From Sphingomonas arenae (GTDB taxonomy: Bacteria; Pseudomonadota; Alphaproteobacteria; Sphingomonadales; Sphingomonadaceae): 64,000 nucleotides of DNA. Below the pieces are notes generated by a model, which had not been told where the DNA came from, made no database searches, and saw nothing but the letters and a program-made list of their open reading frames with translations. The stretch lies in assembly GCF_016924655.1 (NCBI RefSeq), contig NZ_JAFFJU010000002.1, forward strand, positions 558,001 to 622,000. The letters run 5' to 3'. This document shows, piece after piece, positions 1-64,000 of the stretch; positions within the stretch are counted from its first letter, which is position 1; each line of letters starts with the position of its first letter. Made by a program: the position numbers and the translations under genes.

Positions 1-752
1 TCGTCGGCGATGTTCTTGGTGAACCCGTCACGTTTCAGGTAGTAGCCGGCGAGGCGGAAAGCCGCGGCATCGGCGATCGGGATGTTGACCATGCCGTTGA
101 GCTTCACGCTCTGGTAGCTGCCATATTCCGCCGAAGCGCTGGCGGCGAAATTGTCGAGCCTTGGCCGCGCCGTGATGAAGTTGACCACGCCGGACGTGGC
201 GTTGCGCCCGAACAGAGTTCCCTGCGGTCCGCGCAGAACCTCGACACGGTCCAGGTCGAAATATTCGGTCTCGAACAAGCGGGTGGAAACCAGCGGCATG
301 TCGTTCACATGAATGGCCGTGGCCGTGTCGCACGAGAAGCCGACGCACAGATCGCCGATGCCGCGGATCGTAAAGCTGGATGAGGTGAAGTTCGTCTTGG
401 TGAAGGTGACGTTCGGCAGTGAGAGCTGAAGATCGGAAGCATTGTCGATCTGCTGCCGCTCCAACGCTTCTCCGGTAAAGGCCGACACGGCGATCGGCAC
501 CTGCTGCAGCGCTTCGGACCGGCGCTGAGCGGTGATGATGATGTCACCCTGCTCGTTGGTGCTTGCATCGGCGCTGCGGGCGGTTGTGCTCTGGGCCTGA
601 CCCGCCTCACCCTGGTCAGCACCGGCGCCCGTCTCGATCTCACCCGCCGGCGGTTGGCCTGCAGGCTCAGGAACGGACTGAGCCATGGCCGGTGCACTCG
701 CGACCAGCGCGGACGCAGACACGCCGGCCGTCAACAGGATTGCTGCCTTCAT
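1..752 (-). CDS. TonB-dependent receptor, N-terminal part (runs off the window)
   Basis: Reading the minus strand from the ATG at 752 gives about 250 codons without a stop up to the window edge. The product begins with a signal peptide (residues 1-25, ending APAMAQ), then a low-complexity Pro/Glu/Gly linker, then a plug domain with the typical TonB receptor phrases GDIIITAQRR, QQVPIAVSAF, RGPQGTLFGRNATSG and a conserved VNFIT strand. It is an outer-membrane active importer of an unknown ligand. It is divergent from the monooxygenase operon that starts at 910, so it may import that pathway's substrate; this is inference from position. The barrel lies outside the window. Confidence 0.93.
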   Translation of the reverse strand, partial: MKAAILLTAGVSASALVASAPAMAQSVPEPAGQPPAGEIETGAGADQGEAGQAQSTTARSADASTNEQGDIIITAQRRSEALQQVPIAVSAFTGEALERQQIDNASDLQLSLPNVTFTKTNFTSSSFTIRGIGDLCVGFSCDTATAIHVNDMPLVSTRLFETEYFDLDRVEVLRGPQGTLFGRNATSGVVNFITARPRLDNFAASASAEYGSYQSVKLNGMVNIPIADAAAFRLAGYYLKRDGFTKNIAD

Positions 753-909
753 TGTACGAACCCCCTCCCTCGCAAAAGCGAGCACATCCACACGGGGGTA
801 CCGGGACGCCCTGTCACGGCACTCCCACCAACGGTGCGTCCTCCTCCAGGTCGCGAAGTGAGTTTCCGCTTGCGTAAGGCTCCCTGTCAAGGGCAGCATC
901 CACCGGCAA
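753..909. promoter_or_regulatory. Divergent control region between TonB receptor and monooxygenase operon
   Basis: These 157 bp separate two divergent start codons and must hold both promoters. I see one short dyad, CTCGC-AAAA-GCGAG at 769-782, close to the receptor start. No strong Shine-Dalgarno sequence precedes the ATG at 910. No regulator gene is adjacent, so control is probably by a distant factor. Confidence 0.4.
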
Positions 910-2448
910 ATGGCTGACCTAGAACGAGTGCGGAAGCGCTACACCAGCAGCGCACCCGAGGCGCATGTCGACGTCCTGATCGTCGGGGCTGGCCTGTCCG
1001 GGATTGGCGCAGCGTGGCATCTTCAGCGGCATTGTCCCGACCGCAGCTACGCCATCCTTGAAGGCCGGCCGGCGATCGGCGGGACGTGGGACCTGTTCCG
1101 CTATCCCGGCATCCGGTCGGACAGCGACATGTATACGCTCGGCTACAGCTTCGAGCCGTGGACGGACTCCAAGGCCATCGCGGATGGGCCCACCATCCTC
1201 AACTATGTCAACCGGGTCGCCGACAAGTACGACATCCGCCGGCACATCGGGTTCCAGCATCATGTGACCCGGGCCGACTTCGACAGCGAACGCGCATTGT
1301 GGACCGTTGAGGCGACCCGCAAGGACACGGACGAGACGGTCACCTTCACCTGCAACTGGCTGCACATGTGCAGCGGCTACTACAATTACCGCGAAGCCTA
1401 TCTGCCGGACTTCCCTGGCACCGACCGATTCAAGGGCCGCTTTTTCCACGCGCAGTTCTGGCCCGAGGATCTGGAGATCGGGGGCAAGACGGTCGTGGTC
1501 ATCGGCAGCGGGGCGACGGCCGTCACGATCGTTCCGGAGATGGCGAAGGCCGGCGCGCAAGTGATCATGCTGCAGCGCTCGCCGACGTACATGATCAGCC
1601 GCCCGGCGATCGACAAATTGGCGAACCGGCTGCGCAAGCTGCTGGGCGACAAGGCGAGCTATGGCCTGATCCGTTGGCGCAACGTGCTGGTGCAGCAATT
1701 CTACTTCCAGCTTGCCCGCAAACGGCCCGAGTACATGAAGCAGTTCCTCCGCAAGGAGCTGCTGAAGGAATTGCCGCCCGGCTATGAGGTCGACCGTCAC
1801 TTCAAGCCGACCTACAATCCGTGGGATCAGCGGCTCTGCCTGGTGCCGGACGCGGACCTGTTCGGCTGCATCCGGGAAGGCACGGTGGAGGTCGTCACCG
1901 ACACGATCGAGACCTTTACGGAAGATGGCGTCAGGCTGGCGTCCGGACGGGAACTGGTTGCCGACGTCGTGGTGGCCGCGACCGGCCTCAAGCTCCAATT
2001 GCTAAGCGATGTGCAGTTCACGGTCGATGGCGCCACCAAGAAGCTTGGCGATACCATGACCTACAAGGGCATGATGTTCGGGGACGTGCCGAATCTCAGC
2101 TATAGCTTCGGCTACACCAACGCCTCCTGGACGCTGAAGGCCGATCTCACGGCGGGCTACCTGTGTCGGCTGCTCAACCACATGAAGGCCACCAACACCC
2201 AGGTCGCCGTTCCGCGTCGCGAGGCCGACGTCAGGGAGGTTCCGTTCCTCGATTTCACTTCCGGTTACGTGCAGCGCGCGCTCGAGATCCTGCCGAAGCA
2301 GGGTGATCGCGCGCCGTGGAAACTGCACCAGAATTATGCCCGGGACATGGCTTCGTTGAAGCTGGGCAAGATCGAGGATGGGGTGATGGAGTTCCGGCGG
2401 ACCGCGGTCGCCGCACCGGCCCGCAGCCTCACGAAGGAGAACGCATGA
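910..2448 (+). CDS. Flavin-containing, Baeyer-Villiger-type monooxygenase
   Basis: A 512-residue class B flavoprotein monooxygenase. An FAD-binding Rossmann motif GAGLSG is at residues 26-31, followed by GGTWD near 57-61; the Baeyer-Villiger fingerprint FxGxxxHxxxWP is intact at 174-185; a second nucleotide motif GSGATA at 199-204 would bind NADPH. Such enzymes insert oxygen next to a ketone to give an ester or lactone. The stop overlaps the next start (ATGA at 2445-2448), so it is translationally coupled to the SDR. The substrate is unknown; context with dehydrogenases and a hydrolase favours a ketone intermediate. Confidence 0.92.
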   Translation: MADLERVRKRYTSSAPEAHVDVLIVGAGLSGIGAAWHLQRHCPDRSYAILEGRPAIGGTWDLFRYPGIRSDSDMYTLGYSFEPWTDSKAIADGPTILNYVNRVADKYDIRRHIGFQHHVTRADFDSERALWTVEATRKDTDETVTFTCNWLHMCSGYYNYREAYLPDFPGTDRFKGRFFHAQFWPEDLEIGGKTVVVIGSGATAVTIVPEMAKAGAQVIMLQRSPTYMISRPAIDKLANRLRKLLGDKASYGLIRWRNVLVQQFYFQLARKRPEYMKQFLRKELLKELPPGYEVDRHFKPTYNPWDQRLCLVPDADLFGCIREGTVEVVTDTIETFTEDGVRLASGRELVADVVVAATGLKLQLLSDVQFTVDGATKKLGDTMTYKGMMFGDVPNLSYSFGYTNASWTLKADLTAGYLCRLLNHMKATNTQVAVPRREADVREVPFLDFTSGYVQRALEILPKQGDRAPWKLHQNYARDMASLKLGKIEDGVMEFRRTAVAAPARSLTKENA

Positions 2449-3260
2449 AGCTTCCCGGCCGGGTAGCCGTCATCACGGGGGCCGGAAGCGGCATTGGACG
2501 GGGAATTGCCCTCGCCTGCGCCAGGCGCGGCTGCAACCTCGTGCTCGCTGACCTGAACGAGGCGGGGCTGGCGGAAACGGCGGGCATGGCTCGCGGGGTC
2601 AAGGCCACGACCATCAAGCTCGACGTGACGGATGCGCTCGCGACGTCCAGCCTGCCTGCACAAGTCCTGGCGGAGCATGGCCGGGTGGACCTGCTCGTCA
2701 ACAATGCCGGAGTGGCGATCGGGGGCACGTTCGAACAGGTCGCGGAGGAGGACTTCGACTGGCTGATGGCCATCAACTTCCATGCCGTCGTCCGACTGAC
2801 CCGCGCCTTCCTCCCGCACCTCAAGCAGAGTGACGCGGCACGGATCGTCAACATCTCCAGCCTGTTCGGCCTGATCGCTCCGCCGGGCCAGACTGCCTAT
2901 TGCGCCAGCAAGTTCGCTGTCCGTGGTTTTTCGGAATCCCTGCGCCGCGAACTGGAAGAAGAGCGCTCGACGGTGGGCGTCACCGTGGTCCACCCGGGCG
3001 GCGTGAACACGGCCATCGCCAGGAATGCTCGCCCGCCGCGCCTCGCCAATGACGTGGACGCGAGGATGATCGAGGAAGAGAAGGAGCGGTTCCAGAAGTT
3101 CCTCAGCATGTCACCGATCAAGGCTGGCGAAATCATCGTGAGCGGCGTGGAGAACCGAAAGGCGCGCGTGATCGTTGGCAATGACGCGAAGCTGGCCAGC
3201 CTGTTCGAGCGGGTCTTTCCGGTCGGCTATTGGAACATCCTGAAACGGAGCATGTCATGA
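2445..3260 (+). CDS. Short-chain dehydrogenase/reductase
   Basis: A 271-residue classical SDR. The cofactor motif TGAGSGIG is at 11-18, NNAG at 86-89, catalytic serine at 138/139 and YxxxK as YCASK at 152-156. The start is the ATG overlapping the previous stop; a longer in-frame reading begins inside the monooxygenase and is not needed. It would oxidise an alcohol or reduce a ketone with NAD(P). In this operon the simplest role is to make the ketone that the monooxygenase uses; that is inference. Its own stop overlaps the hydrolase start at 3257-3260. Confidence 0.93.
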   Translation: MKLPGRVAVITGAGSGIGRGIALACARRGCNLVLADLNEAGLAETAGMARGVKATTIKLDVTDALATSSLPAQVLAEHGRVDLLVNNAGVAIGGTFEQVAEEDFDWLMAINFHAVVRLTRAFLPHLKQSDAARIVNISSLFGLIAPPGQTAYCASKFAVRGFSESLRRELEEERSTVGVTVVHPGGVNTAIARNARPPRLANDVDARMIEEEKERFQKFLSMSPIKAGEIIVSGVENRKARVIVGNDAKLASLFERVFPVGYWNILKRSMS

Positions 3261-4186
3261 GAAAATGGCTTGCGGGCAGCGCAGCCTTGGCCGCCGGTAC
3301 GCTCGGCGCGACCGCCTATACGATCTTCGCGGCTCGCAAGGCGGAACGATCGGTGCCCATGGACGGCCATCTCGTTCAGGCAGGCAAGCACGTCTTCCAT
3401 GTCGCCGAAGAGGGTCAGGGACGCCCCCTGCTGCTGATCCACGGACTGGCGGGGCAGATGCGTAACTTCGGTCGCGCGATGATCGAGGATTTGGCGCGCG
3501 ACTATCGAGTGATCCGGATCGACCGGCCGGGTTCCGGCTACTCCCCGCGCCTGCCCAGCGGACGGGCTCATCTCGCGGAGCAGGCCGACGCCGTGGTCGC
3601 GCTGATTGACGAGCTCCAGCTGGAAAAGCCGGTGCTCGTGGGCCACTCCCTCGGTGGCGCCTTGAGCCTGGCGATCGCCATTCGGCATCCGGAAAAGGTC
3701 GGCGCTCTGGCCCTGATTGCGCCCGCCACGCAGCGGATCGGGTCTGTCCCGGAGGTCTTCAAGGGACTGGTCGTGCCGCCAGCCATTCTCCCGCTGGTCG
3801 CCTGGACCGTTGCCGTCCCGATCGGCGTCGCCACCCAGAAGAAGGTGCTGGCAGAGGTCTTCAAGCCTGATCCCGTACCGCCAAACTTCCTGATCGATGG
3901 CGGAGGGATGCTGGGCTTCCGTCCGGGCGCGTTCGAAGGTGCGGCGACGGATCTTGCCGACGCCAGCAGCGAGGCCGAAGAGCTTGTCGCGGGGTACGCC
4001 GACCTCAAGCTGCCGGTGGGCATCCTTTATGGCCGCGAGGACAACCTCCTCGACTATCGCCTGCACGGCGAGAAGACCGTCAGCGAAATCCCGGGTGCGA
4101 AGCTGACGCTCACGGATGGTGGGCATATGCTCCCCTTCACCGTTCCCGAAGAGTCCGCCCGCTTCGTCCGGAGCGTCATCGAGTAA
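3257..4186 (+). CDS. Alpha/beta-fold hydrolase, membrane-anchored N-terminus
   Basis: A 309-residue hydrolase starting at the ATG that overlaps the SDR stop. An N-terminal hydrophobic stretch (about residues 5-25) could anchor or export it. The nucleophile elbow GHSLG places the catalytic serine at 131; an HG oxyanion motif is at 62-63, and a late Asp (GRED) and His (GGHML) complete a triad. Third in the operon after a Baeyer-Villiger monooxygenase and an SDR, it is well placed to open the ester or lactone product. Family assignment is secure; substrate is inferred. Confidence 0.9.
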
Positions 4187-4202
4187 AGGGAGGGACCGGA
4201 GG

Positions 4203-5873
4203 ATGGCGGGACGGGAGCTCGAAGCGGACTATGTGATCGTCGGCGCGGGGTCCGCAGGCTGCGTCCTTGCCGGTCGCCTCAGCGAAGACCCGACCGTTCG
4301 CGTCCTGCTGCTCGAAGCCGGAGGCGACGACCGGCCGCTCAAGGAGCCGTCACAGTTCCTCAGCAACCTGTGGATCCACGTGCCAATCGGTTATTCGCAG
4401 ACGCTGAAAGATCCCAAGGTCAACTGGCTCTATCAGACCGATCCGGACCCCGGGACGAACAACCGCCAGCACGTCTGGCCGCGCGGCAAGGTGCTCGGGG
4501 GATCGTCCTCGATCAACGCGATGCTGTATGTGCGCGGACAGCGAGCCGATTACGACCATTGGCGGCAGCTAGGGTGCGCGGGCTGGGCGTGGGATGATGT
4601 GTTCCCTTACTTTCGCCGGGCGCAGCATCAGGCGAAGGGCCCCTGCGACACGCATGCGACCGGAGGACCGCTGTACGTCGACGACCCGGCGGACACGCAC
4701 GAGGTCTCGGAAGCCGCGATCAAGGCGTGCGAGGCGCTTGGCCTGCCGCACCGCGACTTCAATGGAGCCGAACAGGAAGGGGTCGGCTGGTTCCAGGTCA
4801 ACATCCGCGATGGCAAGCGTTGCTCGGCCGCGGTCGCTTACCTGCACCCCGCAATGGAGCGGCCCAACCTGCGGGTGGAAACGCGCGCTCTGGCGAGCCG
4901 CGTTCTGTTCGAGGGCAAGCGTGCGACGGGCGTCGAGTATCGTCAAGGCGGCGAGACGTGCGTCGTCCGCGCCCGGCGCGAAGTCATCCTTTCCGGGGGA
5001 GCGATCAACTCGCCACAGCTGCTGGAACTCTCCGGCATTGGGCAGGGCGAGCGCCTCCGCAGCCTTGGCATCGACGTGGTGCATGAACTGCCGGGCGTCG
5101 GCGAGAACCTGCAGGACCATTTCGTGGTCGGAGAGACCTATCGGCTGAAGAAGGGCATCGTTTCGGTCAACGAGCTTGCGCGTGGGGGGCGCTTCTTGCG
5201 GGAAGTTGGGCGCTACATCACGCAAAAGCGAGGCCTGCTCACGTTATCAGCGGCGCACATCGCCGTCTTCTGCAAGTCGCGCCCGGAGCTCTCTGGCCCG
5301 GATATCCAGTTCCACATCCTTCCCGCCACCATGGACCCGGACAAGCTGGCGAACCAGCAGAAGATGGAGCTGGAGAAGGAGCCGGGCCTGACCATCGCGC
5401 CTTGTCAGCTCCGACCCGAGAGCCGTGGCTCAATCCATGTGCGATCGCGTGATCCGGGCGAGCATCCGGCGATCCTCCCGAACTACCTTGCGGATCCGGT
5501 TGATCGCCAGGTGGTTGTCGCGGCTCTCAGATGGGGTCGCCGCATCGCTGCTACGGAGCCTCTCGCCGGCTACATCGACCATGAGATGAACCCTGGGGCC
5601 GGCGTCCAGACAGACGAGGAGCTACTCGCATTTGCGCGGGAGATGGGGACCACGATCTACCACCCGGTCGGGACTTGCGCGATGGGAACGCACGACCATG
5701 CGGTAGTCGATCCGGAGCTTCGGGTGCACGGGGTGGAAGGGCTGCGGGTAGTCGACGCCTCCATCATGCCGCGGCTGATCAGTGGCAATACCAATGCTCC
5801 GACCATCACGATCGCGGAGAAGGCCGCGGACATGATCCGGGGGCGAGCGGCGCTGAGTGCGGCGTCGGCCTAG
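4203..5873 (+). CDS. GMC-family oxidoreductase (choline/alcohol dehydrogenase-like)
   Basis: A 556-residue FAD enzyme beginning at the ATG preceded by a GGAGG-like site 16 bp after the hydrolase. GAGSAG at 14-19 binds FAD; GMC signature 1 spans about 95-118 and signature 2 ([16 protein letters not shown]) 265-280. The active-site pair His487 and Asn531 has the spacing known from choline oxidase. Such enzymes oxidise primary alcohols to aldehydes. As the last gene of the operon, facing an aldehyde dehydrogenase, it probably oxidises the alcohol released by the hydrolase. Its TAG stop overlaps the stop of the convergent gene in the sequence CTAG. Confidence 0.93.
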
Positions 5874-7303
5874 CGGTTCAGCATCATCTGGGCGACCTTG
5901 CGGGCGGTCTTGCCCCAGGGTGGCCCGAGTTTCTCGAACACGTTGATAAAACCCACTTTATGGACCGCCCGGGCGTGGCTGAACCGCTTGAAGCCCTCCT
6001 GTCCGTGGTAGGCGCCGATGCCGCTAGGACCCACGCCGCCGAAGGGCAAACTCTCCTGCGCGATGTGCAATAGAGTCCCGTTGAGTGTTACTCCGCCGGA
6101 CAGAGTGCGCCCCAAAACGCGCTCTTCGCACGCCTTTTCGTCGGTAAAGCAGTACAAAGCCAGCGGTCTGTCGCGCGAATTGACGTGCGCGATCGCATCG
6201 TCGAGCGTGCGGTAGGGAACCACCGGCAGGACCGGTCCGAAAATCTCCTCGCTGGCCAGGATCGCTTCTTCGGGAGCGTTCAGGACCACGGTGGGCGGAA
6301 CCTTGCCGGCCTCGACCGCCGCTTCTTCTTCATAGCTGAGCACGGTCGCACCCTTGTCCCGGGCGACCTGGACCGCATCGAGCAATCGCTTGCGATGCCG
6401 TTCGGAGATGACGCCCGAGTAGTCCGGATTGTGCGCGAGGTCCGGATAACTTTCCCGCACCCGCGCCAGCAGCGCCTGGGCCATCGCCTCGGCCTTGTGC
6501 TCCGGGACGAGAACGTAATCCGGCGCGATGCAGGTCTGGCCAGCGTTGAGCCACTTGCCGAAGGCGATGCTCTTGGCGGCCTTCTCGAGCGAGTAATCGT
6601 CGCAGACGATCGCCGGGGACTTGCCGCCGAGTTCCAGGGTGACGGGCGTCAGGTTCTTCGCCGCCGCCTGGTAGACCAGGCGGCCTACCGCGGTGGAGCC
6701 GGTGAACAGCAGATGGTCGAACGGCAGGGAAGAGAAGGCCTGGCCCACGTCCACCCCGCCGGTGACCACGGCGGCTTCCTCTGGGTCGAAATGCTGGGCC
6801 ATGACGTCCTTCAGCAGCTCGGCGAAGGCGGGGGTGAGTTCGGAGGGCTTCAGCATCGCCCGGTTCCCGGCGGCGAAGGCATCCACCAGCGGGGAGAGGG
6901 CCAGCTGGAGCGGGTAATTCCATGGCGAGATGATGCCGATCACGCCCAAAGGCTCGTGGCGGACCCAAGCCTTGCCGGGCTGGAAGTTGACGCTGACGTG
7001 CCGCTTCTCCGGCTTCATCCAAGCTGGAAGGTTCTTGCGGGCATAGCGGATCGCCCCGAGCGTCGGCACGAGTTCCATCAGTTCCGTTTCGATCCGCGCG
7101 CGAACGCCGAAGTCGCTGGAGATGGCGTCGGCGAAGCGATCCCCGTGCTGCTTCACCATCGCCGCGAGGCGATCGAGCCGATCGCGCCGGAGCTTCAGGT
7201 CGGCGGGCGGATGGCTGCGAGACTTGCGGTGCTGGAGATCGAACAGGGTCCGCATCTCCGAAACATCGGCACTGAAGGGCTGGCGAGCGTCGGCATCGGC
7301 CAT
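5870..7303 (-). CDS. Aldehyde dehydrogenase, coniferyl aldehyde dehydrogenase type
   Basis: A 477-residue aldehyde dehydrogenase, somewhat shorter than the 490-500 of the general family, as is usual for the coniferyl aldehyde group. Asn129 (PWNY), Glu224 (LELGGK) and Cys258 (GQTC) form the catalytic set, and GSTAVG is the NAD-binding turn. I chose the ATG at 7303 (GGAG lies 9 bases upstream) over a TTG two codons earlier. It converges with the GMC gene, sharing four bases at the stops. It would oxidise an aldehyde to the acid, the last step of the oxidative set encoded by 910-5873. Confidence 0.92.
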
Positions 7304-7392
7304 GAGCAATTACTCCGCGGATATCCGGCGACACTATACCTGCCAGAACGATGGAGAAAGGCCGGGGCGAGCAAAGGGACTTGCGTTGGCGT

Positions 7393-7420
7393 TACAAATG
7401 TAGCACACGCTACAAATGTA
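7393..7420 (+). promoter_or_regulatory. Twin BlaI-type operators
   Basis: The palindrome TACAAATGTA occurs twice, at 7393-7402 and 7411-7420, 18 bp centre to centre, directly upstream of the BlaI-family repressor gene. BlaI/MecI repressors are known to bind TACA-N2-TGTA dyads, so this is a strong candidate for an autoregulatory site of the repressor operon. It also sits between that operon and the divergent aldehyde dehydrogenase start at 7303. Confidence 0.85.
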
Positions 7421-7436
7421 GCTCTTGAGGTGAGTC

Positions 7437-7814
7437 GTGCTGAACCGTTTGCCCCCGAAAGAACGCCAGATCGTCGACCTGCTCTACCAGCGCGGGTCCA
7501 TGACCGCGGCGGAAGTCACGGACGCCTTCCCCGACCCGCTCAGCGGCTCGGCGGTGCGGACCATGCTCCGGCGGCTGGAGGACAAGGGTTACGTCACGCG
7601 CGCCGACAGCGAGCGCGGGTACCTCTACAGCCCGGCGGTCCCGGATCAGACTGCGCGCAAATCGGCGCTGTCCGAAGTCGTCCGGGTGTTCTTCAACGGT
7701 TCCGCCACCAGCGCGGCAAGCGCCTTGCTGGGCATGTCGGAGCGGATGGACGCCAAGGAACTGGATGAGCTCGAGAAGCTGATCGCCCAGGCGCGCAAGG
7801 CCAAGGAGGCTTGA
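7437..7814 (+). CDS. BlaI/MecI/CopY-family transcriptional repressor
   Basis: A 125-residue winged-helix repressor starting at GTG 7437, with GAGG a few bases upstream. The N-terminal half carries the helix-turn-helix (MTAAEVTDAF, then SAVRTMLRRLEDKGYV), and the C-terminal half an amphipathic dimerisation region. In the known bla/mec systems such a repressor is cleaved when a membrane M56 protease is activated. Here the protease gene begins one base after its stop and twin TACAAATGTA operators precede it, so the pair is one regulatory unit. No beta-lactamase gene is adjacent. Confidence 0.93.
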   Translation: MLNRLPPKERQIVDLLYQRGSMTAAEVTDAFPDPLSGSAVRTMLRRLEDKGYVTRADSERGYLYSPAVPDQTARKSALSEVVRVFFNGSATSAASALLGMSERMDAKELDELEKLIAQARKAKEA

Positions 7815-7815
7815 G

Positions 7816-9621
7816 ATGGAGTTGCTGATCCCCTTCGCGCTCAAGTCGCTGTTGATCGCCGGAGTCACGCTTGGGCTTCTGCACCTCCTGCGCTCCCGCT
7901 CCGCGGCCGAGCGCAGCATGGTCGCGCACTTCGGGCTGCTCGCGCTGCTGCTGCTGCCGATCGGCTCCGTGGTGCTACCACAGCTGGTGGTCGAAGCGCC
8001 GATCGCGGCGCCGGTGGGTTCGAGTGACACCCCGGCCGTGACGCCGGCGCCGAGCTCGCCAGCGACAGAGGCCCCTGCCGCCGCGCCGGCGAATGTCGCC
8101 GCTCCCAGCTTCGACCCGGTCAGCCTGTGGCCTCTCTTCTATGGGTTTCCGGCGGCCGTGCTGCTTGCCGTGACGCTGCTGGCCGTGCTGCGCCTGCTCG
8201 CGTTGCGGGCAAAGGCCACGGTGCTGGTCGAGCCATCATGGCTGAGCGCCATGGCCCATGCGCAGCGGCGAATGGGGTTCAAGCACGGCACCGCCCTGCT
8301 GACGAGCAGCGAGCTTCATTCGCCGATCAGCTGGGGCGTGCTGCGACCGGTCATCCTGCTCAACGACGAGGCACTGGAAGCGCGCCACGAAGCCGAGGCC
8401 ATCATTGCCCACGAGCTGGCGCACGTGCGCGGCCTGGACTGGGCCAAGCTGCTGATGGCGCGCGCGGTGACCGCAATCTTCTGGTTCAATCCGCTGGTCT
8501 GGATCCTGGCCCGGGAAGCGCATCAGCTGCGCGAGGAAACGGCGGATGACGCGGTGCTGGCCGCCAATGTCGAGAGCGCTGACTATGCCCAGCTGCTGGT
8601 CGGTGTCGCCCGCCACGACTGCAAGGGCCTGCTGCTGGGCGCGCATGGCGTCGCGCCGGGCAAGGGTAGTCTGACCCGCCGCGTCCGCCGGGTGCTGGAC
8701 GCCAGCCTGCCCCGCACGCCGGTGGCCCGTGGCTTCGCAGCCGGCATGGCGATGGGAGTGATCGGCGCGGCTGCTCCGCTGGCGGCGGTCACCTTCGCTC
8801 CCGCCGCTGCTTCTGACACGAGCAAACCCTATTACGTCAGCGCTCCTCAACCGGAGCGGTCGCTTCCGTCCGTGGTCGCCCAGTCCGTCGTGGGTGCGAC
8901 GGCCCTGACGGGCGAAGTGGTCAGCGCGCACGTGAATGCCGCACTGACCGGCAAGCCCGTGCCCACCGACGTGCTGGAGCGGCGCATCGAGCAGCAGGTG
9001 GAAACGCGGCTGGCCTATGTTCATCCGCATCCCCCTGCCCCGCCCGCCCCGCCTGTGCCGACTGCCGACATCGAGCGAATCCGCCACGCCGCCGATGCAG
9101 CGGCAGACCGGGCGATCGAAAGCGCGATGGCGGCAAAGGCCCTGGGAGTGAGCCCCGACTATGCCGCCCGCATCCGGAGCGCCGCACCGGGGCTGCGGAT
9201 CGACGACGACGACCTGCTGGGAATGAAGGCGGTCGGGGTCACGCCGGAGTGGCTGGCCGCGATGAGCCGGGCCGGTTACCGGCCACGGGACGTCGGCGAC
9301 CTGACGGGTGCGCGAGCGGTCGGGATCAACCCCGCATATGTGGCCGAGATGGCGGCCGTGGGATACCGGGGCATCGACCTTGGCGACCTCACCGCGATGA
9401 AGGCCCTGGGAGTGACGGGGAGTTACGTCCGGGAACTCAGGGCTTCGGGGATCACCGGCCTGTCGCCTGAGAAGCTGATCGAGCTTCGCGCCCACGGGAT
9501 CAAGGCATCGGCGCTGCGGCGCAGCCCGCGGCCACCGGCTCCGCCGGGGCACATCGGGCCGGAGCCGCCCGAGCCGCCGGAGGTCGATGCGCCGGAGCCC
9601 GATCCGACCGACGACCAGTAA
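7816..9621 (+). CDS. BlaR1-like M56 membrane metalloprotease with a repeat-built C-terminal domain
   Basis: A 601-residue membrane protein. Hydrophobic segments lie near 8-26, 35-58, 108-130, 212-232 and 306-326. The zinc motif HELAH is at 199-203, with EETADD near 240-245 supplying the further ligand, as in BlaR1/MecR1. The part after residue 330 is not a penicillin-binding sensor: it has a Pro-rich linker, then about four copies of a 29-residue unit (468-496, 497-525, 526-554 and a partial copy to 569, with a degenerate one before) with core KA.GVTP.Y, and a Pro/Glu-rich tail. The next gene encodes the same repeat. The protease and its coupling to BlaI follow from family; the sensed signal is unknown. 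Confidence 0.9.
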   Translation: MELLIPFALKSLLIAGVTLGLLHLLRSRSAAERSMVAHFGLLALLLLPIGSVVLPQLVVEAPIAAPVGSSDTPAVTPAPSSPATEAPAAAPANVAAPSFDPVSLWPLFYGFPAAVLLAVTLLAVLRLLALRAKATVLVEPSWLSAMAHAQRRMGFKHGTALLTSSELHSPISWGVLRPVILLNDEALEARHEAEAIIAHELAHVRGLDWAKLLMARAVTAIFWFNPLVWILAREAHQLREETADDAVLAANVESADYAQLLVGVARHDCKGLLLGAHGVAPGKGSLTRRVRRVLDASLPRTPVARGFAAGMAMGVIGAAAPLAAVTFAPAAASDTSKPYYVSAPQPERSLPSVVAQSVVGATALTGEVVSAHVNAALTGKPVPTDVLERRIEQQVETRLAYVHPHPPAPPAPPVPTADIERIRHAADAAADRAIESAMAAKALGVSPDYAARIRSAAPGLRIDDDDLLGMKAVGVTPEWLAAMSRAGYRPRDVGDLTGARAVGINPAYVAEMAAVGYRGIDLGDLTAMKALGVTGSYVRELRASGITGLSPEKLIELRAHGIKASALRRSPRPPAPPGHIGPEPPEPPEVDAPEPDPTDDQ

Positions 9622-9714
9622 GCCGAACCGAAACCAACCCGATTGCAGCGCTCATCCAACGCCCATCGTGGGCGAACGGACGGGCCTTGCCCAAGCAGAC
9701 CGGAGGAGTTCGCC

Positions 9715-10656
9715 ATGAACCGCCCAATTGCACTCCTGATCGCCGTCCTGTTGACCTGCCTCGGAGTCACGTCCGTCGGCTTCGCGGCCGAGATGGGGCA
9801 GCTGCGCTTCCAGCTGGCCAAGAGCAGCCGGGACCGGGTGCAGCTGACCCTGTCGGACGGCAGTCGCAGCACCTTCTCCAGCAGCTACCGCAGCGAGGAA
9901 CTGCAGGGCCTGGTGCCCGCCGCGGCCTTCGGCCCGGCGGCGGGACCGGTGCGCTTCGCCCTGGTTCGCGAGCCTGGACGGCTGGACTGCACCGGGACCG
10001 CGAGCGCCGGAGCGTCATCTGGCGATTGCCGGTTCACCCCGGACCAGGGGTTCGTCGATCTGCTCACGCGGCGCGGGATCGGACGACCGACGGAGGACCA
10101 GTCGCTGGACCTAACCATGGTAGGGGCGAACCGTGCCCTGGTGGAGGCGATCGCGGACGCAAGCTATCCGGCGCCATCGATCAGCGACCTTACGGGGCTC
10201 GCCGCCCTGGACGTGGATGCCCGCTACATCGCCGACCTGTCGGCGGGCGGCTACCGGCCCGAGAAGATCGCCGACCTGCTCGCGTTCAAGGCGCTGGGAG
10301 TGACGCCGGCCTATGTCGCGGAGCTGCGCCGTGCGGGTGCAGGAAGTCTGAGCGCCGACATGATCGTACAGCTGAAGGCGCTCGACGTCTCCCCCGCCTA
10401 CATCGCCTCGCTGCGGCGTGTCGGTTACGGTGACCTGTCCGCAGACGAGATCGTCCAGCTGAAGGCCATGGGCGTGACGGCGGACTATATCGCGAGCTTC
10501 GGACGGGATGGTGCCCGCCTGCCGGTGGGCAAGATCATCGAGTACAAGGCGCTGGGCATCACCCCTCAGGACGCGCGGTCGGCCCGGAGAGGAGCGCAGG
10601 TCTCCATCTCGACCGATGATCTGATCCGTCTGAAGGTTGCCGGCCTGCTGCCCTAG
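9715..10656 (+). CDS. Secreted protein with the same 29-residue repeats as the M56 sensor
   Basis: A 313-residue protein starting at ATG 9715 (GGAGG nine bases upstream). Residues 1-25 form a signal peptide. Residues 26-150 are a unique domain with Cys92 and Cys105, which could form a disulfide. From about 160 to the end are five 28-29 residue units with consensus hhxhKAhGVTPxYhxxhRxxGYxxLsxDx, the repeat of the M56 protein just upstream. It follows that gene by 93 bp and is probably co-transcribed. It may be the ligand, a co-sensor or the regulated target; none of this can be decided from sequence. I do not recognise a named family. Confidence 0.85.
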   Translation: MNRPIALLIAVLLTCLGVTSVGFAAEMGQLRFQLAKSSRDRVQLTLSDGSRSTFSSSYRSEELQGLVPAAAFGPAAGPVRFALVREPGRLDCTGTASAGASSGDCRFTPDQGFVDLLTRRGIGRPTEDQSLDLTMVGANRALVEAIADASYPAPSISDLTGLAALDVDARYIADLSAGGYRPEKIADLLAFKALGVTPAYVAELRRAGAGSLSADMIVQLKALDVSPAYIASLRRVGYGDLSADEIVQLKAMGVTADYIASFGRDGARLPVGKIIEYKALGITPQDARSARRGAQVSISTDDLIRLKVAGLLP

Positions 10657-11222
10657 GGCCCGCCGTCAGCCGCAGTACGGCCCAAGGCTCAAGACCTGCA
10701 AAAATGGCGCGGCCGGTTGCGGATGTTGGACAACGTGATTGTAGCCGCAAGGCTCCTGGCATAGCGCCTGGAGACTTGCGGCCTTCTCCTTCGGGAACGC
10801 ACTGCCTGTTTTTCTTGAGCCAGACGCAGGCAACCCGGCTTCTTCCCCTAGTATTCCTCCGGATCGGACCAGTCAGCATGTTGACGGTCGGTGCATTGCT
10901 GGCGATCGATAATTCGCGGTAGCCGACGAGGAACAGCGAAGAATTCGCAAAGCATCATGGAAGTCGAATAGCTTGGCTCGCTGAGCGCTAAGTCTCTCTC
11001 CCACCTCGATCGATTCAACAAAACTGATCAGCAGCATCGCTGATGAGGGGGCTGTGCGTGAACGAACGTCAAGCGGGGTTTGCACATCACGACGAGGGTC
11101 TAGCGGAGCAAGGAAGCGAGGAGCCTGGCGCGTTTCAGGACCTATCGGAACAACGATCTCCGATTGGTGGACATGGAAACAAAGGTGACACGCTGGCCGG
11201 ACACCCAGATGCGCCGCAGGGC
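10657..11222. other. Gene-poor stretch with one hairpin
   Basis: About 570 bp without a convincing gene. A dyad GCCGCAAG (10744-10751) and CTTGCGGC (10775-10782) forms a stable hairpin and could end the BlaI operon, although no T-run follows. Open frames here on both strands have no family likeness and no ribosome site. Base composition is less GC-rich than the flanks around 10890-11040. Confidence 0.5.
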
Positions 11223-11501
11223 ATGGGCGATGCCGTAAGCGCCCACTCACCTCCTCCGCACCGCGCTGGCGGCGCTGCAAGCTGGATCAGGCGGCTGTAC
11301 TGGCGGATCGTTCAAGATCGCGGTCCTGATGGATCCTTCGGCCACGACCCGTTCGGCGACGCGACGGACAGGGATCTCTACGAGCCCGGCAAGATGACCT
11401 GGCTGCGGGACATCAGCATCGCGCTGGGGGTGATGACCGTCTACCTAGCGATTTTCTATTACCTTGACTCAGACCTGCCGACGAAGTTCGGCATCCACTG
11501 A
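11223..11501 (+). CDS. Hypothetical small membrane protein
   Basis: The C-terminal third of this frame looks like real protein: charged residues, then one hydrophobic segment (ISIALGVMTVYLAIFYYLDS) followed by a short polar tail. I place the start at the ATG at 11223 (92 residues), but the ATG at 11394 or an earlier one at 11043 are possible and none has a good ribosome site. I do not recognise a family. It stands alone between the BlaI operon and the convergent OsmC operon. Confidence 0.4.
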   Translation: MGDAVSAHSPPPHRAGGAASWIRRLYWRIVQDRGPDGSFGHDPFGDATDRDLYEPGKMTWLRDISIALGVMTVYLAIFYYLDSDLPTKFGIH

Positions 11502-11582
11502 AGAACGGATTGAGCGGCGGAGCATCCAGTGGGGCCCGGGGATTGCGCCCCGGGACCCACCTGCCCTGCCGGGCCAACCCGA

Positions 11583-12146
11583 TCAGGTGAGCGTGAGCTC
11601 ACCATTGAGGCGGATCGGCCGGCCGATGTTGAAGTAGTTGGGCGAGGTCTTCATCACCGTCTGGTGGATGGCCTCCATGTCCTCCGGGCTGCCGTCGCCC
11701 TTGATCCGAACCCGGTAATCGAGTTGCTCGTAGCCCGGCGGGACCTGGTCGCTGAGGCCGAGGAAGCCGCGCAGGTCCAGCGTGCCCCGGGTCTCGATCT
11801 CCACCGATTCCAGACGCACGCCCTTCACCGAAGCGCCGGCGACATAGCCGACCATGATGCAGGCATTGAACGCGGCCATCAGCAGTTCCTGCGGATTGGG
11901 AGCGCCGTCGCTGCCGAGCAACTCGAGCGGCTCGTCGGCGTGGATCACGTGCTTGCGGGGCACGTGGCGGCCGCCGATCGTGTAGCCGTCGACCGTGGTC
12001 TCGCTGCGGGTCTGCCCGGCCCAGCGGCTGGTCACGTTGAAGGTGACCAGGGCTTCCGAGGGGTCCTTTTCGATCGCTTCGACGACTTCGCCGAGCGCGG
12101 TGAGGTTGAGGTCGTTGACGATCTGGGGAGTGGTGGTGTCCAGCAT
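11583..12146 (-). CDS. OsmC-family protein
   Basis: A 187-residue OsmC/Ohr-like protein starting at ATG 12146 with GGAAGG upstream. The core helix PQELLMAAFNACIMVGY (residues 85-101) carries Glu87 and Cys96, matching the first redox cysteine of OsmC peroxidases. The usual second cysteine, expected near KTSPNYF (166-172), is replaced, and there is no other cysteine in the protein. It therefore may not work as a two-cysteine thiol peroxidase, although a single-Cys mechanism is possible. It is the last gene of a three-gene unit after the diiron protein. Confidence 0.82.
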   Translation of the reverse strand: MLDTTTPQIVNDLNLTALGEVVEAIEKDPSEALVTFNVTSRWAGQTRSETTVDGYTIGGRHVPRKHVIHADEPLELLGSDGAPNPQELLMAAFNACIMVGYVAGASVKGVRLESVEIETRGTLDLRGFLGLSDQVPPGYEQLDYRVRIKGDGSPEDMEAIHQTVMKTSPNYFNIGRPIRLNGELTLT

Positions 12147-12169
12147 TGTTCTGTTCCTTCCTTGAGGGT

Positions 12170-13075
12170 TTACGCAAACATCGGCGCGGCTTCGGCAATC
12201 CGGCGGGCCGCATTCGGCGAGAGTGTCTCGAGCGTCGCGCGGAAGCGGTCGTGGACCATGCCGGAGCCGATGTAGGTCCAGCGGGCGGCCTGGTGCTGCT
12301 GCGCGATCACGGCGTCGCGGTTGGGCACCGGGCGGCCGGTCACCGCTTCGAGCGCATCGAGGTTGAAGGCGGCCTGGGCCGCGAGCCCCGTATCGAGGAA
12401 GCCGCCGATCTCGAAGAAGCCGTCGATGGCCTCGTCGATCTGCTCCGCGGTACGGCCTTCGGCCAGCGCCTCGACGATCAGGGTATCGAGCTTGGCGTGC
12501 TGGGCTTCCTCGATCCAGTGATTGCGCAGCAGTTCCTTGAACAGTGGGTCGAGGCCCGTGTCGTCGCGGACCGAGCCGAGATAGTGCGCCTGCGTCATCC
12601 ACTCGATCATCAGGATGACGAGGCCGACGCTGAGCGGATCGTGGCGAAGCACCTCGGCTCCGATCGCTTCCGACGGTCCGATCATCTTCGGCTGGACCGG
12701 GAAGCCGCGCAGGAAGGCTGCGTGGAACCGCTTGAACAGGTGGATGTGCTTGGCCTCCTCGCTTGCGAAGTTGAGGATGGCGCGGACCCGCCAGTCATCG
12801 TCGTTGAGCGATGGCCGCGCATGGTCGAGCAGGAATGGCAGGATGAACTCCTCCACCACGCCGAACATGCACAGATACTCGTGCGCGCTGATCTGATTGA
12901 GGAGCAGCCGCTCCTGCGGGCTGAGCTCCGCCAGATCCGCGGTCCGGGCGAGGCTCTCGGGCAGGAAGGGCTGCGAGAAGTCCAGTTCCTGGTCCTCCCG
13001 AAGCACGTCGTCGAGCTGCCAGGCGCCGCGCAGCGAAGCCGCCAAGGTCTGCTGATAGTTGAAGTCGTGGTACAT
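12170..13075 (-). CDS. Ferritin-like diiron protein (AurF-like oxygenase possible)
   Basis: A 301-residue helical protein with the ligand pattern of a diiron four-helix bundle: Glu66 or Glu76, ExxH at 107-110 (EAKH), Glu158 and ExxH at 190-193 (EAQH). That pattern is shared by the N-oxygenase AurF and other ferritin-like oxygenases, which is the closest group I can name; I cannot fix the subfamily by eye. It starts at ATG 13075, 21 bp after a 39-residue membrane peptide gene, and is followed 23 bp later by the OsmC-like gene. The operon is divergent from an AraC-hydrolase fusion regulator. Confidence 0.75.
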   Translation of the reverse strand: MYHDFNYQQTLAASLRGAWQLDDVLREDQELDFSQPFLPESLARTADLAELSPQERLLLNQISAHEYLCMFGVVEEFILPFLLDHARPSLNDDDWRVRAILNFASEEAKHIHLFKRFHAAFLRGFPVQPKMIGPSEAIGAEVLRHDPLSVGLVILMIEWMTQAHYLGSVRDDTGLDPLFKELLRNHWIEEAQHAKLDTLIVEALAEGRTAEQIDEAIDGFFEIGGFLDTGLAAQAAFNLDALEAVTGRPVPNRDAVIAQQHQAARWTYIGSGMVHDRFRATLETLSPNAARRIAEAAPMFA

Positions 13076-13096
13076 TCTTGCCTCCCGCGAAATGGA

Positions 13097-13216
13097 TCAA
13101 GCCGTCATGAAGATGAATGGAGCGAGCCCGAGGGCGGCGGTCGAAAAGCCCACCACGACCGAGCACAAGGTGATTGTGAGACTTCGGGTCCGCACAAGGC
13201 TGTAGATGTCGTTCAT
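13097..13216 (-). CDS. 39-residue single-pass membrane peptide
   Basis: A short gene running from ATG 13216 to TGA 13097. A clear ribosome site (GGGAG) lies about seven bases upstream. The product begins MNDIYSLVRTR and then has one long hydrophobic stretch (LTITLCSVVVGFSTAALG, continuing LAPFIFMTA). It is the first gene of the unit with the diiron and OsmC-like proteins. I do not recognise a family. The ribosome site, clean membrane topology and operon position make it more likely real than chance. Confidence 0.55.
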   Translation of the reverse strand: MNDIYSLVRTRSLTITLCSVVVGFSTAALGLAPFIFMTA

Positions 13217-13307
13217 TGTCTTCTCCCTGGTTGAGCCAGGCACGAGTCGGCCCCCGCTCCGAAGCGATGCACTTGCGGAGTTCTTGAGTTCGCCGGCTGA
13301 GTGGCTG

Positions 13308-13329
13308 GGCAGTCTTTAGGACGACTGCC
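13308..13329. promoter_or_regulatory. Inverted repeat in the diiron/AraC divergent region
   Basis: Perfect 7-bp arms GGCAGTC (13308-13314) and GACTGCC (13323-13329) are separated by 8 bases, midway between the divergent starts of the diiron operon and the AraC-hydrolase fusion. It is a candidate operator. AraC proteins more often bind direct repeats, so a different factor is also possible. Confidence 0.4.
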
Positions 13330-13426
13330 GATTTGCCAAAATGACCGTCATGCCGGATGATTTGACCCAAACGCCGGAAAGGAACCGCTCCTGGACGTTC
13401 TGGCCGACATTCTGGGCTCCCTGCGG

Positions 13427-16081
13427 TTGACCGGAGGAGTGATCCTCGAAGGGTCGGCCCGTGGGCGCTGGTGCGTGTCGTCGCAGATGCAGCCGGAGGA
13501 TGTTGCGGCACTGTTCCCCGGCAACGGTCCGATCATCGCGTACCACTACATCCACAAGGGTCGCGTCTTTGCGCAGGTCGACGGCATGCCGGCAGTGGAA
13601 GCCGGCGAGGGAAGCGTGCTGATGCTACCGCGGAACGATCAGCACATGCTGTTCACCGAGCGGCGGGACCGCCCGATCGATTCCCACGACTTCCTGAACG
13701 GCATGACCGAACGCGGCCTGGCCAAGTTCGAGATCGACGGCGAGGGCGAGGAGGTTGCCTTCTTCTGCGGCTTCCTGGGGGTGGACGGACCGAGCCATCC
13801 CCTGCTGGACTGCCTTCCGCCGCTGCTCGTGGTGGAGGATTCCGGCGAAGCGGCAGACGAGTGGCTGCACAGCAACCTCAAGTTCCTGACCGGCGACCGC
13901 CAAGCACCGGACGTCATCGCGCGGGTTGCCGAGCTGCTGTTCGCCCAGTCCATTCGCGCCTACCTGGAGCATGTCGAACCGGGCGAGGGCGGCTGGCTGG
14001 CCGGGCTCCGGGATTCCGCGGTCGCTAAAGCGCTTGCGACCATTCACAGCCGCTACGCAGAAGAGCTGGATGTCGAGTTGCTCGCGCGGGAGGCGGGGGT
14101 TTCGCGAACAGTGCTGGGCGAGCGCTTCGCCGCCACGCTGGGGGAGTCCCCCATGCGTTATTGCGCCAAGTGGCGGATGCGGCGGGCCGCCAACCTCCTG
14201 CGCGACGGCAAGGAGAATACTGCCAACATAGCCTACGCTGTTGGCTTCAACTCGGAAGCGGCGTTCAATCGGGCGTTCAAGCGTGAATACGGCTTGCCGC
14301 CGGTCGCATGGAAGAAGCGCGTTGAAGCGGAGCGGCGGGAACGCAGGGCCCGGCCGGGGCTGCCCGAACAAGTCGTCCGTTATTGCCACGCGCGCGACGG
14401 AACGCGCCTGGCCTACTCGTCAATGGGCGAAGGTCCACCGCTGGTGAAGACCGCCAACTGGCTCAACCACATCGACCACGACTGGGACAGTCCGCTGTGG
14501 CGCCACTGGCTGGTGGAGCTGGCCCGCGATCACTGCCTGCTACGCTATGATGAACGCGGGAACGGCATGTCCGACTGGGACACGCCGGAGTTGTCGCTGG
14601 ATGCATTCGTCGAGGACCTGCGGGCGGTGGTGGACTGCCAGGGGCTGGACCGGTTCGACCTGCTTGCCATCAGCCAGGGCGCGGCGGTGGCAGTCGCTTT
14701 TGCCACGCGTTACCCGGACCGGGTCCGGCGGCTCGTCATCTGTAATGGCTATGCCGCCGGCTGGAAGGTCCGCGCCGCTCCGGAAGAGGTGGAACGGCGC
14801 GAGGCGATGATGACCCTGACGCGCACCGGCTGGGGGTCCGACGACCCCATCTTCCGCCAGCTGTTCACCAGCCACTACATCCCCGAAGCCAATCAGCGTC
14901 AGACCGACTGGTTCAACGACATGCAGCGGCTGTCGGCATCGCCCGAGAATGCAGTCCGGCTGCAGCAGGTGCTGGGTTCGCTGGACGTCCGCGAGTTGCT
15001 TACGCAGGTCCGGACTCCGACGCTGATCTTCCACTCACGACACGACAAGGCCGTCCCCTTCTCTCAGGGGGAGGAATTGGCGGCAGGGATAGCGGGCTCA
15101 CGCTTCGTTCCGCTCGAAAGCCACAATCACATCCTGCTCGACAGCGAGCCCGCCTGGCCCCTGTTCGTTCGTGAGACACGGAGCTTCCTCGCGGAGCCCG
15201 AACCGGCCCCGGCGAACCCGGAGGGCAATCGGCTGACGGAGGCGCTCAAGTCCGAGCGGCGCGCGACTTGTAAGTCGAAGGACGGCACCCGGCTCGCATT
15301 GTCCCTGCTTGGCGAAGGGCCCGCGCTGATCGTTCCGGGTATCTGGTTCCACCATGTCGGACCCGATACGGAGAGCCCGCTGTGGAAGCACTGGATCGCG
15401 TCGGCGCTGGCCTGCGGTCGCACGCTCATCCGGGCGGACGTGCGTGGCGGGGGGGAGTCCGACCCCAGCCCGCTCACTTTCGAGTTCGAGAGACTGGTCG
15501 AGGATCTCGCGGCGCAGGTCGCGTACGCCGGGGAACAGGAGGTGGACCTGCTGGCGTTCAGCAACAGCGCGCCCATGGCCCTCGCCTTCGCCGCGCGCCG
15601 CCCGGAACGGGTTCGCAAGCTGGTGCTGGTGGGAGGCTATGCGCAGGGGGTCCTGGCGCGAGGCGATCCCGACGAGATCGCCGCGCGCGCAACCATCGTG
15701 ACCATGGGCCGGCAGATGCTCGAGCGGGATCCGATCGGGTTCGGCCGGGTGCTGGGCTCTCTCGTCGTGCCGGACTGCGACGAGCAGGTCATGCGCTGGT
15801 GCGCCGCCCGGATGGGTCATCCGGTCTTCCTGAACGAGGAGGCCCAACGCTGCTACGGGCTGATCGACGTGACCGAGGACCTGGAGCGGGTAAGGGCGCC
15901 CGTCCTGCTGATCCACAGCCGCGGCGATCGGGTGAGCCCGTATGCAGGAGTCGAACGGATTGCGGACGCGCTGCCAAACGCGACCCTTCGGGCGCTCGAC
16001 AGCCAGAACCATATCCTGACCGTCTCCGACCCTTGCTGGCCGCAAGCGCGAGCAGCCTTGCACGAATTCCTGCGCGACTGA
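13427..16081 (+). CDS. AraC-family regulator fused to two alpha/beta-hydrolase domains
   Basis: An 884-residue three-part protein. Residues 1-190 are a cupin-type AraC N-terminal domain; 205-300 hold two helix-turn-helix motifs (LLAREAGVSRTVLGERF; NIAYAVGFNSEAAFNRAFKR). Residues 318-590 are a first hydrolase with Ser416 (AISQG), Asp540 (HSRHD) and a His near 566-568; 614-884 are a second with Ser712 (AFSNS), HSRGD and a late QNH. The domains look like a tandem duplication (SPLW.HW occurs in both). The only start in frame is TTG 13427, yet coding-like sequence (LLDVLADILGSLRL) continues upstream to a stop at 13358; see findings. It is divergent from the diiron operon, which it may regulate. 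Confidence 0.88.
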   Translation: MTGGVILEGSARGRWCVSSQMQPEDVAALFPGNGPIIAYHYIHKGRVFAQVDGMPAVEAGEGSVLMLPRNDQHMLFTERRDRPIDSHDFLNGMTERGLAKFEIDGEGEEVAFFCGFLGVDGPSHPLLDCLPPLLVVEDSGEAADEWLHSNLKFLTGDRQAPDVIARVAELLFAQSIRAYLEHVEPGEGGWLAGLRDSAVAKALATIHSRYAEELDVELLAREAGVSRTVLGERFAATLGESPMRYCAKWRMRRAANLLRDGKENTANIAYAVGFNSEAAFNRAFKREYGLPPVAWKKRVEAERRERRARPGLPEQVVRYCHARDGTRLAYSSMGEGPPLVKTANWLNHIDHDWDSPLWRHWLVELARDHCLLRYDERGNGMSDWDTPELSLDAFVEDLRAVVDCQGLDRFDLLAISQGAAVAVAFATRYPDRVRRLVICNGYAAGWKVRAAPEEVERREAMMTLTRTGWGSDDPIFRQLFTSHYIPEANQRQTDWFNDMQRLSASPENAVRLQQVLGSLDVRELLTQVRTPTLIFHSRHDKAVPFSQGEELAAGIAGSRFVPLESHNHILLDSEPAWPLFVRETRSFLAEPEPAPANPEGNRLTEALKSERRATCKSKDGTRLALSLLGEGPALIVPGIWFHHVGPDTESPLWKHWIASALACGRTLIRADVRGGGESDPSPLTFEFERLVEDLAAQVAYAGEQEVDLLAFSNSAPMALAFAARRPERVRKLVLVGGYAQGVLARGDPDEIAARATIVTMGRQMLERDPIGFGRVLGSLVVPDCDEQVMRWCAARMGHPVFLNEEAQRCYGLIDVTEDLERVRAPVLLIHSRGDRVSPYAGVERIADALPNATLRALDSQNHILTVSDPCWPQARAALHEFLRD

Positions 16082-16088
16082 GGGATCA

Positions 16089-16178
<90 letters not shown>

Positions 16179-16285
16179 GCATGAGATCCAGGCAGTCCCG
16201 GCGTGCGGCCGGGAGGTCGGTCGCGCGCCTCTAGCAGCGCTCCCGCGGCTTGCCTAGCCCGGCATGACTTGCGATTGCGGACCGC

Positions 16286-16963
16286 ATGAAGGCGATCGTG
16301 ATCGGTGCTTCGGGCGGGATCGGGAAGGCACTTGCCGACGCCCTGGAAGCGCGCGGGGGGGAGGTGCAGCGGCTGTCCCGCAGCGCAGGCACGATCGATC
16401 TGGAGCAGCCGGCAAGCATTGCAGCCGCCGCGGAGCGTCTTCGTGCCTCCGGCCCCTTCGATCGCATCGTCGTGGCGACGGGCCTGCTGCATGATGGCTC
16501 CCAACAACCAGAGCGAAGCCTTCGCGATCTGCACGCCGGCTCGCTCGCCCGAAGCTTTGCGGTGAATGCAATCGGCCCTGCCCTCGTGGCGCGCCATTTC
16601 CTTCCGCTGCTGCCACCCCTCGGGCGCTCCGTCTTCGCGGCCTTGTCGGCGCGGGTCGGGAGCATCTCGGACAATCGGCTGGGTGGCTGGTACGGATACC
16701 GGGCGTCCAAGGCGGCGCTGAACCAGTTGATGCGGACTGCCTCCATCGAGCTCGCCCGGTCCCGCCCCGATGCGATCTGCGTGACGCTGCACCCCGGTAC
16801 AGTGGACACCCGGATGAGCGCTCCATTCCAGCGCGGGGTTGCGCCGGAGAAGCTGTTCACGCCTGCCACCTCCGCCGGCCACCTGCTCGACGTCATCGAA
16901 AAGCTCGGACCCGAGGACAATGGTGGCTGCTTCGATTGGGCCGGAAAGACCATTCCGTTCTGA
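16286..16963 (+). CDS. Short-chain dehydrogenase, C-factor-like
   Basis: A 225-residue SDR. The cofactor motif is GASGGIG at 7-13, the conserved Asn is at 94 and the active-site pair YxxxK is YRASK at 138-142. The short length and the ALSARVGSISDN region resemble the CsgA/C-factor subgroup of SDRs, whose substrates are mostly unknown. It stands between tRNA-Ser and hspQ, 35 bp from hspQ, and may be co-transcribed with it. Confidence 0.88.
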   Translation: MKAIVIGASGGIGKALADALEARGGEVQRLSRSAGTIDLEQPASIAAAAERLRASGPFDRIVVATGLLHDGSQQPERSLRDLHAGSLARSFAVNAIGPALVARHFLPLLPPLGRSVFAALSARVGSISDNRLGGWYGYRASKAALNQLMRTASIELARSRPDAICVTLHPGTVDTRMSAPFQRGVAPEKLFTPATSAGHLLDVIEKLGPEDNGGCFDWAGKTIPF

Positions 16964-16998
16964 CTTGTGTTGCGCCGCAGCACCATTAGATTGCAGCC

Positions 16999-17376
16999 AT
17001 GTCAGTCCAACAACGTTTCGGTGCCATGGACAGTGTTCCGGCAGCACCTCCAGTGGTCAGTGCTCGCTTCGGTATCGGGGACGTGGTGCGCCACCGGCTG
17101 CTCGATTTCCGGGGCGTGGTGTTCGACGTGGACCCGGTCTTCGCGAACACGGAGGAATGGTACGAGGCCATTCCGGTGGAGATCCGCCCGTCCAAGGACC
17201 AGCCCTTCTACCACCTGCTCGCCGAGAATGCGGAGTCGAGCTACGTGGCCTATGTGTCCCAGCAGAACCTGGTGCGGGACGACGATGAGGATCCGATCGA
17301 CCATCCGGCCATCGACGGCCTGTTCGATCACTTCGAACCCGGACGCTATCACCTGCGGCGCGAACACCGCCACTAG
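16999..17376 (+). CDS. hspQ: Heat shock protein HspQ
   Basis: A 125-residue protein with the HspQ/hemimethylated-DNA-binding (YccV) fold: FGIGDVVRHRLLDFRGVVFDVDP at 25-47, in two parts here, then EEWYE, QPFYHLLAE and YVSQQNL. Family members act as specificity factors of Lon protease or bind hemimethylated DNA. The start at 16999 gives about 20 extra residues before the domain; ATG 17026 is an alternative. Confidence 0.9.
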   Translation: MSVQQRFGAMDSVPAAPPVVSARFGIGDVVRHRLLDFRGVVFDVDPVFANTEEWYEAIPVEIRPSKDQPFYHLLAENAESSYVAYVSQQNLVRDDDEDPIDHPAIDGLFDHFEPGRYHLRREHRH

Positions 17377-17390
17377 GGGTCCGTCTCCGG

Positions 17391-17418
17391 TTGACACCTG
17401 CCGCCCCCTCCCTTAGGC
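17391..17418 (+). promoter_or_regulatory. Candidate promoter for rplU-rpmA
   Basis: TTGACA at 17391-17396 is followed after 16 bases by TTAGGC at 17413-17418. The -35 box is perfect; the -10 is weak but alphaproteobacterial -10 boxes are loose. It leaves a leader of about 75 bases before the rplU start at 17501. Confidence 0.5.
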
Positions 17419-17500
17419 GGCACGCTTTCCGCGCGCGGACCCCTGGTCCGGGCGCAAGCCGGCGCGGAAACGAGAGATTCTAGAGCAAAGAGAAGAGCCA

Positions 17501-18034
17501 ATGTTCGCAATCGTGCGCACGGGCGGCAAGCAATATCGTGTTGCCCCGGGAGACAAGATCGTCGTCGAAAAGCTGGACGGCAATGCCGGCGACAGCGTCA
17601 CCCTCTCGGACGTCCTGCTGGCCGGCGACGGCTCGGACCTGAAGGGCACCGATGGGCTGACGGTGGCGGCCGAGATCGTCGCCCAGGCCAAGGGCGAGAA
17701 GGTCGTGGTGTTCAAGAAGCGCCGCCGCCACAATTATCGTCGCAAGAAGGGCCATCGCCAGCAGCACACGATCCTGAGGATCGTGTCGATCGGCGGCGAG
17801 CAGGCCACGTCGGGTGGCGACGCGGCCGCGGCCAAGCCGAAGAAGGCCAAGGCCGCGAAGGCGGAGAGCGCTCCGGCTCCGGCGGCGGATGAAGCGACCA
17901 GCTTTGAGGGCGTGGCTCCGGCCGATGCGGGCACCACCGCGACGCACGAAGCGGACACCTCGACTCAGAATGCTGCGCCTGCTAAGGGCAAGGGCAAGAA
18001 GGCTGCTGCGGCGGCCACTCAGACCGAAGAGTAA
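17501..18034 (+). CDS. rplU: 50S ribosomal protein L21 with long C-terminal tail
   Basis: Residues 1 to about 103 are a standard L21 ([40 protein letters not shown]). Residues 104-177 are an Ala/Lys/Glu-rich, low-complexity tail ([21 protein letters not shown]) not found in the 103-residue E. coli protein. Such tails occur in some alphaproteobacteria. L21 binds 23S rRNA. The gene is followed 6 bases later by rpmA, the usual pairing. Confidence 0.97.
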
Positions 18035-18040
18035 TCGACG

Positions 18041-18322
18041 ATGGCACATAAGAAGGCAGGCGGCTCGTCGCGTAACGGCCGTGATTCGGAATCGAAGCGC
18101 CTTGGCGTGAAGAAGTTCGGCGGCGAGACGGTTCGCGGCGGAAACATTATCGTGCGTCAGCGCGGCACGCGCTGGTACCCGGGCGACAACGTCGGCCTGG
18201 GCAAAGACCATACCCTTTTTGCGCTTTGTGACGGCCGCGTGGAGTTCCGCGACGGCCGACAGGGCCGCAAGTTCGTGCATGTCGCAGCGATTATGCCGAC
18301 CACCGCGGAAGCAGCTGAATAG
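18041..18322 (+). CDS. rpmA: 50S ribosomal protein L27
   Basis: A 93-residue L27 beginning [16 protein letters not shown], whose N-terminal tail reaches the peptidyl transferase centre. The core [16 protein letters not shown] and GRVEFRDG are typical. It is the second gene of the rplU-rpmA operon, ended by the terminator at 18387. Confidence 0.98.
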
Positions 18323-18386
18323 GGACCGGTCGCTAAAGGGCCGTCCCAGGAGGGGGCAGCCCAACCGAGGTCCGAAATGGGTTTCG

Positions 18387-18428
18387 AAAGGGAGAAGAGG
18401 GAAGCCCCCTCTTCTCCCTTTCTTTTTC
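18387..18428 (+). terminator. Rho-independent terminator of rplU-rpmA
   Basis: Arms AAAGGGAGAAGAGGG (18387-18401) and CCCTCTTCTCCCTTT (18407-18421) form a long perfect stem with a short loop, followed by CTTTTTC. Confidence 0.93.
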
Positions 18429-18486
18429 TTCTCCCGAAACTGTCACGGAGGGCCTCTAGCGGGCTCTCGAGCGAGGGAGAGTACCA

Positions 18487-19032
18487 ATGTTCGCACGTAC
18501 CGAGCGGCTGCTGCTCCGGCCCGGCTGGGCTGAGGATGCACCGGCACTTGCTCAGGCGATTGCCGACGAGGCGATCGTGCGAAACCTTGCGACCGCGCCA
18601 TGGCCTTACGGCCTGAAGGACGCGGAAGCCTTTCTCTCCATGCCGAAGGATCCGGCTCTGCCGACCTTCCTGCTGTTCAAGCGCACTGCTGCGGAACCCG
18701 AACTCGTGGGAGCATGCGGGCTGGCGCGGCGGCCATCCGGTGCGGTGGAACTCGGCTACTGGATCGCGCGGGCGCATTGGGGGCACGGCTATGCGACGGA
18801 AGCCGGGCGCCACCTCATCGAAATCGCGCGCACGCTCGGCCTGACGCGGCTCGAGGGCTCGCACTTCATCGACAATCCCGCGAGCGGCCGGGTGCTGGAG
18901 AAGCTCGGCTTCGTCCCGACCGGCCTCACGGCTCCCAGGATGAGCTGCGCCCGGGGAGCGCAGGCGATGACGAAGCTCTTCAGGCTGAGCCTGATCGAGC
19001 GGCGGGAGCGCTCGGAGGCACTGGCGGCCTGA
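18487..19032 (+). CDS. GNAT acetyltransferase, RimJ/RimL type
   Basis: A 181-residue GNAT. The acetyl-CoA loop is in ELGYWIARAHWGHGYATEAG (about 88-107), followed by the late NPASGRVLEKLGF segment typical of the ribosomal-protein-like N-acetyltransferase subgroup (RimJ/RimL). The acceptor is not predictable. It lies just after the rpmA terminator, so it has its own promoter. Confidence 0.88.
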   Translation: MFARTERLLLRPGWAEDAPALAQAIADEAIVRNLATAPWPYGLKDAEAFLSMPKDPALPTFLLFKRTAAEPELVGACGLARRPSGAVELGYWIARAHWGHGYATEAGRHLIEIARTLGLTRLEGSHFIDNPASGRVLEKLGFVPTGLTAPRMSCARGAQAMTKLFRLSLIERRERSEALAA

Positions 19033-19035
19033 TCG

Positions 19036-19923
19036 TCAGACCGCCGTGCGCACTCGCTTGGCTGGCGGCTCCTGCCGGTAATCGTAGGTCGCGTCCCACC
19101 CGCGGATCAGCGCGCGGTCGTCCTCGTTCCACGGGTGGAACCCCGGCAGAAAATACTTGAGCCACGCCGCTGCGACCTTCCGGAACATGCCGGGCGAGCC
19201 CCACATGGCCCAGAGCAGCCTGGCGAAAACCCGCTTGCCGGTCAGCCCGTCCTGCCGCAGCAGCTCCAGTGCCCCCTGCGTCCGATGCTCGACGAAGTTG
19301 CGTGTGACCAGCAGCATGATGATCGACTTGACCTTCCACCGCTTCCACCGCGACCAATCCTTGGTCGCCGCGAGCCAGGTGTCATAAGCGACGCCCTTGT
19401 GCTCGATCTCCTCGACGGCATGCCAGCGCCACAGGTCGGCGCTGGCCTGATCCGCACCGGCCAGGTGCTTGGGGTTGGCGAGCAGTTCGTGCGCGATGAT
19501 CGCGGTGAAATGCTCCAGCGCCATGGTCGAGGCGAGGTCCAGGACCTTGGGCCGGCCCTCGAGCAGCTTGAGGCTCTCGTCGACGGTCCGCTCCAGCGGG
19601 GTCAGGTCGTAGCCGGCTTCGACGGCACGCTTGTTGAACTCGGTGTGCTCACGGCTGTGTATGACCTCCTGCGTGGTGAAGGCCTTGATCTCTCCCTCGA
19701 GCACCGGGTCCGCGCGATCCCGAAACGCGCGGACCGATTCGATGAAATAGGCCTCGCCCTTGGGGAAGGTCGCCGACAGGGCATTGAAGATCGCGGTCTG
19801 GTACGGATCGCCGCCCAGCCACCAGCGGGCTGTCTTCTCACCGCGCCCGAACCGGCGGTCGCGCGGCGTGATCGTCAGGTCCGCGGGCGTCGGCGTGCTA
19901 CGCTGAAGACTTGCAACGGCCAT
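19036..19923 (-). CDS. PF10118-type predicted metal-dependent hydrolase (ferritin-like)
   Basis: A 295-residue protein of the family annotated as predicted metal-dependent hydrolase. It holds the conserved segments FPKGEAYFIESVR (about 53-65), EVIHSREHTEFN (90-101), MALEHFTAIIAHE (143-155) and EEIEHKGVAYD (180-190), whose Glu/His residues form a diiron-like site. No function is firmly known. It is divergent from a TetR regulator, with 54 bp between starts, which suggests TetR controls it. Confidence 0.85.
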   Translation of the reverse strand: MAVASLQRSTPTPADLTITPRDRRFGRGEKTARWWLGGDPYQTAIFNALSATFPKGEAYFIESVRAFRDRADPVLEGEIKAFTTQEVIHSREHTEFNKRAVEAGYDLTPLERTVDESLKLLEGRPKVLDLASTMALEHFTAIIAHELLANPKHLAGADQASADLWRWHAVEEIEHKGVAYDTWLAATKDWSRWKRWKVKSIIMLLVTRNFVEHRTQGALELLRQDGLTGKRVFARLLWAMWGSPGMFRKVAAAWLKYFLPGFHPWNEDDRALIRGWDATYDYRQEPPAKRVRTAV

Positions 19924-19977
19924 CTGTGTCCTCCAACCCTGACAGGCGCGGCACTATCATCGGTATTGCTTACAACA

Positions 19978-20571
19978 ATGTCAATAAAACTGCTCGGACG
20001 CAAAAGAGTTTCACCGCAGGAGAGCCGCGCCGCGGCGCTCGGAGCGGCGCGCGAGCTGTTGAAGACCGATGGTGCCGCTGCGGTCACCCTGCAGTCCGTA
20101 GCCAAGAGGATCGGGCGGACTCACGCCAACCTGCTCCATCACTTCGGATCCGCGGCGGGCCTGCAGCGGGCGCTGGCGGAGGACATCGCGCAAACGGTGG
20201 CAGCCTCGATCGAAGGCGCGATCGAAAAGCGGCGCCTCGGCCAGGCGACCGAACGGGACGTCATCGACGCCATGTTCGACGCGTTCCGCCGTGAAGGCGC
20301 TGGCGAGCTGATCGGCTGGATCGCATTGACCCGCCAGCGTGAGGCGCTCGAGCCGGTGATCCAGACCATCGATCGGATCGTCCGCCTGATGAAGGCGGCA
20401 GGCGACGAACGACCCGTGGACCGCATGACGCTCGGGCTGACCCTGCTCGCCATCGGGGACAGTCTCGTCGGGCAGGAGGTCGCGCGCGCCTGCGCCCTGC
20501 CCCGCGAAACCGTCCGCCAGGTCGCGGTCACCCAGATCGAAGCACTGGCCGGCGAATCGCTCAGGGATTAG
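19978..20571 (+). CDS. TetR-family transcriptional regulator
   Basis: A 197-residue regulator starting at ATG 19978; longer in-frame reading upstream is antisense to the PF10118 gene and is rejected. The helix-turn-helix lies at about residues 20-62 (ALGAARELL, VTLQSVAKRIGRTHANLLHHFGSAAGL). The C-terminal part is a ligand and dimer domain of unknown specificity. The 54-bp gap to the divergent gene includes ATTGCTTACAACAAT (19964-19978), an imperfect dyad and a possible operator. Its stop overlaps the stop of the convergent serine hydrolase by three bases. Confidence 0.9.
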   Translation: MSIKLLGRKRVSPQESRAAALGAARELLKTDGAAAVTLQSVAKRIGRTHANLLHHFGSAAGLQRALAEDIAQTVAASIEGAIEKRRLGQATERDVIDAMFDAFRREGAGELIGWIALTRQREALEPVIQTIDRIVRLMKAAGDERPVDRMTLGLTLLAIGDSLVGQEVARACALPRETVRQVAVTQIEALAGESLRD

Positions 20572-22235
20572 TTTGCAGCGACGCGCTGTGCGTCGCGCTT
20601 GCTTCCACCCTGATCGACCGTGAGGTGCGAAACCGCCCCATCCTTTTCGTGGAAGGTGACCCGCGCATCGACACCTTCAAGCCGGAACTCGGTCGCACTC
20701 GTTGGAACGATCGGGATCGAGTTCTGAGAACCGAGCTTGACGGTTAGCCGCCCATCGGTGCCGAAGGCCACCAGCAGCGGCGCAGGCCCGAACTGGTAAT
20801 TTCCGGCATACCGCTCCAGCGTCGCCCGCGGCACCTCCACGGCGGCAGCTTCCGCCGGGATCGGTCCAGTCCAGGCGGACACTTCGGGCGTCTTTGCGCC
20901 ATTCTGGTAGAAGGTCATCACCGGCTTGCCCGATGCGTCCCGGGCAGCCGTGAACCAAGTGAGGCTGTTTGCATAGAAGAAGCGCCCCTGCCCCGCCGGA
21001 ATCGCCTCGAGGTCGGAGCCCCCCGTTCGCCGGGTGAAGAGCTTTCCATCGCGCAGGAACACGCTCCGCTCACCTTCCGCCAGCTTGTACATTCCGACCA
21101 AGGGCTCGAGCTCAGCGGTGGGAACCTCGACCCGCGCGAAGCTGGGGTACGGGTCATTGATCGCCAGGGCTGCCAGTTTCACCGCTGTCATGTCAGGCGA
21201 GCTGCGCGGCTCGTCGCTATTGGCGAAAACGGCGACGAACACATCCTCGTCTGGAACATAAAGGCTTGCGGTCGAGAAGCCGAAGATGCCGCCACCATGG
21301 CCGATCGACCGGCGACCCCGCACGTCCCCGTTCGACAGACCATAGGCGTAATCGACCTCTTTCCCGTCCGAGAGCCGGGTGCGGGCGATCATCTGCTGAT
21401 AGGTCTCGCTCTTGACCACCTTGCCGCCGTGCAGCGCCTTGGCCCACTTGGCCAGGTCCCCAACGCTGCCCACCAGCGCGCCGGCGGCATGTGGAACGCT
21501 CATGTGGATCGGCCGAGCGGGCGCGACCTTTCCGTCACGATCCGTGTAGCCCGCGGCCATCTGGCTGATGCCCGGCTCATCCAAACCGTGGCGTATCGTC
21601 GTGAGACCGAGCGGCTTGGTGATGCGGTCGGCAACCGCCACGTACCAGGGCTTGCCGCTGACCTTCTCGATGATCGCGCCGAGCAGGACGTAGCCGGAAT
21701 TGTTGTACGAAAAGCGGGTGCCGGCGGGGAACTCGTCCGGCTTCTCACGGAATTCCGCGATAAGGCTATCCGTCGTGACTGCTGTCGCGGGCTTGTCGCT
21801 CGACATCCAGCCGGGGATGCCCGTGTAACTCTGGATACCCGACGTATGATTGAGCAATTGCGCGACCGTCGCGGCGGCACCCGGTTTTGGATAGTCCGGC
21901 AGGAATTTCGAAAGCGGGTCCGAAAGGGACAGCTTGCCCTCTTCGACCAGCTGCAGAATCACTGCCGCCGTGAACTGCTTGGTGATGGAGCCGAGCCGGA
22001 ACACCGTGTCAGGGGTGATCGGCCGCCTCGTATCGACATTGGCGAGACCGCGGCCGGCAGAATAGGCAATCTTGCCATCGTCCATGACGATGACGGCGGC
22101 ACCGGGCGCGTCAGCCGGGAAGCTGTTCGCCAGAAGCGCATCCGCTTTCGCCTTGAAGCCCGCTGGAACGGCCGCCGCCGGTACGGACCAGATCAACGCC
22201 AGCGGCAGGACAGCCGCACCCCAACGCATTGTCAT
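20568..22235 (-). CDS. Serine hydrolase, class C beta-lactamase/esterase family
   Basis: A 555-residue exported protein: signal peptide 1-22 (ending PAAAVPA), then a beta-lactamase-like domain with SxxK at 83-86 (SITK), YxN at 177-179 (YNN) and HGG at 313-315. Residues about 360-555 form a beta-rich C-terminal region as in many family members. At this size it is more likely a peptidase or esterase than a resistance enzyme. It lies 12 kb from the BlaI-type operon and shares no visible control with it. Confidence 0.9.
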   Translation of the reverse strand: MTMRWGAAVLPLALIWSVPAAAVPAGFKAKADALLANSFPADAPGAAVIVMDDGKIAYSAGRGLANVDTRRPITPDTVFRLGSITKQFTAAVILQLVEEGKLSLSDPLSKFLPDYPKPGAAATVAQLLNHTSGIQSYTGIPGWMSSDKPATAVTTDSLIAEFREKPDEFPAGTRFSYNNSGYVLLGAIIEKVSGKPWYVAVADRITKPLGLTTIRHGLDEPGISQMAAGYTDRDGKVAPARPIHMSVPHAAGALVGSVGDLAKWAKALHGGKVVKSETYQQMIARTRLSDGKEVDYAYGLSNGDVRGRRSIGHGGGIFGFSTASLYVPDEDVFVAVFANSDEPRSSPDMTAVKLAALAINDPYPSFARVEVPTAELEPLVGMYKLAEGERSVFLRDGKLFTRRTGGSDLEAIPAGQGRFFYANSLTWFTAARDASGKPVMTFYQNGAKTPEVSAWTGPIPAEAAAVEVPRATLERYAGNYQFGPAPLLVAFGTDGRLTVKLGSQNSIPIVPTSATEFRLEGVDARVTFHEKDGAVSHLTVDQGGSKRDAQRVAAN

Positions 22236-22301
22236 TCGACTCTTCTCCCTCTGCGCTGTCTTACGTGACTAACACAGAGGGAGAGGTCAAGCCCCATGCG
22301 C

Positions 22302-22823
22302 TTAGAGAGTGGCGTGAACCGTGGCGACCGCCTGCATGATGGCTGCGACACGGGCCGCAGCCTGGATGGTCTCCGCCTTCACGCCATGCTGCTGGAGCAC
22401 ACGCTCATGGCTGTCGATGCACATGCCGCAGCCGTTCATCGCGCTCACGGCGAGGCTGAACAGCTCGAAGTCGTCCTTCTCGATGCCCGGATTGCCGATC
22501 ACGTTCATGCGCAGCCGCGCGGGCAGCTTGCCGTATTCCGGGTTCGAGGCGAGGTGGACGAAGCGGTAGTAGACGTTGTTCATCGCCATGACCGCAGCGG
22601 CCGCGCGCGCCGCGTTGGCGGCTTCCGGCGATAGCTTGGGCGCACAGTCCGCTTCGGCAGCGGCGACCAGCGGCCGGTAGCCGGAGCCATGCGCGCAGGC
22701 GAGCAGAAGGCCCCACTTTCGCTGGTCACCAAGGGTCTGGTCGTTGAGCATGGAGCCGAGGTTCAGCCGCAGGTCCTTGGCATAGTCCGGAAGCGTGTCG
22801 GCGAATTCCTTGAGGGAAGACAT
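22302..22823 (-). CDS. ahpD: Alkyl hydroperoxide reductase AhpD family protein
   Basis: A 173-residue carboxymuconolactone decarboxylase-fold protein with the AhpD redox centre CGMC at 132-135 and the nearby His139. AhpD reduces AhpC, which is encoded just upstream on the same strand. AGGAG precedes the ATG by six bases. The 137 bp between ahpC and ahpD contains two hairpins, one followed by TTTT, which may lower ahpD expression relative to ahpC. Confidence 0.92.
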   Translation of the reverse strand: MSSLKEFADTLPDYAKDLRLNLGSMLNDQTLGDQRKWGLLLACAHGSGYRPLVAAAEADCAPKLSPEAANAARAAAAVMAMNNVYYRFVHLASNPEYGKLPARLRMNVIGNPGIEKDDFELFSLAVSAMNGCGMCIDSHERVLQQHGVKAETIQAAARVAAIMQAVATVHATL

Positions 22824-22841
22824 GGTCTCTCCTGACGAAAA

Positions 22842-22864
22842 CGCCCGCGGGATGAACGCGGGCG
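22842..22864 (-). terminator. Hairpin with T-run between ahpC and ahpD
   Basis: On the minus strand CGCCCGCG and CGCGGGCG (perfect 8-bp arms, 7-base loop) are followed by TTTTCG, only 19 bases before the ahpD start. It looks like an intrinsic terminator or attenuator inside the operon. Confidence 0.6.
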
Positions 22865-22883
22865 CTTGCTTGTTGATGAAGTC

Positions 22884-22918
22884 GGAAGGGGTCCCGCAGG
22901 GGGTACGAGACCCCTTCC
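22884..22918 (-). terminator. Second ahpC-ahpD intergenic hairpin
   Basis: Perfect 10-bp arms GGAAGGGGTC and GACCCCTTCC enclose a 15-base loop, about 43 bases after the ahpC stop. There is no T-run, so it may instead protect the ahpC message end. Confidence 0.5.
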
Positions 22919-22960
22919 TCCCACTCCATAGGGGTCTGGAGGGGAACTGGTGGGTGTGGC

Positions 22961-23503
22961 TCAGGCCGCGGGCTTCAGCACCTCGTCACCGGCCGTCCAG
23001 TTGCACGGGCACAGCTCGTCGGTCTGCAGAGCGTCGAGCACCCGAAGAGCTTCCTGCGGGTTGCGGCCGACGTTGAGGCCGTTGACCGTGACGTGCTGGA
23101 TGACGTTGTCCGGATCGATGATGAAGGTCGCGCGGAACGCGACATGCTCGTTGCGGTCGAGGATGCCGAGCGCTTCGGCGAGCTGCTTGCCGTTGTCCGC
23201 AATCCACGGGAAGTCGCAGGCAGCCAGCTGTTCGTCCGACTTGCGCCAGGCGAAGTGCACGTGCGCGGTGTCGGTCGAAGCGCCGATCAGGTCGGCGTCG
23301 CGGTCGGCGAAGTCGTTCTTCAGCTCGCCATAACCGACGATCTCGGTCGGGCAGACGAAGGTGAAGTCCTTCGGCCAGTAGAACAGGATCTTCCAGCGGC
23401 CATTGGTCTGGCCCAAGTCAATCGTCTCCCCGGCGGGGAGCGCGGACGTGCCCTGCTGCACGGGAAGAACGAGGCTGGGGATCTTGTCACCGACGGTAAG
23501 CAT
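22961..23503 (-). CDS. ahpC: Peroxiredoxin AhpC (AhpE-like/1-Cys or 2-Cys typical)
   Basis: A 180-residue peroxiredoxin starting at ATG 23503 with AGGAG upstream. The peroxidatic Cys51 is in FTFVCPTE; the C-terminal ELCPCNW holds Cys165 and Cys167, in the position of the resolving cysteine. It reduces hydroperoxides in the cytoplasm and is regenerated by AhpD, the next gene. It is divergent from oxyR; the dyad at 23605-23625 lies between them. Confidence 0.95.
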   Translation of the reverse strand: MLTVGDKIPSLVLPVQQGTSALPAGETIDLGQTNGRWKILFYWPKDFTFVCPTEIVGYGELKNDFADRDADLIGASTDTAHVHFAWRKSDEQLAACDFPWIADNGKQLAEALGILDRNEHVAFRATFIIDPDNVIQHVTVNGLNVGRNPQEALRVLDALQTDELCPCNWTAGDEVLKPAA

Positions 23504-23604
23504 TACTGCGCTCCTGTTTGTAAGAAAAACGGCGTCCCGCGAGTGCGAACGCCGTGTGTGCGATGCAGCATGTAGAGGCTGGCGCTCAGCGTTCAAGCCG
23601 ATTA

Positions 23605-23625
23605 ATCCGATAAGCTTCATCGGAT
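23605..23625. promoter_or_regulatory. Candidate OxyR operator, ahpC/oxyR region
   Basis: ATCCGAT (23605-23611) and ATCGGAT (23619-23625) are perfect 7-bp arms around AAGCTTC, ending six bases before the oxyR ATG. LysR-type regulators bind such dyads and often repress their own gene. A related dyad precedes katG at 27090. Confidence 0.6.
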
Positions 23626-24532
23626 GGATCAATGACTGTCTACCTACCCACGTTGAAGCAACTTCAATATCTGGTCGCCCTGCACGACCACGGGCACTTC
23701 GGCCGTGCCGCGGAGAGTTGCTTCATCACGCAGTCGACCCTCTCGGCCTCGCTGAGAGAGCTCGAGACCCTGCTCGGCGCGAGGCTCGTCGAACGGACGC
23801 GACGGGTGGTCCGTTTCACGCCTCTCGGGCTGCGGATCGTGGCGAAGGCGCGACGTGTGCTGCACGAATCGGAGGAGCTGGCGGACATGGCCCGAGCCGA
23901 GCGCGCTCCGCTAACCGGCGAACTGCGCATGGGGGTCATTCCGACCATTGCTCCATTCCTGCTCCCCTCGCTACTGCCGCAACTGCGCGCCGAGTGGCCG
24001 AGCCTGAAGCTCTACTTGCGCGAAGAAACCAGCCAGGCCGCTTGCGACTCCTTGCAGCGGGGCCAGCTCGACTGCGTGCTGCTGGCGATGCCGTATGCGT
24101 GCGGTGACGTGGATACGGAGGAGCTGTTCGACGATGAGCTGCTTGTCGCCTTTCCGGCGAGCGAAGAGCCGCTGAAGGCCCGGGTAGAACCGGAGGATAT
24201 CGCCACGGGACGGTTGCTGCTGCTGGAAGATGGGCACTGCCTCAAGGACCATGCGCTGTCCGCCTGCAACCGCCCGGAACTGCGCGCATCGGCGATGATG
24301 ATGGGCACGTCGCTGCACACTTTGGTGCAGATGGTCGACAATGGTCTTGGAGTCACCATGGTCCCGAAGATGGCGGTGGACGCCGGACTGCTCGCCGGAA
24401 CGGGCGTAACGGTGAAGCCCCTCCAGGCTGATCATGCGCTTCGGCGCATCGCGCTCATCTGGCGGCGAGGCAGTCCAAGAGCGGAAGAGTTCCGGCTGCT
24501 GGGCGACGCGCTTCGGCGACACCACGCGGCGC

Positions 24533-27706
<3,174 letters not shown>

Positions 27707-27826
27707 TCGCGAACGCTCTTAGCGGCCTTTGCTCCACTTCGGGAGCCCTGCCACCACGCCGCTATTGTGCTCCCCGGCAAGTCCCGCCAAGACGCGCGAA
27801 CCCTTCAATGGCTCGGGAAATTGGCG

Positions 27827-29395
27827 ATGCGTCTGATGCTTGCGGTGGCTCTGGGAACAAGCATTCTTTTCTCTGTGCCCGCCGCCGCTCAGCGCCCGGT
27901 GCAGTTCGCCGCCACCGCTCCGGCCGGTTCCGACCTGGTCCTGCCGCTCCGCAACGCGGATCACCTCGGCCATGCCGCGGCTGTACTGGACGACGGCAGT
28001 CGTGAGGCGGTGCGCCGGGCACTCGCATCCGCGGACTTCGATTTCGAGCGGGGCTCGACCCTTTCGCTTCGGGGGATCGGCCCATGGGCGCGCATCTTGG
28101 TCATGGGTATGGGGCAGCCGCCGTTCGAGCCGAAGGTGTTGCAAGACCTCGGCGGCACGATCGCGCAGGAGACCAAGGGATCGCGGGAGCCGGTCGCCGT
28201 TCTTCTCCAGACGATTCCGAGCGCGGGCCCACAGGCTGGGCTGCACGTCGCCACCGGCGCGATGCTGGGAGGCTACAGTTTCGACCGCTACAAGTCCGCC
28301 GATCCCAAGCGCCCGGCGGGAGCAGAGGCGCCGCTCGTCATCCTGGGCTCCGACGCAGCGACCGCGCAGCGCTACCAGCGCGAGGGCGCCGCACTCGCCG
28401 AAGGCACGAACTTCGCCCGCGACCTGATCCGGGAACCGGCGAACGTGCTCTATCCGGAGGTCTTCGTCGAGCGGACGCGACAGGCGTTTGCAGGCGTGCG
28501 CGGTGCCTCGATCGAAGTGCTCGACGTACCCGCCATGGAGCGGCTCGGGATGGGCGCAATCTTGAGCGTGGGGAAAGGATCCGCGCGACCGCCGCGCATG
28601 CTGATCGTGCGCTATCGGGGCACCGGGAACAACCCTCTCGTCGGACTCGCGGGCAAGGGTATCACCTTCGACTCCGGCGGCATCTCGCTCAAGCCTGGGA
28701 GCGGCATGTGGGCCATGAAGGGCGACATGGCCGGCGCTGCCGCCGTGGTCGGCACGGTGCTTAGCCTTGCGAAATCGCAAGCTCCCGTGAACGTGATCGG
28801 TGTGGCAGCACTGGCGGAGAACATGCCGAGCGGGAGCGCAAGCCGGCCGGGCGACGTGGTCCGCGCCTACAACGGCAAGACGATCGAGATCCTCAACACT
28901 GACGCGGAAGGCCGGTTGGTCCTGGCCGATGCGGTCGCTTACCTCGAGCGGCAGTTTCGTCCGGCCGCGATCGTCGATATCGCGACCCTGACCGGTGCGG
29001 TGTCGACGGCCCTTGGTGATGAATATGCCGGCCTGTTCAGCCGCCATGAAGGGCTTGCGGCCCAGCTTTCCGCCGCGGGCACCGCAACGGGCGAGGAGCT
29101 GTGGCGGCTTCCGCTTCATCCCAACTATGCGAAGGACATGAAGTCGGACATCGCCGACCTCCAGAACGTCGTGGAGGGCGGCGCTCCCGGGGCAGGGTTT
29201 GGTGCGCACTTCATCGGTGAGTTCGTGGCCAGCACGCCATGGGCTCACCTCGACATCGCGAGCGTCGATAACCGCAGTTCGGCGCTTCCGACGGTGCCGG
29301 AAGGTCTGTCGGGATTCGGCGTGAGGCTGCTCGACCGGTTCGTTCGTGACTTCCGGCCAGGTGCGTCCAACCCCTCTCTCACCGCGGGCAACTGA
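27827..29395 (+). CDS. Exported leucyl aminopeptidase, family M17
   Basis: A 522-residue peptidase with an N-terminal signal peptide (1-22, ending VPAAAQ), unusual as classic PepA is cytoplasmic. The metal signature NTDAEGRL is at 357-364, and the catalytic lysine region GKGITFDSGG lies about 75 residues earlier. It would remove N-terminal amino acids in the periplasm. I start at ATG 27827, where the signal peptide begins; the longer frame is antisense to pgsA and katG. Confidence 0.93.
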   Translation: MRLMLAVALGTSILFSVPAAAQRPVQFAATAPAGSDLVLPLRNADHLGHAAAVLDDGSREAVRRALASADFDFERGSTLSLRGIGPWARILVMGMGQPPFEPKVLQDLGGTIAQETKGSREPVAVLLQTIPSAGPQAGLHVATGAMLGGYSFDRYKSADPKRPAGAEAPLVILGSDAATAQRYQREGAALAEGTNFARDLIREPANVLYPEVFVERTRQAFAGVRGASIEVLDVPAMERLGMGAILSVGKGSARPPRMLIVRYRGTGNNPLVGLAGKGITFDSGGISLKPGSGMWAMKGDMAGAAAVVGTVLSLAKSQAPVNVIGVAALAENMPSGSASRPGDVVRAYNGKTIEILNTDAEGRLVLADAVAYLERQFRPAAIVDIATLTGAVSTALGDEYAGLFSRHEGLAAQLSAAGTATGEELWRLPLHPNYAKDMKSDIADLQNVVEGGAPGAGFGAHFIGEFVASTPWAHLDIASVDNRSSALPTVPEGLSGFGVRLLDRFVRDFRPGASNPSLTAGN

Positions 29396-29409
29396 GCTCC
29401 CGACACCCG

Positions 29410-30711
29410 ATGCAGGACAGCCTCCACCTTCTCCGGACGCGGCGATTCCTGCCGATTTTCGTGACCCAGTTCCTGGGTGCGTTCAACGACAACCTATTCC
29501 GCACGGCCATGGTGATGCTGGTGATTTACGGCATCTACCGCGACCCGCAGCAGGAGGCGGCGTTCAGCGCGGTAGCTGGCGGACTGTTCATCCTGCCGTT
29601 CTTCATCCTCTCGGCCGTCGCTGGACAATTGGCGGATGCGACCGACAAGGCGCGGATCGTGCGACTGGTGAAGACGGCCGAGATCGTCATCATGCTGTTC
29701 GGGGCAGCGGGTCTCCTCCTCCACAACGTTCCCCTCCTGCTTCTCGCCTTGTGCGCCATGGGCGTGCATTCGACCTTCTTCGGTCCGATCAAATACGCGA
29801 TCCTGCCGCAGCACCTGCGCGACGACGAAGTCCTGGGAGGAACGGGCCTGGTTGAGGCCGGCACCTACATCGGCATCCTGGTCGGAACGCTGCTTGGTGG
29901 AGTGCTGGTGCTGCAGAATCTGGACGGCAGCTATCATGCCGAATGGGGCGCAGTCGGCGTTCTTGCGGTGGCGGTGCTGGGCTGGATCAGCGGCCGGTTC
30001 GTCCCGCCCGCGCCGCCGGAACATGACGCACCGGACGCGAGAATCGACTGGCACATCCTCCGTGCCTCGATCAGGCTGGTCAGCGCCACGCTGCACATTC
30101 CCCGCCTGTTCCTGGCGATTGTCGCGATCAGCTTCTTCTGGGCCATGGGCGCCGTTCTTGCCGCGCAGTTCCCGCCGCTCGTGAAGAATGCGCTCGGCTC
30201 GAACCAGGAGGTGGCGACCCTGTTCCTGGCGATCTTCTCGGTGGGAGTGGCGATTGGCTCCGTGGCCGTGAACCGATTGCTCAAGGGCTCGGTCTCGGCC
30301 CGCTATTCACCCGTTTCTGCCCTTGGGATGGGTCTGTTCGTGCTGGACCTGTTCCGCAGGGTGAAGGTCTGGCCGAACGTGGAAGGCGCCCCGTTGCGAG
30401 ACCTCCAGGCGTTCCTTGCGGAGCCGCACGGCTATTGGATCGTGGCCGACCTGCTCGGCGTCGCCATCGCCGGGGGTATGTTTGTCGTTCCGCTCTACGC
30501 CTTCCTGACCACCACCGTGCCCAAGTCGCAGACGGCGCGGACCATTGCCGCCAACAATATCGTCAATGCGGGCTTCATGGTGGCAGCGACGGGCCTGCTC
30601 ACCCTTGCCATCCTGGCCGGAGTCACCGTGGCGGACAGCCTGTTGATCGTGGCAGGATCAAGCCTGCTCTCCGCATGGCTAGGCTGGCGGCTGCACAAGG
30701 CCTGCGATTAG
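29410..30711 (+). CDS. MFS transporter, lysophospholipid transporter (LplT)-like
   Basis: A 433-residue membrane protein with 11-12 hydrophobic segments. The start (FLPIFVTQFLGAFNDNLFR) and the loop GQLADATDKARIVR are typical of the LplT family, which flips lysophospholipids into the cell for re-acylation. In many alphaproteobacteria it is fused to an acyltransferase; here it stands alone. It is 14 bp after the aminopeptidase. Confidence 0.87.
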   Translation: MQDSLHLLRTRRFLPIFVTQFLGAFNDNLFRTAMVMLVIYGIYRDPQQEAAFSAVAGGLFILPFFILSAVAGQLADATDKARIVRLVKTAEIVIMLFGAAGLLLHNVPLLLLALCAMGVHSTFFGPIKYAILPQHLRDDEVLGGTGLVEAGTYIGILVGTLLGGVLVLQNLDGSYHAEWGAVGVLAVAVLGWISGRFVPPAPPEHDAPDARIDWHILRASIRLVSATLHIPRLFLAIVAISFFWAMGAVLAAQFPPLVKNALGSNQEVATLFLAIFSVGVAIGSVAVNRLLKGSVSARYSPVSALGMGLFVLDLFRRVKVWPNVEGAPLRDLQAFLAEPHGYWIVADLLGVAIAGGMFVVPLYAFLTTTVPKSQTARTIAANNIVNAGFMVAATGLLTLAILAGVTVADSLLIVAGSSLLSAWLGWRLHKACD

Positions 30712-30715
30712 GTGG

Positions 30716-30883
30716 TCACGCCAAAAAAAGGCTGACGAACAGGAAGCCGGCGGCGAAGGTCGTGGCAAACAGTCGAAGATCATCGTTCAGCCCCGACGCC
30801 CGAAGCAGCTCCGCACGCGCCTCCGAACGGACTCGCCGGACGAGGGAGGAGTGAGTGAACGACAGGACTGCGGCACGGCTCAT
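30716..30883 (-). CDS. 55-residue small membrane protein
   Basis: ATG 30883 to TGA 30716. The first 38 residues are basic and polar (SLVRRVRSEARAELLRASG); the last 18 are hydrophobic (LFATTFAAGFLFVSLFLA). An AAGG lies upstream. It follows the EAL gene by 84 bp on the same strand and converges on the transporter. No known family; moderate support only. Confidence 0.45.
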   Translation of the reverse strand: MSRAAVLSFTHSSLVRRVRSEARAELLRASGLNDDLRLFATTFAAGFLFVSLFLA

Positions 30884-30967
30884 GGGACAACCTTAACGCG
30901 GTTTTTACCATGGCTGCAACGCGCTCAGCCGACGTCGGCTGCGGGCGTCCCGTCGCGGGACGGTTCG

Positions 30968-32599
30968 TCAGCTAGCGGCGCGGAGTCGCGGTGGCGAAGT
31001 CGGAGCTTCCAGTGGTCCAGCGAGGTTGCGGGTGAGCAGTTCGGCTGTTCGATCTGCGCTCGTGGCCTTTCCGAAATACCATCCCTGGCCGCGACGTGCT
31101 CCAAGGGCAAGGACAGCGGCGTGGGTGGGGGCGTCCTCGATTCCCTCCACCATCACGGGAACGCCGATGGCGGAACCCAAGGTCGTGACCGCCCGAACGA
31201 TCGCCGCGCTCTGACGCTCCGCCATGAGCGTGGTGACGAAGCTTCGATCCAGCTTGATCATGTCGAGTGGCAGGGAGCGCAGCTGCGAAAGGGACGAAAA
31301 GCCCGTTCCGAAATCGTCCAACGCGAGACTGATGCCGTGTCCCTTGAGGGCGGCGGCGATCGAGCGTGCAAGTTCCAGATCCGCGAACAGAGAACTTTCG
31401 GTGATCTCCACGATCAGCCGCTCCGCCGGGAAGCCCGCCTCCTCGAGCAGTCGCACGATCTTCTGGGTCAGGCAGGGATCACTCAACTGCGTAGGCGAGA
31501 TGTTCACGGAAATCGTCAGCTTCGCGTCCCAATCTCGTGCCGCGGCAAGAGCTGCGCCGATGACCTTTTCCGAGAGAAGGCCGATGAGCCCGATGTCCTC
31601 GGCGACCGGGATAAACACATCGGGACGGATCATCCCACGGGTCGGATGCTGCCACCGGGCGAGGACTTCAAAGCCGATGATCTCTCCGCTGCGGAGATCG
31701 ACCTGGGGTTCGAAGAAGGGAACGAACTGGTCGTGCTCGAGACCCAAGCGGAGAGCATGCTCCAGTTCGCTTCGGGCGATCAGCGCCTGCTCCATGCTGG
31801 CGTCGAACCAGACCGGCCGCGCCGAGCGAGCACTGCGGGCACGCTCCAGGGCGATGTCCGCTCGGCGAAGCAGGTCCGCAGGGCGGCTGTCCGACGCGGC
31901 AGGCTGCACCGCTATTCCGAGGAACGCGCCGACCTGTGCCAAAGTCCCGTCGATGTCGTAGCTGCGACCCAGAATACGGAGCAGCGCTTCTCCGGCCTGC
32001 TCCACCCGCTCGCGATTGTCGCAGTCGCAGGCGACTGCGACCGCGAACTCGTCACCGCTCAGCCGCGCGATGACGGCATCTGCCGGAAGTTCCTGCCGGA
32101 TGTGGGAGGCAAGGCGCCTCAGCAACTCGTCCCCAACATCGTAGCCATGCCGGTCGTTCACCGCCTTGAAGCGCTGCAATTGCACCGACAGAATGGCAAC
32201 ATGACGCCCCGCTGTGCTGATCTCTGCGTTCAGCTGCTGCAGCCCGTCAGCAAACCCTTTGCGATTGGCGAGACCGGTGAGGCTGTCCGTAGAAGCCATG
32301 ATGGCGGCACGGCGCTCTCCATCCGCCCTCAGCTCCGCTTCATGCTGAAGGTCCACGTAACGGCGCCATCCGAAGAGGATCAGGGCGACGTTGAGGATCA
32401 GGGCAGTCGCCGCAACCTTCATGCTGGTGCCGAAGCTGGCGCTGCGGCCCTCGGTTGCGATCTGCAGAAGCGAGCCGCCGTTCCAGATCAGCAGCATCAC
32501 GGCGGACACGAGGATCAGGACGACGAGAAGATCCCGCCGCGCAGCTTCTGTCCGACTGTTCGCGGAGATGAGGGTACGCACGATCAGAGCCACGCGCAC
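30968..32599 (-). CDS. EAL phosphodiesterase with degenerate GGDEF domain
   Basis: A 543-residue inner-membrane protein with two N-terminal membrane segments (about 23-41 and 60-77). The GGDEF domain (100-260) is degenerate: the signature is SGDEF (181-185) and the metal-binding LDxD position reads VQLQRFK, with Gln for the first Asp, so cyclase activity is doubtful. The EAL domain keeps EVLARW, NIS, EITES, DDFGTG, KLDRSF and EGIE, consistent with cyclic di-GMP hydrolysis. No periplasmic or PAS sensor is present. Confidence 0.93.
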   Translation of the reverse strand: MRVALIVRTLISANSRTEAARRDLLVVLILVSAVMLLIWNGGSLLQIATEGRSASFGTSMKVAATALILNVALILFGWRRYVDLQHEAELRADGERRAAIMASTDSLTGLANRKGFADGLQQLNAEISTAGRHVAILSVQLQRFKAVNDRHGYDVGDELLRRLASHIRQELPADAVIARLSGDEFAVAVACDCDNRERVEQAGEALLRILGRSYDIDGTLAQVGAFLGIAVQPAASDSRPADLLRRADIALERARSARSARPVWFDASMEQALIARSELEHALRLGLEHDQFVPFFEPQVDLRSGEIIGFEVLARWQHPTRGMIRPDVFIPVAEDIGLIGLLSEKVIGAALAAARDWDAKLTISVNISPTQLSDPCLTQKIVRLLEEAGFPAERLIVEITESSLFADLELARSIAAALKGHGISLALDDFGTGFSSLSQLRSLPLDMIKLDRSFVTTLMAERQSAAIVRAVTTLGSAIGVPVMVEGIEDAPTHAAVLALGARRGQGWYFGKATSADRTAELLTRNLAGPLEAPTSPPRLRAAS

Positions 32600-32692
32600 A
32601 GCTTAAGCGTGTGTCGTTAACAAATCGCTCCGCTTCGGAGTGTTCGGATGCGGTGTGCCCGGAAATCCGCCATCTCCCTGAAGGCGCCGGTC

Positions 32693-32778
32693 TGGTGCGG
32701 ACGGCGGGACTCGAACCCGCACGCCCAAGGGGCAGAAGATTTTAAGTCTCCAGCGTCTACCGGTTCCGCCACGTCCGC
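32693..32778 (-). tRNA. tRNA-Leu (anticodon UAA)
   Basis: On the minus strand it starts GCGGACGTGGCGGAACCGG at 32778 and ends CGTCCGC, discriminator A and encoded CCA at 32693. Acceptor arms GCGGACG/CGTCCGC pair fully; the anticodon loop CTTAAAA gives UAA, and a long variable arm follows, as in leucine tRNA. Confidence 0.97.
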
Positions 32779-32849
32779 ACCGCTCCCTCTTCGGGATGCG
32801 ATGCAGGTCGGTCAAGCGAAGTTGGCCGCTGCCGGCCGAACGGCCGCCC

Positions 32850-33146
32850 TTATTCTGCGGTGACCTCGCCCAGGTTCAGTCGCTCCCGCATTTCCTTGCC
32901 GGGCTTGAAATAAGGCACGCGCTTGGCGTCGACGTCCACGCTCTCGCCGGTCCGGGGATTTCGGCCGACGCGAGCATCGCGTTGACGCGTAGAGAAGGCG
33001 CCAAAGCCACGGAGTTCTACCCGCCCGCCGCTGGCCAGCTGCTCGGTGATGGAATCGAACAAGGCCGACACTACGCCCTCGACCTCACGTTGGGTGAGGT
33101 CGGGAAAGTCGCCGCAGAGCTTCTGAACCAGTTCCGACCGGATCAT
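32850..33146 (-). CDS. ihfB: Integration host factor subunit beta
   Basis: A 98-residue DNA-bending protein starting at ATG 33146 ([10 protein letters not shown]), with GGGGA upstream. [17 protein letters not shown] and [15 protein letters not shown] are the family core and beta-arm. The beta assignment rests on the LRGFGAFS form and the location just downstream of rpsA, where ihfB lies in many proteobacteria. Confidence 0.95.
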
Positions 33147-33243
33147 TCGTTTGTCCCCGCAATTCGCAATCGCTGCGAGCGCCCCCCGGCGCCCTCCATG
33201 GAAGCTGTCACAGCTGCCCAGTACACGCAAGCGAGCAGGGCAG

Positions 33244-33280
33244 AAAAAACGGGCGCGGAGAAAGACTTCCCCACGCCCGT
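33244..33280 (-). terminator. Rho-independent terminator of rpsA
   Basis: On the minus strand ACGGGCG and CGCCCGT arms enclose 18 bases and are followed by TTTTTTC, 26 bases after the rpsA stop. Confidence 0.88.
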
Positions 33281-33305
33281 GTGCCTTTTCGATACGCTCC
33301 GACGC

Positions 33306-35012
33306 TTACTTCTTGGTCGCGTTCTTCAGCGCCTCGCCAAGGATGTCGCCCAGCGACGCGCCCGAGTCCGAGCTGCCGTACTGCGCAACAGCCTGCTTCT
33401 CCTCGGCGATCTGCATCGCCTTGATGGAGAAGGTCGGCTTCTTGGACCGATCGAAACCGGTGACCATGGCGTCAAACTTCTGCCCGACCTGGAAACGCTC
33501 CGGACGCTGCTCGTCGCGATCACGGCCCAGATCGGTGCGCTTGATGAAGCCGGTCGCCCCATCGTCGCCGACCTGAACCTCGAGACCGCCGTCGCGAACC
33601 TCGAGCACCGTCACGGTCACGACTTCGTTCTTGTTGACGCCGCCACCCGTGCTGCTGCCGACGGCCACGCCGCCACGCTCGAGCTGCTTCATGCCGAGGC
33701 TGATGCGCTCCTTTTCGACGTCCACGTCGAGCACGACCGCCTGCACTCGCTCACCCTTGCGGTGCAGCGCCAGCGCGTCCTCACCCGAGATGCCCCAGGC
33801 GATGTCCGACATGTGCACCATGCCATCGACGTCGCCGTCGAGGCCGATGAACAGCCCGAACTCGGTGGCATTCTTGACTTCGCCCTCGACCTGGCTGCCG
33901 ACCGGATGCTTCTCCGCGAAGTCGGCCCACGGGTTCGACTGCGCCTGCTTGAGGCCCAGGCTGATACGGCGCTTCTCGCCATCGACCTCGAGGATCTTGA
34001 CGTCGACTTCCTGGCTGGTGCTGACGATCTTGCCCGGGTGGACGTTCTTCTTGGTCCAGCTCATCTCGGACACGTGGACCAGGCCCTCGATGCCTGGCTC
34101 CAGCTCGACGAAGGCGCCGTATTCGGTGATGTTGGTCACGCGGCCGCGGAATACGCCGTCGATCGGATACTTGGCGGCGGCGCCCTCCCACGGATCGCTC
34201 TCGAGCTGCTTCATGCCGAGGCTGATACGCTGGGTCTCGCGGTTGATGCGGATGATCTGCACCTTCACCGTGTCACCGATGTTGAGCACCTCCGACGGGT
34301 GGTTGACGCGCTTGTAGCTGACGTCCGTGACGTGCAGCAGGCCGTCGATGCCGCCCAGGTCCACGAAGGCACCATAGTCGGTGATGTTCTTGACCACGCC
34401 GTCGATGACCTGGCCCTCGGCCAGGCTCTGAATGAGGCCGCTGCGCTGTTCGGCGCGGGTTTCTTCCAGGATAGCGCGGCGCGAGACGACGATGTTGCCC
34501 CGGCGGCGATCCATCTTCAGGATCTGGAACGGCTGCGGCAAGTCCATCAGCGGCTGCACGTCGCGAACCGGACGGATGTCCACCTGGCTGCCCGGCAGAA
34601 AGGCCACGGCACCGCCGAGGTCGACGGTGAAGCCGCCCTTCACGCGGCCAAAGATCACGCCCTCGACGCGGTTCCCGGCCTCGAATTCCTTCTCCAGCTT
34701 GTCCCACGCAGCCTCACGGCGGGCGCGGTCACGGCTGAGCATCGCCTCGCCCTGCGAGTTCTCGACCCGGTCGACGTAGACCTCGACCTTGTCGCCGACC
34801 TTCAGCTCTGCCTTCTGGCCCGGCGCTGCGAACTCGCGCAGCGGCACGCGGCCTTCGCTCTTCAGCCCGACGTCGATGACCGCCAGGTCGTTCTCGATCG
34901 CGGTGACGGTGCCTTCGACGACGCGGCCTTCAAAGGCCTCGTTCTCGCCGCCAAGCTGTTCATTGAGGAGCGCCGCGAAATCGTCGCGGGTGGGAAAAGC
35001 CGCCGTGGCCAT
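33306..35012 (-). CDS. rpsA: 30S ribosomal protein S1
   Basis: A 568-residue protein with six S1 RNA-binding repeats, visible as recurrent GAFVDLGG/GAFVELEPG, GLVHVSEM and KRISLGLKQ motifs. S1 brings mRNA to the 30S subunit. The start MATAAFPTRDDFAALL is normal. A strong hairpin lies in its leader (35046-35087), and a terminator follows. Confidence 0.98.
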   Translation of the reverse strand: MATAAFPTRDDFAALLNEQLGGENEAFEGRVVEGTVTAIENDLAVIDVGLKSEGRVPLREFAAPGQKAELKVGDKVEVYVDRVENSQGEAMLSRDRARREAAWDKLEKEFEAGNRVEGVIFGRVKGGFTVDLGGAVAFLPGSQVDIRPVRDVQPLMDLPQPFQILKMDRRRGNIVVSRRAILEETRAEQRSGLIQSLAEGQVIDGVVKNITDYGAFVDLGGIDGLLHVTDVSYKRVNHPSEVLNIGDTVKVQIIRINRETQRISLGMKQLESDPWEGAAAKYPIDGVFRGRVTNITEYGAFVELEPGIEGLVHVSEMSWTKKNVHPGKIVSTSQEVDVKILEVDGEKRRISLGLKQAQSNPWADFAEKHPVGSQVEGEVKNATEFGLFIGLDGDVDGMVHMSDIAWGISGEDALALHRKGERVQAVVLDVDVEKERISLGMKQLERGGVAVGSSTGGGVNKNEVVTVTVLEVRDGGLEVQVGDDGATGFIKRTDLGRDRDEQRPERFQVGQKFDAMVTGFDRSKKPTFSIKAMQIAEEKQAVAQYGSSDSGASLGDILGEALKNATKK

Positions 35013-35045
35013 ATAAAAGTGTGTCTCTCTACTTCAGTTTCGTTT

Positions 35046-35087
35046 GCCGCCAGCCGGACCACCATGGTCGGCTTACCCTCTGGCGGG
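35046..35087 (-). promoter_or_regulatory. Structured rpsA leader hairpin
   Basis: Outer arms CCGCCAG (35047-35053) and CTGGCGG (35080-35086) and inner arms GACCA (35057-35061) and TGGTC (35065-35069) form an extended hairpin about 35-75 bases upstream of the rpsA start. S1 genes are known to be autoregulated through leader structure in enterobacteria; whether this hairpin does so is inference. Confidence 0.45.
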
Positions 35088-35379
35088 CCTGGAAACCCAA
35101 TGCCGCCCCGCCGGCCCCATGCCGGTCGAGGCATCCGCGCGAACGAGGCTGCGGGCAGGTCCATTCCAGCGAAAAAAGCGCGTCGAGGACGGACCTCATG
35201 GGTCCGGAGCCTCACGCGCACCGCCGAAAGACGAGCTGCCCACGGGTTCCACCGCCCGCCGGACGCGCGGCCCTATAGTGCAGAAGCCCTTGAGCGGCAA
35301 GCGATAGGCACTTGTGCCGTATGCGTTACGGTTGCAGCATCACATAGATTAGCGATCAGGTCGAACGGGAGACCCCTTG
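35088..35379. other. Intergenic region upstream of rpsA and the lipase gene
   Basis: This should hold the rpsA and lipase promoters. I see no gene: the open frames crossing it lack ribosome sites and resemble no family. No clear -35/-10 pair stands out. Confidence 0.5.
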
Positions 35380-36489
35380 ATGCTGCGATCCGTAGCCGTT
35401 CTCGTCGCACTCGCCGCCAACACGCCAGCCCTGGCGCAGCAGGCCGGACAGCTTATCTCCGCCGAGCCTGTCGTGCAGACGCCCGGCGGCAGCCAGGCGT
35501 GGAAGATCCGCTACTGGACGACCACGACCGAGAGCAGGCCAATCCAGGTCACCGGAATGGTGGTCGCGCCCCGAGAAGCCATCCCGCCGCGCCCGCGCGA
35601 CGTGATCGCCTGGACTCACGGCACTTGGGGCGTGGTGGAGAAATGCGCACCGTCGCTCAGCCCGCGTTTCTTCGAGCTCACCCCGGCCGTGCCGGCAGTT
35701 GCTTCCGGCAAGGTGGTCGTCGCTCCGGATTACCCCGGCCTCGGCGCGGCCACGCCCCACCCCTATCTGGTCGGGAGAGCTACGGCACGCTCAACGCTGG
35801 ACGCGGTTCGGGCCGCGCAGCAGATCGCGGGCGCTGCCGCGGGACCTCGATTTGCGGTGTGGGGCGAGAGCCAGGGCGGGCACGCAGCGCTGTGGACGGG
35901 CCAGCGAGCGCGTGCATATGCGCCGGAGCTCGTGTTGGTTGGCATTGCTGCTGGCGCGCCAGTCACGGATCTTGCCGCCAACTTCCGTGCGGCGCGCAAC
36001 CCCAATGCCAAAGCATTCATGACCGCGCTGGCAACATACAGCTGGTCTCAGCATTACGGCATTCCCCTGGTGATCGGGCGGAGAGGTACGCCCGGCATCA
36101 TCCGCCGCATGGCGCAAAACTGCGTGGACAGCCTGATCTCGCCTAACCTTGGAACCATGCTCGGCATGCTGACCTTGCGCCGTGACCTCAAAGGCGTGGA
36201 CCTCGCGTCCACCCAGCCTTGGGCCCGGTACGTGCGCGCCAACAGCCTTGCTCCGCAGTCTCCGGTTCCGGTCCAGATCGCGCAAACGCGAGAGGACCCG
36301 CTCGTGTCCTCGGCCGTGACACGCCAGTACGCTGGCCAGCTGTGCCGCGCCGGCGTTCGGGTCGATTGGGTTGATCTCCCAGGCAAGGATCACGCGACGA
36401 CCGCCAAGCAGTCTGCATCCGCAACCCTTGCGTGGATCAACGACCGCTTCGCCGGTGCTCGCGCGCCGAGCGACTGTGGTCGCATCTAG
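35380..36489 (+). CDS. Secreted lipase/esterase, LIP family alpha/beta hydrolase
   Basis: A 369-residue exported hydrolase. Signal peptide 1-20 ends NTPALAQ. The nucleophile Ser164 is in GESQG, followed by Asp306 (REDP) and His338 (GKDHAT), as in secretory lipases of the LIP family; an early WTHGTWG gives the oxyanion loop. I start at ATG 35380 rather than the TTG one codon earlier. Confidence 0.85.
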   Translation: MLRSVAVLVALAANTPALAQQAGQLISAEPVVQTPGGSQAWKIRYWTTTTESRPIQVTGMVVAPREAIPPRPRDVIAWTHGTWGVVEKCAPSLSPRFFELTPAVPAVASGKVVVAPDYPGLGAATPHPYLVGRATARSTLDAVRAAQQIAGAAAGPRFAVWGESQGGHAALWTGQRARAYAPELVLVGIAAGAPVTDLAANFRAARNPNAKAFMTALATYSWSQHYGIPLVIGRRGTPGIIRRMAQNCVDSLISPNLGTMLGMLTLRRDLKGVDLASTQPWARYVRANSLAPQSPVPVQIAQTREDPLVSSAVTRQYAGQLCRAGVRVDWVDLPGKDHATTAKQSASATLAWINDRFAGARAPSDCGRI

Positions 36490-36506
36490 CCGAGAGAGGA
36501 CTCGAC

Positions 36507-36825
36507 GTGCGCTTGTCACTCGTCGCCGCCGGCGCAAGCCTGTGCCTCGCTGCGACCGCCGCATGCGCCTCGACCCCGGAGGCCTGGGCCCAGCTCAATC
36601 AGCGCGCCAACCGTGCGTGCGTGGCCATGTCCGGCTTCACCTACCCGCAGCTTCTCGCGGCAGCGGATCAGCTTAAGCGACACGATCCCGGTCGAGGCTC
36701 GCATGATCTGCGGGCGTGACAATGCGGGCCGATACAAGCGGTTGCTGTGCCTCTACGACCGGCGCACCGGCCGGGCCGAGGTCCAGGCGGCGCCCAACTG
36801 GAACGCCGCCACGACCCGTCCCTGA
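36507..36825 (+). pseudogene. Small lipoprotein gene with a +1 frameshift
   Basis: From GTG 36507 (GAGAGG upstream) a lipoprotein begins: signal with lipobox TAAC (Cys20), then CVAMSGFTYPQLLAAADQL. In this frame the protein soon ends at 36719. The +1 frame from 36676 continues it naturally (SDTIPVEARMICGRD, then GRYKRLLCLYDRRTGRAEVQ) to a stop at 36825. The change falls at CTT-A-AGC (36672-36678). This is one extra base, from mutation or sequencing error, or less likely recoding. Function unknown. Confidence 0.65.
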
Positions 36826-36828
36826 CGG

Positions 36829-37269
36829 TCAGGCGCGAGGCGCACCCCGACCTTCGCGAAGCTCGTCCCTGATCTCGCGGAGCAGGAGGATGTCCTCGGG
36901 CGGAGCCTCTTCTGCCGGACGCCGCCCCATCGCCCGGTTGGCGGCCTTGACCAGCAGGAAGATCACGAACGCGAGGATCAGGAACTTGATGACAGCCGTC
37001 AGGAAGGCGCCGTAACCCAGGATTGGGACGCCGGCCTTCTTGAGCGCGGCATAGTCGGTGAGGGAGCCCGTGTAACCGGCGGGCACCTCGCCCAATCGGA
37101 CGAAGTAGGACGAGAAATCGAGACCGCCGAGAACTTGACCTAGCACAGGCATGATCATGTCGTCCGTCAGCGAGCTGACGATCGCGCCGAATGCCGCACC
37201 TATGATCACGGCGACCGCCAGATCGATGACGTTGCCGCGGGCGACGAAGGTCCGGAATTCCTTGAGCAT
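36829..37269 (-). CDS. mscL: Large-conductance mechanosensitive channel
   Basis: A 146-residue membrane channel starting at ATG 37269 with GGGGAGG upstream. The N-terminus (MLKEFRTFVARGNVIDLAVAVIIG, in two parts) is the conserved gate helix; a second membrane helix is near 88-110; the C-terminal RREIRDELRE helix forms the cytoplasmic bundle. It releases solutes on osmotic downshock. Confidence 0.96.
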   Translation of the reverse strand: MLKEFRTFVARGNVIDLAVAVIIGAAFGAIVSSLTDDMIMPVLGQVLGGLDFSSYFVRLGEVPAGYTGSLTDYAALKKAGVPILGYGAFLTAVIKFLILAFVIFLLVKAANRAMGRRPAEEAPPEDILLLREIRDELREGRGAPRA

Positions 37270-37326
37270 GAGCCTCCCCATTCTGACCGCGCGAGAACAA
37301 CGCAACGGCTCGCGTGAGAGGTGAAG

Positions 37327-39594
37327 CTAACCTTCGATCCGGCTGAAGTCAGCTACCCGATGTACCGCATCGCGGAAGCGGGCGAGCAGGTTGAGGCGGC
37401 GGGCGCGGTCTTCCTTGTTGTCGGCGTTAACCGTGACCTTATCGAAGAAGGCGTCGATCGGCTGGCGGAGGGAGGCGAGCGCGGCCATTGCTGAACGGAA
37501 GTCCTCCTGCTCGATCGCGGCTTGGGCGTGTGGCTCGGCCTGGTCGAGCGCGGCGACCAGCGCACGTTCTTCCTCAGGAGCATCGGCCGGTGCGGCCGAA
37601 CCCTGCGCCATCTGGGCAATAGCCTGCGCCAGCTCCGGCGCTTCGTCGACCAGCACCAGAGGGTCTTCCTCGCCGGTCTGCGGCATCGCCTGCTCGCCGG
37701 GATCGCTCATGACGCGAGGCAGCGACCAGTTCTCCTTCTTGAGAATGTTTGCGGCGCGCTTGTAGCCGGCGAGGAGGTTGGCGCCGTCACCTGTGTTCAA
37801 GAATATCTGGAGCGCTTCCGCTCTACGCCGAACGCGCCAAAGGTCACCATCAAGGCGGCTATCGAGATTGGTCGACGCTTGGACCACGTCATAGCGGATA
37901 CCCTCATCACGCATCTGAACACCCAACCGATCGTGAAGAAAGTCTTCGACCTTCAATCCAGGACCGACAGTTCCGTCAGTGTGCCATGCCCTAGCAATTT
38001 CGCTGACGAGAGCTCGCACGTTCGCAGCCTCGACTAGCCTCAGGTACGCGAGGCCAGCCCGACGCAGGGCGAAAGGGTCTTTCGAGCCAGTAGGCAGAAG
38101 GCCCTCACGGAAGAATCCGAAAAGAGTATCTAACTTATCCGCCAGCGCCACCGCTGCCGTTACCGGCGCGGTGGGCACCTCGTCGCCTTGCCCGACCGGC
38201 TTGTAATGATCGCGGATGGCGTCCGCGACGGCCTTGGGCTCGCCCTGCGCCTCGGCGAGGTAGCCGCCGATGATGCCTTGCAGCTCCGGGAACTCGCCGA
38301 CCATGCCGGTGACGAGGTCAGCCTTGGCGAAGCGGGCAGCGCGTTCGGCTTGGCTGGCTACGTGCGCCACTTCCTCGTCATTCCCGCGAAGGCGGGGGTC
38401 CATCTCGGAACTGTCCGCCTGCACGACGGTAGCGAGATGGACCCCCGCCTTCGCGGGGGTGACGGTGATTATGCGTTGCTCCACGAGCCATCGCGCCAGC
38501 TTCGCTACGCGCTCGACCTTGTCCGCAACCGTGCCGAGCTTCTCGTGGAACACGATCTGCCCGAGCTTCTTCGCTTGGCTTTCCAGCGGAACCTTAAGGT
38601 CCTGCTCCCAGAAGAACCGCGCATCGCTGAGCCGCGCGGCCAGCACGCGGCGGTTACCCTCGACGATCGCGGCGCCGCCGTCGCTTGCCTCGATATTCGC
38701 CGTGCAGACGAACGCAGGCGCCAGCGCGCCGCTCGCGTCGGTGCAGGCAAAATACTTCTGGTTGGTGCGCATGGTGAGCACGATAACCTCGCGCGGCACA
38801 TCGAGGTAATCGGGGTCGAACCGGCCGAGCAGCGGCACCGGCCATTCGGTCAGCCCGGCATTCTCCGCCACCAGCCCCTCGTCCTCGACCAGCGCCAACC
38901 CCTCGGCCTCAGCCGCCGCCCGCGCCCCGTCACGGATGATTGCCGCGCGTTCGTCCTGATCGACGATGACGCGGCAGGCCTTCAGCTTCTCGGCATAGTC
39001 GCTCGCCCCGCCGAGCGTGATCGGCCCTGGATGATGGAAGCGATGCCCGACGGTCGTCGCGCCGCTGCCAATGCCGTCCACCTCGACCGGTACGATCTCC
39101 TCGCCCAGCAGCGCGACGATTCCGTGCAGCGGCCGCACCCAGCGGAGGCTCGCCGTGCTGGCCGACGCCGCGCCCCAGCGCATCGACTTGGGCCAGGGAA
39201 AGCCGCGCACGATCCGCTCGATCGCCGGCCCGAGCACCGCCGCCGTCGCCTGCCCCGGCTTGTCGACCACTGCGAACAGCACGCCGTCGCGCTCGACCAG
39301 CTGCTCCCGGCTGAGCCCGGTCTTGCGCAGGAAACCCTCCAGCGCCTGCGGCGGCGCGGAGGCACGCGGGCCCTTGATTTCCTCGGACTGCGCCGCCGTC
39401 GCCAGGGGCAGACCGCGCGCGATCAGCGCAAGCCGCCGCGGCGTTGCGAACGTCTCGATCGCCTCCGCTGCGAGCCCGACCTTGTCCAGCTCCTCCGCGA
39501 ACAGTCGCGCGAGGTCGTTGCGGGCCTTGGCCTGCATGCGCGCGGGGATCTCCTCGGAGAGGAGTTCGAGGAGGAAGTCAGCGGTGCCGCTCAC
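37327..39594 (-). CDS. glyS: Glycyl-tRNA synthetase beta subunit, with in-frame repeat insertion
   Basis: A 755-residue subunit (E. coli 689) starting at GTG 39594, which overlaps the glyQ stop as GTGA. The N-terminus [15 protein letters not shown], then [16 protein letters not shown] and [11 protein letters not shown] are family marks. Residues 378-406 are encoded exactly by an 87-bp palindromic element (38377-38463) and interrupt the region between [12 protein letters not shown] and [12 protein letters not shown]. The insert is in frame and without stops, probably in a surface loop, so the enzyme should remain functional. It aminoacylates tRNA-Gly with GlyQ. Confidence 0.96.
38377..38463. 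repeat. 87-bp palindromic repeat inserted in glyS
   Basis: Arms of 31 bp (38377-38407 and 38433-38463) match as inverted repeats with two mismatches; the loop is 25 bp. The core reads CCGCGAAGGCGGGGGTCCAT. In the glyS frame it is translated as [10 protein letters not shown]...[10 protein letters not shown], a phrase typical of dispersed palindromic repeats in alphaproteobacteria. A related 87-bp element lies at 49590-49676. Confidence 0.92.
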
Positions 39595-40463
39595 GCCGCA
39601 TACCCCTTGCATTCCATCCACTTGCCGCACGCCGCTTTGGCGAGGTCGCGCACGCGGCCGATGTAGGCCTGCCGCTCCGCCACGGAGATCACGCCGCGCG
39701 CCTGCAGGGTGTTGAAGATGTGGCTGGCCTTGATCGCCTGCTCGTAAGCCGGAATCGCGAGGCCGGCGCCGAGCGAGTTCTCCGCCTCGGCCGCGGCCTT
39801 GCGGAACAGGTCGAACAGCGCCTCGGTTTCCGCCACCTCGAAATGCCAGGCGCTCATCTGCTTTTCGTTGTCGAGGAACACGTCGCCGTAGGTCACGCCT
39901 TCGGAGTTGAACCGGAGGTCGAACACGTTGTCGACGCCCTGGATGTACATGGCGAGCCGTTCCAGCCCGTAGGTGAGCTCGCCGGCCACGGGCTTGCAGT
40001 CGAAGCCGCCGACCTGCTGGAAGTAGGTGAACTGCGTTACCTCCATTCCGTCGCACCAGACTTCCCAGCCGAGGCCCCAGGCGCCCAGTGTCGGGCTCTC
40101 CCAATCGTCCTCGACGAAGCGGATGTCGTGCTTGAGAGGATCGATCCCGATCGCGTCCAGGCTGCCGAGGTAGAGCTGCTGCAGGTCCGCGGGCGCGGGC
40201 TTCAGCATGACCTGATACTGATAGTAATGGCCAAGGCGGTTCGGGTTCTCGCCATAGCGCCCATCCGTTGGTCGCCGGCACGGCTGCACGTACGCCGCCT
40301 TCCATGGGTCCGGCCCGAGCGCCCGCAGCACCGTGGCCGGATGGAAGGTCCCCGCCCCCATCTCCATGTCGTAGGGCTGCAGGATCAGGCAGCCGCGCTC
40401 CGACCAATAATGGTGCAGCGTCAGGATCAGGTCCTGGAAGCTCAGTGGCGTTCTCTCTGTCAC
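39591..40463 (-). CDS. glyQ: Glycyl-tRNA synthetase alpha subunit
   Basis: A 290-residue class II catalytic subunit starting at GTG 40463. [33 protein letters not shown] and [13 protein letters not shown] are invariant family segments. It forms an alpha2beta2 enzyme with GlyS, whose gene overlaps its stop by four bases. Confidence 0.97.
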
Positions 40464-40547
40464 GGGCGGGCGTTTGGCAGGAGCTTGGGGCGCGGGCAAG
40501 TCGTGCCTACATGGCTCGTTAACCTGGGCCGGGAAAGAACAACACCG

Positions 40548-41441
40548 ATGATCATGAAGTGGGTACAGCGCGGCCTCGCCGCTCTCGGCATCGCGGCGGC
40601 GAGCGGCTGCGCTACCGCTCCGCAGGAACAGGTCGCCCGGCCTGCGCTGTGGCAAGTCGCCGACAAGGATACGACCATCTACCTGTTCGGCACGATCCAC
40701 GTGCTGCCCGACGAGCATAGCTGGCGCACGCCGACCCTGGAGAAAGCCATCGCGGGTTCGACCGATCTGATCGTCGAGACCATAATCGACCCGAGCAACC
40801 CGCAGAAGACGCAGGCGGTCATGCTGAACCTGGCGCAGAGCCCAGGACTGCCGCCGCTCCAGCAGCGCCTGCCGGAAGCGAAGCGCGCCGATCTCACCGC
40901 CACTCTGGCTCAACTCGGCATTCCGGCAGGAGCGCTGGACCGGTTCGAGACCTGGGCGGCGGCCCTGATCATCCTCCAGCTCCAGCTGCAGAAGGCGGGG
41001 CTGGAAAGTGACAATGGCGTCGAGTTCGTGCTGAAGCGCGACTTCGCCGCTGCCGGCAAGCCGATCGGCCAGCTCGAGACCAACGAGGAGCAGTTCGGCT
41101 TCTTCGACACCTTGCCGGAGGACTCCCAGCGACTCCTTCTGGAAGGGTCGATCGAGCGGCCGGAGGAACTCCGCACCGAGTTTGGCGCGATGCTCGCAGC
41201 CTGGACCCGCGGCGACGTGGCGGCCATCGCCAGGAGCTTCAATCGCGAGTTTTCGGAAGCTCCTGCGCTGGAGGACGCCCTGCTGAAGCGGCGCAATGCC
41301 AATTGGGCTCGGTGGATTGAACAGCGGCTTGCACAGCCTGGCAAGATCCTGGTGGCGGTCGGGGCTGGGCACCTAGCCGGCGACACCTCGGTTCAGTCGC
41401 TCCTGAAAGAGCGCGGCATCAAGGTCACTCGATTACAATAA
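40548..41441 (+). CDS. TraB/GumN family protein (first copy)
   Basis: A 297-residue protein with a cleavable signal or lipoprotein signal ([17 protein letters not shown]). The family core is [23 protein letters not shown] at 35-57, read in parts, with the conserved GTIH, an ExxxE region, and a C-terminal [10 protein letters not shown]. TraB/GumN proteins are thought to be metal-dependent (Tiki-like) peptidases, from the two GxxH motifs. A paralogue follows 86 bp downstream. ATG 40554 is an alternative start. Confidence 0.88.
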
Positions 41442-41527
41442 TTCACCCTGCCTCTTCAGCCACTTGACACTCCGTTAACTGTCAGCGGACACTATCGGCT
41501 TGAACAACGCGGCTGGGGGGTCGCAAC

Positions 41528-42433
41528 ATGGTCGGTGGAAGGTCTCTCCGGGGCAAGTGCGCCCGGAGCACGAGAGCGTTCGGCCTGGTGAAGCGGCTCT
41601 GGCGAGCATCCGCTGCTCTGCTGGTTCTGACCGCGCCCGCCGCAGCGGGAGCGCATGACGCAGCATCACCGGCTGGGCTCACTGAAGAATGCGCCAATCC
41701 GGCTCTCTGGGTCGTCCGCGACTCCGACACGACCGTCTATCTGTTCGGGACCTTCCACGCCCACGACGGCAAGGCCCACTGGTTCGACCATGCGGTCAGA
41801 CAGGCTTTCGATGGCTCGGACGAACTGGTCCTTGAAACATTGGTCCCGGAGAGTCCCGCCGCGATTGACGCCGCCTTGGCTCGCCACCGGGCGCGCAAGT
41901 TGGTGGCGGCCTCTCCTGCCCTTCCGGCAGCCCAGCCCAGCGCAGGTCTCGCGGGGACGCGTCAGGCGATGACCGCGGCCAAGTCCGTCGGCTTGTCCGT
42001 TGAGCAAGGCGCCGACGCCGTGCTCCATCGTGCCGCGACTGCCGCGGGAAAGCCCGTCTTGGGTCTCGAAAGCTTCGAGTTCCAACTGGCCATGTACGAT
42101 CGTCTGCCAGGTGCCGCCGCCAGTCCGGCGCGAGCGAAGCCCAAGGCCTCTCCGGCGGTCATTGCCGGCCAGATGAAGCAAATGGTCGGGGCATGGAACG
42201 CGGGCGATCACCGGACCTTCGAAGGCGTGGTGTCGGCTGTTCAGGCACAATCCCCAGAGGCCTACCGCATCCTGTTCGCTGACCGAAATGCGGCCTGGTC
42301 CGAGTGGGTGACGGCTAGAATGAAATTGCCGGGCACCGTCTTCGTGGCCGTGGGCACCGGGCATCTCGTCGGCAAAGACAGCTTGCAGGCACTGTTGGCA
42401 GCGAAGGGGCTGACGAGCGCACGCGTGCACTGA
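41528..42433 (+). CDS. TraB/GumN family protein (second copy)
   Basis: A 301-residue paralogue of the preceding gene. After an N-terminal hydrophobic signal (about 25-42) it has NPALWVVRDSDTTVYLFGTFH and a C-terminal VAVGTGHLVGKDS, the two conserved GxxH blocks. The middle diverges strongly from the first copy and is Ala/Pro-rich, so this is an old duplication. TTGACA at 41464 upstream may be its -35 box. Confidence 0.87.
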   Translation: MVGGRSLRGKCARSTRAFGLVKRLWRASAALLVLTAPAAAGAHDAASPAGLTEECANPALWVVRDSDTTVYLFGTFHAHDGKAHWFDHAVRQAFDGSDELVLETLVPESPAAIDAALARHRARKLVAASPALPAAQPSAGLAGTRQAMTAAKSVGLSVEQGADAVLHRAATAAGKPVLGLESFEFQLAMYDRLPGAAASPARAKPKASPAVIAGQMKQMVGAWNAGDHRTFEGVVSAVQAQSPEAYRILFADRNAAWSEWVTARMKLPGTVFVAVGTGHLVGKDSLQALLAAKGLTSARVH

Positions 42434-42447
42434 ACGTCAGCTCTGCA

Positions 42448-42460
42448 TGACTTAGTGTCA
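42448..42460. promoter_or_regulatory. Distal copy of Xre operator motif
   Basis: TGACTTAGTGTCA, an 11/13 match to the palindrome at 42506-42518, 8 bp upstream of a TTGACA -35 box (42468-42473). Confidence 0.5.
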
Positions 42461-42505
42461 GCTATGCTTGACAAATCCCCGACTCACGGATACGTAAGGC
42501 ACACC

Positions 42506-42518
42506 TGACATCGTGTCA
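42506..42518. promoter_or_regulatory. Proximal Xre operator palindrome
   Basis: TGACATCGTGTCA, within the perfect palindrome CTGACA-TCG-TGTCAG (42505-42519), 18 bp before the Xre start at 42537. With the upstream copy it brackets the likely promoter, as expected for an autorepressed helix-turn-helix gene. Confidence 0.6.
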
Positions 42519-42536
42519 GGGGAGCCGGACACTGCG

Positions 42537-42749
42537 ATGAACAATCGACTGCGAGTCTTGCGGGCGGAACGGGGCTGGAGCCAGGCGGAGCTTGGCGGCC
42601 GGCTTGGCGTATCCCGTCAGGCCGTCAACGCGATTGAAACAGGCAAGTACGATCCGTCGCTCCCGCTCGCTTTCAAGCTCGCGCGGCTGTTCGAGCTGCG
42701 GATCGAGGAGATCTTCGATGATGGTGAAGTCGACCATGGACACGGGTGA
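42537..42749 (+). CDS. Xre-family transcriptional regulator
   Basis: A 70-residue helix-turn-helix protein starting at ATG 42537: LRVLRAERGWSQAELGGRLGVSRQAVNAIETGKYDPSLP is the whole DNA-binding fold (read here in family form), ending FELRIEEIFDD. Small regulators of this YgzD/Cro type often pair with a membrane protein. The downstream gene starts inside it (ATG 42718), so the two are coupled. Confidence 0.92.
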   Translation: MNNRLRVLRAERGWSQAELGGRLGVSRQAVNAIETGKYDPSLPLAFKLARLFELRIEEIFDDGEVDHGHG

Positions 42750-43185
42750 GGGCGAGCGCCTGCTGGCGGCGCGGCGCCGACGATTCTGGACGATCGTTGC
42801 GCTGCTGGTCGGGACAGGAGCCCTCGTGGGCTTCTTCAGCGGCATGTACGCCGGCTACACCGACGCGGCCCGCGCGGAAGGAGGTGTCGCGGCTCTCGGG
42901 CCGAGTGACTTTCCATTCGTCCTCCGCATTGCAGCTGTTGCGGCCGCGGTCCTTGCTTTCGCAGCCTTGACCTGGTGGTTCACCGTTTCGGTCGACGAGT
43001 TGGAGATTGCGGACAACCTGTGGGGCTCAACCGCAGGCCTCTATGCCTACTCGATCCTGTTTCCGGCCTGGTGGGCGCTTTGGAAGCTCGAAGTTACCAG
43101 CGAGCCGGATGACTGGATCATATTCGCCACAAGCCTGATCGTCGCAGGCATCGTCTATCTGTGGCGCAAGTGGCGGTACCGGTGA
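42718..43185 (+). CDS. Membrane protein paired with Xre regulator
   Basis: A 155-residue protein with four hydrophobic segments (about 24-46, 66-88, 102-118 and 130-147), starting at ATG 42718 with GAGGAG seven bases upstream, inside the 3' end of the xre gene. No named domain is recognised. The overlap and the common pattern of Xre plus small multi-pass membrane protein suggest that it is a partner or target of the regulator. Confidence 0.75.
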   Translation: MMVKSTMDTGEGERLLAARRRRFWTIVALLVGTGALVGFFSGMYAGYTDAARAEGGVAALGPSDFPFVLRIAAVAAAVLAFAALTWWFTVSVDELEIADNLWGSTAGLYAYSILFPAWWALWKLEVTSEPDDWIIFATSLIVAGIVYLWRKWRYR

Positions 43186-43282
43186 CCGCCGTTTGCAGAC
43201 CCATGCCTGCCAGGCCGTCGAAAGTTCATCGGTACGGTCACATTCACTCTTTAGCCAAACGTCATCTCACTGGGGGAACACC

Positions 43283-45145
43283 ATGCGCCTGACCAAACTT
43301 GCCATTCTTTCGACCACTGCCCTGCTCTTCGCTGCCGCGCCGGCCGCGGCCCAGCAGAAGAAGGTCATCGCTACCGCTGCCGATCTGCCGCGCGTGCAGG
43401 TGCAGCTGCCCGCCAAGCCCAGCGAGATCGCGATCAATGGCGGTCCGCAGCTGGAAGCACTGGAAACGCAGCTCGAGGCTTATGTGCGTGACCTCATGAC
43501 CAACTACGACATCCAGGACCGCTCGACGCGCATGGGCCTGCTCAGCGTGCTGGCGCAGGATGCGCTGGTAGACAATCGCTGGGACGAATATCTGAAGCTC
43601 GCGGACGAGATCGCGGCGCTGGAGGAAAAGCCGGCGCAGCGCGCCGTCTCCGGTTTGCTGGGCCGCTCCTATGCGCGCGCCGCCAAGGCGGTTGGGGAAG
43701 GCAGCCCCCAGTTCGCCGACCGCTTCGAGACTGAGCTTCGCACTGCTCTCCAGGCGCTCGATTGGTCATTGGTGGCCGATTCAATCCAGGCGAGCCGCGG
43801 AAGCTACCAGACGATGAGCCGCGACCTGATCGTCGGTGGCTTGCAAGGCGGACTGGACACCGCCGCCGCGGCCCAGAACAACAAGGTCGATATCGGGATC
43901 GCCGGAGCGCTGATCGGTGCACACCGCACGCTCACCGAAGTGCTGCCGCTCAAGGACCGCATTTTCCGGGTCTATGACGCGCAGGTGAAGGCGAACCAGA
44001 AGGAGAAGGCAGACCGCTGGAGCGAGCGGCTGGTCGAGCTCACGCCCGCCCAAGCGCAGCAGCCGGTGGTGATCGCGATCTGGGACGGCGGCTTCGATCC
44101 GTCGGTGTTCGGGAGCAACTTGTGGCGCAACGCCAAGGAGCAGGCCAACGGCCGCGACGACGACGGCAATGGCTTCGTGGACGACGTTCACGGCATCGCG
44201 TTCACGCCGGAGTGGACGCCGTCGACCGGCGATCTCCGGCCCATGCCCGCTGAGGACACGTCCAACCTGCCGTCTCTGCTCAAGCTGGTGAAAGGATCGC
44301 TTGACCAACAGGCGGCAGTGGACTCCGCGGAAGCCGCGGCCATGCGGCAGCGGCTGTCCACGCTCAAGCCGAACGAGGTTCTGCCCTTCTCTCTGCAGAT
44401 GGCGCGGGTCGGTCTGTTCCTTCACGGCACCGCAACCGGCTGGACCAGCAGCGTCGGCAACCCCGCCGCGCGGTTGCTCAACACCCGCTTCGACTACGAG
44501 ATCGCCGCCGTGCCCAAGGCGATGGACGAGAAGATCGCCGAGAACTTCGCCGATCACGTGTCCCGCGCTATTGCCTATTACAAGGCAAACGGGGTTCGCG
44601 TCGTGAACATGAGCTGGCGCATTACCGAGCCGCAGATCGAGGCGATGTTCGCCGCGCATGAGCCTGACCTGGCCAAGCGCAAGGCCCGCACGAAGGCCGT
44701 GTTTGACCGCATGAACGGTGCGCTGGAGACAGCCTTCCGCTCGGCCCCCGACGTCCTATTCATCGCCGGGGCTGGCAACGAGGACCAGGACGTCGACTTC
44801 GTTCGCAGCTTCCCGGCCGGCATCAACCTGCCCAACGTGATCACCGTGGGTGCGGTCGACGTAGCTCTGCAGCCCGCCGGCTTCACCAGCTATGGCAAGT
44901 CGATCGACCTCTACGCCAACGGCTTCGAAGTGCCCTCCAAGGCGCCGACCGGGCTGCCGATCAACATCTCCGGCACCTCGCTTGCCGCCCCGCAGGTCAC
45001 CAACCTCGCCGGCAAGCTCCTCGCGGTGAACCCGAAGCTGACGGTCGCGCAGCTTCGCCAGATCATCGAGGAGACCTCCACGGAGGAAGGACCCAAGAAG
45101 TTCAAGGTGATCAACCCGAAGGCGGCACTCGCCCGGGCCAAGTAA
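43283..45145 (+). CDS. Exported subtilisin-like S8 serine protease
   Basis: A 620-residue protein starting at ATG 43283 (GGGGGAA upstream). Signal peptide 1-23 ends PAAAQ. Residues 24-255 form a helical N-terminal region of no recognised family. The S8 triad is Asp268 (AIWDGGFDPS), His381 (LHGTATG) and Ser566 (SGTSLAAP), with oxyanion Asn499 (AGAGNE). The loop RDDDGNGFVDDVHG (291-304) is a typical S8 segment. The gap of 112 residues between Asp and His is unusually large. Probable periplasmic protease. Confidence 0.9.
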   Translation: MRLTKLAILSTTALLFAAAPAAAQQKKVIATAADLPRVQVQLPAKPSEIAINGGPQLEALETQLEAYVRDLMTNYDIQDRSTRMGLLSVLAQDALVDNRWDEYLKLADEIAALEEKPAQRAVSGLLGRSYARAAKAVGEGSPQFADRFETELRTALQALDWSLVADSIQASRGSYQTMSRDLIVGGLQGGLDTAAAAQNNKVDIGIAGALIGAHRTLTEVLPLKDRIFRVYDAQVKANQKEKADRWSERLVELTPAQAQQPVVIAIWDGGFDPSVFGSNLWRNAKEQANGRDDDGNGFVDDVHGIAFTPEWTPSTGDLRPMPAEDTSNLPSLLKLVKGSLDQQAAVDSAEAAAMRQRLSTLKPNEVLPFSLQMARVGLFLHGTATGWTSSVGNPAARLLNTRFDYEIAAVPKAMDEKIAENFADHVSRAIAYYKANGVRVVNMSWRITEPQIEAMFAAHEPDLAKRKARTKAVFDRMNGALETAFRSAPDVLFIAGAGNEDQDVDFVRSFPAGINLPNVITVGAVDVALQPAGFTSYGKSIDLYANGFEVPSKAPTGLPINISGTSLAAPQVTNLAGKLLAVNPKLTVAQLRQIIEETSTEEGPKKFKVINPKAALARAK

Positions 45146-45152
45146 GCGCATC

Positions 45153-45181
45153 GGGGCGCGTCATTTGCCATGACGCGCCCC
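45153..45181 (+). terminator. Terminator of the S8 protease gene
   Basis: Perfect 12-bp arms GGGGCGCGTCAT and ATGACGCGCCCC with a 5-base loop, starting 8 bases after the stop. The following CTTCC is only weakly T-rich. Confidence 0.75.
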
Positions 45182-45265
45182 TTCCGCTATGCGCCCGGCC
45201 GCTCCCCATGGTCATCCCTGGAGGCGTGGGGGCTCACACACGAACTTACATAAGGAATTGCACGC

Positions 45266-45889
45266 ATGAGCGAACAGCTGACGCTGCCCGCCGAGACGCG
45301 TGACCGGGCTGGCAAGGGAGCCTCCCGTGCACTGCGTCGCGAAGGTCGGGTCCCCGCCGTTGTCTACGGCGCCAACCAGGAGCCGCTGGGCATCCACGTC
45401 GAGGAAAAGCTCCTCGCGAAGATGCTTTCGACCGGTCACTTCATGAACACGGTGGTCATGATCGATGCCGGCGGCGAGGCTGTCCGCACCCTGCCCAAGG
45501 ACGTGCAGTTCCATCCCGTGACCAGCCGCCCCGTGCACGTCGACTTCCTCCGTATCGGCGAGCACAGCAAGGTGACGGTCGCGGTGCCCGTGCGCTTCAC
45601 CGACGAAGAGGGCAGTCCCGGCATCAAGCGCGGCGGCGTGCTCAATGTCGTCCGCCACGAGCTGGAACTCGTCTGCGATGCGGCCGAGATCCCCGACGAG
45701 ATCGTCATCAGCCTCGCCGGCCTCGATGTGGGTGACAGCCTCCACATCTCGGCGGTCCAACTGCCTCAGGGTACCGAGAGCGCGATCACCGACCGCGACT
45801 TCACCATCGCCACCGTCGTCGCTCCGTCCGCGCTGAAGAGCGAGGAAGGCGACACCCAGACGGAAGCCGAAGGCGGCGACGAGGGTTAA
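45266..45889 (+). CDS. rplY: 50S ribosomal protein L25/general stress protein Ctc
   Basis: A 207-residue long-form L25. Residues 1-95 bind 5S rRNA ([19 protein letters not shown]); the C-terminal TL5/Ctc beta-domain follows ([21 protein letters not shown], in two parts) and an acidic tail. It precedes pth, the standard arrangement, although a strong terminator lies between. Confidence 0.96.
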
Positions 45890-45900
45890 CTCACCAGACC

Positions 45901-45953
45901 CGCTCACCCTGAGTAGCGGCGAAGTCTCTACTCAGGGTGAGCGCTTTATTTTT
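45901..45953 (+). terminator. Rho-independent terminator of rplY
   Basis: Perfect 16-bp arms CGCTCACCCTGAGTAG and CTACTCAGGGTGAGCG, 11-base loop, then CTTTATTTTT. The stem also resembles dispersed repeats in this group. Confidence 0.92.
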
Positions 45954-45978
45954 CGCGCGCCCGCCCTACTAACCCGCC

Positions 45979-46551
45979 ATGCAGATCTGGGCAGGCCTCG
46001 GTAACCCGGGCGCGCAATATGCGCTCCACCGGCACAACGTCGGCTTCATGGCGGCCGACATCATCGCCGAGGTCCACGCCTTTTCGCCCTGGACCAAGAA
46101 GTTCCGCAGCCTGGTCGCCGAAGGCCGCATCGGCCGCCACCGCACCCTGCTGCTGAAGCCCCAAACCTTCATGAACGACAGCGGCGACGCGGTTCAGCAG
46201 GCGCTGCACTTCTACAAGCTCGACGAGGGCGCCCTCACCGTCTTCCATGACGAACTCGATCTCGCGCCGTTCAAGGTCAAGGTGCGCACCGGCGGCGGCC
46301 TCGCCGGCCATAATGGCCTGCGCTCGATCAACGCCTCGCTCGGCCCCGACTTCCGCCGCGTCCGCATCGGCATCGGCCATCCCGGCCACAAGGACCGCGT
46401 CACGCCACACGTCCTCGGCAACTATGCCAAGGCCGAGATGGAGCCCCTGTCCGACCTCCTCGCGGCCATCGCCGCCGGGGCCGAGTGGCTTGCCAAAGGC
46501 GACGACGTGCGCTTCATGAGCGAGGTCGCCCGCCGCCTCCACCAGGACTGA
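45979..46551 (+). CDS. pth: Peptidyl-tRNA hydrolase
   Basis: A 190-residue enzyme that recycles peptidyl-tRNA. GLGNPGAQYALHRHNVGF (6-23) includes the catalytic His19 with Asn20; KPQTFMNDSG, HDELDLAPFKVKV and GGGLAGHNGLRSI are the other conserved blocks. Its 3' end overlaps the convergent DUF2236 gene by 38 bases. Confidence 0.97.
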   Translation: MQIWAGLGNPGAQYALHRHNVGFMAADIIAEVHAFSPWTKKFRSLVAEGRIGRHRTLLLKPQTFMNDSGDAVQQALHFYKLDEGALTVFHDELDLAPFKVKVRTGGGLAGHNGLRSINASLGPDFRRVRIGIGHPGHKDRVTPHVLGNYAKAEMEPLSDLLAAIAAGAEWLAKGDDVRFMSEVARRLHQD

Positions 46552-47404
46552 GCCGCCGCCCGGCCTGGCTCCACGGCGCGTCGGGTACCTCGATCGCTCC
46601 GCTCACCCGCGCCGCCAGCCGCAGCAACGCCCGCCCGCCCCTTCCCAGGCCCGGCTCTGCGCGCAGGCCGAGTCGCTCGCGCAGGCAGAGCGGAACCAGC
46701 GACAGGGCCCCCCGTGCGAGCAGCGGCTGCAGCCACCCCGCTCCGCCCGGCAGAATCCTGCCCGTCCTCATGATCGCTAGGAACTCGTGCAGCACAGGCG
46801 ATGGGCCGAGCCGCGGTGCCATCTCCGCCAGCAGTGCCCACATCTCCCCTCGCGAACGCGGCGCATCCGCGACCCCGTACAGCGCCGCGCCCAGGCTCGC
46901 CTCGTCGTAGAAGGCGTCCTCCTCCCCGGCCGACAGCGGTGCCACATACGCCTTGTACGCTTCGACAAATCCGAACGCCGCCGTCGCCTGGACCCACCGC
47001 AGCAGCACCGGATCGTCCGCACGGTACGGCTCGCCCGCGTCCGTCACCCCGCGCACTTGGCGGTGAATCCCATTCACCCGCCTCGCATAACCCTCGAACC
47101 GGCTCCTAGCGCCATAGACCGTGATCATCGCGCCCAATCCGGTGCGCCGCATCCGCTCCCGCGGGTCTCGGCGGAAGCTGCTGTGGTCCCACACGCCCGA
47201 TCGCACCCCCGGCTCCCCAAGCTCCAGCAAGACAGCCGTGATGCCGCCGACCGCCAGGCTCACCGGGTTCTGGAACACGCGCCACGAGACGGAGGCCGGC
47301 CCGACGATTGCCGGCTCTCCCGCGGGCACGGTGAAGTCCTCCTCCGGGAAGACCAGCTCGCGCGCCAGCAGCGGCCCGGCGATCCTGCTCAACAGCCAGC
47401 TCAT
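46514..47404 (-). CDS. MpaB/DUF2236 family oxygenase-like protein
   Basis: A 296-residue protein starting at ATG 47404. FQNPVSLAVGGITAVLLEL, DHSSFRRDPRERMRRT and DPVLLRWVQATAAFGFVEAY are typical of the MpaB/latex-clearing-protein family (DUF2236), haem b proteins in the characterised rubber oxygenase. The conserved RRT and H-rich segments are kept but I cannot place the haem ligand by eye. Substrate unknown. The C-terminal Gly-rich end overlaps pth. Confidence 0.82.
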   Translation of the reverse strand: MSWLLSRIAGPLLARELVFPEEDFTVPAGEPAIVGPASVSWRVFQNPVSLAVGGITAVLLELGEPGVRSGVWDHSSFRRDPRERMRRTGLGAMITVYGARSRFEGYARRVNGIHRQVRGVTDAGEPYRADDPVLLRWVQATAAFGFVEAYKAYVAPLSAGEEDAFYDEASLGAALYGVADAPRSRGEMWALLAEMAPRLGPSPVLHEFLAIMRTGRILPGGAGWLQPLLARGALSLVPLCLRERLGLRAEPGLGRGGRALLRLAARVSGAIEVPDAPWSQAGRRLSPGGGGGRPRS

Positions 47405-47509
47405 GCATCCCGAACGCTCCACGCCGGCCGCTTGCCCCGCCCGCACGCCGCGCTAGGTTGCCCCATGGCCTTTCACCGCCTCTTAGCTCCTCCGGTTTAA
47501 GGCAGCGCC

Positions 47510-48967
47510 ATGGACATGGCCGCGACCTGGACCCCCGCCCGCACCGGCAGCCTGGCCCCGAGCCTCATCCTGCTCGCCGCAGCAGTGGTCGCCGCCAACG
47601 TCCAGAGCTTCTTTATCCCGATCGACGGCGATGTTTCCTGGCTGATCACCGTCTCGGAACAGGTGCTCGCCGGCAAGCGGCTCTACATCGACCTGTTCGA
47701 GGTCAATCCGCCCGCCTCCGTCTGGCTCTACGTGCCGATGGTGTGGCTCGCCCAGCTCACCGGCCTGCGCGCCGAGGGAGTCGTCGCGGGCACCACCATC
47801 CTGCTCGCCTTTCTCTGCTCTTTCGCGACCCTCCGGCTCGCCAGCCGCCTCCGCCATTCACCTCCGCCAATCGCGTTCGCCGCCACCCTCGGCTTCGTCA
47901 CTCTAGTCCTCCCCGGCGGCCTGTTCGCCCAGCGCGAGCATGTCGCCCTCCTGCTCGCCCTGCCGACGCTGACGGTGTTCGCACTGCTGGCCGAGCAGCA
48001 CCCGCTGAGCGCTCGCACGCGCTTCGTCGCTGGCCTCGCCGCCGGGCTGGTCGTTGTTATCAAGCCGCATTTCGCGCTTGCCGTCGGCCCGGCCGCGCTC
48101 TGGGCCGCGTGGCAGGCGCGCTCACTTCGGCCGCTCGTGCCCGCCATCGTCGCCGGCGCGCTGGTCCTTGCCGCCTATGCGGCCGGCCTGCTGCTCTTCG
48201 CCCGCGCTTACTTCGACTACCTCCCGTTGCTCGCGGGCACCTACCTGCACATGCGCGAGCGCTGGCACCTGATGCTTGCAGGTCCGAGCGTCTTCACCCC
48301 CGCCGCCTTGCTCGGCCTGGCCGCCCTCCTACGTCCCGCCCGCGTGCCGCCGCTCGCCACGACTCTGTTCCTCGGAACCGTGGGTTTCGCCCTCGCCGCA
48401 GTCATCCAGGGCAAGAGCTACGCCAACCACGCCCTCCCCGGCACCGCGCTCGGCATCGCGGCGTTCGGCGTCCTGCTGCTCAAGGGTGGCGTCACGCGCG
48501 AGCGCCAGCGCCTCGTCGGGGCGGCCGCCCTGATCATGGCCGCGATCCCGCTCTCTTCCACCCACCGCATCCTGCCCCAGCCCGGACTCGCCGAAGCCCT
48601 TCGCCGAGTCGCGCCGCCAAATCCGAAGATGATCACGCTCGGCACCGAACTGGTGACGGGCCACCCCGCCGTTCGCAACGTCGACGGCCGCTGGATCGGC
48701 TCCCGCGCCTCGCTGTTCACCGTCGCCGGCGTCCAGTACCGCCGCCCCACAAAGATGAGCGGAGCCGAGCGCGTCCAGCTCGAACGCTGGTACCAGGCCG
48801 ATATCCAGTCCTTCGCCGACGACGTCGCTCGCGGCCGGCCCGACGTGGTCCTGGTCGAAGTCCTCGAGAAACGCTGGATTGCCCGCGAGCCGCTGCTGGT
48901 GAAGGCCATGCGCCCCTATCGCTACGCCACGCGCGCCGGCGACATCGAGATCTGGTTGCGCCGCTGA
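47510..48967 (+). CDS. Polytopic membrane protein, GT-C glycosyltransferase-like
   Basis: A 485-residue protein with about 10-11 hydrophobic segments over residues 18-390 and a soluble C-terminal part. The first loop holds PIDGDVSWLITVSEQVLAG and LYIDLFEVNPP, the acidic-loop arrangement of GT-C enzymes that use polyprenyl-linked sugars. I cannot assign a donor or acceptor. It is divergent from the DUF2236 gene and 22 bp from the oxygenase downstream. Confidence 0.72.
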   Translation: MDMAATWTPARTGSLAPSLILLAAAVVAANVQSFFIPIDGDVSWLITVSEQVLAGKRLYIDLFEVNPPASVWLYVPMVWLAQLTGLRAEGVVAGTTILLAFLCSFATLRLASRLRHSPPPIAFAATLGFVTLVLPGGLFAQREHVALLLALPTLTVFALLAEQHPLSARTRFVAGLAAGLVVVIKPHFALAVGPAALWAAWQARSLRPLVPAIVAGALVLAAYAAGLLLFARAYFDYLPLLAGTYLHMRERWHLMLAGPSVFTPAALLGLAALLRPARVPPLATTLFLGTVGFALAAVIQGKSYANHALPGTALGIAAFGVLLLKGGVTRERQRLVGAAALIMAAIPLSSTHRILPQPGLAEALRRVAPPNPKMITLGTELVTGHPAVRNVDGRWIGSRASLFTVAGVQYRRPTKMSGAERVQLERWYQADIQSFADDVARGRPDVVLVEVLEKRWIAREPLLVKAMRPYRYATRAGDIEIWLRR

Positions 48968-48989
48968 CCGTCCGCGCTACGGCAGCCTT

Positions 48990-49586
48990 ATGACTCGGAG
49001 CCTGTTCGCCACCCGACTCCACGAAGCCGATCTCGGCGACGAGGCGCTCCTCGCCGACCTCGCCCATTCCATCCGCAGCCTTGCCGAGGACGACGTCGCC
49101 GGCCAGCGCTGGAGCCGCGACAAGGGCTATCGCGGCTACACCAGCTACGCCTCGCTGGACGACCTCCCTCGGCGCGACCCGGCCTTTGCGGACCTGTCCA
49201 GGCACCTCGTGCGCCATGCCGCCGCCTTCGCTTCCGACTGCGCCTTCGCCATGCCCCGCAAGCCGCGCATCGACAGCCTTTGGGTCAATCTGCTGCGCGG
49301 CGGCGGGCACCACAGCGCGCACATCCACCCGCACAGCATCATCAGCGGCACGCTCTACGTGGAGGTGCCCCCCGGCACCGGCGCAATCCGCTTCGAGGAC
49401 CCGCGCCTGCCCATGATGATGGCCGCACCGACGCGCCACGAGGATGCGCCGGAGGAGCTGCAGCCCTTCGTCACCGTGCAGCCCCGCCCGGGCCTGATCC
49501 TGCTGTGGGAAAGCTGGCTGCGGCACGAGGTACTACCCGGCACCGGCCGCGCCGAGAGGTTGTCCATCTCCTTCAACTTCGCCTGA
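48990..49586 (+). CDS. Putative 2OG-Fe(II) oxygenase, TIGR02466 type
   Basis: A 198-residue protein with a double-stranded beta-helix iron site: HIHPHSIISGTLYVEVPP (111-128), with His111 or His113 as ligand, His179 (LRHEV) as the distal ligand and Arg190 for 2-oxoglutarate. This matches the TIGR02466 family of predicted oxygenases, common in proteobacteria and often near glycan or membrane genes. Substrate unknown. Confidence 0.82.
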   Translation: MTRSLFATRLHEADLGDEALLADLAHSIRSLAEDDVAGQRWSRDKGYRGYTSYASLDDLPRRDPAFADLSRHLVRHAAAFASDCAFAMPRKPRIDSLWVNLLRGGGHHSAHIHPHSIISGTLYVEVPPGTGAIRFEDPRLPMMMAAPTRHEDAPEELQPFVTVQPRPGLILLWESWLRHEVLPGTGRAERLSISFNFA

Positions 49587-49589
49587 GTC

Positions 49590-49676
49590 GTCACCCCGGA
49601 CTTGATCCAGGGTCCGCCTTCCTTTCTAGGAGACGCCAACAGAAGCAGGCGGACCCCGGCTCTAGGCCGGGGTGAC
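49590..49676. repeat. 87-bp palindromic repeat upstream of ychF
   Basis: Imperfect 30-bp inverted arms (49590-49619 and 49647-49676, 26 of 30 match) with a 27-bp loop, starting GTCACCCCGG and ending CCGGGGTGAC. It fills the gap between the oxygenase and ychF. Its length equals that of the element in glyS, and both arms share GTCA at the ends and GGGTCC within. Confidence 0.85.
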
Positions 49677-49694
49677 GCAGTCTCAGGAGTACAC

Positions 49695-50795
49695 ATGGGT
49701 TTCCGCTGCGGCATCGTCGGCCTGCCGAACGTCGGCAAGTCGACCCTCTTCAACGCCCTGACCGAGACGCAGGCGGCGCAGGCGGCCAATTATCCGTTCT
49801 GCACGATCGAGCCGAACGTCGGGCAGGTCGGCGTCCCCGACCCGCGCCTCGACAAGCTCGCGGCGATCGCCGGCTCGGCCAAGATCATCCCCACGCAGCT
49901 CGGCTTTGTGGATATCGCGGGCCTGGTGAAGGGCGCGAGCAAGGGCGAGGGTCTCGGCAACCAGTTCCTCGGCAACATCCGCGAGGTGGACGCCATCGTC
50001 CACGTCCTGCGCTGCTTCGAGAATGACGACATCCAGCATGTCGCCAACAAGGTCGATCCGCTCGCTGATGCGGAGACGGTTGAGACCGAGCTGCTGTTGT
50101 CCGACCTCGAGAGCCTGGAAAAGCGCGTGCCCAACCTCATCAAGCGAGGGCAGCAGGGCGACAAGGAGAGCAAGATCGCCGCTTCCGTCCTGGGGCAGAC
50201 GCTGGAGCTGCTGCGCGAGGGCAAGCCGGCGCGCCTGACCCAGCCGAAGGACGAGGAAGAAGCGCGAGTCTTCGCTCAGGCCCAGCTGATCACGGGCAAG
50301 CCGATACTCTACGTCTGCAACGTTAATGAGGAGGACGCGGCCCGCGGCAACGCGCTATCCGAGCAGGTGTTCGCGAAGGCCAGAGCCGAGAGCGCCAACG
50401 CTGTGGTCGTCTCCGCAGCGATCGAGTCCGAGCTGGTCGGCATGGGGCAAGAGGACCGCATGGAGTTCCTGTCCGAACTCGGCCTTACCGAAACCGGCCT
50501 CGCCCGCGTCATCCGCGCTGGCTACGACCTCCTCCACCTCATCACCTTCTTCACCGTCGGCCCTAAGGAAGCCCGTGCATGGACGGTCGAGAAGGGGGCC
50601 AAAGCTCCGCAGGCGGCGGGCGCCATCCACTCCGACTTCGAACGCGGCTTCATCCGCGCCGAAACCATCGCCTACGACGACTATATCGCCCTGAACGGCG
50701 AAGCCGGCGCCCGTGACGCAGGCAAGCTGCGGCAGGAGGGTAAGGACTATGTGGTGCAGGACGGCGACGTGATGCACTTCAAGTTCAACGTCTGA
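49695..50795 (+). CDS. ychF: Ribosome-associated ATPase/GTPase YchF
   Basis: A 366-residue Obg-related P-loop protein starting at ATG 49695 (CAGGAG upstream). G1 is GLPNVGKST at 9-17; FVDIAGLVKGASKGEG is the G3 region; the NVNEED motif replaces NKxD, as in ATP-preferring YchF. The C-terminal TGS domain ends DGDVMHFKFNV. It acts on ribosomes and stress responses. Confidence 0.97.
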   Translation: MGFRCGIVGLPNVGKSTLFNALTETQAAQAANYPFCTIEPNVGQVGVPDPRLDKLAAIAGSAKIIPTQLGFVDIAGLVKGASKGEGLGNQFLGNIREVDAIVHVLRCFENDDIQHVANKVDPLADAETVETELLLSDLESLEKRVPNLIKRGQQGDKESKIAASVLGQTLELLREGKPARLTQPKDEEEARVFAQAQLITGKPILYVCNVNEEDAARGNALSEQVFAKARAESANAVVVSAAIESELVGMGQEDRMEFLSELGLTETGLARVIRAGYDLLHLITFFTVGPKEARAWTVEKGAKAPQAAGAIHSDFERGFIRAETIAYDDYIALNGEAGARDAGKLRQEGKDYVVQDGDVMHFKFNV

Positions 50796-50805
50796 AGCAC
50801 CGATG

Positions 50806-50824
50806 CTAACGCCGAAGGCGTTAG
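50806..50824 (+). terminator. Hairpin after ychF
   Basis: CTAACGCC and GGCGTTAG (perfect 8-bp arms, GAA loop) begin 10 bases after the ychF stop. No T-run follows, so termination is uncertain. Confidence 0.5.
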
Positions 50825-50920
50825 GCGAGAGATGCGGAGGGCGGGCCGGCCTGCAGCGCAGCCGACAGGACCGACGTCTTGGGATTTACTCCCATGACGG
50901 GCTCTTCCATGAGAGCATTC

Positions 50921-51373
50921 ATGATCTATTTCGAAGACCTCGTGCTCGGCGAGGAACAGCTATTCGGCTCCGTCGAGGTCACCCGCGAGGAAGTCATCGA
51001 CTTCGCGCGCAAGTACGACCCGCAGCCGTTCCATTTGTCTGACGAGGCCGCGGCCAAGACCTACTTCGGTCGCCTATCGGCCAGTGGCTGGCATACCTGC
51101 GCGATGACCATGGGAGTGATCGCGCGCCGCGTGGTGCAGCAGGAGCAGGCCGGCCTCGGCTCCCCGGGGATCGACGAGCTGCGTTGGCTAAAGCCCGTCT
51201 ACCCGGGCGACACGCTCAGCGTGTACGGCACGGTGATCGAAAAAACTCCTTCGCGTTCCAAACCCGATATCGGCAGCTTTCGGACGCAGACCCGCGTCGT
51301 CAATCAGGATGGGGTCGACGTGATGCGGTTCACCAGCATCGTGCTGATCAGGCGGCGCCCGACGCAAGGCTGA
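50921..51373 (+). CDS. MaoC-family dehydratase (hot-dog fold)
   Basis: A 150-residue hot-dog protein with FARKYDPQPFHLSDEAA and FGRLSASGWHTCAM, where the Asp-His pair is the hydratase site of MaoC/(R)-enoyl-CoA hydratases. I start at ATG 50921 (MIYFEDLVLGE, GAGAG upstream); ATG 50909 is possible. It probably hydrates an enoyl-CoA, but no acyl-CoA genes are adjacent. Confidence 0.88.
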   Translation: MIYFEDLVLGEEQLFGSVEVTREEVIDFARKYDPQPFHLSDEAAAKTYFGRLSASGWHTCAMTMGVIARRVVQQEQAGLGSPGIDELRWLKPVYPGDTLSVYGTVIEKTPSRSKPDIGSFRTQTRVVNQDGVDVMRFTSIVLIRRRPTQG

Positions 51374-51376
51374 CGC

Positions 51377-52114
51377 GTGCCCGACATCCAGATCGGAACA
51401 GCCGGTTGGACGATCCCCCGCGATGTTGCCGTCAAGTTCCCGAAGGAAGGTTCAGCCTTGGAGCGTTATGCGGCGCAGTTCAGCTGTGCCGAGATCAACA
51501 GCAGCTTTCATCGGTCGCACCGGCCATCCACTTGGGTGCGCTGGCGGAACAGCGTTCCCGAAGCATTTCGGTTCTCCGTCAAGCTGCCGAAGACCATCAC
51601 GCATACGCGTCGTCTTGTGGATGCGACCGAACTGCTGGACGCCTTCCTGTCAGAAGTTGCGCATCTCGAGGAAAGGCTGGCCGTGCTGCTGGTACAGTTG
51701 CCCCCAAGCCTCGCGTTTGACACTGGCACTGTCGAACGCTTCTTTGCCGATTTGGTCCGCCGCGCGACTGTCCCCCTCGCCTGCGAGCCGCGTCATGCGA
51801 GCTGGTTCCAGCCTGATGCCGACACGCTACTGGGCGCTCTTGGCGTTGCGCGCGTAGCGGCCGATCCCGCCCGCGTTCCGGCCGCTGCAGAGCCGGGCGG
51901 GTCCGGCACTTTGCGATACTGGCGCCTGCACGGATCACCGGTCATGTACCGATCGAGCTATGGGGATCGGATCACGTCATATGCCGAGCAGATGACGAAA
52001 GCCGCTCGATCAGCGGAATGCTGGTGCATCTTCGATAACACCGCCAGTTCCGCAGCAACGGCAGATGCACTGCAACTTCAAGCCGCTATGCGCCGGCAAA
52101 TTCCAGTAGGCTGA
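51377..52114 (+). CDS. DUF72 family protein
   Basis: A 245-residue TIM-barrel protein from GTG 51377: IQIGTAGWTIP at the start, then SFHRSHRPSTWVRW, FRFSVKLPKTITHT and the C-terminal CWCIFDNTA. These are the DUF72 (YecE) marks; function unknown. Its 3' end overlaps the convergent apt gene by 29 bases. Confidence 0.9.
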   Translation: MPDIQIGTAGWTIPRDVAVKFPKEGSALERYAAQFSCAEINSSFHRSHRPSTWVRWRNSVPEAFRFSVKLPKTITHTRRLVDATELLDAFLSEVAHLEERLAVLLVQLPPSLAFDTGTVERFFADLVRRATVPLACEPRHASWFQPDADTLLGALGVARVAADPARVPAAAEPGGSGTLRYWRLHGSPVMYRSSYGDRITSYAEQMTKAARSAECWCIFDNTASSAATADALQLQAAMRRQIPVG

Positions 52115-52625
52115 CGCAATCAACCCCATTCTGCCGGAGCATCGCGCTGCCGCCGAGCTCCGATAGGTCGATAATGAAGCGAGCGCCGGTGACCACGCCG
52201 CCAGCCCGTCGCACCAGGCGTGCGGCCGCCAAGGCCGTGCCGCCGGTAGCCAGCAAGTCGTCCACGATCAGCACCCGCGCGCCGGGCGTGCAGGCGTCGA
52301 CGTGCATTGCCAGCCGGTCGGAGCCATATTCCAGCGAATAGTCCTCGGCAATCGTCTGGCCTGGAAGCTTGCCGTCCTTGCGGATCAGCAGCAGGCCGCA
52401 TCCGAGTTCCACCGCCAGTGCACCGCCGATCGCGAACCCCCGTGCGTCAATCGCGGCGACGAGGTCCGGCTCCTGCTCCACCGTGGCACCCAGGCGGGAG
52501 ACAGTCTCCCCGAAGCCCCACGGGTCGAGCAGCAAAGTCGTGATGTCGCGAAACTGGATGCCGGGCTTGGGGAAGTCGGGGATCGTCCGCACCAAGCGCT
52601 TCAGGTCATCGTTGTAATTCGTCAT
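52086..52625 (-). CDS. apt: Adenine phosphoribosyltransferase
   Basis: A 179-residue purine salvage enzyme. The PRPP-binding motif VLIVDDLLATGGT is at 118-130; PGIQFRDITTLL near 21-32 and ARGF at 61-64 are also typical. It makes AMP from adenine. It lies downstream of petABC behind a terminator. Confidence 0.96.
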   Translation of the reverse strand: MTNYNDDLKRLVRTIPDFPKPGIQFRDITTLLLDPWGFGETVSRLGATVEQEPDLVAAIDARGFAIGGALAVELGCGLLLIRKDGKLPGQTIAEDYSLEYGSDRLAMHVDACTPGARVLIVDDLLATGGTALAAARLVRRAGGVVTGARFIIDLSELGGSAMLRQNGVDCVSLLEFAGA

Positions 52626-52648
52626 GCGGGCTTGTCCCTAACGCAAAC

Positions 52649-52673
52649 AGCCCGGCGCCAAGGACGCCGGGCT
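52649..52673 (-). terminator. Terminator of the petABC operon
   Basis: On the minus strand AGCCCGGCG and CGCCGGGCT (9-bp perfect arms, 7-base loop) are followed by GTTTG, 31 bases after the cytochrome c1 stop. Confidence 0.7.
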
Positions 52674-52703
52674 GCTGCTGCTGCATTGTAGTGGAGGCGC
52701 TGA

Positions 52704-53627
52704 TCAGCCGGCGATCCCGCGCTCGCCCTTCTGTTCGTCCATGCGCTCTCGGAAAGCGGGCTCCAGCGGACCCCGGATAGAGACCTCGCGCTTGGCCGTG
52801 GCCCAGATGTTCCGGTAGGCCAGGTAGGCCAGGATGGTCGCGATGGTGAGGAAGATCAGCGTCGCCCATCCGGCGCGGTGACGATTCTCGAGCGTCGGCT
52901 CCGCGGTCCACATCAGGAAGGCGCTGACGTCCTTGGCCATCTGGTCGACGGTGGACTTGGTCCCATCGGCGTAGGTCACCTGCCCGTCCGCGGTCAGGGG
53001 CGGCGGCATCGCGATATTGAGGTTCGCGAAATACGGGTTGTAGTGGAGGCCCTGACCCGTCTTCGCTTCAGGGAACTTGCGAAGCAGCTCGGCCGGTTGC
53101 TGCTGGTAACCTGTCAACAGCGAGTAGATATACTCAGCGCCGCCCTCGCGAGCTTCGGTGATCAGCGACAGGTCGGGCGGATAGGCGTTATTGTTCGCCG
53201 CACGGGCCGCAGTCTCGTTGGCATAGGGGCTTGGGAAGCGGTCGGAGGGCAGTGCCTTGCGCGTCGTCGCCTCACCAGTTTCCGGGTTTACGTCAGGAAC
53301 CTCGATCGCCCACTGGTTGGCGATGGCCTTCACTTCGGCCTCGTTATAGCCAAGGTCCGACAGCTGGTAGAAGCTGACGAACTTCATCCCGTGGCAGGCG
53401 GCGCAGACCTCCTTGTAGACCTGGAAGCCGCGCTGCAGCTGTTCCCGGTTGTACTTGCCGAACATGCCTTCGTGCGTGAACGCGACGTTCTTCGGCTTAA
53501 GGTGGAACTCCTCCTCGGCCGTGTGCGGGGACGGGTTCTGGATCGCGTCAATGCCATTCACGACCAGGGAGATGAGCAGGACGCCGACGAAGCCGAGCCC
53601 GACGAAGAAACCGATGATGCGGACCAT
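52704..53627 (-). CDS. petC: Cytochrome c1 of the bc1 complex
   Basis: A 307-residue membrane-anchored c-type cytochrome. The haem site CAACH is at 75-79; AMPPPL supplies the axial Met; an N-terminal signal/anchor (5-24) and a C-terminal helix (about 262-280) hold it in the membrane. It passes electrons from the Rieske centre to cytochrome c. Third gene of the Rieske, cytochrome b, cytochrome c1 operon. Confidence 0.97.
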   Translation of the reverse strand: MVRIIGFFVGLGFVGVLLISLVVNGIDAIQNPSPHTAEEEFHLKPKNVAFTHEGMFGKYNREQLQRGFQVYKEVCAACHGMKFVSFYQLSDLGYNEAEVKAIANQWAIEVPDVNPETGEATTRKALPSDRFPSPYANETAARAANNNAYPPDLSLITEAREGGAEYIYSLLTGYQQQPAELLRKFPEAKTGQGLHYNPYFANLNIAMPPPLTADGQVTYADGTKSTVDQMAKDVSAFLMWTAEPTLENRHRAGWATLIFLTIATILAYLAYRNIWATAKREVSIRGPLEPAFRERMDEQKGERGIAG

Positions 53628-53641
53628 GTGTCCCTTATCCC

Positions 53642-54952
53642 TTATTCAACGGCCGTGACGGCGGGCGACGTCTTGGCCAGCCCGAACGGAGCGCTCTCCT
53701 GCTTCTCACCGTGCAGCACCGATTCCGTGATCGAGTTCGGCAGCGGCAGCGGCTTCTCGAACTTCGAGACGAGCGGCAGGATGATGAGGAAGTGCGCGAA
53801 ATAATAGGCGGCGGCGACCTGGCTCAGCGCCACGGTGAGCGGCGTGATGTGCGCCACCCCGAGATAGCCGAGCAGCGCGATGTCGAACACCAGAATCCAG
53901 AAGAAGATCTTGTACACCGGACGGTAGCTGGTCGACCGGATCGGCGAGCGGTCCAGCCAGGTGAGGAAAAACAGCAGCAGGATCGAGCTGAACATCGCCA
54001 GCACGCCCCACAGCTTCGCCGGCAGGATGAAGTCCACCGTGAAGGCCCGCAGGATCGCGTAGAAGGGCCAGAAATACCATTCCGGGACGATGTGCGCCGG
54101 CGTCACCAGCGGGTTCGCCTCGATGTAGTTGTCGGGGTGACCCAGGCTGTACGGCCAGAAGAAGATGAACAGCGAGAAGATGATCAGCGCCACGCCCAGG
54201 CCGAAGCCGTCCTTCGCCGTGTAGAACGGGTGAAAGGGCAGCGTGTCCTTCTCATCCTTGACGTCCACGCCGGTCGGGTTCGACGAACCCGGGATGTGCA
54301 GCGCCCAGATCTTGAGGATCGTCACGCCCGCGATCACGAACGGCAGCAGGTAGTGAAGCGAGAAGAAGCGGGTCAGCGCGGCTTGGTCCGGCGCATAGCC
54401 GCCGAGCAGCCAGACCCGGATCGGCTCACCAACCAGCGGGATCGCCGAGAAGAAGCCGGTGATCACCTGCGCCCCCCAGTAGCTCATCTGCCCCCAGGGA
54501 AGGACGTACCCCATGAACGCGGTGGCCATCATCAGGAGATAGATGACGAGGCCGAGCATCCACACGACTTCACGCGGAGCCTTGTAGGAACCGTAGTAGA
54601 GGCCGCGGAAAATGTGGATGTAGATGACTGCGAAGAAGAAGCTGGCACCGTTCTGGTGAACGTAGCGCAGCAGCCAGCCCGCGTTGACGTCGCGCATGAT
54701 GCGCTCGACCGACCCGAAGGCCGCACCCGCGTAGCTGTTGTAGTGCATCGCCAGCACGATGCCGGTGATGATCTGCACCATCAGTGCGAAACCGGCCATG
54801 AACCCGAAATTCCAGAAGAAGTTCAGGTTCCGCGGGACCGGATAGCCGCCGCCGACCGCACCATAGACCAGGCGCGGAACGGGAAGGCGCTCGTCCACCC
54901 ACTTCATGAAGGGTGACTTCGGTTCGTAGGGCTTGGCCCAGGCAAAGCTCAT
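53642..54952 (-). CDS. petB: Cytochrome b of the bc1 complex
   Basis: A 436-residue integral membrane protein with eight or nine helices carrying two b haems. [23 protein letters not shown] and the [14 protein letters not shown] segment (PEWY, quinol oxidation site) are diagnostic. It lies 14 bp upstream of petC and 24 bp downstream of the Rieske gene. Confidence 0.98.
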
Positions 54953-54976
54953 GATCGGTTCCTAACCCTCGTGACT

Positions 54977-55558
54977 TCAGCCGATCCGAACCACGGTATC
55001 GGAGGCAAATTCATATTCCGGCACGACCAGGTTCAATGGCGCGGGGCCCTTACGGATGCGCGCCGCCTGGTCGTAGTGCGAGCCGTGGCAGGGGCAGAAA
55101 TAGCCGCCATACTCGCCCTTGTTCTCGCCCTCGCCGATGCCCAGGGGGACGCAGCCCAGATGCGTGCAGACGCCCAGAGTTACGAGCCAGTTCGTCTTGC
55201 CGGGCTTGGTCCGGTCGGCGAGCGTCTGCGGATCGCGCAGGTCAGACAGCGGCACCTTGTTCGCCGCCTGGATCTCCTGCGGGGTCAGGTTGCGGATGAA
55301 CACCGGCTGCTTGCGCCACACGGTCTTGATGCCTTGGCCGGGCGCGATCTTCGAGATGTCCACCTCGACCGACGCGAGCGCACGAACTTCGGCCGACGGG
55401 CTCATCTGGTTGACGAGCGGCAGGACCGCGATGCCCGCGCCCACTCCGGCAAAGCTCACCGCGGCGATGTTGATGAAGTCGCGGCGCCGCACGCCATCCC
55501 CCGCCTCCGGGGTCGGCTCGCCGGGCATCATCGGCTGGGTCTGTTCCACTGTGGCCAT
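54977..55558 (-). CDS. petA: Rieske iron-sulfur subunit of the bc1 complex
   Basis: A 193-residue protein starting at ATG 55558. Twin arginines at 24-26 (RRRDFINIAA) precede the single membrane helix, indicating Tat export. Cluster ligands are Cys131-His133 (CTHLGC) and Cys155-His158 (CPCHG), with Cys136 and Cys157 forming the disulfide. It is the first gene of petABC, divergent from hemF. Confidence 0.97.
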   Translation of the reverse strand: MATVEQTQPMMPGEPTPEAGDGVRRRDFINIAAVSFAGVGAGIAVLPLVNQMSPSAEVRALASVEVDISKIAPGQGIKTVWRKQPVFIRNLTPQEIQAANKVPLSDLRDPQTLADRTKPGKTNWLVTLGVCTHLGCVPLGIGEGENKGEYGGYFCPCHGSHYDQAARIRKGPAPLNLVVPEYEFASDTVVRIG

Positions 55559-55752
55559 CTGTACCTTCGACGCATCTGAAAGAGCGCGTACGGACGGGCA
55601 CGCGCCTATGACGAATGCCGCCACGGCGGACCGAAGCGGGTTGGCGCGCCTGATAGCGAGGCGTTACGAGCTTTCCAAGCGGCTTGTTGAATGCTGCGAG
55701 CGGTTCGCAACTGGGACTTTTACGGATGCTGTCGGTCGCCTAACAGCCGGCC

Positions 55753-56595
55753 ATGGACCCCCTGGATCAGCAGCAGCAAGCCGCCCGTACCTGGTTCGAA
55801 TCCCTCCGTGACCGGATCTGCGCGGAATTCGAGGCGATCGAGCGAGAAGCGGGCAGCGAAGCGTGTTTCCTCTACACCCCTTGGGAGAGAGTCGACGTCA
55901 CGGGCGAACCCGGCGGCGGGGGTGTCCGTGGCCAGATGGCCGGGGAGGTTTTCGAGAAAGTCGGCGTGAACGTCTCCACGGTGGGCGGCCGCTTTTCGGA
56001 CGAGTTCGCGCGCTCCATCCCGGGCGCCGAGGAGGATCCGCGCTTCTTCGCCACGGGGATCAGCCTGGTGGCGCACATGGCGAACCCGCATGTGCCGGCC
56101 GTGCACATGAACACGCGCTTCCTGACAACGACGCGACGCTGGTTCGGCGGGGGAGCGGACCTCAATCCGGCGCTGCCGTACGATGAGGATCGGGCCTTCT
56201 TCCACGACCAGCTGCGCGCGGCCTGCGATCGGCACGATCCGACCTATTACGAACGCTTCGCCAAGTGGGCGGACGACTATTTCTGGCTTCCGCACCGCAA
56301 CGTCGCGCGTGGGGTCGGTGGAATCTTCTACGACCGGCTGGAAGGTGAGTTCGATCCGAACTTCGCCTTCACTCGCGACGTGGGCGAGGCCTTCCTGGCG
56401 GCGTTCCCGCCGCTGGTGCGCAAGCGGATGGGAATGCCGTTCAACGAAGCTGACATGGAGCGCCTGCTGGAGTTCCGCGGTCGGTACGTGGAGTTCAACC
56501 TCCTCTACGACCGCGGGACACTGTTCGGGCTCAAGACGGGGGGGAACGTCGACGCCATCCTGATGAGCCTGCCGCCGCTCGCCCGTTGGAAGTAG
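55753..56595 (+). CDS. hemF: Oxygen-dependent coproporphyrinogen III oxidase
   Basis: A 280-residue haem biosynthesis enzyme: ERVDVTGEPGGGGVRGQM, PHVPAVHMNTRFL, WFGGGADLNP, FYLPHR-like FWLPHRNVARGVGGIFYD and the C-terminal EFNLLYDRGTLFGLKTGGN segments are all conserved. It needs oxygen, so the organism respires aerobically. It is divergent from petABC, whose products carry haem. Confidence 0.97.
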   Translation: MDPLDQQQQAARTWFESLRDRICAEFEAIEREAGSEACFLYTPWERVDVTGEPGGGGVRGQMAGEVFEKVGVNVSTVGGRFSDEFARSIPGAEEDPRFFATGISLVAHMANPHVPAVHMNTRFLTTTRRWFGGGADLNPALPYDEDRAFFHDQLRAACDRHDPTYYERFAKWADDYFWLPHRNVARGVGGIFYDRLEGEFDPNFAFTRDVGEAFLAAFPPLVRKRMGMPFNEADMERLLEFRGRYVEFNLLYDRGTLFGLKTGGNVDAILMSLPPLARWK

Positions 56596-56596
56596 C

Positions 56597-57403
56597 TCAG
56601 GGCGCGTCTGGCACGGACGCCGATTCGGGAGCGGCCGGACCGGTCAGTTGCGCGTAGAGGCGGGTGATCAGGAGCACCAGCAGGACGGTCAATGCCGCCG
56701 AGAGCAGCTGCGAGGTCAGGGCCAGCACGAGAGCGCCGGTGCTCCATGGTTCCGGCGGCCCGTCGGCCAGACCCACCACCACCCCGACCACGCTCGTAAC
56801 GGCAGTGATCACGATCAAGGCGGCGACGAAGAACAGCACCAGGAAACCGAACAGCCGCCACCAGCGCCCGCGCGTCAGCCCCCAACTCCTTCGCAGGATC
56901 GTGATCGGTCCTGCCGCTTCGCTCCCAGCGACGGGTGTCGTCAGAATCAGGCGAACGGCGAGGAACAGGAAGATCAGCAGCACGACCACCATGATCAGCG
57001 CGCTCGTCGGATCGGGAGCGTTGGGGTTGGCCTCGATCCGCTGCGCGAAGGGAACCACCAAGAGGGCAAGCGGCAAGACCCACAACACAGTGGCTCCCAG
57101 GAAAGCCGGAGTTCGTCGCGCACCATGTGCGATGGCTTCACCAACCGACTGACGGCGCCCGAGCGCGATCTGCACCACGGCCAATTGCCCGACGACCCCG
57201 ATCAGCAAGGCAAGCAACTGGACCAGCGTCCACCAGCCCGGTTCCGCCATCTGGCCGGCCGGAGCGCGTGGCTGGACCATGGCCGAAATCGTGCCGGGCA
57301 GGACCATCAGGGCCAGCGCAAGGGTCGCGATGAGGCTGCCATCGCGCCGGAGAACCTCTCGCGTCTCGTCCCAGGCTCGTGAAATCGACAAAGGCTGCAT
57401 CAT
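56597..57403 (-). CDS. Multi-pass membrane protein of unknown function
   Basis: A 268-residue protein starting at ATG 57403 with GAGGG upstream. It has six hydrophobic segments (about 27-45, 58-82, 98-118, 136-160, 186-212 and 226-250) and a loop [20 protein letters not shown], a Trp/Arg-rich segment typical of glycerophosphodiester phosphodiesterase-type membrane domains and DUF4013-like proteins. No enzyme motif. It converges on hemF with one base between stops and is divergent from lipB. Confidence 0.7.
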
Positions 57404-57497
57404 GTCCCTCAACTCTCTTCGTGCGCGCTTATGCGCAAGGAGCGAGCGAACTGGCAATCGCTTGCCGATCGCGGTCAGCCGATCCATCTGCAGCGTG

Positions 57498-58154
57498 ATG
57501 ATCGATGACATAGCGTGGAAAGCGAGCGACGACCTCGTGCCCTATGACGAGGCACTGGCCTTCATGGAGGAACGGGCCGCGGCCATTCGCGCCGGCACGG
57601 CTTCCGAGTGCATCTGGCTGCTGGAGCACCCGCCGCTGTACACCGCCGGCACGAGCGCGGATCCCGCCGAGCTGTTCAATCCCGAGCAGTTTCCGGTCTT
57701 CGACGCGGGTCGGGGAGGACGCTACACCTATCATGGCCCGGGCCAGCGGGTCGGCTATCTCATGCTGGACCTCGATCGACGTGGGCGGGACGTCCGGCGC
57801 TTCGTCCATGCCCTGGAAGGCTGGATCATCGCCGCTTTGGCCGTGCTGGGAGTTGAGGCGCACCGCTCGTCGGGGCGGATCGGCATCTGGGTCGGCGAGG
57901 GTCCGGCCGAGGCGAAGATCGCGGCCATCGGCGTGCGGGTCAGGCGGTGGGTCACGCTTCACGGTTTCTCCGTCAACGTCAGCCCAAACCTGTCGCATTT
58001 CGGCGGCATCGTTCCCTGCGGAATTGCGGAATATGGCGTCACCAGCCTCGATGCGCTCGGAAAAAGCGCCCGGATGATGGACCTAGATCGCGCGTTGAGG
58101 GTTCACTGCCCTGATTTCCTTCGGGAAATCCGTGGAAGTGAGAAGGCCACTTGA
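57498..58154 (+). CDS. lipB: Octanoyltransferase LipB
   Basis: A 218-residue enzyme of lipoate synthesis that moves octanoyl groups from ACP to lipoyl domains. [14 protein letters not shown] (79-92), Lys140 (AKIAAIGV), His155 and the catalytic Cys174 (IVPCGI) are present. The start is ATG 57498; GTG 57495 is one codon earlier. No lipA is nearby. Confidence 0.95.
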
Positions 58155-58239
58155 GGGGCGCTTGGATCGCCACTATTGTGCCGCCCGATTTGCGACGCGG
58201 GCAAACCGCGCCAGATCCAATTTATCGAGGGAGTTTTGA

Positions 58240-58503
58240 ATGCGTGCTCTTATCCTGGTCGCTGGTGCGGCCCTCGCAGTTTCGGCCTGCAGCAGCAACG
58301 AAGCCGCGAACAACACTGCCGTTGACGAGAACCTGATGGCCGACAACATGATGATGTCGAACGACATGATGGCGACTGACGCCAACATGATGATGAACGA
58401 CATGAACATGTCGGCTGACGCCAACATGTCGGGCCTGAATGCGGCTGAGACCAACGACCTGATGACCAACACGCCGGACACCAACGTCGCAAACGGCATG
58501 TAA
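58240..58503 (+). CDS. Small Met/Asn/Asp-rich lipoprotein
   Basis: An 87-residue lipoprotein: signal with lipobox VSAC (Cys17), then a low-complexity mature part with 14 Met and many Asn and Asp (NMMMSNDMMATDANMMMNDM). There is no known domain. Met-rich stretches can bind Cu(I), but this is only a possibility. A terminator follows, and a second tiny lipoprotein gene comes next. Confidence 0.8.
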   Translation: MRALILVAGAALAVSACSSNEAANNTAVDENLMADNMMMSNDMMATDANMMMNDMNMSADANMSGLNAAETNDLMTNTPDTNVANGM

Positions 58504-58511
58504 CTGGTTCT

Positions 58512-58541
58512 CGCCTCCCCTGTCGGGAGGCGTTTGAGTTT
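58512..58541 (+). terminator. Terminator of the Met-rich lipoprotein gene
   Basis: CGCCTCCC and GGGAGGCG (8-bp perfect arms, CTGTC loop) followed by TTTGAGTTT, 9 bases after the stop. Confidence 0.8.
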
Positions 58542-58542
58542 G

Positions 58543-58574
58543 AGGGGGCTGCCGGTCCGTCCGGTGGCCCCCTT
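58543..58574. terminator. Second hairpin before the next lipoprotein gene
   Basis: GGGGGC and GCCCCC outer arms with an inner GCCGG/CCGGT pairing, then TTTCT. It could be a second terminator or a leader structure of the gene at 58602. Confidence 0.5.
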
Positions 58575-58601
58575 TCTCATGAGGAAGAGCGGGAGGACGG
58601 T

Positions 58602-58847
58602 ATGGTTCGGATAACGGTGGTTTTGGCCGGTTTCCTGGCGCTTTCGGCGTGCGGAACCAAGCAGGAGTCGGAGCAGCAGACCGGGGTCGAGGAGAACATC
58701 AACGTCGTGACCGCGCAGGGCAATGACGTGACCGCGATCGACGCCGCGACGAGCGACGATGCCAACATGGCCGCAGACGTTGAGTTCACGTTGAATGAGA
58801 CTGGAGACGTCGAAAACGGCACGGAAAACGCGTCAAACGTCGAGTAA
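58602..58847 (+). CDS. Small acidic lipoprotein
   Basis: An 81-residue lipoprotein with lipobox LSAC (Cys17) and GGGAGG upstream. The mature part is acidic and Asn/Thr-rich (EENINVVTAQGNDV, DDANMAADVEFTLNETGDVEN). It shares the DENL/EENI and DANM pattern with the preceding lipoprotein, so the two are probably distant paralogues. Function unknown. Confidence 0.75.
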   Translation: MVRITVVLAGFLALSACGTKQESEQQTGVEENINVVTAQGNDVTAIDAATSDDANMAADVEFTLNETGDVENGTENASNVE

Positions 58848-58857
58848 TTGCTCGCCC

Positions 58858-59487
58858 CTACGCCAATCCGACGATTTTGTGCGCCTGGAGACTGAGGCGC
58901 CACCTGGGCCGGGCCATCGCCAGCGCGACCGCGGACTGAATCGCTCCGCGAGCATCGGCGCAGTCCATCGGCTGCACCAGAAAATGACGAAAGTCCCAAC
59001 TCTCCAGCTCGGCGGGATCGATGCCGTCCTGCGGCCACACCAGCTTCAGCTCGTCGCCGGACCGCTGAACTACCTTCGTGCCCGCTTTCGGGCTGATGCA
59101 GAGCCAGTCGACGGGGGCAGCCGGCAGAGTCCCGTTGCTTTCGGCAGCCACGCGGAACCCGCGCTTGTGCAGGGCGCCGATGAGCGCTTGATCCAGCTGC
59201 AGCATCGGCTCGCCGCCGGTGACCACCACCAGGCGCTGCTCATGCCCGTCACCCCAGAGCCGCTCGACATGATCGGCGAGATCCTGGGCGTCCGCGAACT
59301 TGCCCCCGCCCTCGCCGTCTGTGCCGACGAAGTCCGTGTCGCAGAAGCGGCATTGCGCGTTGGCCCTGTCCTGCTCGCGGCCTGACCACAGGTTGCAGCC
59401 AGCGAACCGCAGGAACACCGCGCGGCTGCCCGACTGCACGCCTTCCCCCTGCAGGGTGAGGAACGCCTCCTTGACGGCGTAGGTCAT
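58858..59487 (-). CDS. queE: 7-carboxy-7-deazaguanine synthase QueE
   Basis: A 209-residue radical SAM enzyme of queuosine synthesis. The cluster cysteines are Cys31, Cys46 and Cys49 (C-x14-C-x2-C), the expanded spacing seen in one QueE group. VVTGGEP binds SAM. The start ATG overlaps the queC stop (59484-59487). Confidence 0.94.
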   Translation of the reverse strand: MTYAVKEAFLTLQGEGVQSGSRAVFLRFAGCNLWSGREQDRANAQCRFCDTDFVGTDGEGGGKFADAQDLADHVERLWGDGHEQRLVVVTGGEPMLQLDQALIGALHKRGFRVAAESNGTLPAAPVDWLCISPKAGTKVVQRSGDELKLVWPQDGIDPAELESWDFRHFLVQPMDCADARGAIQSAVALAMARPRWRLSLQAHKIVGLA

Positions 59488-60155
59488 GCGTAGTGGGTCG
59501 GGTCGGGCAGTCCCGCTTCTTCAAAGCCCCGGGCTCGCAGCCGGCACGCATCGCACTGGCCGCAGGCGCCGCCGTCCGGCGCCGGATCGTAGCAGCTGTG
59601 ACTCAACCCCGCGTCCAGACCGAGCCGGGCGGCCTCTCGCGCAATGTCGGCCTTGGTCATCTGCTGCAGCGGGGCATGGACGGTGAAGCGATCGCCTTCC
59701 ACGCCGGCCTTGGTCGCCTGGTTCGCCAGCGCCTCGAAAGCCGCCACGAACGCGGGCCGGCAGTCGGGATAGCCCGAGTAATCGAGCGCATTCACGCCGA
59801 CGAACAGGTCTCGCGCGCCAGCTGCCTCGGCCCAGCCGAGCGCGAGGCTGAGGAAGATGGTGTTGCGCGCTGGGACGTAGGTCACGGGGATACCGTCGCC
59901 GAGCCCGTCCTTCGGCACGGCCAGATCGTCCGTCAGCGCCGAGCCGCCGAAGGCCCGCAAGTCTAGGGGCAGGACGATGTGACGATCCGCGAGAAGGGCC
60001 GCAATCCGGGTTGCGGCCTCCAGCTCGACCCGGTGCCGCTGGTTGTAGTCGATCGTCAGGGCCAGAAGCCGAAAGCCCTGTTCGCGCGCCAGCGCTGCGC
60101 AGACCATGGAATCGAGGCCTCCGGACAGCAGGACCACCGCGGAGCGCCGGGTCAC
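59484..60155 (-). CDS. queC: 7-cyano-7-deazaguanine synthase QueC
   Basis: A 223-residue PP-loop ATPase starting at GTG 60155, which overlaps the preceding stop as GTGA. SGGLDS is at 11-16; YVPARNTIFLSLALG is conserved; four cysteines near the C-terminus (CYDPAP, CGQCDAC) bind zinc. It makes preQ0 from the QueE product. Confidence 0.95.
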   Translation of the reverse strand: MTRRSAVVLLSGGLDSMVCAALAREQGFRLLALTIDYNQRHRVELEAATRIAALLADRHIVLPLDLRAFGGSALTDDLAVPKDGLGDGIPVTYVPARNTIFLSLALGWAEAAGARDLFVGVNALDYSGYPDCRPAFVAAFEALANQATKAGVEGDRFTVHAPLQQMTKADIAREAARLGLDAGLSHSCYDPAPDGGACGQCDACRLRARGFEEAGLPDPTHYA

Positions 60156-60502
60156 AGCCTCACTCCCATCCTCGGAGCCGCCCAGAACATCAATGCATAG
60201 AGCGCCAGGGTTCCAGCCAAGCCCAATGCCATGCTGGGCCAGAAGCCGAGGCCCGTGCGCAGCATCCAGGGAAGTGCCACGAAGAGCGGCATCGAGGGAA
60301 GGAAGAACCAGAAGGTGCTCGTCGCCAAGGCTGCGACTCGTTCCGGATCGCCGCTGTCCCGCCAGAGCCAGATCATCGCCAGCAGGCTGGTGACCGGCAA
60401 CGATGCGACCAGCCCGCCCCAGCCGGGCGCACGGCGGGCGATCTCTGAAATGAGAGCCACCAGCAAGCCGGATATCGCCGCCTTGAGGATGAAGTAGAGC
60501 AT
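60152..60502 (-). CDS. DUF3147 family membrane protein
   Basis: A 116-residue protein with three or four hydrophobic helices and the DUF3147 segments GLVASLPVTSLLAMIWLW and STFWFFLPSMPLF. It is the first gene of the queC-queE operon with four-base overlap. Function is unknown; the position suggests a link to deazaguanine metabolism or transport, by inference only. Confidence 0.85.
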   Translation of the reverse strand: MLYFILKAAISGLLVALISEIARRAPGWGGLVASLPVTSLLAMIWLWRDSGDPERVAALATSTFWFFLPSMPLFVALPWMLRTGLGFWPSMALGLAGTLALYALMFWAAPRMGVRL

Positions 60503-60528
60503 GGGGCGCCTCTACGGGCGAGTGCCTG

Positions 60529-60568
60529 AAAAAAGAAGGGCCGCTCCGGCTCTTCGCCATCGCGGCCC
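60529..60568 (-). terminator. Terminator/attenuator just upstream of the queuosine operon
   Basis: On the minus strand GGGCCGC and GCGGCCC (60562-60568 and 60538-60544) are followed by TTCTTTTTT. The T-run ends 26 bases before the DUF3147 start and lies more than 100 bases past the preceding gene's stop. Confidence 0.8.
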
Positions 60569-60677
60569 AGGTTTCGGGTCAAGCCCGATAGGGAGGAAAG
60601 CGTGCCCAAACACTGGGGCACGACCAGACCCTCATAGCCCCTCGGGGTTAAACCACCCCTTAACAACATTCAGAAGA
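60569..60677 (-). promoter_or_regulatory. Hairpin-rich leader upstream of DUF3147-queC-queE
   Basis: Between the preceding stop and the terminator are three further hairpins: GGGGT/ACCCC (60644-60648/60655-60659), CGTGCCC/GGGCACG (60601-60607/60616-60622) and CGGG/CCCG (60575-60578/60584-60587). The layout of folded leader plus terminator before an operon is like a riboswitch or attenuator. I do not see the preQ1-I consensus. Confidence 0.4.
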
Positions 60678-61061
60678 TCAACAATTTCCGACGCGCCGGG
60701 CATGGAGTTGGTAGGAAAACGGCAGGCCGCTGGAGATCCCCTGCGTTTCCAGCCGCAGGGAGCGCGGCGTGATCACCGTCACCTTGGTGCGACCGAAGTC
60801 GCCGCCCTGGCAGGTGTAGTGGATGATGGTCTCGGCGGCGCGATCCGAAAGGATCACCCGGGTGCAGGATCCGCCACGATGCTCGAACTGGGCCAGCATG
60901 GCAGGGTCGGCAACGCAGACCCGGGTAGCGCCATGACCGGTGGCCGAGCGGCTGACTTCCCAGCGCCCGCCGGCCACGTTCTTCAGCGCGACAGGCGCGG
61001 CACCGACGAGCGCTATCGCACCCACGGCCACCAGTCCGGCGAGTCGCATCGAATTTCGCAT
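60678..61061 (-). CDS. Small exported protein, DUF3617-like
   Basis: A 127-residue protein with a signal peptide (1-22). The mature part GGRWEVSRSATG and four cysteines (49, 66, 84, 127), with YTCQGGDFGRTKVTV near the middle, resemble DUF3617 periplasmic proteins; the match is by eye and moderate. ATG 61061 is preferred to GTG 61064. Confidence 0.65.
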   Translation of the reverse strand: MRNSMRLAGLVAVGAIALVGAAPVALKNVAGGRWEVSRSATGHGATRVCVADPAMLAQFEHRGGSCTRVILSDRAAETIIHYTCQGGDFGRTKVTVITPRSLRLETQGISSGLPFSYQLHARRVGNC

Positions 61062-61085
61062 CACCCGGTTGATACCATCAATTTG

Positions 61086-61979
61086 TTAATCGAAGAGAAC
61101 CGGAAAGGAGGTAGAGCAGAATTCGCAGTTGACCCGGATCACGCCGTCGTCACCTGCCATCTCCGCCCGCTCCTCTTCCGGGAAGCGAGCGATGACCGAG
61201 CGGACATAATCGGGATTGCACCGGCAGCCCTGTCCCAGGTCCACGGGCTCCAGAGTCCGAACCTCCGGCTCCTCATGGAACAGGCGCCAGATGAGGTCGC
61301 CAAGCGGCAGTGCAGGGTCGGTCAGCTCCTCGGACCGTGTCGAACCGGCCAGAACGGCAACATGCTGCCACTCCGGGTGATCGAGACGCGTGTGCAGCCG
61401 CTCCCGCCCTTCCTCGCCCTCGGGCAGGTGCTGGAACAGCACGCCGCCGGCGATCCAGCCGGTCCCATTCTTCTCGGCCGCGAGCCGGACGATGCTGGGG
61501 ATCTGCTCGGACTGGCTGAAGTAGCTCTGCGCCGCCTCGGCCAGGCTTGCGCCCTCCAGCGGCACGATGCCCTGGTAGCGCTCCTTGGTCGCCGGCTGGT
61601 CGAAGGTGATCGCCAGGTAGCCGGTGCCGAACAGGGTCGCGAGCGACGGCTCGTGCGCCGCATCCGCCAGCCGCTCCGTATCGTGCCGGACGTAGCCGCG
61701 CAGCTGCCCGCCGAGGTAATCGCAGACGAGCAGGTCGACGATGCCGTCCTTGGTCTGAGCCTGCATGGTCAGCTGCCCGCCCGGATCCTTGAGCAGGGAG
61801 CCGAGCAAAGCGGTCAGCGCCAGCGCCTCCGCGAGCAGTTTCTCAATGACCGCCGGATAGGCGTGCCTGGACAGGATGGAGTTGAGCGCTGGCCCGAGGC
61901 GAACCGCACGGCCGCGCGCCGAGCGCGTCGGAATGGTGACGCCCAGCGCCACGTCGAGGTTCGAAATGTTGGAAGTCAT
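61086..61979 (-). CDS. hslO: Redox-regulated chaperone Hsp33
   Basis: A 297-residue Hsp33 starting at ATG 61979. The N-terminal substrate domain includes GSLLKDPGGQLTMQAQ and GYLAITFDQ; the C-terminal zinc switch is CxC (GCRCNPDY) and CxxC (CEFC). Oxidation releases zinc and activates the holdase. It fits the peroxide-defence capacity seen elsewhere in the window. Confidence 0.95.
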   Translation of the reverse strand: MTSNISNLDVALGVTIPTRSARGRAVRLGPALNSILSRHAYPAVIEKLLAEALALTALLGSLLKDPGGQLTMQAQTKDGIVDLLVCDYLGGQLRGYVRHDTERLADAAHEPSLATLFGTGYLAITFDQPATKERYQGIVPLEGASLAEAAQSYFSQSEQIPSIVRLAAEKNGTGWIAGGVLFQHLPEGEEGRERLHTRLDHPEWQHVAVLAGSTRSEELTDPALPLGDLIWRLFHEEPEVRTLEPVDLGQGCRCNPDYVRSVIARFPEEERAEMAGDDGVIRVNCEFCSTSFPVLFD

Positions 61980-62087
61980 CGGGTGGGGAGATAGGAAGGG
62001 CTTGCGGGAGCGACAAGCCGCGCCGCCTTTGGGCTGGGGAGCGGCTTCGTGAGCATTGGCCGCCCCCCCGCATAGAGGAGGGACAGC

Positions 62088-62999
62088 ATGGGTCGATGGA
62101 CCAGCGCCTACACGCACGGGGTCAGTTGGCTCCTACGCCCTTATATTCGGCGGGAGCTGCCCGGCTGGGGCATGCTCTATCGCACGTTCATCGGCTCGAA
62201 CGAGGCGGATCACCGCTGGGCCGGTCATGGCGAGCGGTGGGTGCGCGGCAAGCTGCACCACTATGAAATGTCGGTGCGAATCTCGGGCTGGTCCAACCGC
62301 GCGACCTTCTTTCTCGAACGCTTCTACGACCTGCCGACCCAGCTCCTCATGCAGCACGTTCTGGAGCGCGGAGACACGTTCGTCGACATCGGCGCGAACG
62401 AAGGCATGATGACCTTGCTTGCGGCCCGGCTCGTGGGCCCAGGCGGCAAGGTGGTCGCCTTCGAGCCCAGTCCCGTGCCGCGGGCGATCCTCGAGCGCAA
62501 CCTCGAACGCAACGGGATCGAGCATGTCCGCGTCCACTCCGTGGGTCTGGGCGACCGGGAGACCGACTTGCAATTGCTCGTTCCCGACCGGAACAGCGGC
62601 GAAGCCACCTTCACGCAGATGGACCTTCCCGGGAAGGTCGTGACCTGCCCGGTCAAGGTCGCCGACGCCATGCTCAGGCAAGAGACGCCGAAGTTGATCA
62701 AGATCGACGTGGAAGGGTTCGAGACGCGCGTGCTGACAGGCTTGTCCGAGACAATCGCGCGGTCTCAACCGTTGATCAGCATTGAGATGATTGCAGGTCA
62801 TCTTCAGCGCGACGGAAGCTCACCCGCAGCGGTGTGCGCCCTCTTTCGCGAGCTCGGCTACGTGGGCAGGCGGCTCGGGTTGCGGCGCGTTGGACGCAGC
62901 CACCGCCTGACGCTGAGCGAACCGGAAGACCCTTGGAGCGACGGAGATTATGTTTGGGGCCGCCCCGCCAGCATCGAAGCTTTGGAGCGCAGATTGTGA
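62088..62999 (+). CDS. FkbM-family methyltransferase
   Basis: A 303-residue protein. The SAM motif VDIGANEG is at 99-106, then GGKVVAFEPSP and the FkbM mark LIKIDVEGFE. Such enzymes O-methylate sugars or polyketides. No glycan cluster is adjacent, so the target is unknown. Confidence 0.9.
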   Translation: MGRWTSAYTHGVSWLLRPYIRRELPGWGMLYRTFIGSNEADHRWAGHGERWVRGKLHHYEMSVRISGWSNRATFFLERFYDLPTQLLMQHVLERGDTFVDIGANEGMMTLLAARLVGPGGKVVAFEPSPVPRAILERNLERNGIEHVRVHSVGLGDRETDLQLLVPDRNSGEATFTQMDLPGKVVTCPVKVADAMLRQETPKLIKIDVEGFETRVLTGLSETIARSQPLISIEMIAGHLQRDGSSPAAVCALFRELGYVGRRLGLRRVGRSHRLTLSEPEDPWSDGDYVWGRPASIEALERRL

Positions 63000-63024
63000 C
63001 CCGGGGCTAGCCCGCCGGGCGCGA

Positions 63025-64000
63025 TCAGGCCGCGGCGGCGGGAACCTCGTATTCGGCGGCGGCGGCGCTGAGGCCGTCGACGAACTCGCGCACGTGCTGT
63101 TCCTCGATGATCAGCGGCGGAAGTACGCGGACGACGTTGTCGCCGGCCGCGACCGTCAGGATGCCCCGGGTGCGCAGGTAGCCGACGAAGGCGCGGCTGT
63201 CGGTCTTCATCTTGATGCCCAGCATCAGGCCGAGCCCGCGAACGCTGTCGAAAAGGTGGTCGTGGTTGGGGATCATCTGCTCGAGGGCCGAGCGCAGGCG
63301 GTCACCCATGGTGCGGACATGCTCCAGGAACTCAGGGCTCGCGACCACGTCCAGCACCGCCATGCCGGCGGCCATGGCGAGCGGGTTGCCGCCGTAGGTG
63401 GAGCCGTGAGTGCCGATCACCATGCCCTGCGCGGCATTCTCGGTCGCCAGGCAGGCACCCAGCGGGAAGCCGCCGCCGATGCCCTTGGCGGACGCAAGGA
63501 TGTCCGGAGTGATGCCGTACTGCTCATAGGCGTAGAGCGTGCCGGTGCGGGCGACTCCGCACTGCACTTCGTCGAGGACCAGCATGAGGTCGTGCTCGTC
63601 GCAGATGGCGCGCAGGCCCTTCATGAACTCAGGGGACGCGGGGCGGATGCCGCCTTCGCCCTGGATCGGTTCGACAAGGAAGCCGGCGGTGTTCTCGTCC
63701 ACCGCGGCGCGGGCGGCTTCAAGATTGTCGAACTCAACGACCTTGAAGCCCTCCAGCAATGGGGCGAAGCCGTCGCGCAGCTTGACCTGGTCGGTCGCGC
63801 TGATGGTGGCCATGGTGCGCCCGTGGAAGGCATTGGAGAAGGTGATCAGCGTGTGCTTGTGCGGGTTACCCTTGGCATGATGGTAGCGCCGCGCGGTCTT
63901 GATCGAGCATTCCACCGCTTCGGCGCCCGAGTTGGTGAAGAAGACCGTGTCCGCGAAGGTCAGCTCCGTCAGCCGCTGGGCCAGCGCCTCGCCCTGCGGC
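63025..64000 (-). CDS. argD: Acetylornithine/succinylornithine aminotransferase, C-terminal part
   Basis: A class III PLP aminotransferase entering from the window edge; about 325 residues are visible. TNSGAEAVE (PLP phosphate site), NAFHGRTMA, VLDEVQCGVARTG and the Schiff-base lysine in ASAKGIGGGFPLGA are clear. The pattern fits ArgD of arginine synthesis; other ornithine-type aminotransferases are similar. The N-terminus is outside. Confidence 0.9.
   Translation of the reverse strand, partial: PQGEALAQRLTELTFADTVFFTNSGAEAVECSIKTARRYHHAKGNPHKHTLITFSNAFHGRTMATISATDQVKLRDGFAPLLEGFKVVEFDNLEAARAAVDENTAGFLVEPIQGEGGIRPASPEFMKGLRAICDEHDLMLVLDEVQCGVARTGTLYAYEQYGITPDILASAKGIGGGFPLGACLATENAAQGMVIGTHGSTYGGNPLAMAAGMAVLDVVASPEFLEHVRTMGDRLRSALEQMIPNHDHLFDSVRGLGLMLGIKMKTDSRAFVGYLRTRGILTVAAGDNVVRVLPPLIIEEQHVREFVDGLSAAAAEYEVPAAAA

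Follow-up and report, generated by a model that had tools for sequence, protein, structure and literature searches.

A CGTC-type REP heterodimer lies in frame in a loop of GlyS that other sphingomonads fill with different repeats

Results

The glyS gene and its repeat

The window analysed here, a stretch of 64,000 nucleotides from Sphingomonas arenae, contains the glyS gene, whose product scores 688.8 bits against the NCBIfam model TIGR00211 (glyS; cut-off 300). The features of this gene are as follows:

37327..39594, minus strand: glyS, glycine--tRNA ligase beta subunit, identified by TIGR00211; its probable GTG start overlaps the glyQ stop
38376..38464, no strand assigned: head-to-head dimer of CGTC-type REPs, lying in frame within glyS and measuring 89 bp including both CGTC tags; from the inverted-repeat scan, copies in the same genome and covariation
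38376..38402, plus strand: first REP unit, with CGTC tag, 8-bp stem containing two G-T pairs, 4-nt loop and CCA tail; from sequence and arm comparison
38403..38437, no strand assigned: spacer between the REP units, 35 nt, with TCTC-like ends and a variable centre; from comparison of copies and arms
38438..38464, minus strand: second REP unit, in opposite orientation, with a stem type unlike that of the first unit, hence a heterodimer; from sequence and arm comparison
37642..37716, minus strand: second low-confidence GlyS loop, residues 626-650 of the protein P0001 (coordinates converted from residue numbers), repeat-filled in other species

The arms of the repeat (38376-38415 and 38425-38464) are 40 nt long, 88% complementary and 9 nt apart, and this inverted repeat is the longest of nine listed in 37200-39400. 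The minus strand runs through it in frame and without a stop, as a first-pass annotation of this DNA had stated, and encodes residues 377-405 of P0001, which become residues 378-406 when the probable GTG start at 39594-39592 is counted as residue 1. The same annotation had described a near-perfect palindrome of 87 bp. Its outer shape was recognised correctly; however, the element measures 89 bp with its tags, one base more at each end, and the covarying unit is a hairpin in each arm (see below). In the AlphaFold model of GlyS, the insert is predicted with low confidence between two helices, the second of which begins at residue 405, and the remaining fold is confident; the model thus agrees with the loop position that had been proposed. 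In the second low-confidence loop of the same protein, no inverted repeat passed our scan.

An open frame through the element is nothing special, since 88-bp control windows from the flanks are open in a mean of 3.8 of six frames. The 26 long copies of the element in the genome are open in 3.15 of six frames, and the idea that the element is adapted for being read as protein is thus unsupported.

The element is a dimer of small hairpins

We searched the genome that carries the gene (2,756,351 bases in five contigs) with the element and read 33 places from 59 match rows. At 26 of these places the match extends over 83-90 bp (88 bp in 14 cases), at the other seven over 30-41 bp, a recurrence that puts the element beyond chance. 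Nineteen copies, i.e. 38 arms, align without gaps in both arms and were compared; the 14 remaining places were set aside. The typical arm opens with a CGTC tag, continues as an 8-bp stem around a 4-nt loop and closes with a CCA tail. The arm starts with CGTC in 34 of 38 cases and with TGTC, GGTC, AGTC and CGTT once each; the eight stem positions are paired in 35 to 38 of the 38 arms, G-T pairs counted; and CCA follows the stem in both glyS arms and in most of the arms listed. Furthermore, the two variable stem positions are paired within the arm in 35/38 and 38/38 cases (G-T counted) by several types of pair, and stem positions 6 and 7 have the same letters in both arms of one copy in only 3/19 and 7/19 cases. 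The conserved structure is a small hairpin within each arm. As such, the long palindrome results from two hairpins placed face to face, and covariation across the 19 dimers rules it out as the conserved unit. The stem type differs between the two arms in 18 of the 19 dimers, where random pairing would give about 75% (permutation p 0.015).

These traits place the element in the CGTC REP superfamily, which, according to the accessible text of Di Nocera et al. 2013 (PMC3733652), comes mostly from Alphaproteobacteria and shares with our element the CGTC tag, the 8-bp stem, the 4-nt loop, the CCA tail, the prevalence of head-to-head dimers and the presence of some copies in genes. Four superfamily traits were found, namely a CGTC (or TGTC/CCTC) tag, a stem of 8-9 bp with a loop of 4-5 nt, a mostly-CCA tail and a mostly dimeric arrangement. 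As the superfamily includes Neisseria dRS3 as well as Rickettsia RPE-4 and RPE-6 (same source and extent), the likeness to in-gene elements of Rickettsia noted in the first pass is supported through this paper. By stem and loop length the nearest family is CGTC-1, to which that text assigns dRS3 and RPE-6; however, homodimers predominate there (a tendency, with exceptions named) and A-T residues occupy the first two stem positions almost without exception, whereas here 18/19 dimers are heterodimers by stem type and, although A-T occupies the first stem position in 37/38 arms, T-A occupies the second in 18/38. With two CGTC-1 traits absent, we file the element under the superfamily only.

Residence within a housekeeping gene, which the first-pass annotation had emphasized, is real for glyS but not unique to it, as five of the 33 copies lie in, or end, frames with a family name. 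We made these assignments from long open frames with coding-like composition and NCBIfam matches; the remaining copies were left unassigned. The hosts are glyS, an error-prone DNA polymerase (L043), a biotin-carboxylase-type protein (L037), fmt (L061, a half copy) and ribD, in which a REP dimer (L050, 1501-1584) provides the final codons and the stop of the frame. The best NCBIfam match of L037, which is presumably PccA, reaches 578.6 bits and stays under its cut-off of 597.

Inserts at the GlyS loop among relatives

Reading the GlyS loci of 29 relatives, we found 26 without an insert, and the three non-empty loops hold, in the same position, seven additional residues (G036), an unrelated repeat (G004) or a shorter CGTC REP (G013). 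The alignment of the relatives' GlyS thus shows the presence and absence expected of an insertion, as had been claimed, and the opposite case, in which all relatives would carry a divergent ancestral version, is not what the 26/29 relatives show. That the segment is ancestral protein sequence merely looking repetitive is hence refuted, by these 26/29 relatives and by the 33 places in the genome where similar DNA recurs; nothing was found in its favour.

Within the genus, GlyS was matched in 63 of 71 genomes. Six of these (G000, G004, G013, G069, G085 and G092) have loop inserts, G036 has its seven extra residues, and the others show a single match across the site, except G026, where the match stops before it, and G090, where the frame is broken. 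From the 575 related stretches that a search of named genomes produced, the best 80 were added. The resulting alignment comprises 119 rows, or 116 distinct ones without the doubles L073, L075 and L136. At the loop, 37 rows (36 distinct) have at least 15 extra residues, five have 4-14, and the remaining 77 have fewer than four. An insert is thus present in 36/116 distinct loci, a frequency that is biased because the query itself had an inserted loop and split matches were the reason for fetching some of the loci. The inserted named rows belong to the NCBI families Sphingomonadaceae, Sphingobiaceae, Sphingopyxidaceae, Rhizorhabdaceae and Erythrobacteraceae, together called sphingomonads here. 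One inserted locus, L130, comes from a record titled Arthrobacter sp. TPD3018; its GlyS groups with Sphingomonas on our tree, and the label is therefore probably wrong.

By a strict criterion, the inverted-repeat scan of the 119 rows yielded 31 inverted repeats, of which 21 (20 distinct) lie at the insert loop, seven at the second loop near residue 640 and three elsewhere; inserts beyond these 21 rows were called by length and, mostly, by a DNA match to other inserts. Sixteen second loops were inspected by eye: several hold the same repeat kinds, and some rows are filled at both loops.

The same loop holds different kinds of DNA

We clustered the inserts by single linkage of DNA matches (E 1e-4 or better, at least 22 nt), together with 18 of the 40 DnaE2 and biotin-carboxylase stretches described below, i.e. 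those caught by loop patterns. The 40 GlyS inserts and remnants fall into clusters of 16 (the CGTC REPs), 9, 7, 2 and 1 plus five singletons, the cluster with one GlyS insert (L118) being linked through DnaE2 and biotin-carboxylase loops. The same GlyS loop thus holds at least five DNA clusters without mutual match, and many close relatives have it empty. The L130 REP occurs at at least 40 places of its genome (40 scored of 114 candidates) and the L117 REP at nine other places of its own; for the remaining groups, 0 to 15 further copies per insert were found within the fetched loci. Inserts start in differing registers.

Stubs lie next to complete repeats in several loops. To the left of its REP, L098 carries AAGCCCTCT, which resembles the start of the repeat in L093 and L137, and L078, L079 and L115 carry GTCACCCC-type stubs to the left of a complete REP, which suggests repeated visits. 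The inserted DNA is not all repeat, as pieces resembling tRNA 3' ends lie between the host flank and the REP in three loci: a tRNA-Asn-like piece in L107 (2736-2764; 97% over 29 nt in its own genome, E 6e-7), a tRNA-Met-like piece in L117 (2610-2646; 92% over 37 nt in its own genome, E 2e-7) and a weaker tRNA-Met-like one in L130 (2616-2644; 86% over 29 nt, E 0.005). Looking for a donor locus, we found matching tRNA-Asn (L174) and tRNA-Met (L170 and L177, the latter at E 0.005 only), with no REP within the 150-190 bases after them.

Gain, loss and origin of the inserts

Altogether, some loops in essential proteins seem to take in selfish DNA time and again. We consider it probable that these are near-neutral repeat insertions surviving in permissive loops. 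Repeats would insert widely, and most insertions in genes would be purged. In-frame insertions in the few loops that tolerate 25-50 extra residues would survive as near-neutral passengers, the inserted peptide having no function of its own. Surviving inserts would then drift, be re-invaded or be partly deleted, so that the same loop would be refilled repeatedly.

To follow gain and loss, we built a quick tree of 104 rows with the loop cut out and SH-aLRT support only, leaving out L067, L073, 11 distant outgroup rows and two fragments shorter than 450 residues. Rows with and without an insert are interspersed on it: the minimum is 25 state changes with L121 taken as uninserted and 26 with L121 taken as inserted, 17 of these 26 being forced by well-supported branches. 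Indeed, close pairs such as L066/L011 and L064/L072 have opposite states.

Several observations weigh against the near-neutral reading. L/V-A-x-x-A/V-E/D directly follows the insert in all 36 distinct inserts, whatever their cluster, and in 4/5 shorter extensions, yet in none of the 77 uninserted rows, which could mean a single old insertion; five inserted rows (L095, L078, L080, L118 and L137) diverge early within the ingroup; only 21 rows pass the strict scan at the loop; and the 80 named loci were the best of 575 for an insert-holding query, which biases the frequencies. One ancestral REP insertion, whose elements were replaced later and were lost where short tracts recombined with alleles lacking an insert, is an alternative that we regard as possible, if rather unlikely. 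It would account for the shared motif and the early-branching inserted rows, and also for the stubs left of the REPs in L098, L078, L079 and L115, for a T after the I/V pair in 17/36 inserted loops as compared with 2/46 other pattern-caught loops, and for an uninserted loop of the type VPNCDP seen by eye in several genera. However, uninserted species have K-G-A-D-P-D as do many other Alphaproteobacteria, which deletion would not restore, and the differing registers of the inserts speak against a single origin as well. The motif after the inserts may reflect common descent or a common answer to helix extension: in the reading of repeated near-neutral insertion, the next helix would lengthen by about a turn after insertion, which would explain the L-A-x-x-A-E common to all inserts.

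Third-position divergence beside the loop was compared in 11 pairs, nine inserted/uninserted ones and two same-state controls. In L111/L108 it reaches 0.56 and 0.60 in two bins before the loop, compared with 0.16-0.44 elsewhere (bins -200 to +50), which possibly reflects recombination and thus favours an ancestral insertion over repeated ones. The other 8/9 inserted/uninserted pairs show no such rise, which counts against that history. Long-tract recombination as a general route of gain and loss is rejected on the same 8/9 pairs and is possible in L111/L108; exchange of short tracts may still have taken place.

Other loops and the question of a target

When used as queries against the genus, the DnaE2 and the biotin-carboxylase stretch each matched in 70 of 71 genomes. 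From 20 stretches fetched per gene, mostly picked for a long match with some short ones for comparison, we recognised by eye repeat-like inserts of several kinds in 16/20 biotin-carboxylase loops (our own included) and in at least 12/20 DnaE2 loops. Recurrent filling is thus not special to GlyS. The biotin-carboxylase loop (L178-L192 and L197), which follows a GRL..Y.P stretch, shows many repeat kinds across species of one genus, among them TRRRGDAE..SPRLR and VIARSEATRQSS..GLLRSARND. The loop of DnaE2, an error-prone polymerase, also has several repeat kinds (L199-L209), and a TGA lies inside one DnaE2 match (G009:C1:1041014-1041286).

Insertion could instead be targeted, the DNA of the loop being preferred by the mobilising machinery, for example at the I-V codons ATCGTC, which contain CGTC. 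IS200/IS605 enzymes do prefer a short target. Indeed, AT[AC]GTCAC at the I-V codons opens 10/36 inserted loops, and in L009, L082, L097 and L129 the REP itself begins there. We nevertheless hold targeting to be improbable: other repeat clusters occupy the same loop, the biotin-carboxylase and DnaE2 loops are filled too, the flanks of the 33 copies reveal no common target by eye, and a PF01797 profile search of the genome carrying the element gave no match, the same search being positive in 5 of 14 control genomes.

Discussion

Our analysis identifies the segment in GlyS as a copy of a repetitive CGTC-tagged REP heterodimer between two helices. Repeats in such genes have precedents. In its accessible text, PMC3733652 lists CGTC REPs in genes, including DnaE2 and tRNA synthetases, with X. 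oryzae, E. litoralis and S. alaskensis named as hosts for these; reports no dedicated transposase; and remarks that two Xanthomonas species carry different REPs in recB at roughly one position. Those REPs likewise reside inside housekeeping and repair genes; in contrast, a single loop here holds at least five clusters without mutual match across many genera, and other loops look similar. The palindromic elements of Rickettsia (PMC2229807 and PMC3733652, both as far as accessible) are also in-frame palindromic repeats that add tens of residues to conserved proteins, but the present ones occur in GC-rich sphingomonads with several repeat clusters per loop, and their relation to RPEs rests on PMC3733652. 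REPINs and the RAYT-mobilised GTAG REPs (PMC3116915 and PMC2817692, as far as accessible) are likewise non-autonomous hairpin repeats, often paired; here, the tag is CGTC, not GTAG, and the genome has no PF01797 match to suggest a RAYT.

In the literature found, and within the accessible parts of these papers, recurrence of unrelated repeats in fixed loops was not met with beyond the recB remark in PMC3733652; searching by peptide strings, which papers seldom print, returned nothing. That fixed loops become filled by unrelated repeats in many genera is more than this literature describes. In-gene REPs have so far been listed singly, and the same loops filled by unrelated repeats amount to a natural insertion experiment, which indicates where essential proteins accept 25-50 new residues and how repeat DNA can give rise to protein segments. 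The many gains and losses may be used to study the movement of repeats without a known transposase. A caution follows for sphingomonad proteins, in which such loops may be recent repeat DNA and not conserved structure.

A stronger version of this picture is that a few enzyme loops (GlyS around 372-404 and 626-650, biotin-carboxylase, DnaE2) are docking places where unrelated palindromic repeats arrive, are overwritten and are lost, over many sphingomonad genera in the case of GlyS, being drawn there by a preference at the DNA level or kept as a useful hairpin or peptide. We find this doubtful; if true, conserved proteins would hold, always in the same position, a segment that is built of repeats and changes quickly. 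Usefulness by itself, i.e. an mRNA hairpin or an added peptide that tunes the production, folding or activity of GlyRS, appears very improbable. It would be in line with the repeated filling of the same loops and with stable predicted RNA hairpins, three inserts having been folded over 142 nt (-86.7, -92.8 and -73.0 kcal/mol, raw folding values). However, the inserted sequences are unrelated, and their absence is scattered among sister species. In Rickettsia, the guanylate kinase with a palindromic insert is active with altered substrate affinity, an effect that might be neutral or slightly detrimental, and it is the sole case tested among insert-bearing proteins there, as far as the accessible text of PMC2229807 goes.

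A search for RNA families returned only matches below threshold; the top one, a microRNA family at 50.6 bits compared with a gathering score of 268, is taken as a chance match of the kind expected of a strong hairpin.
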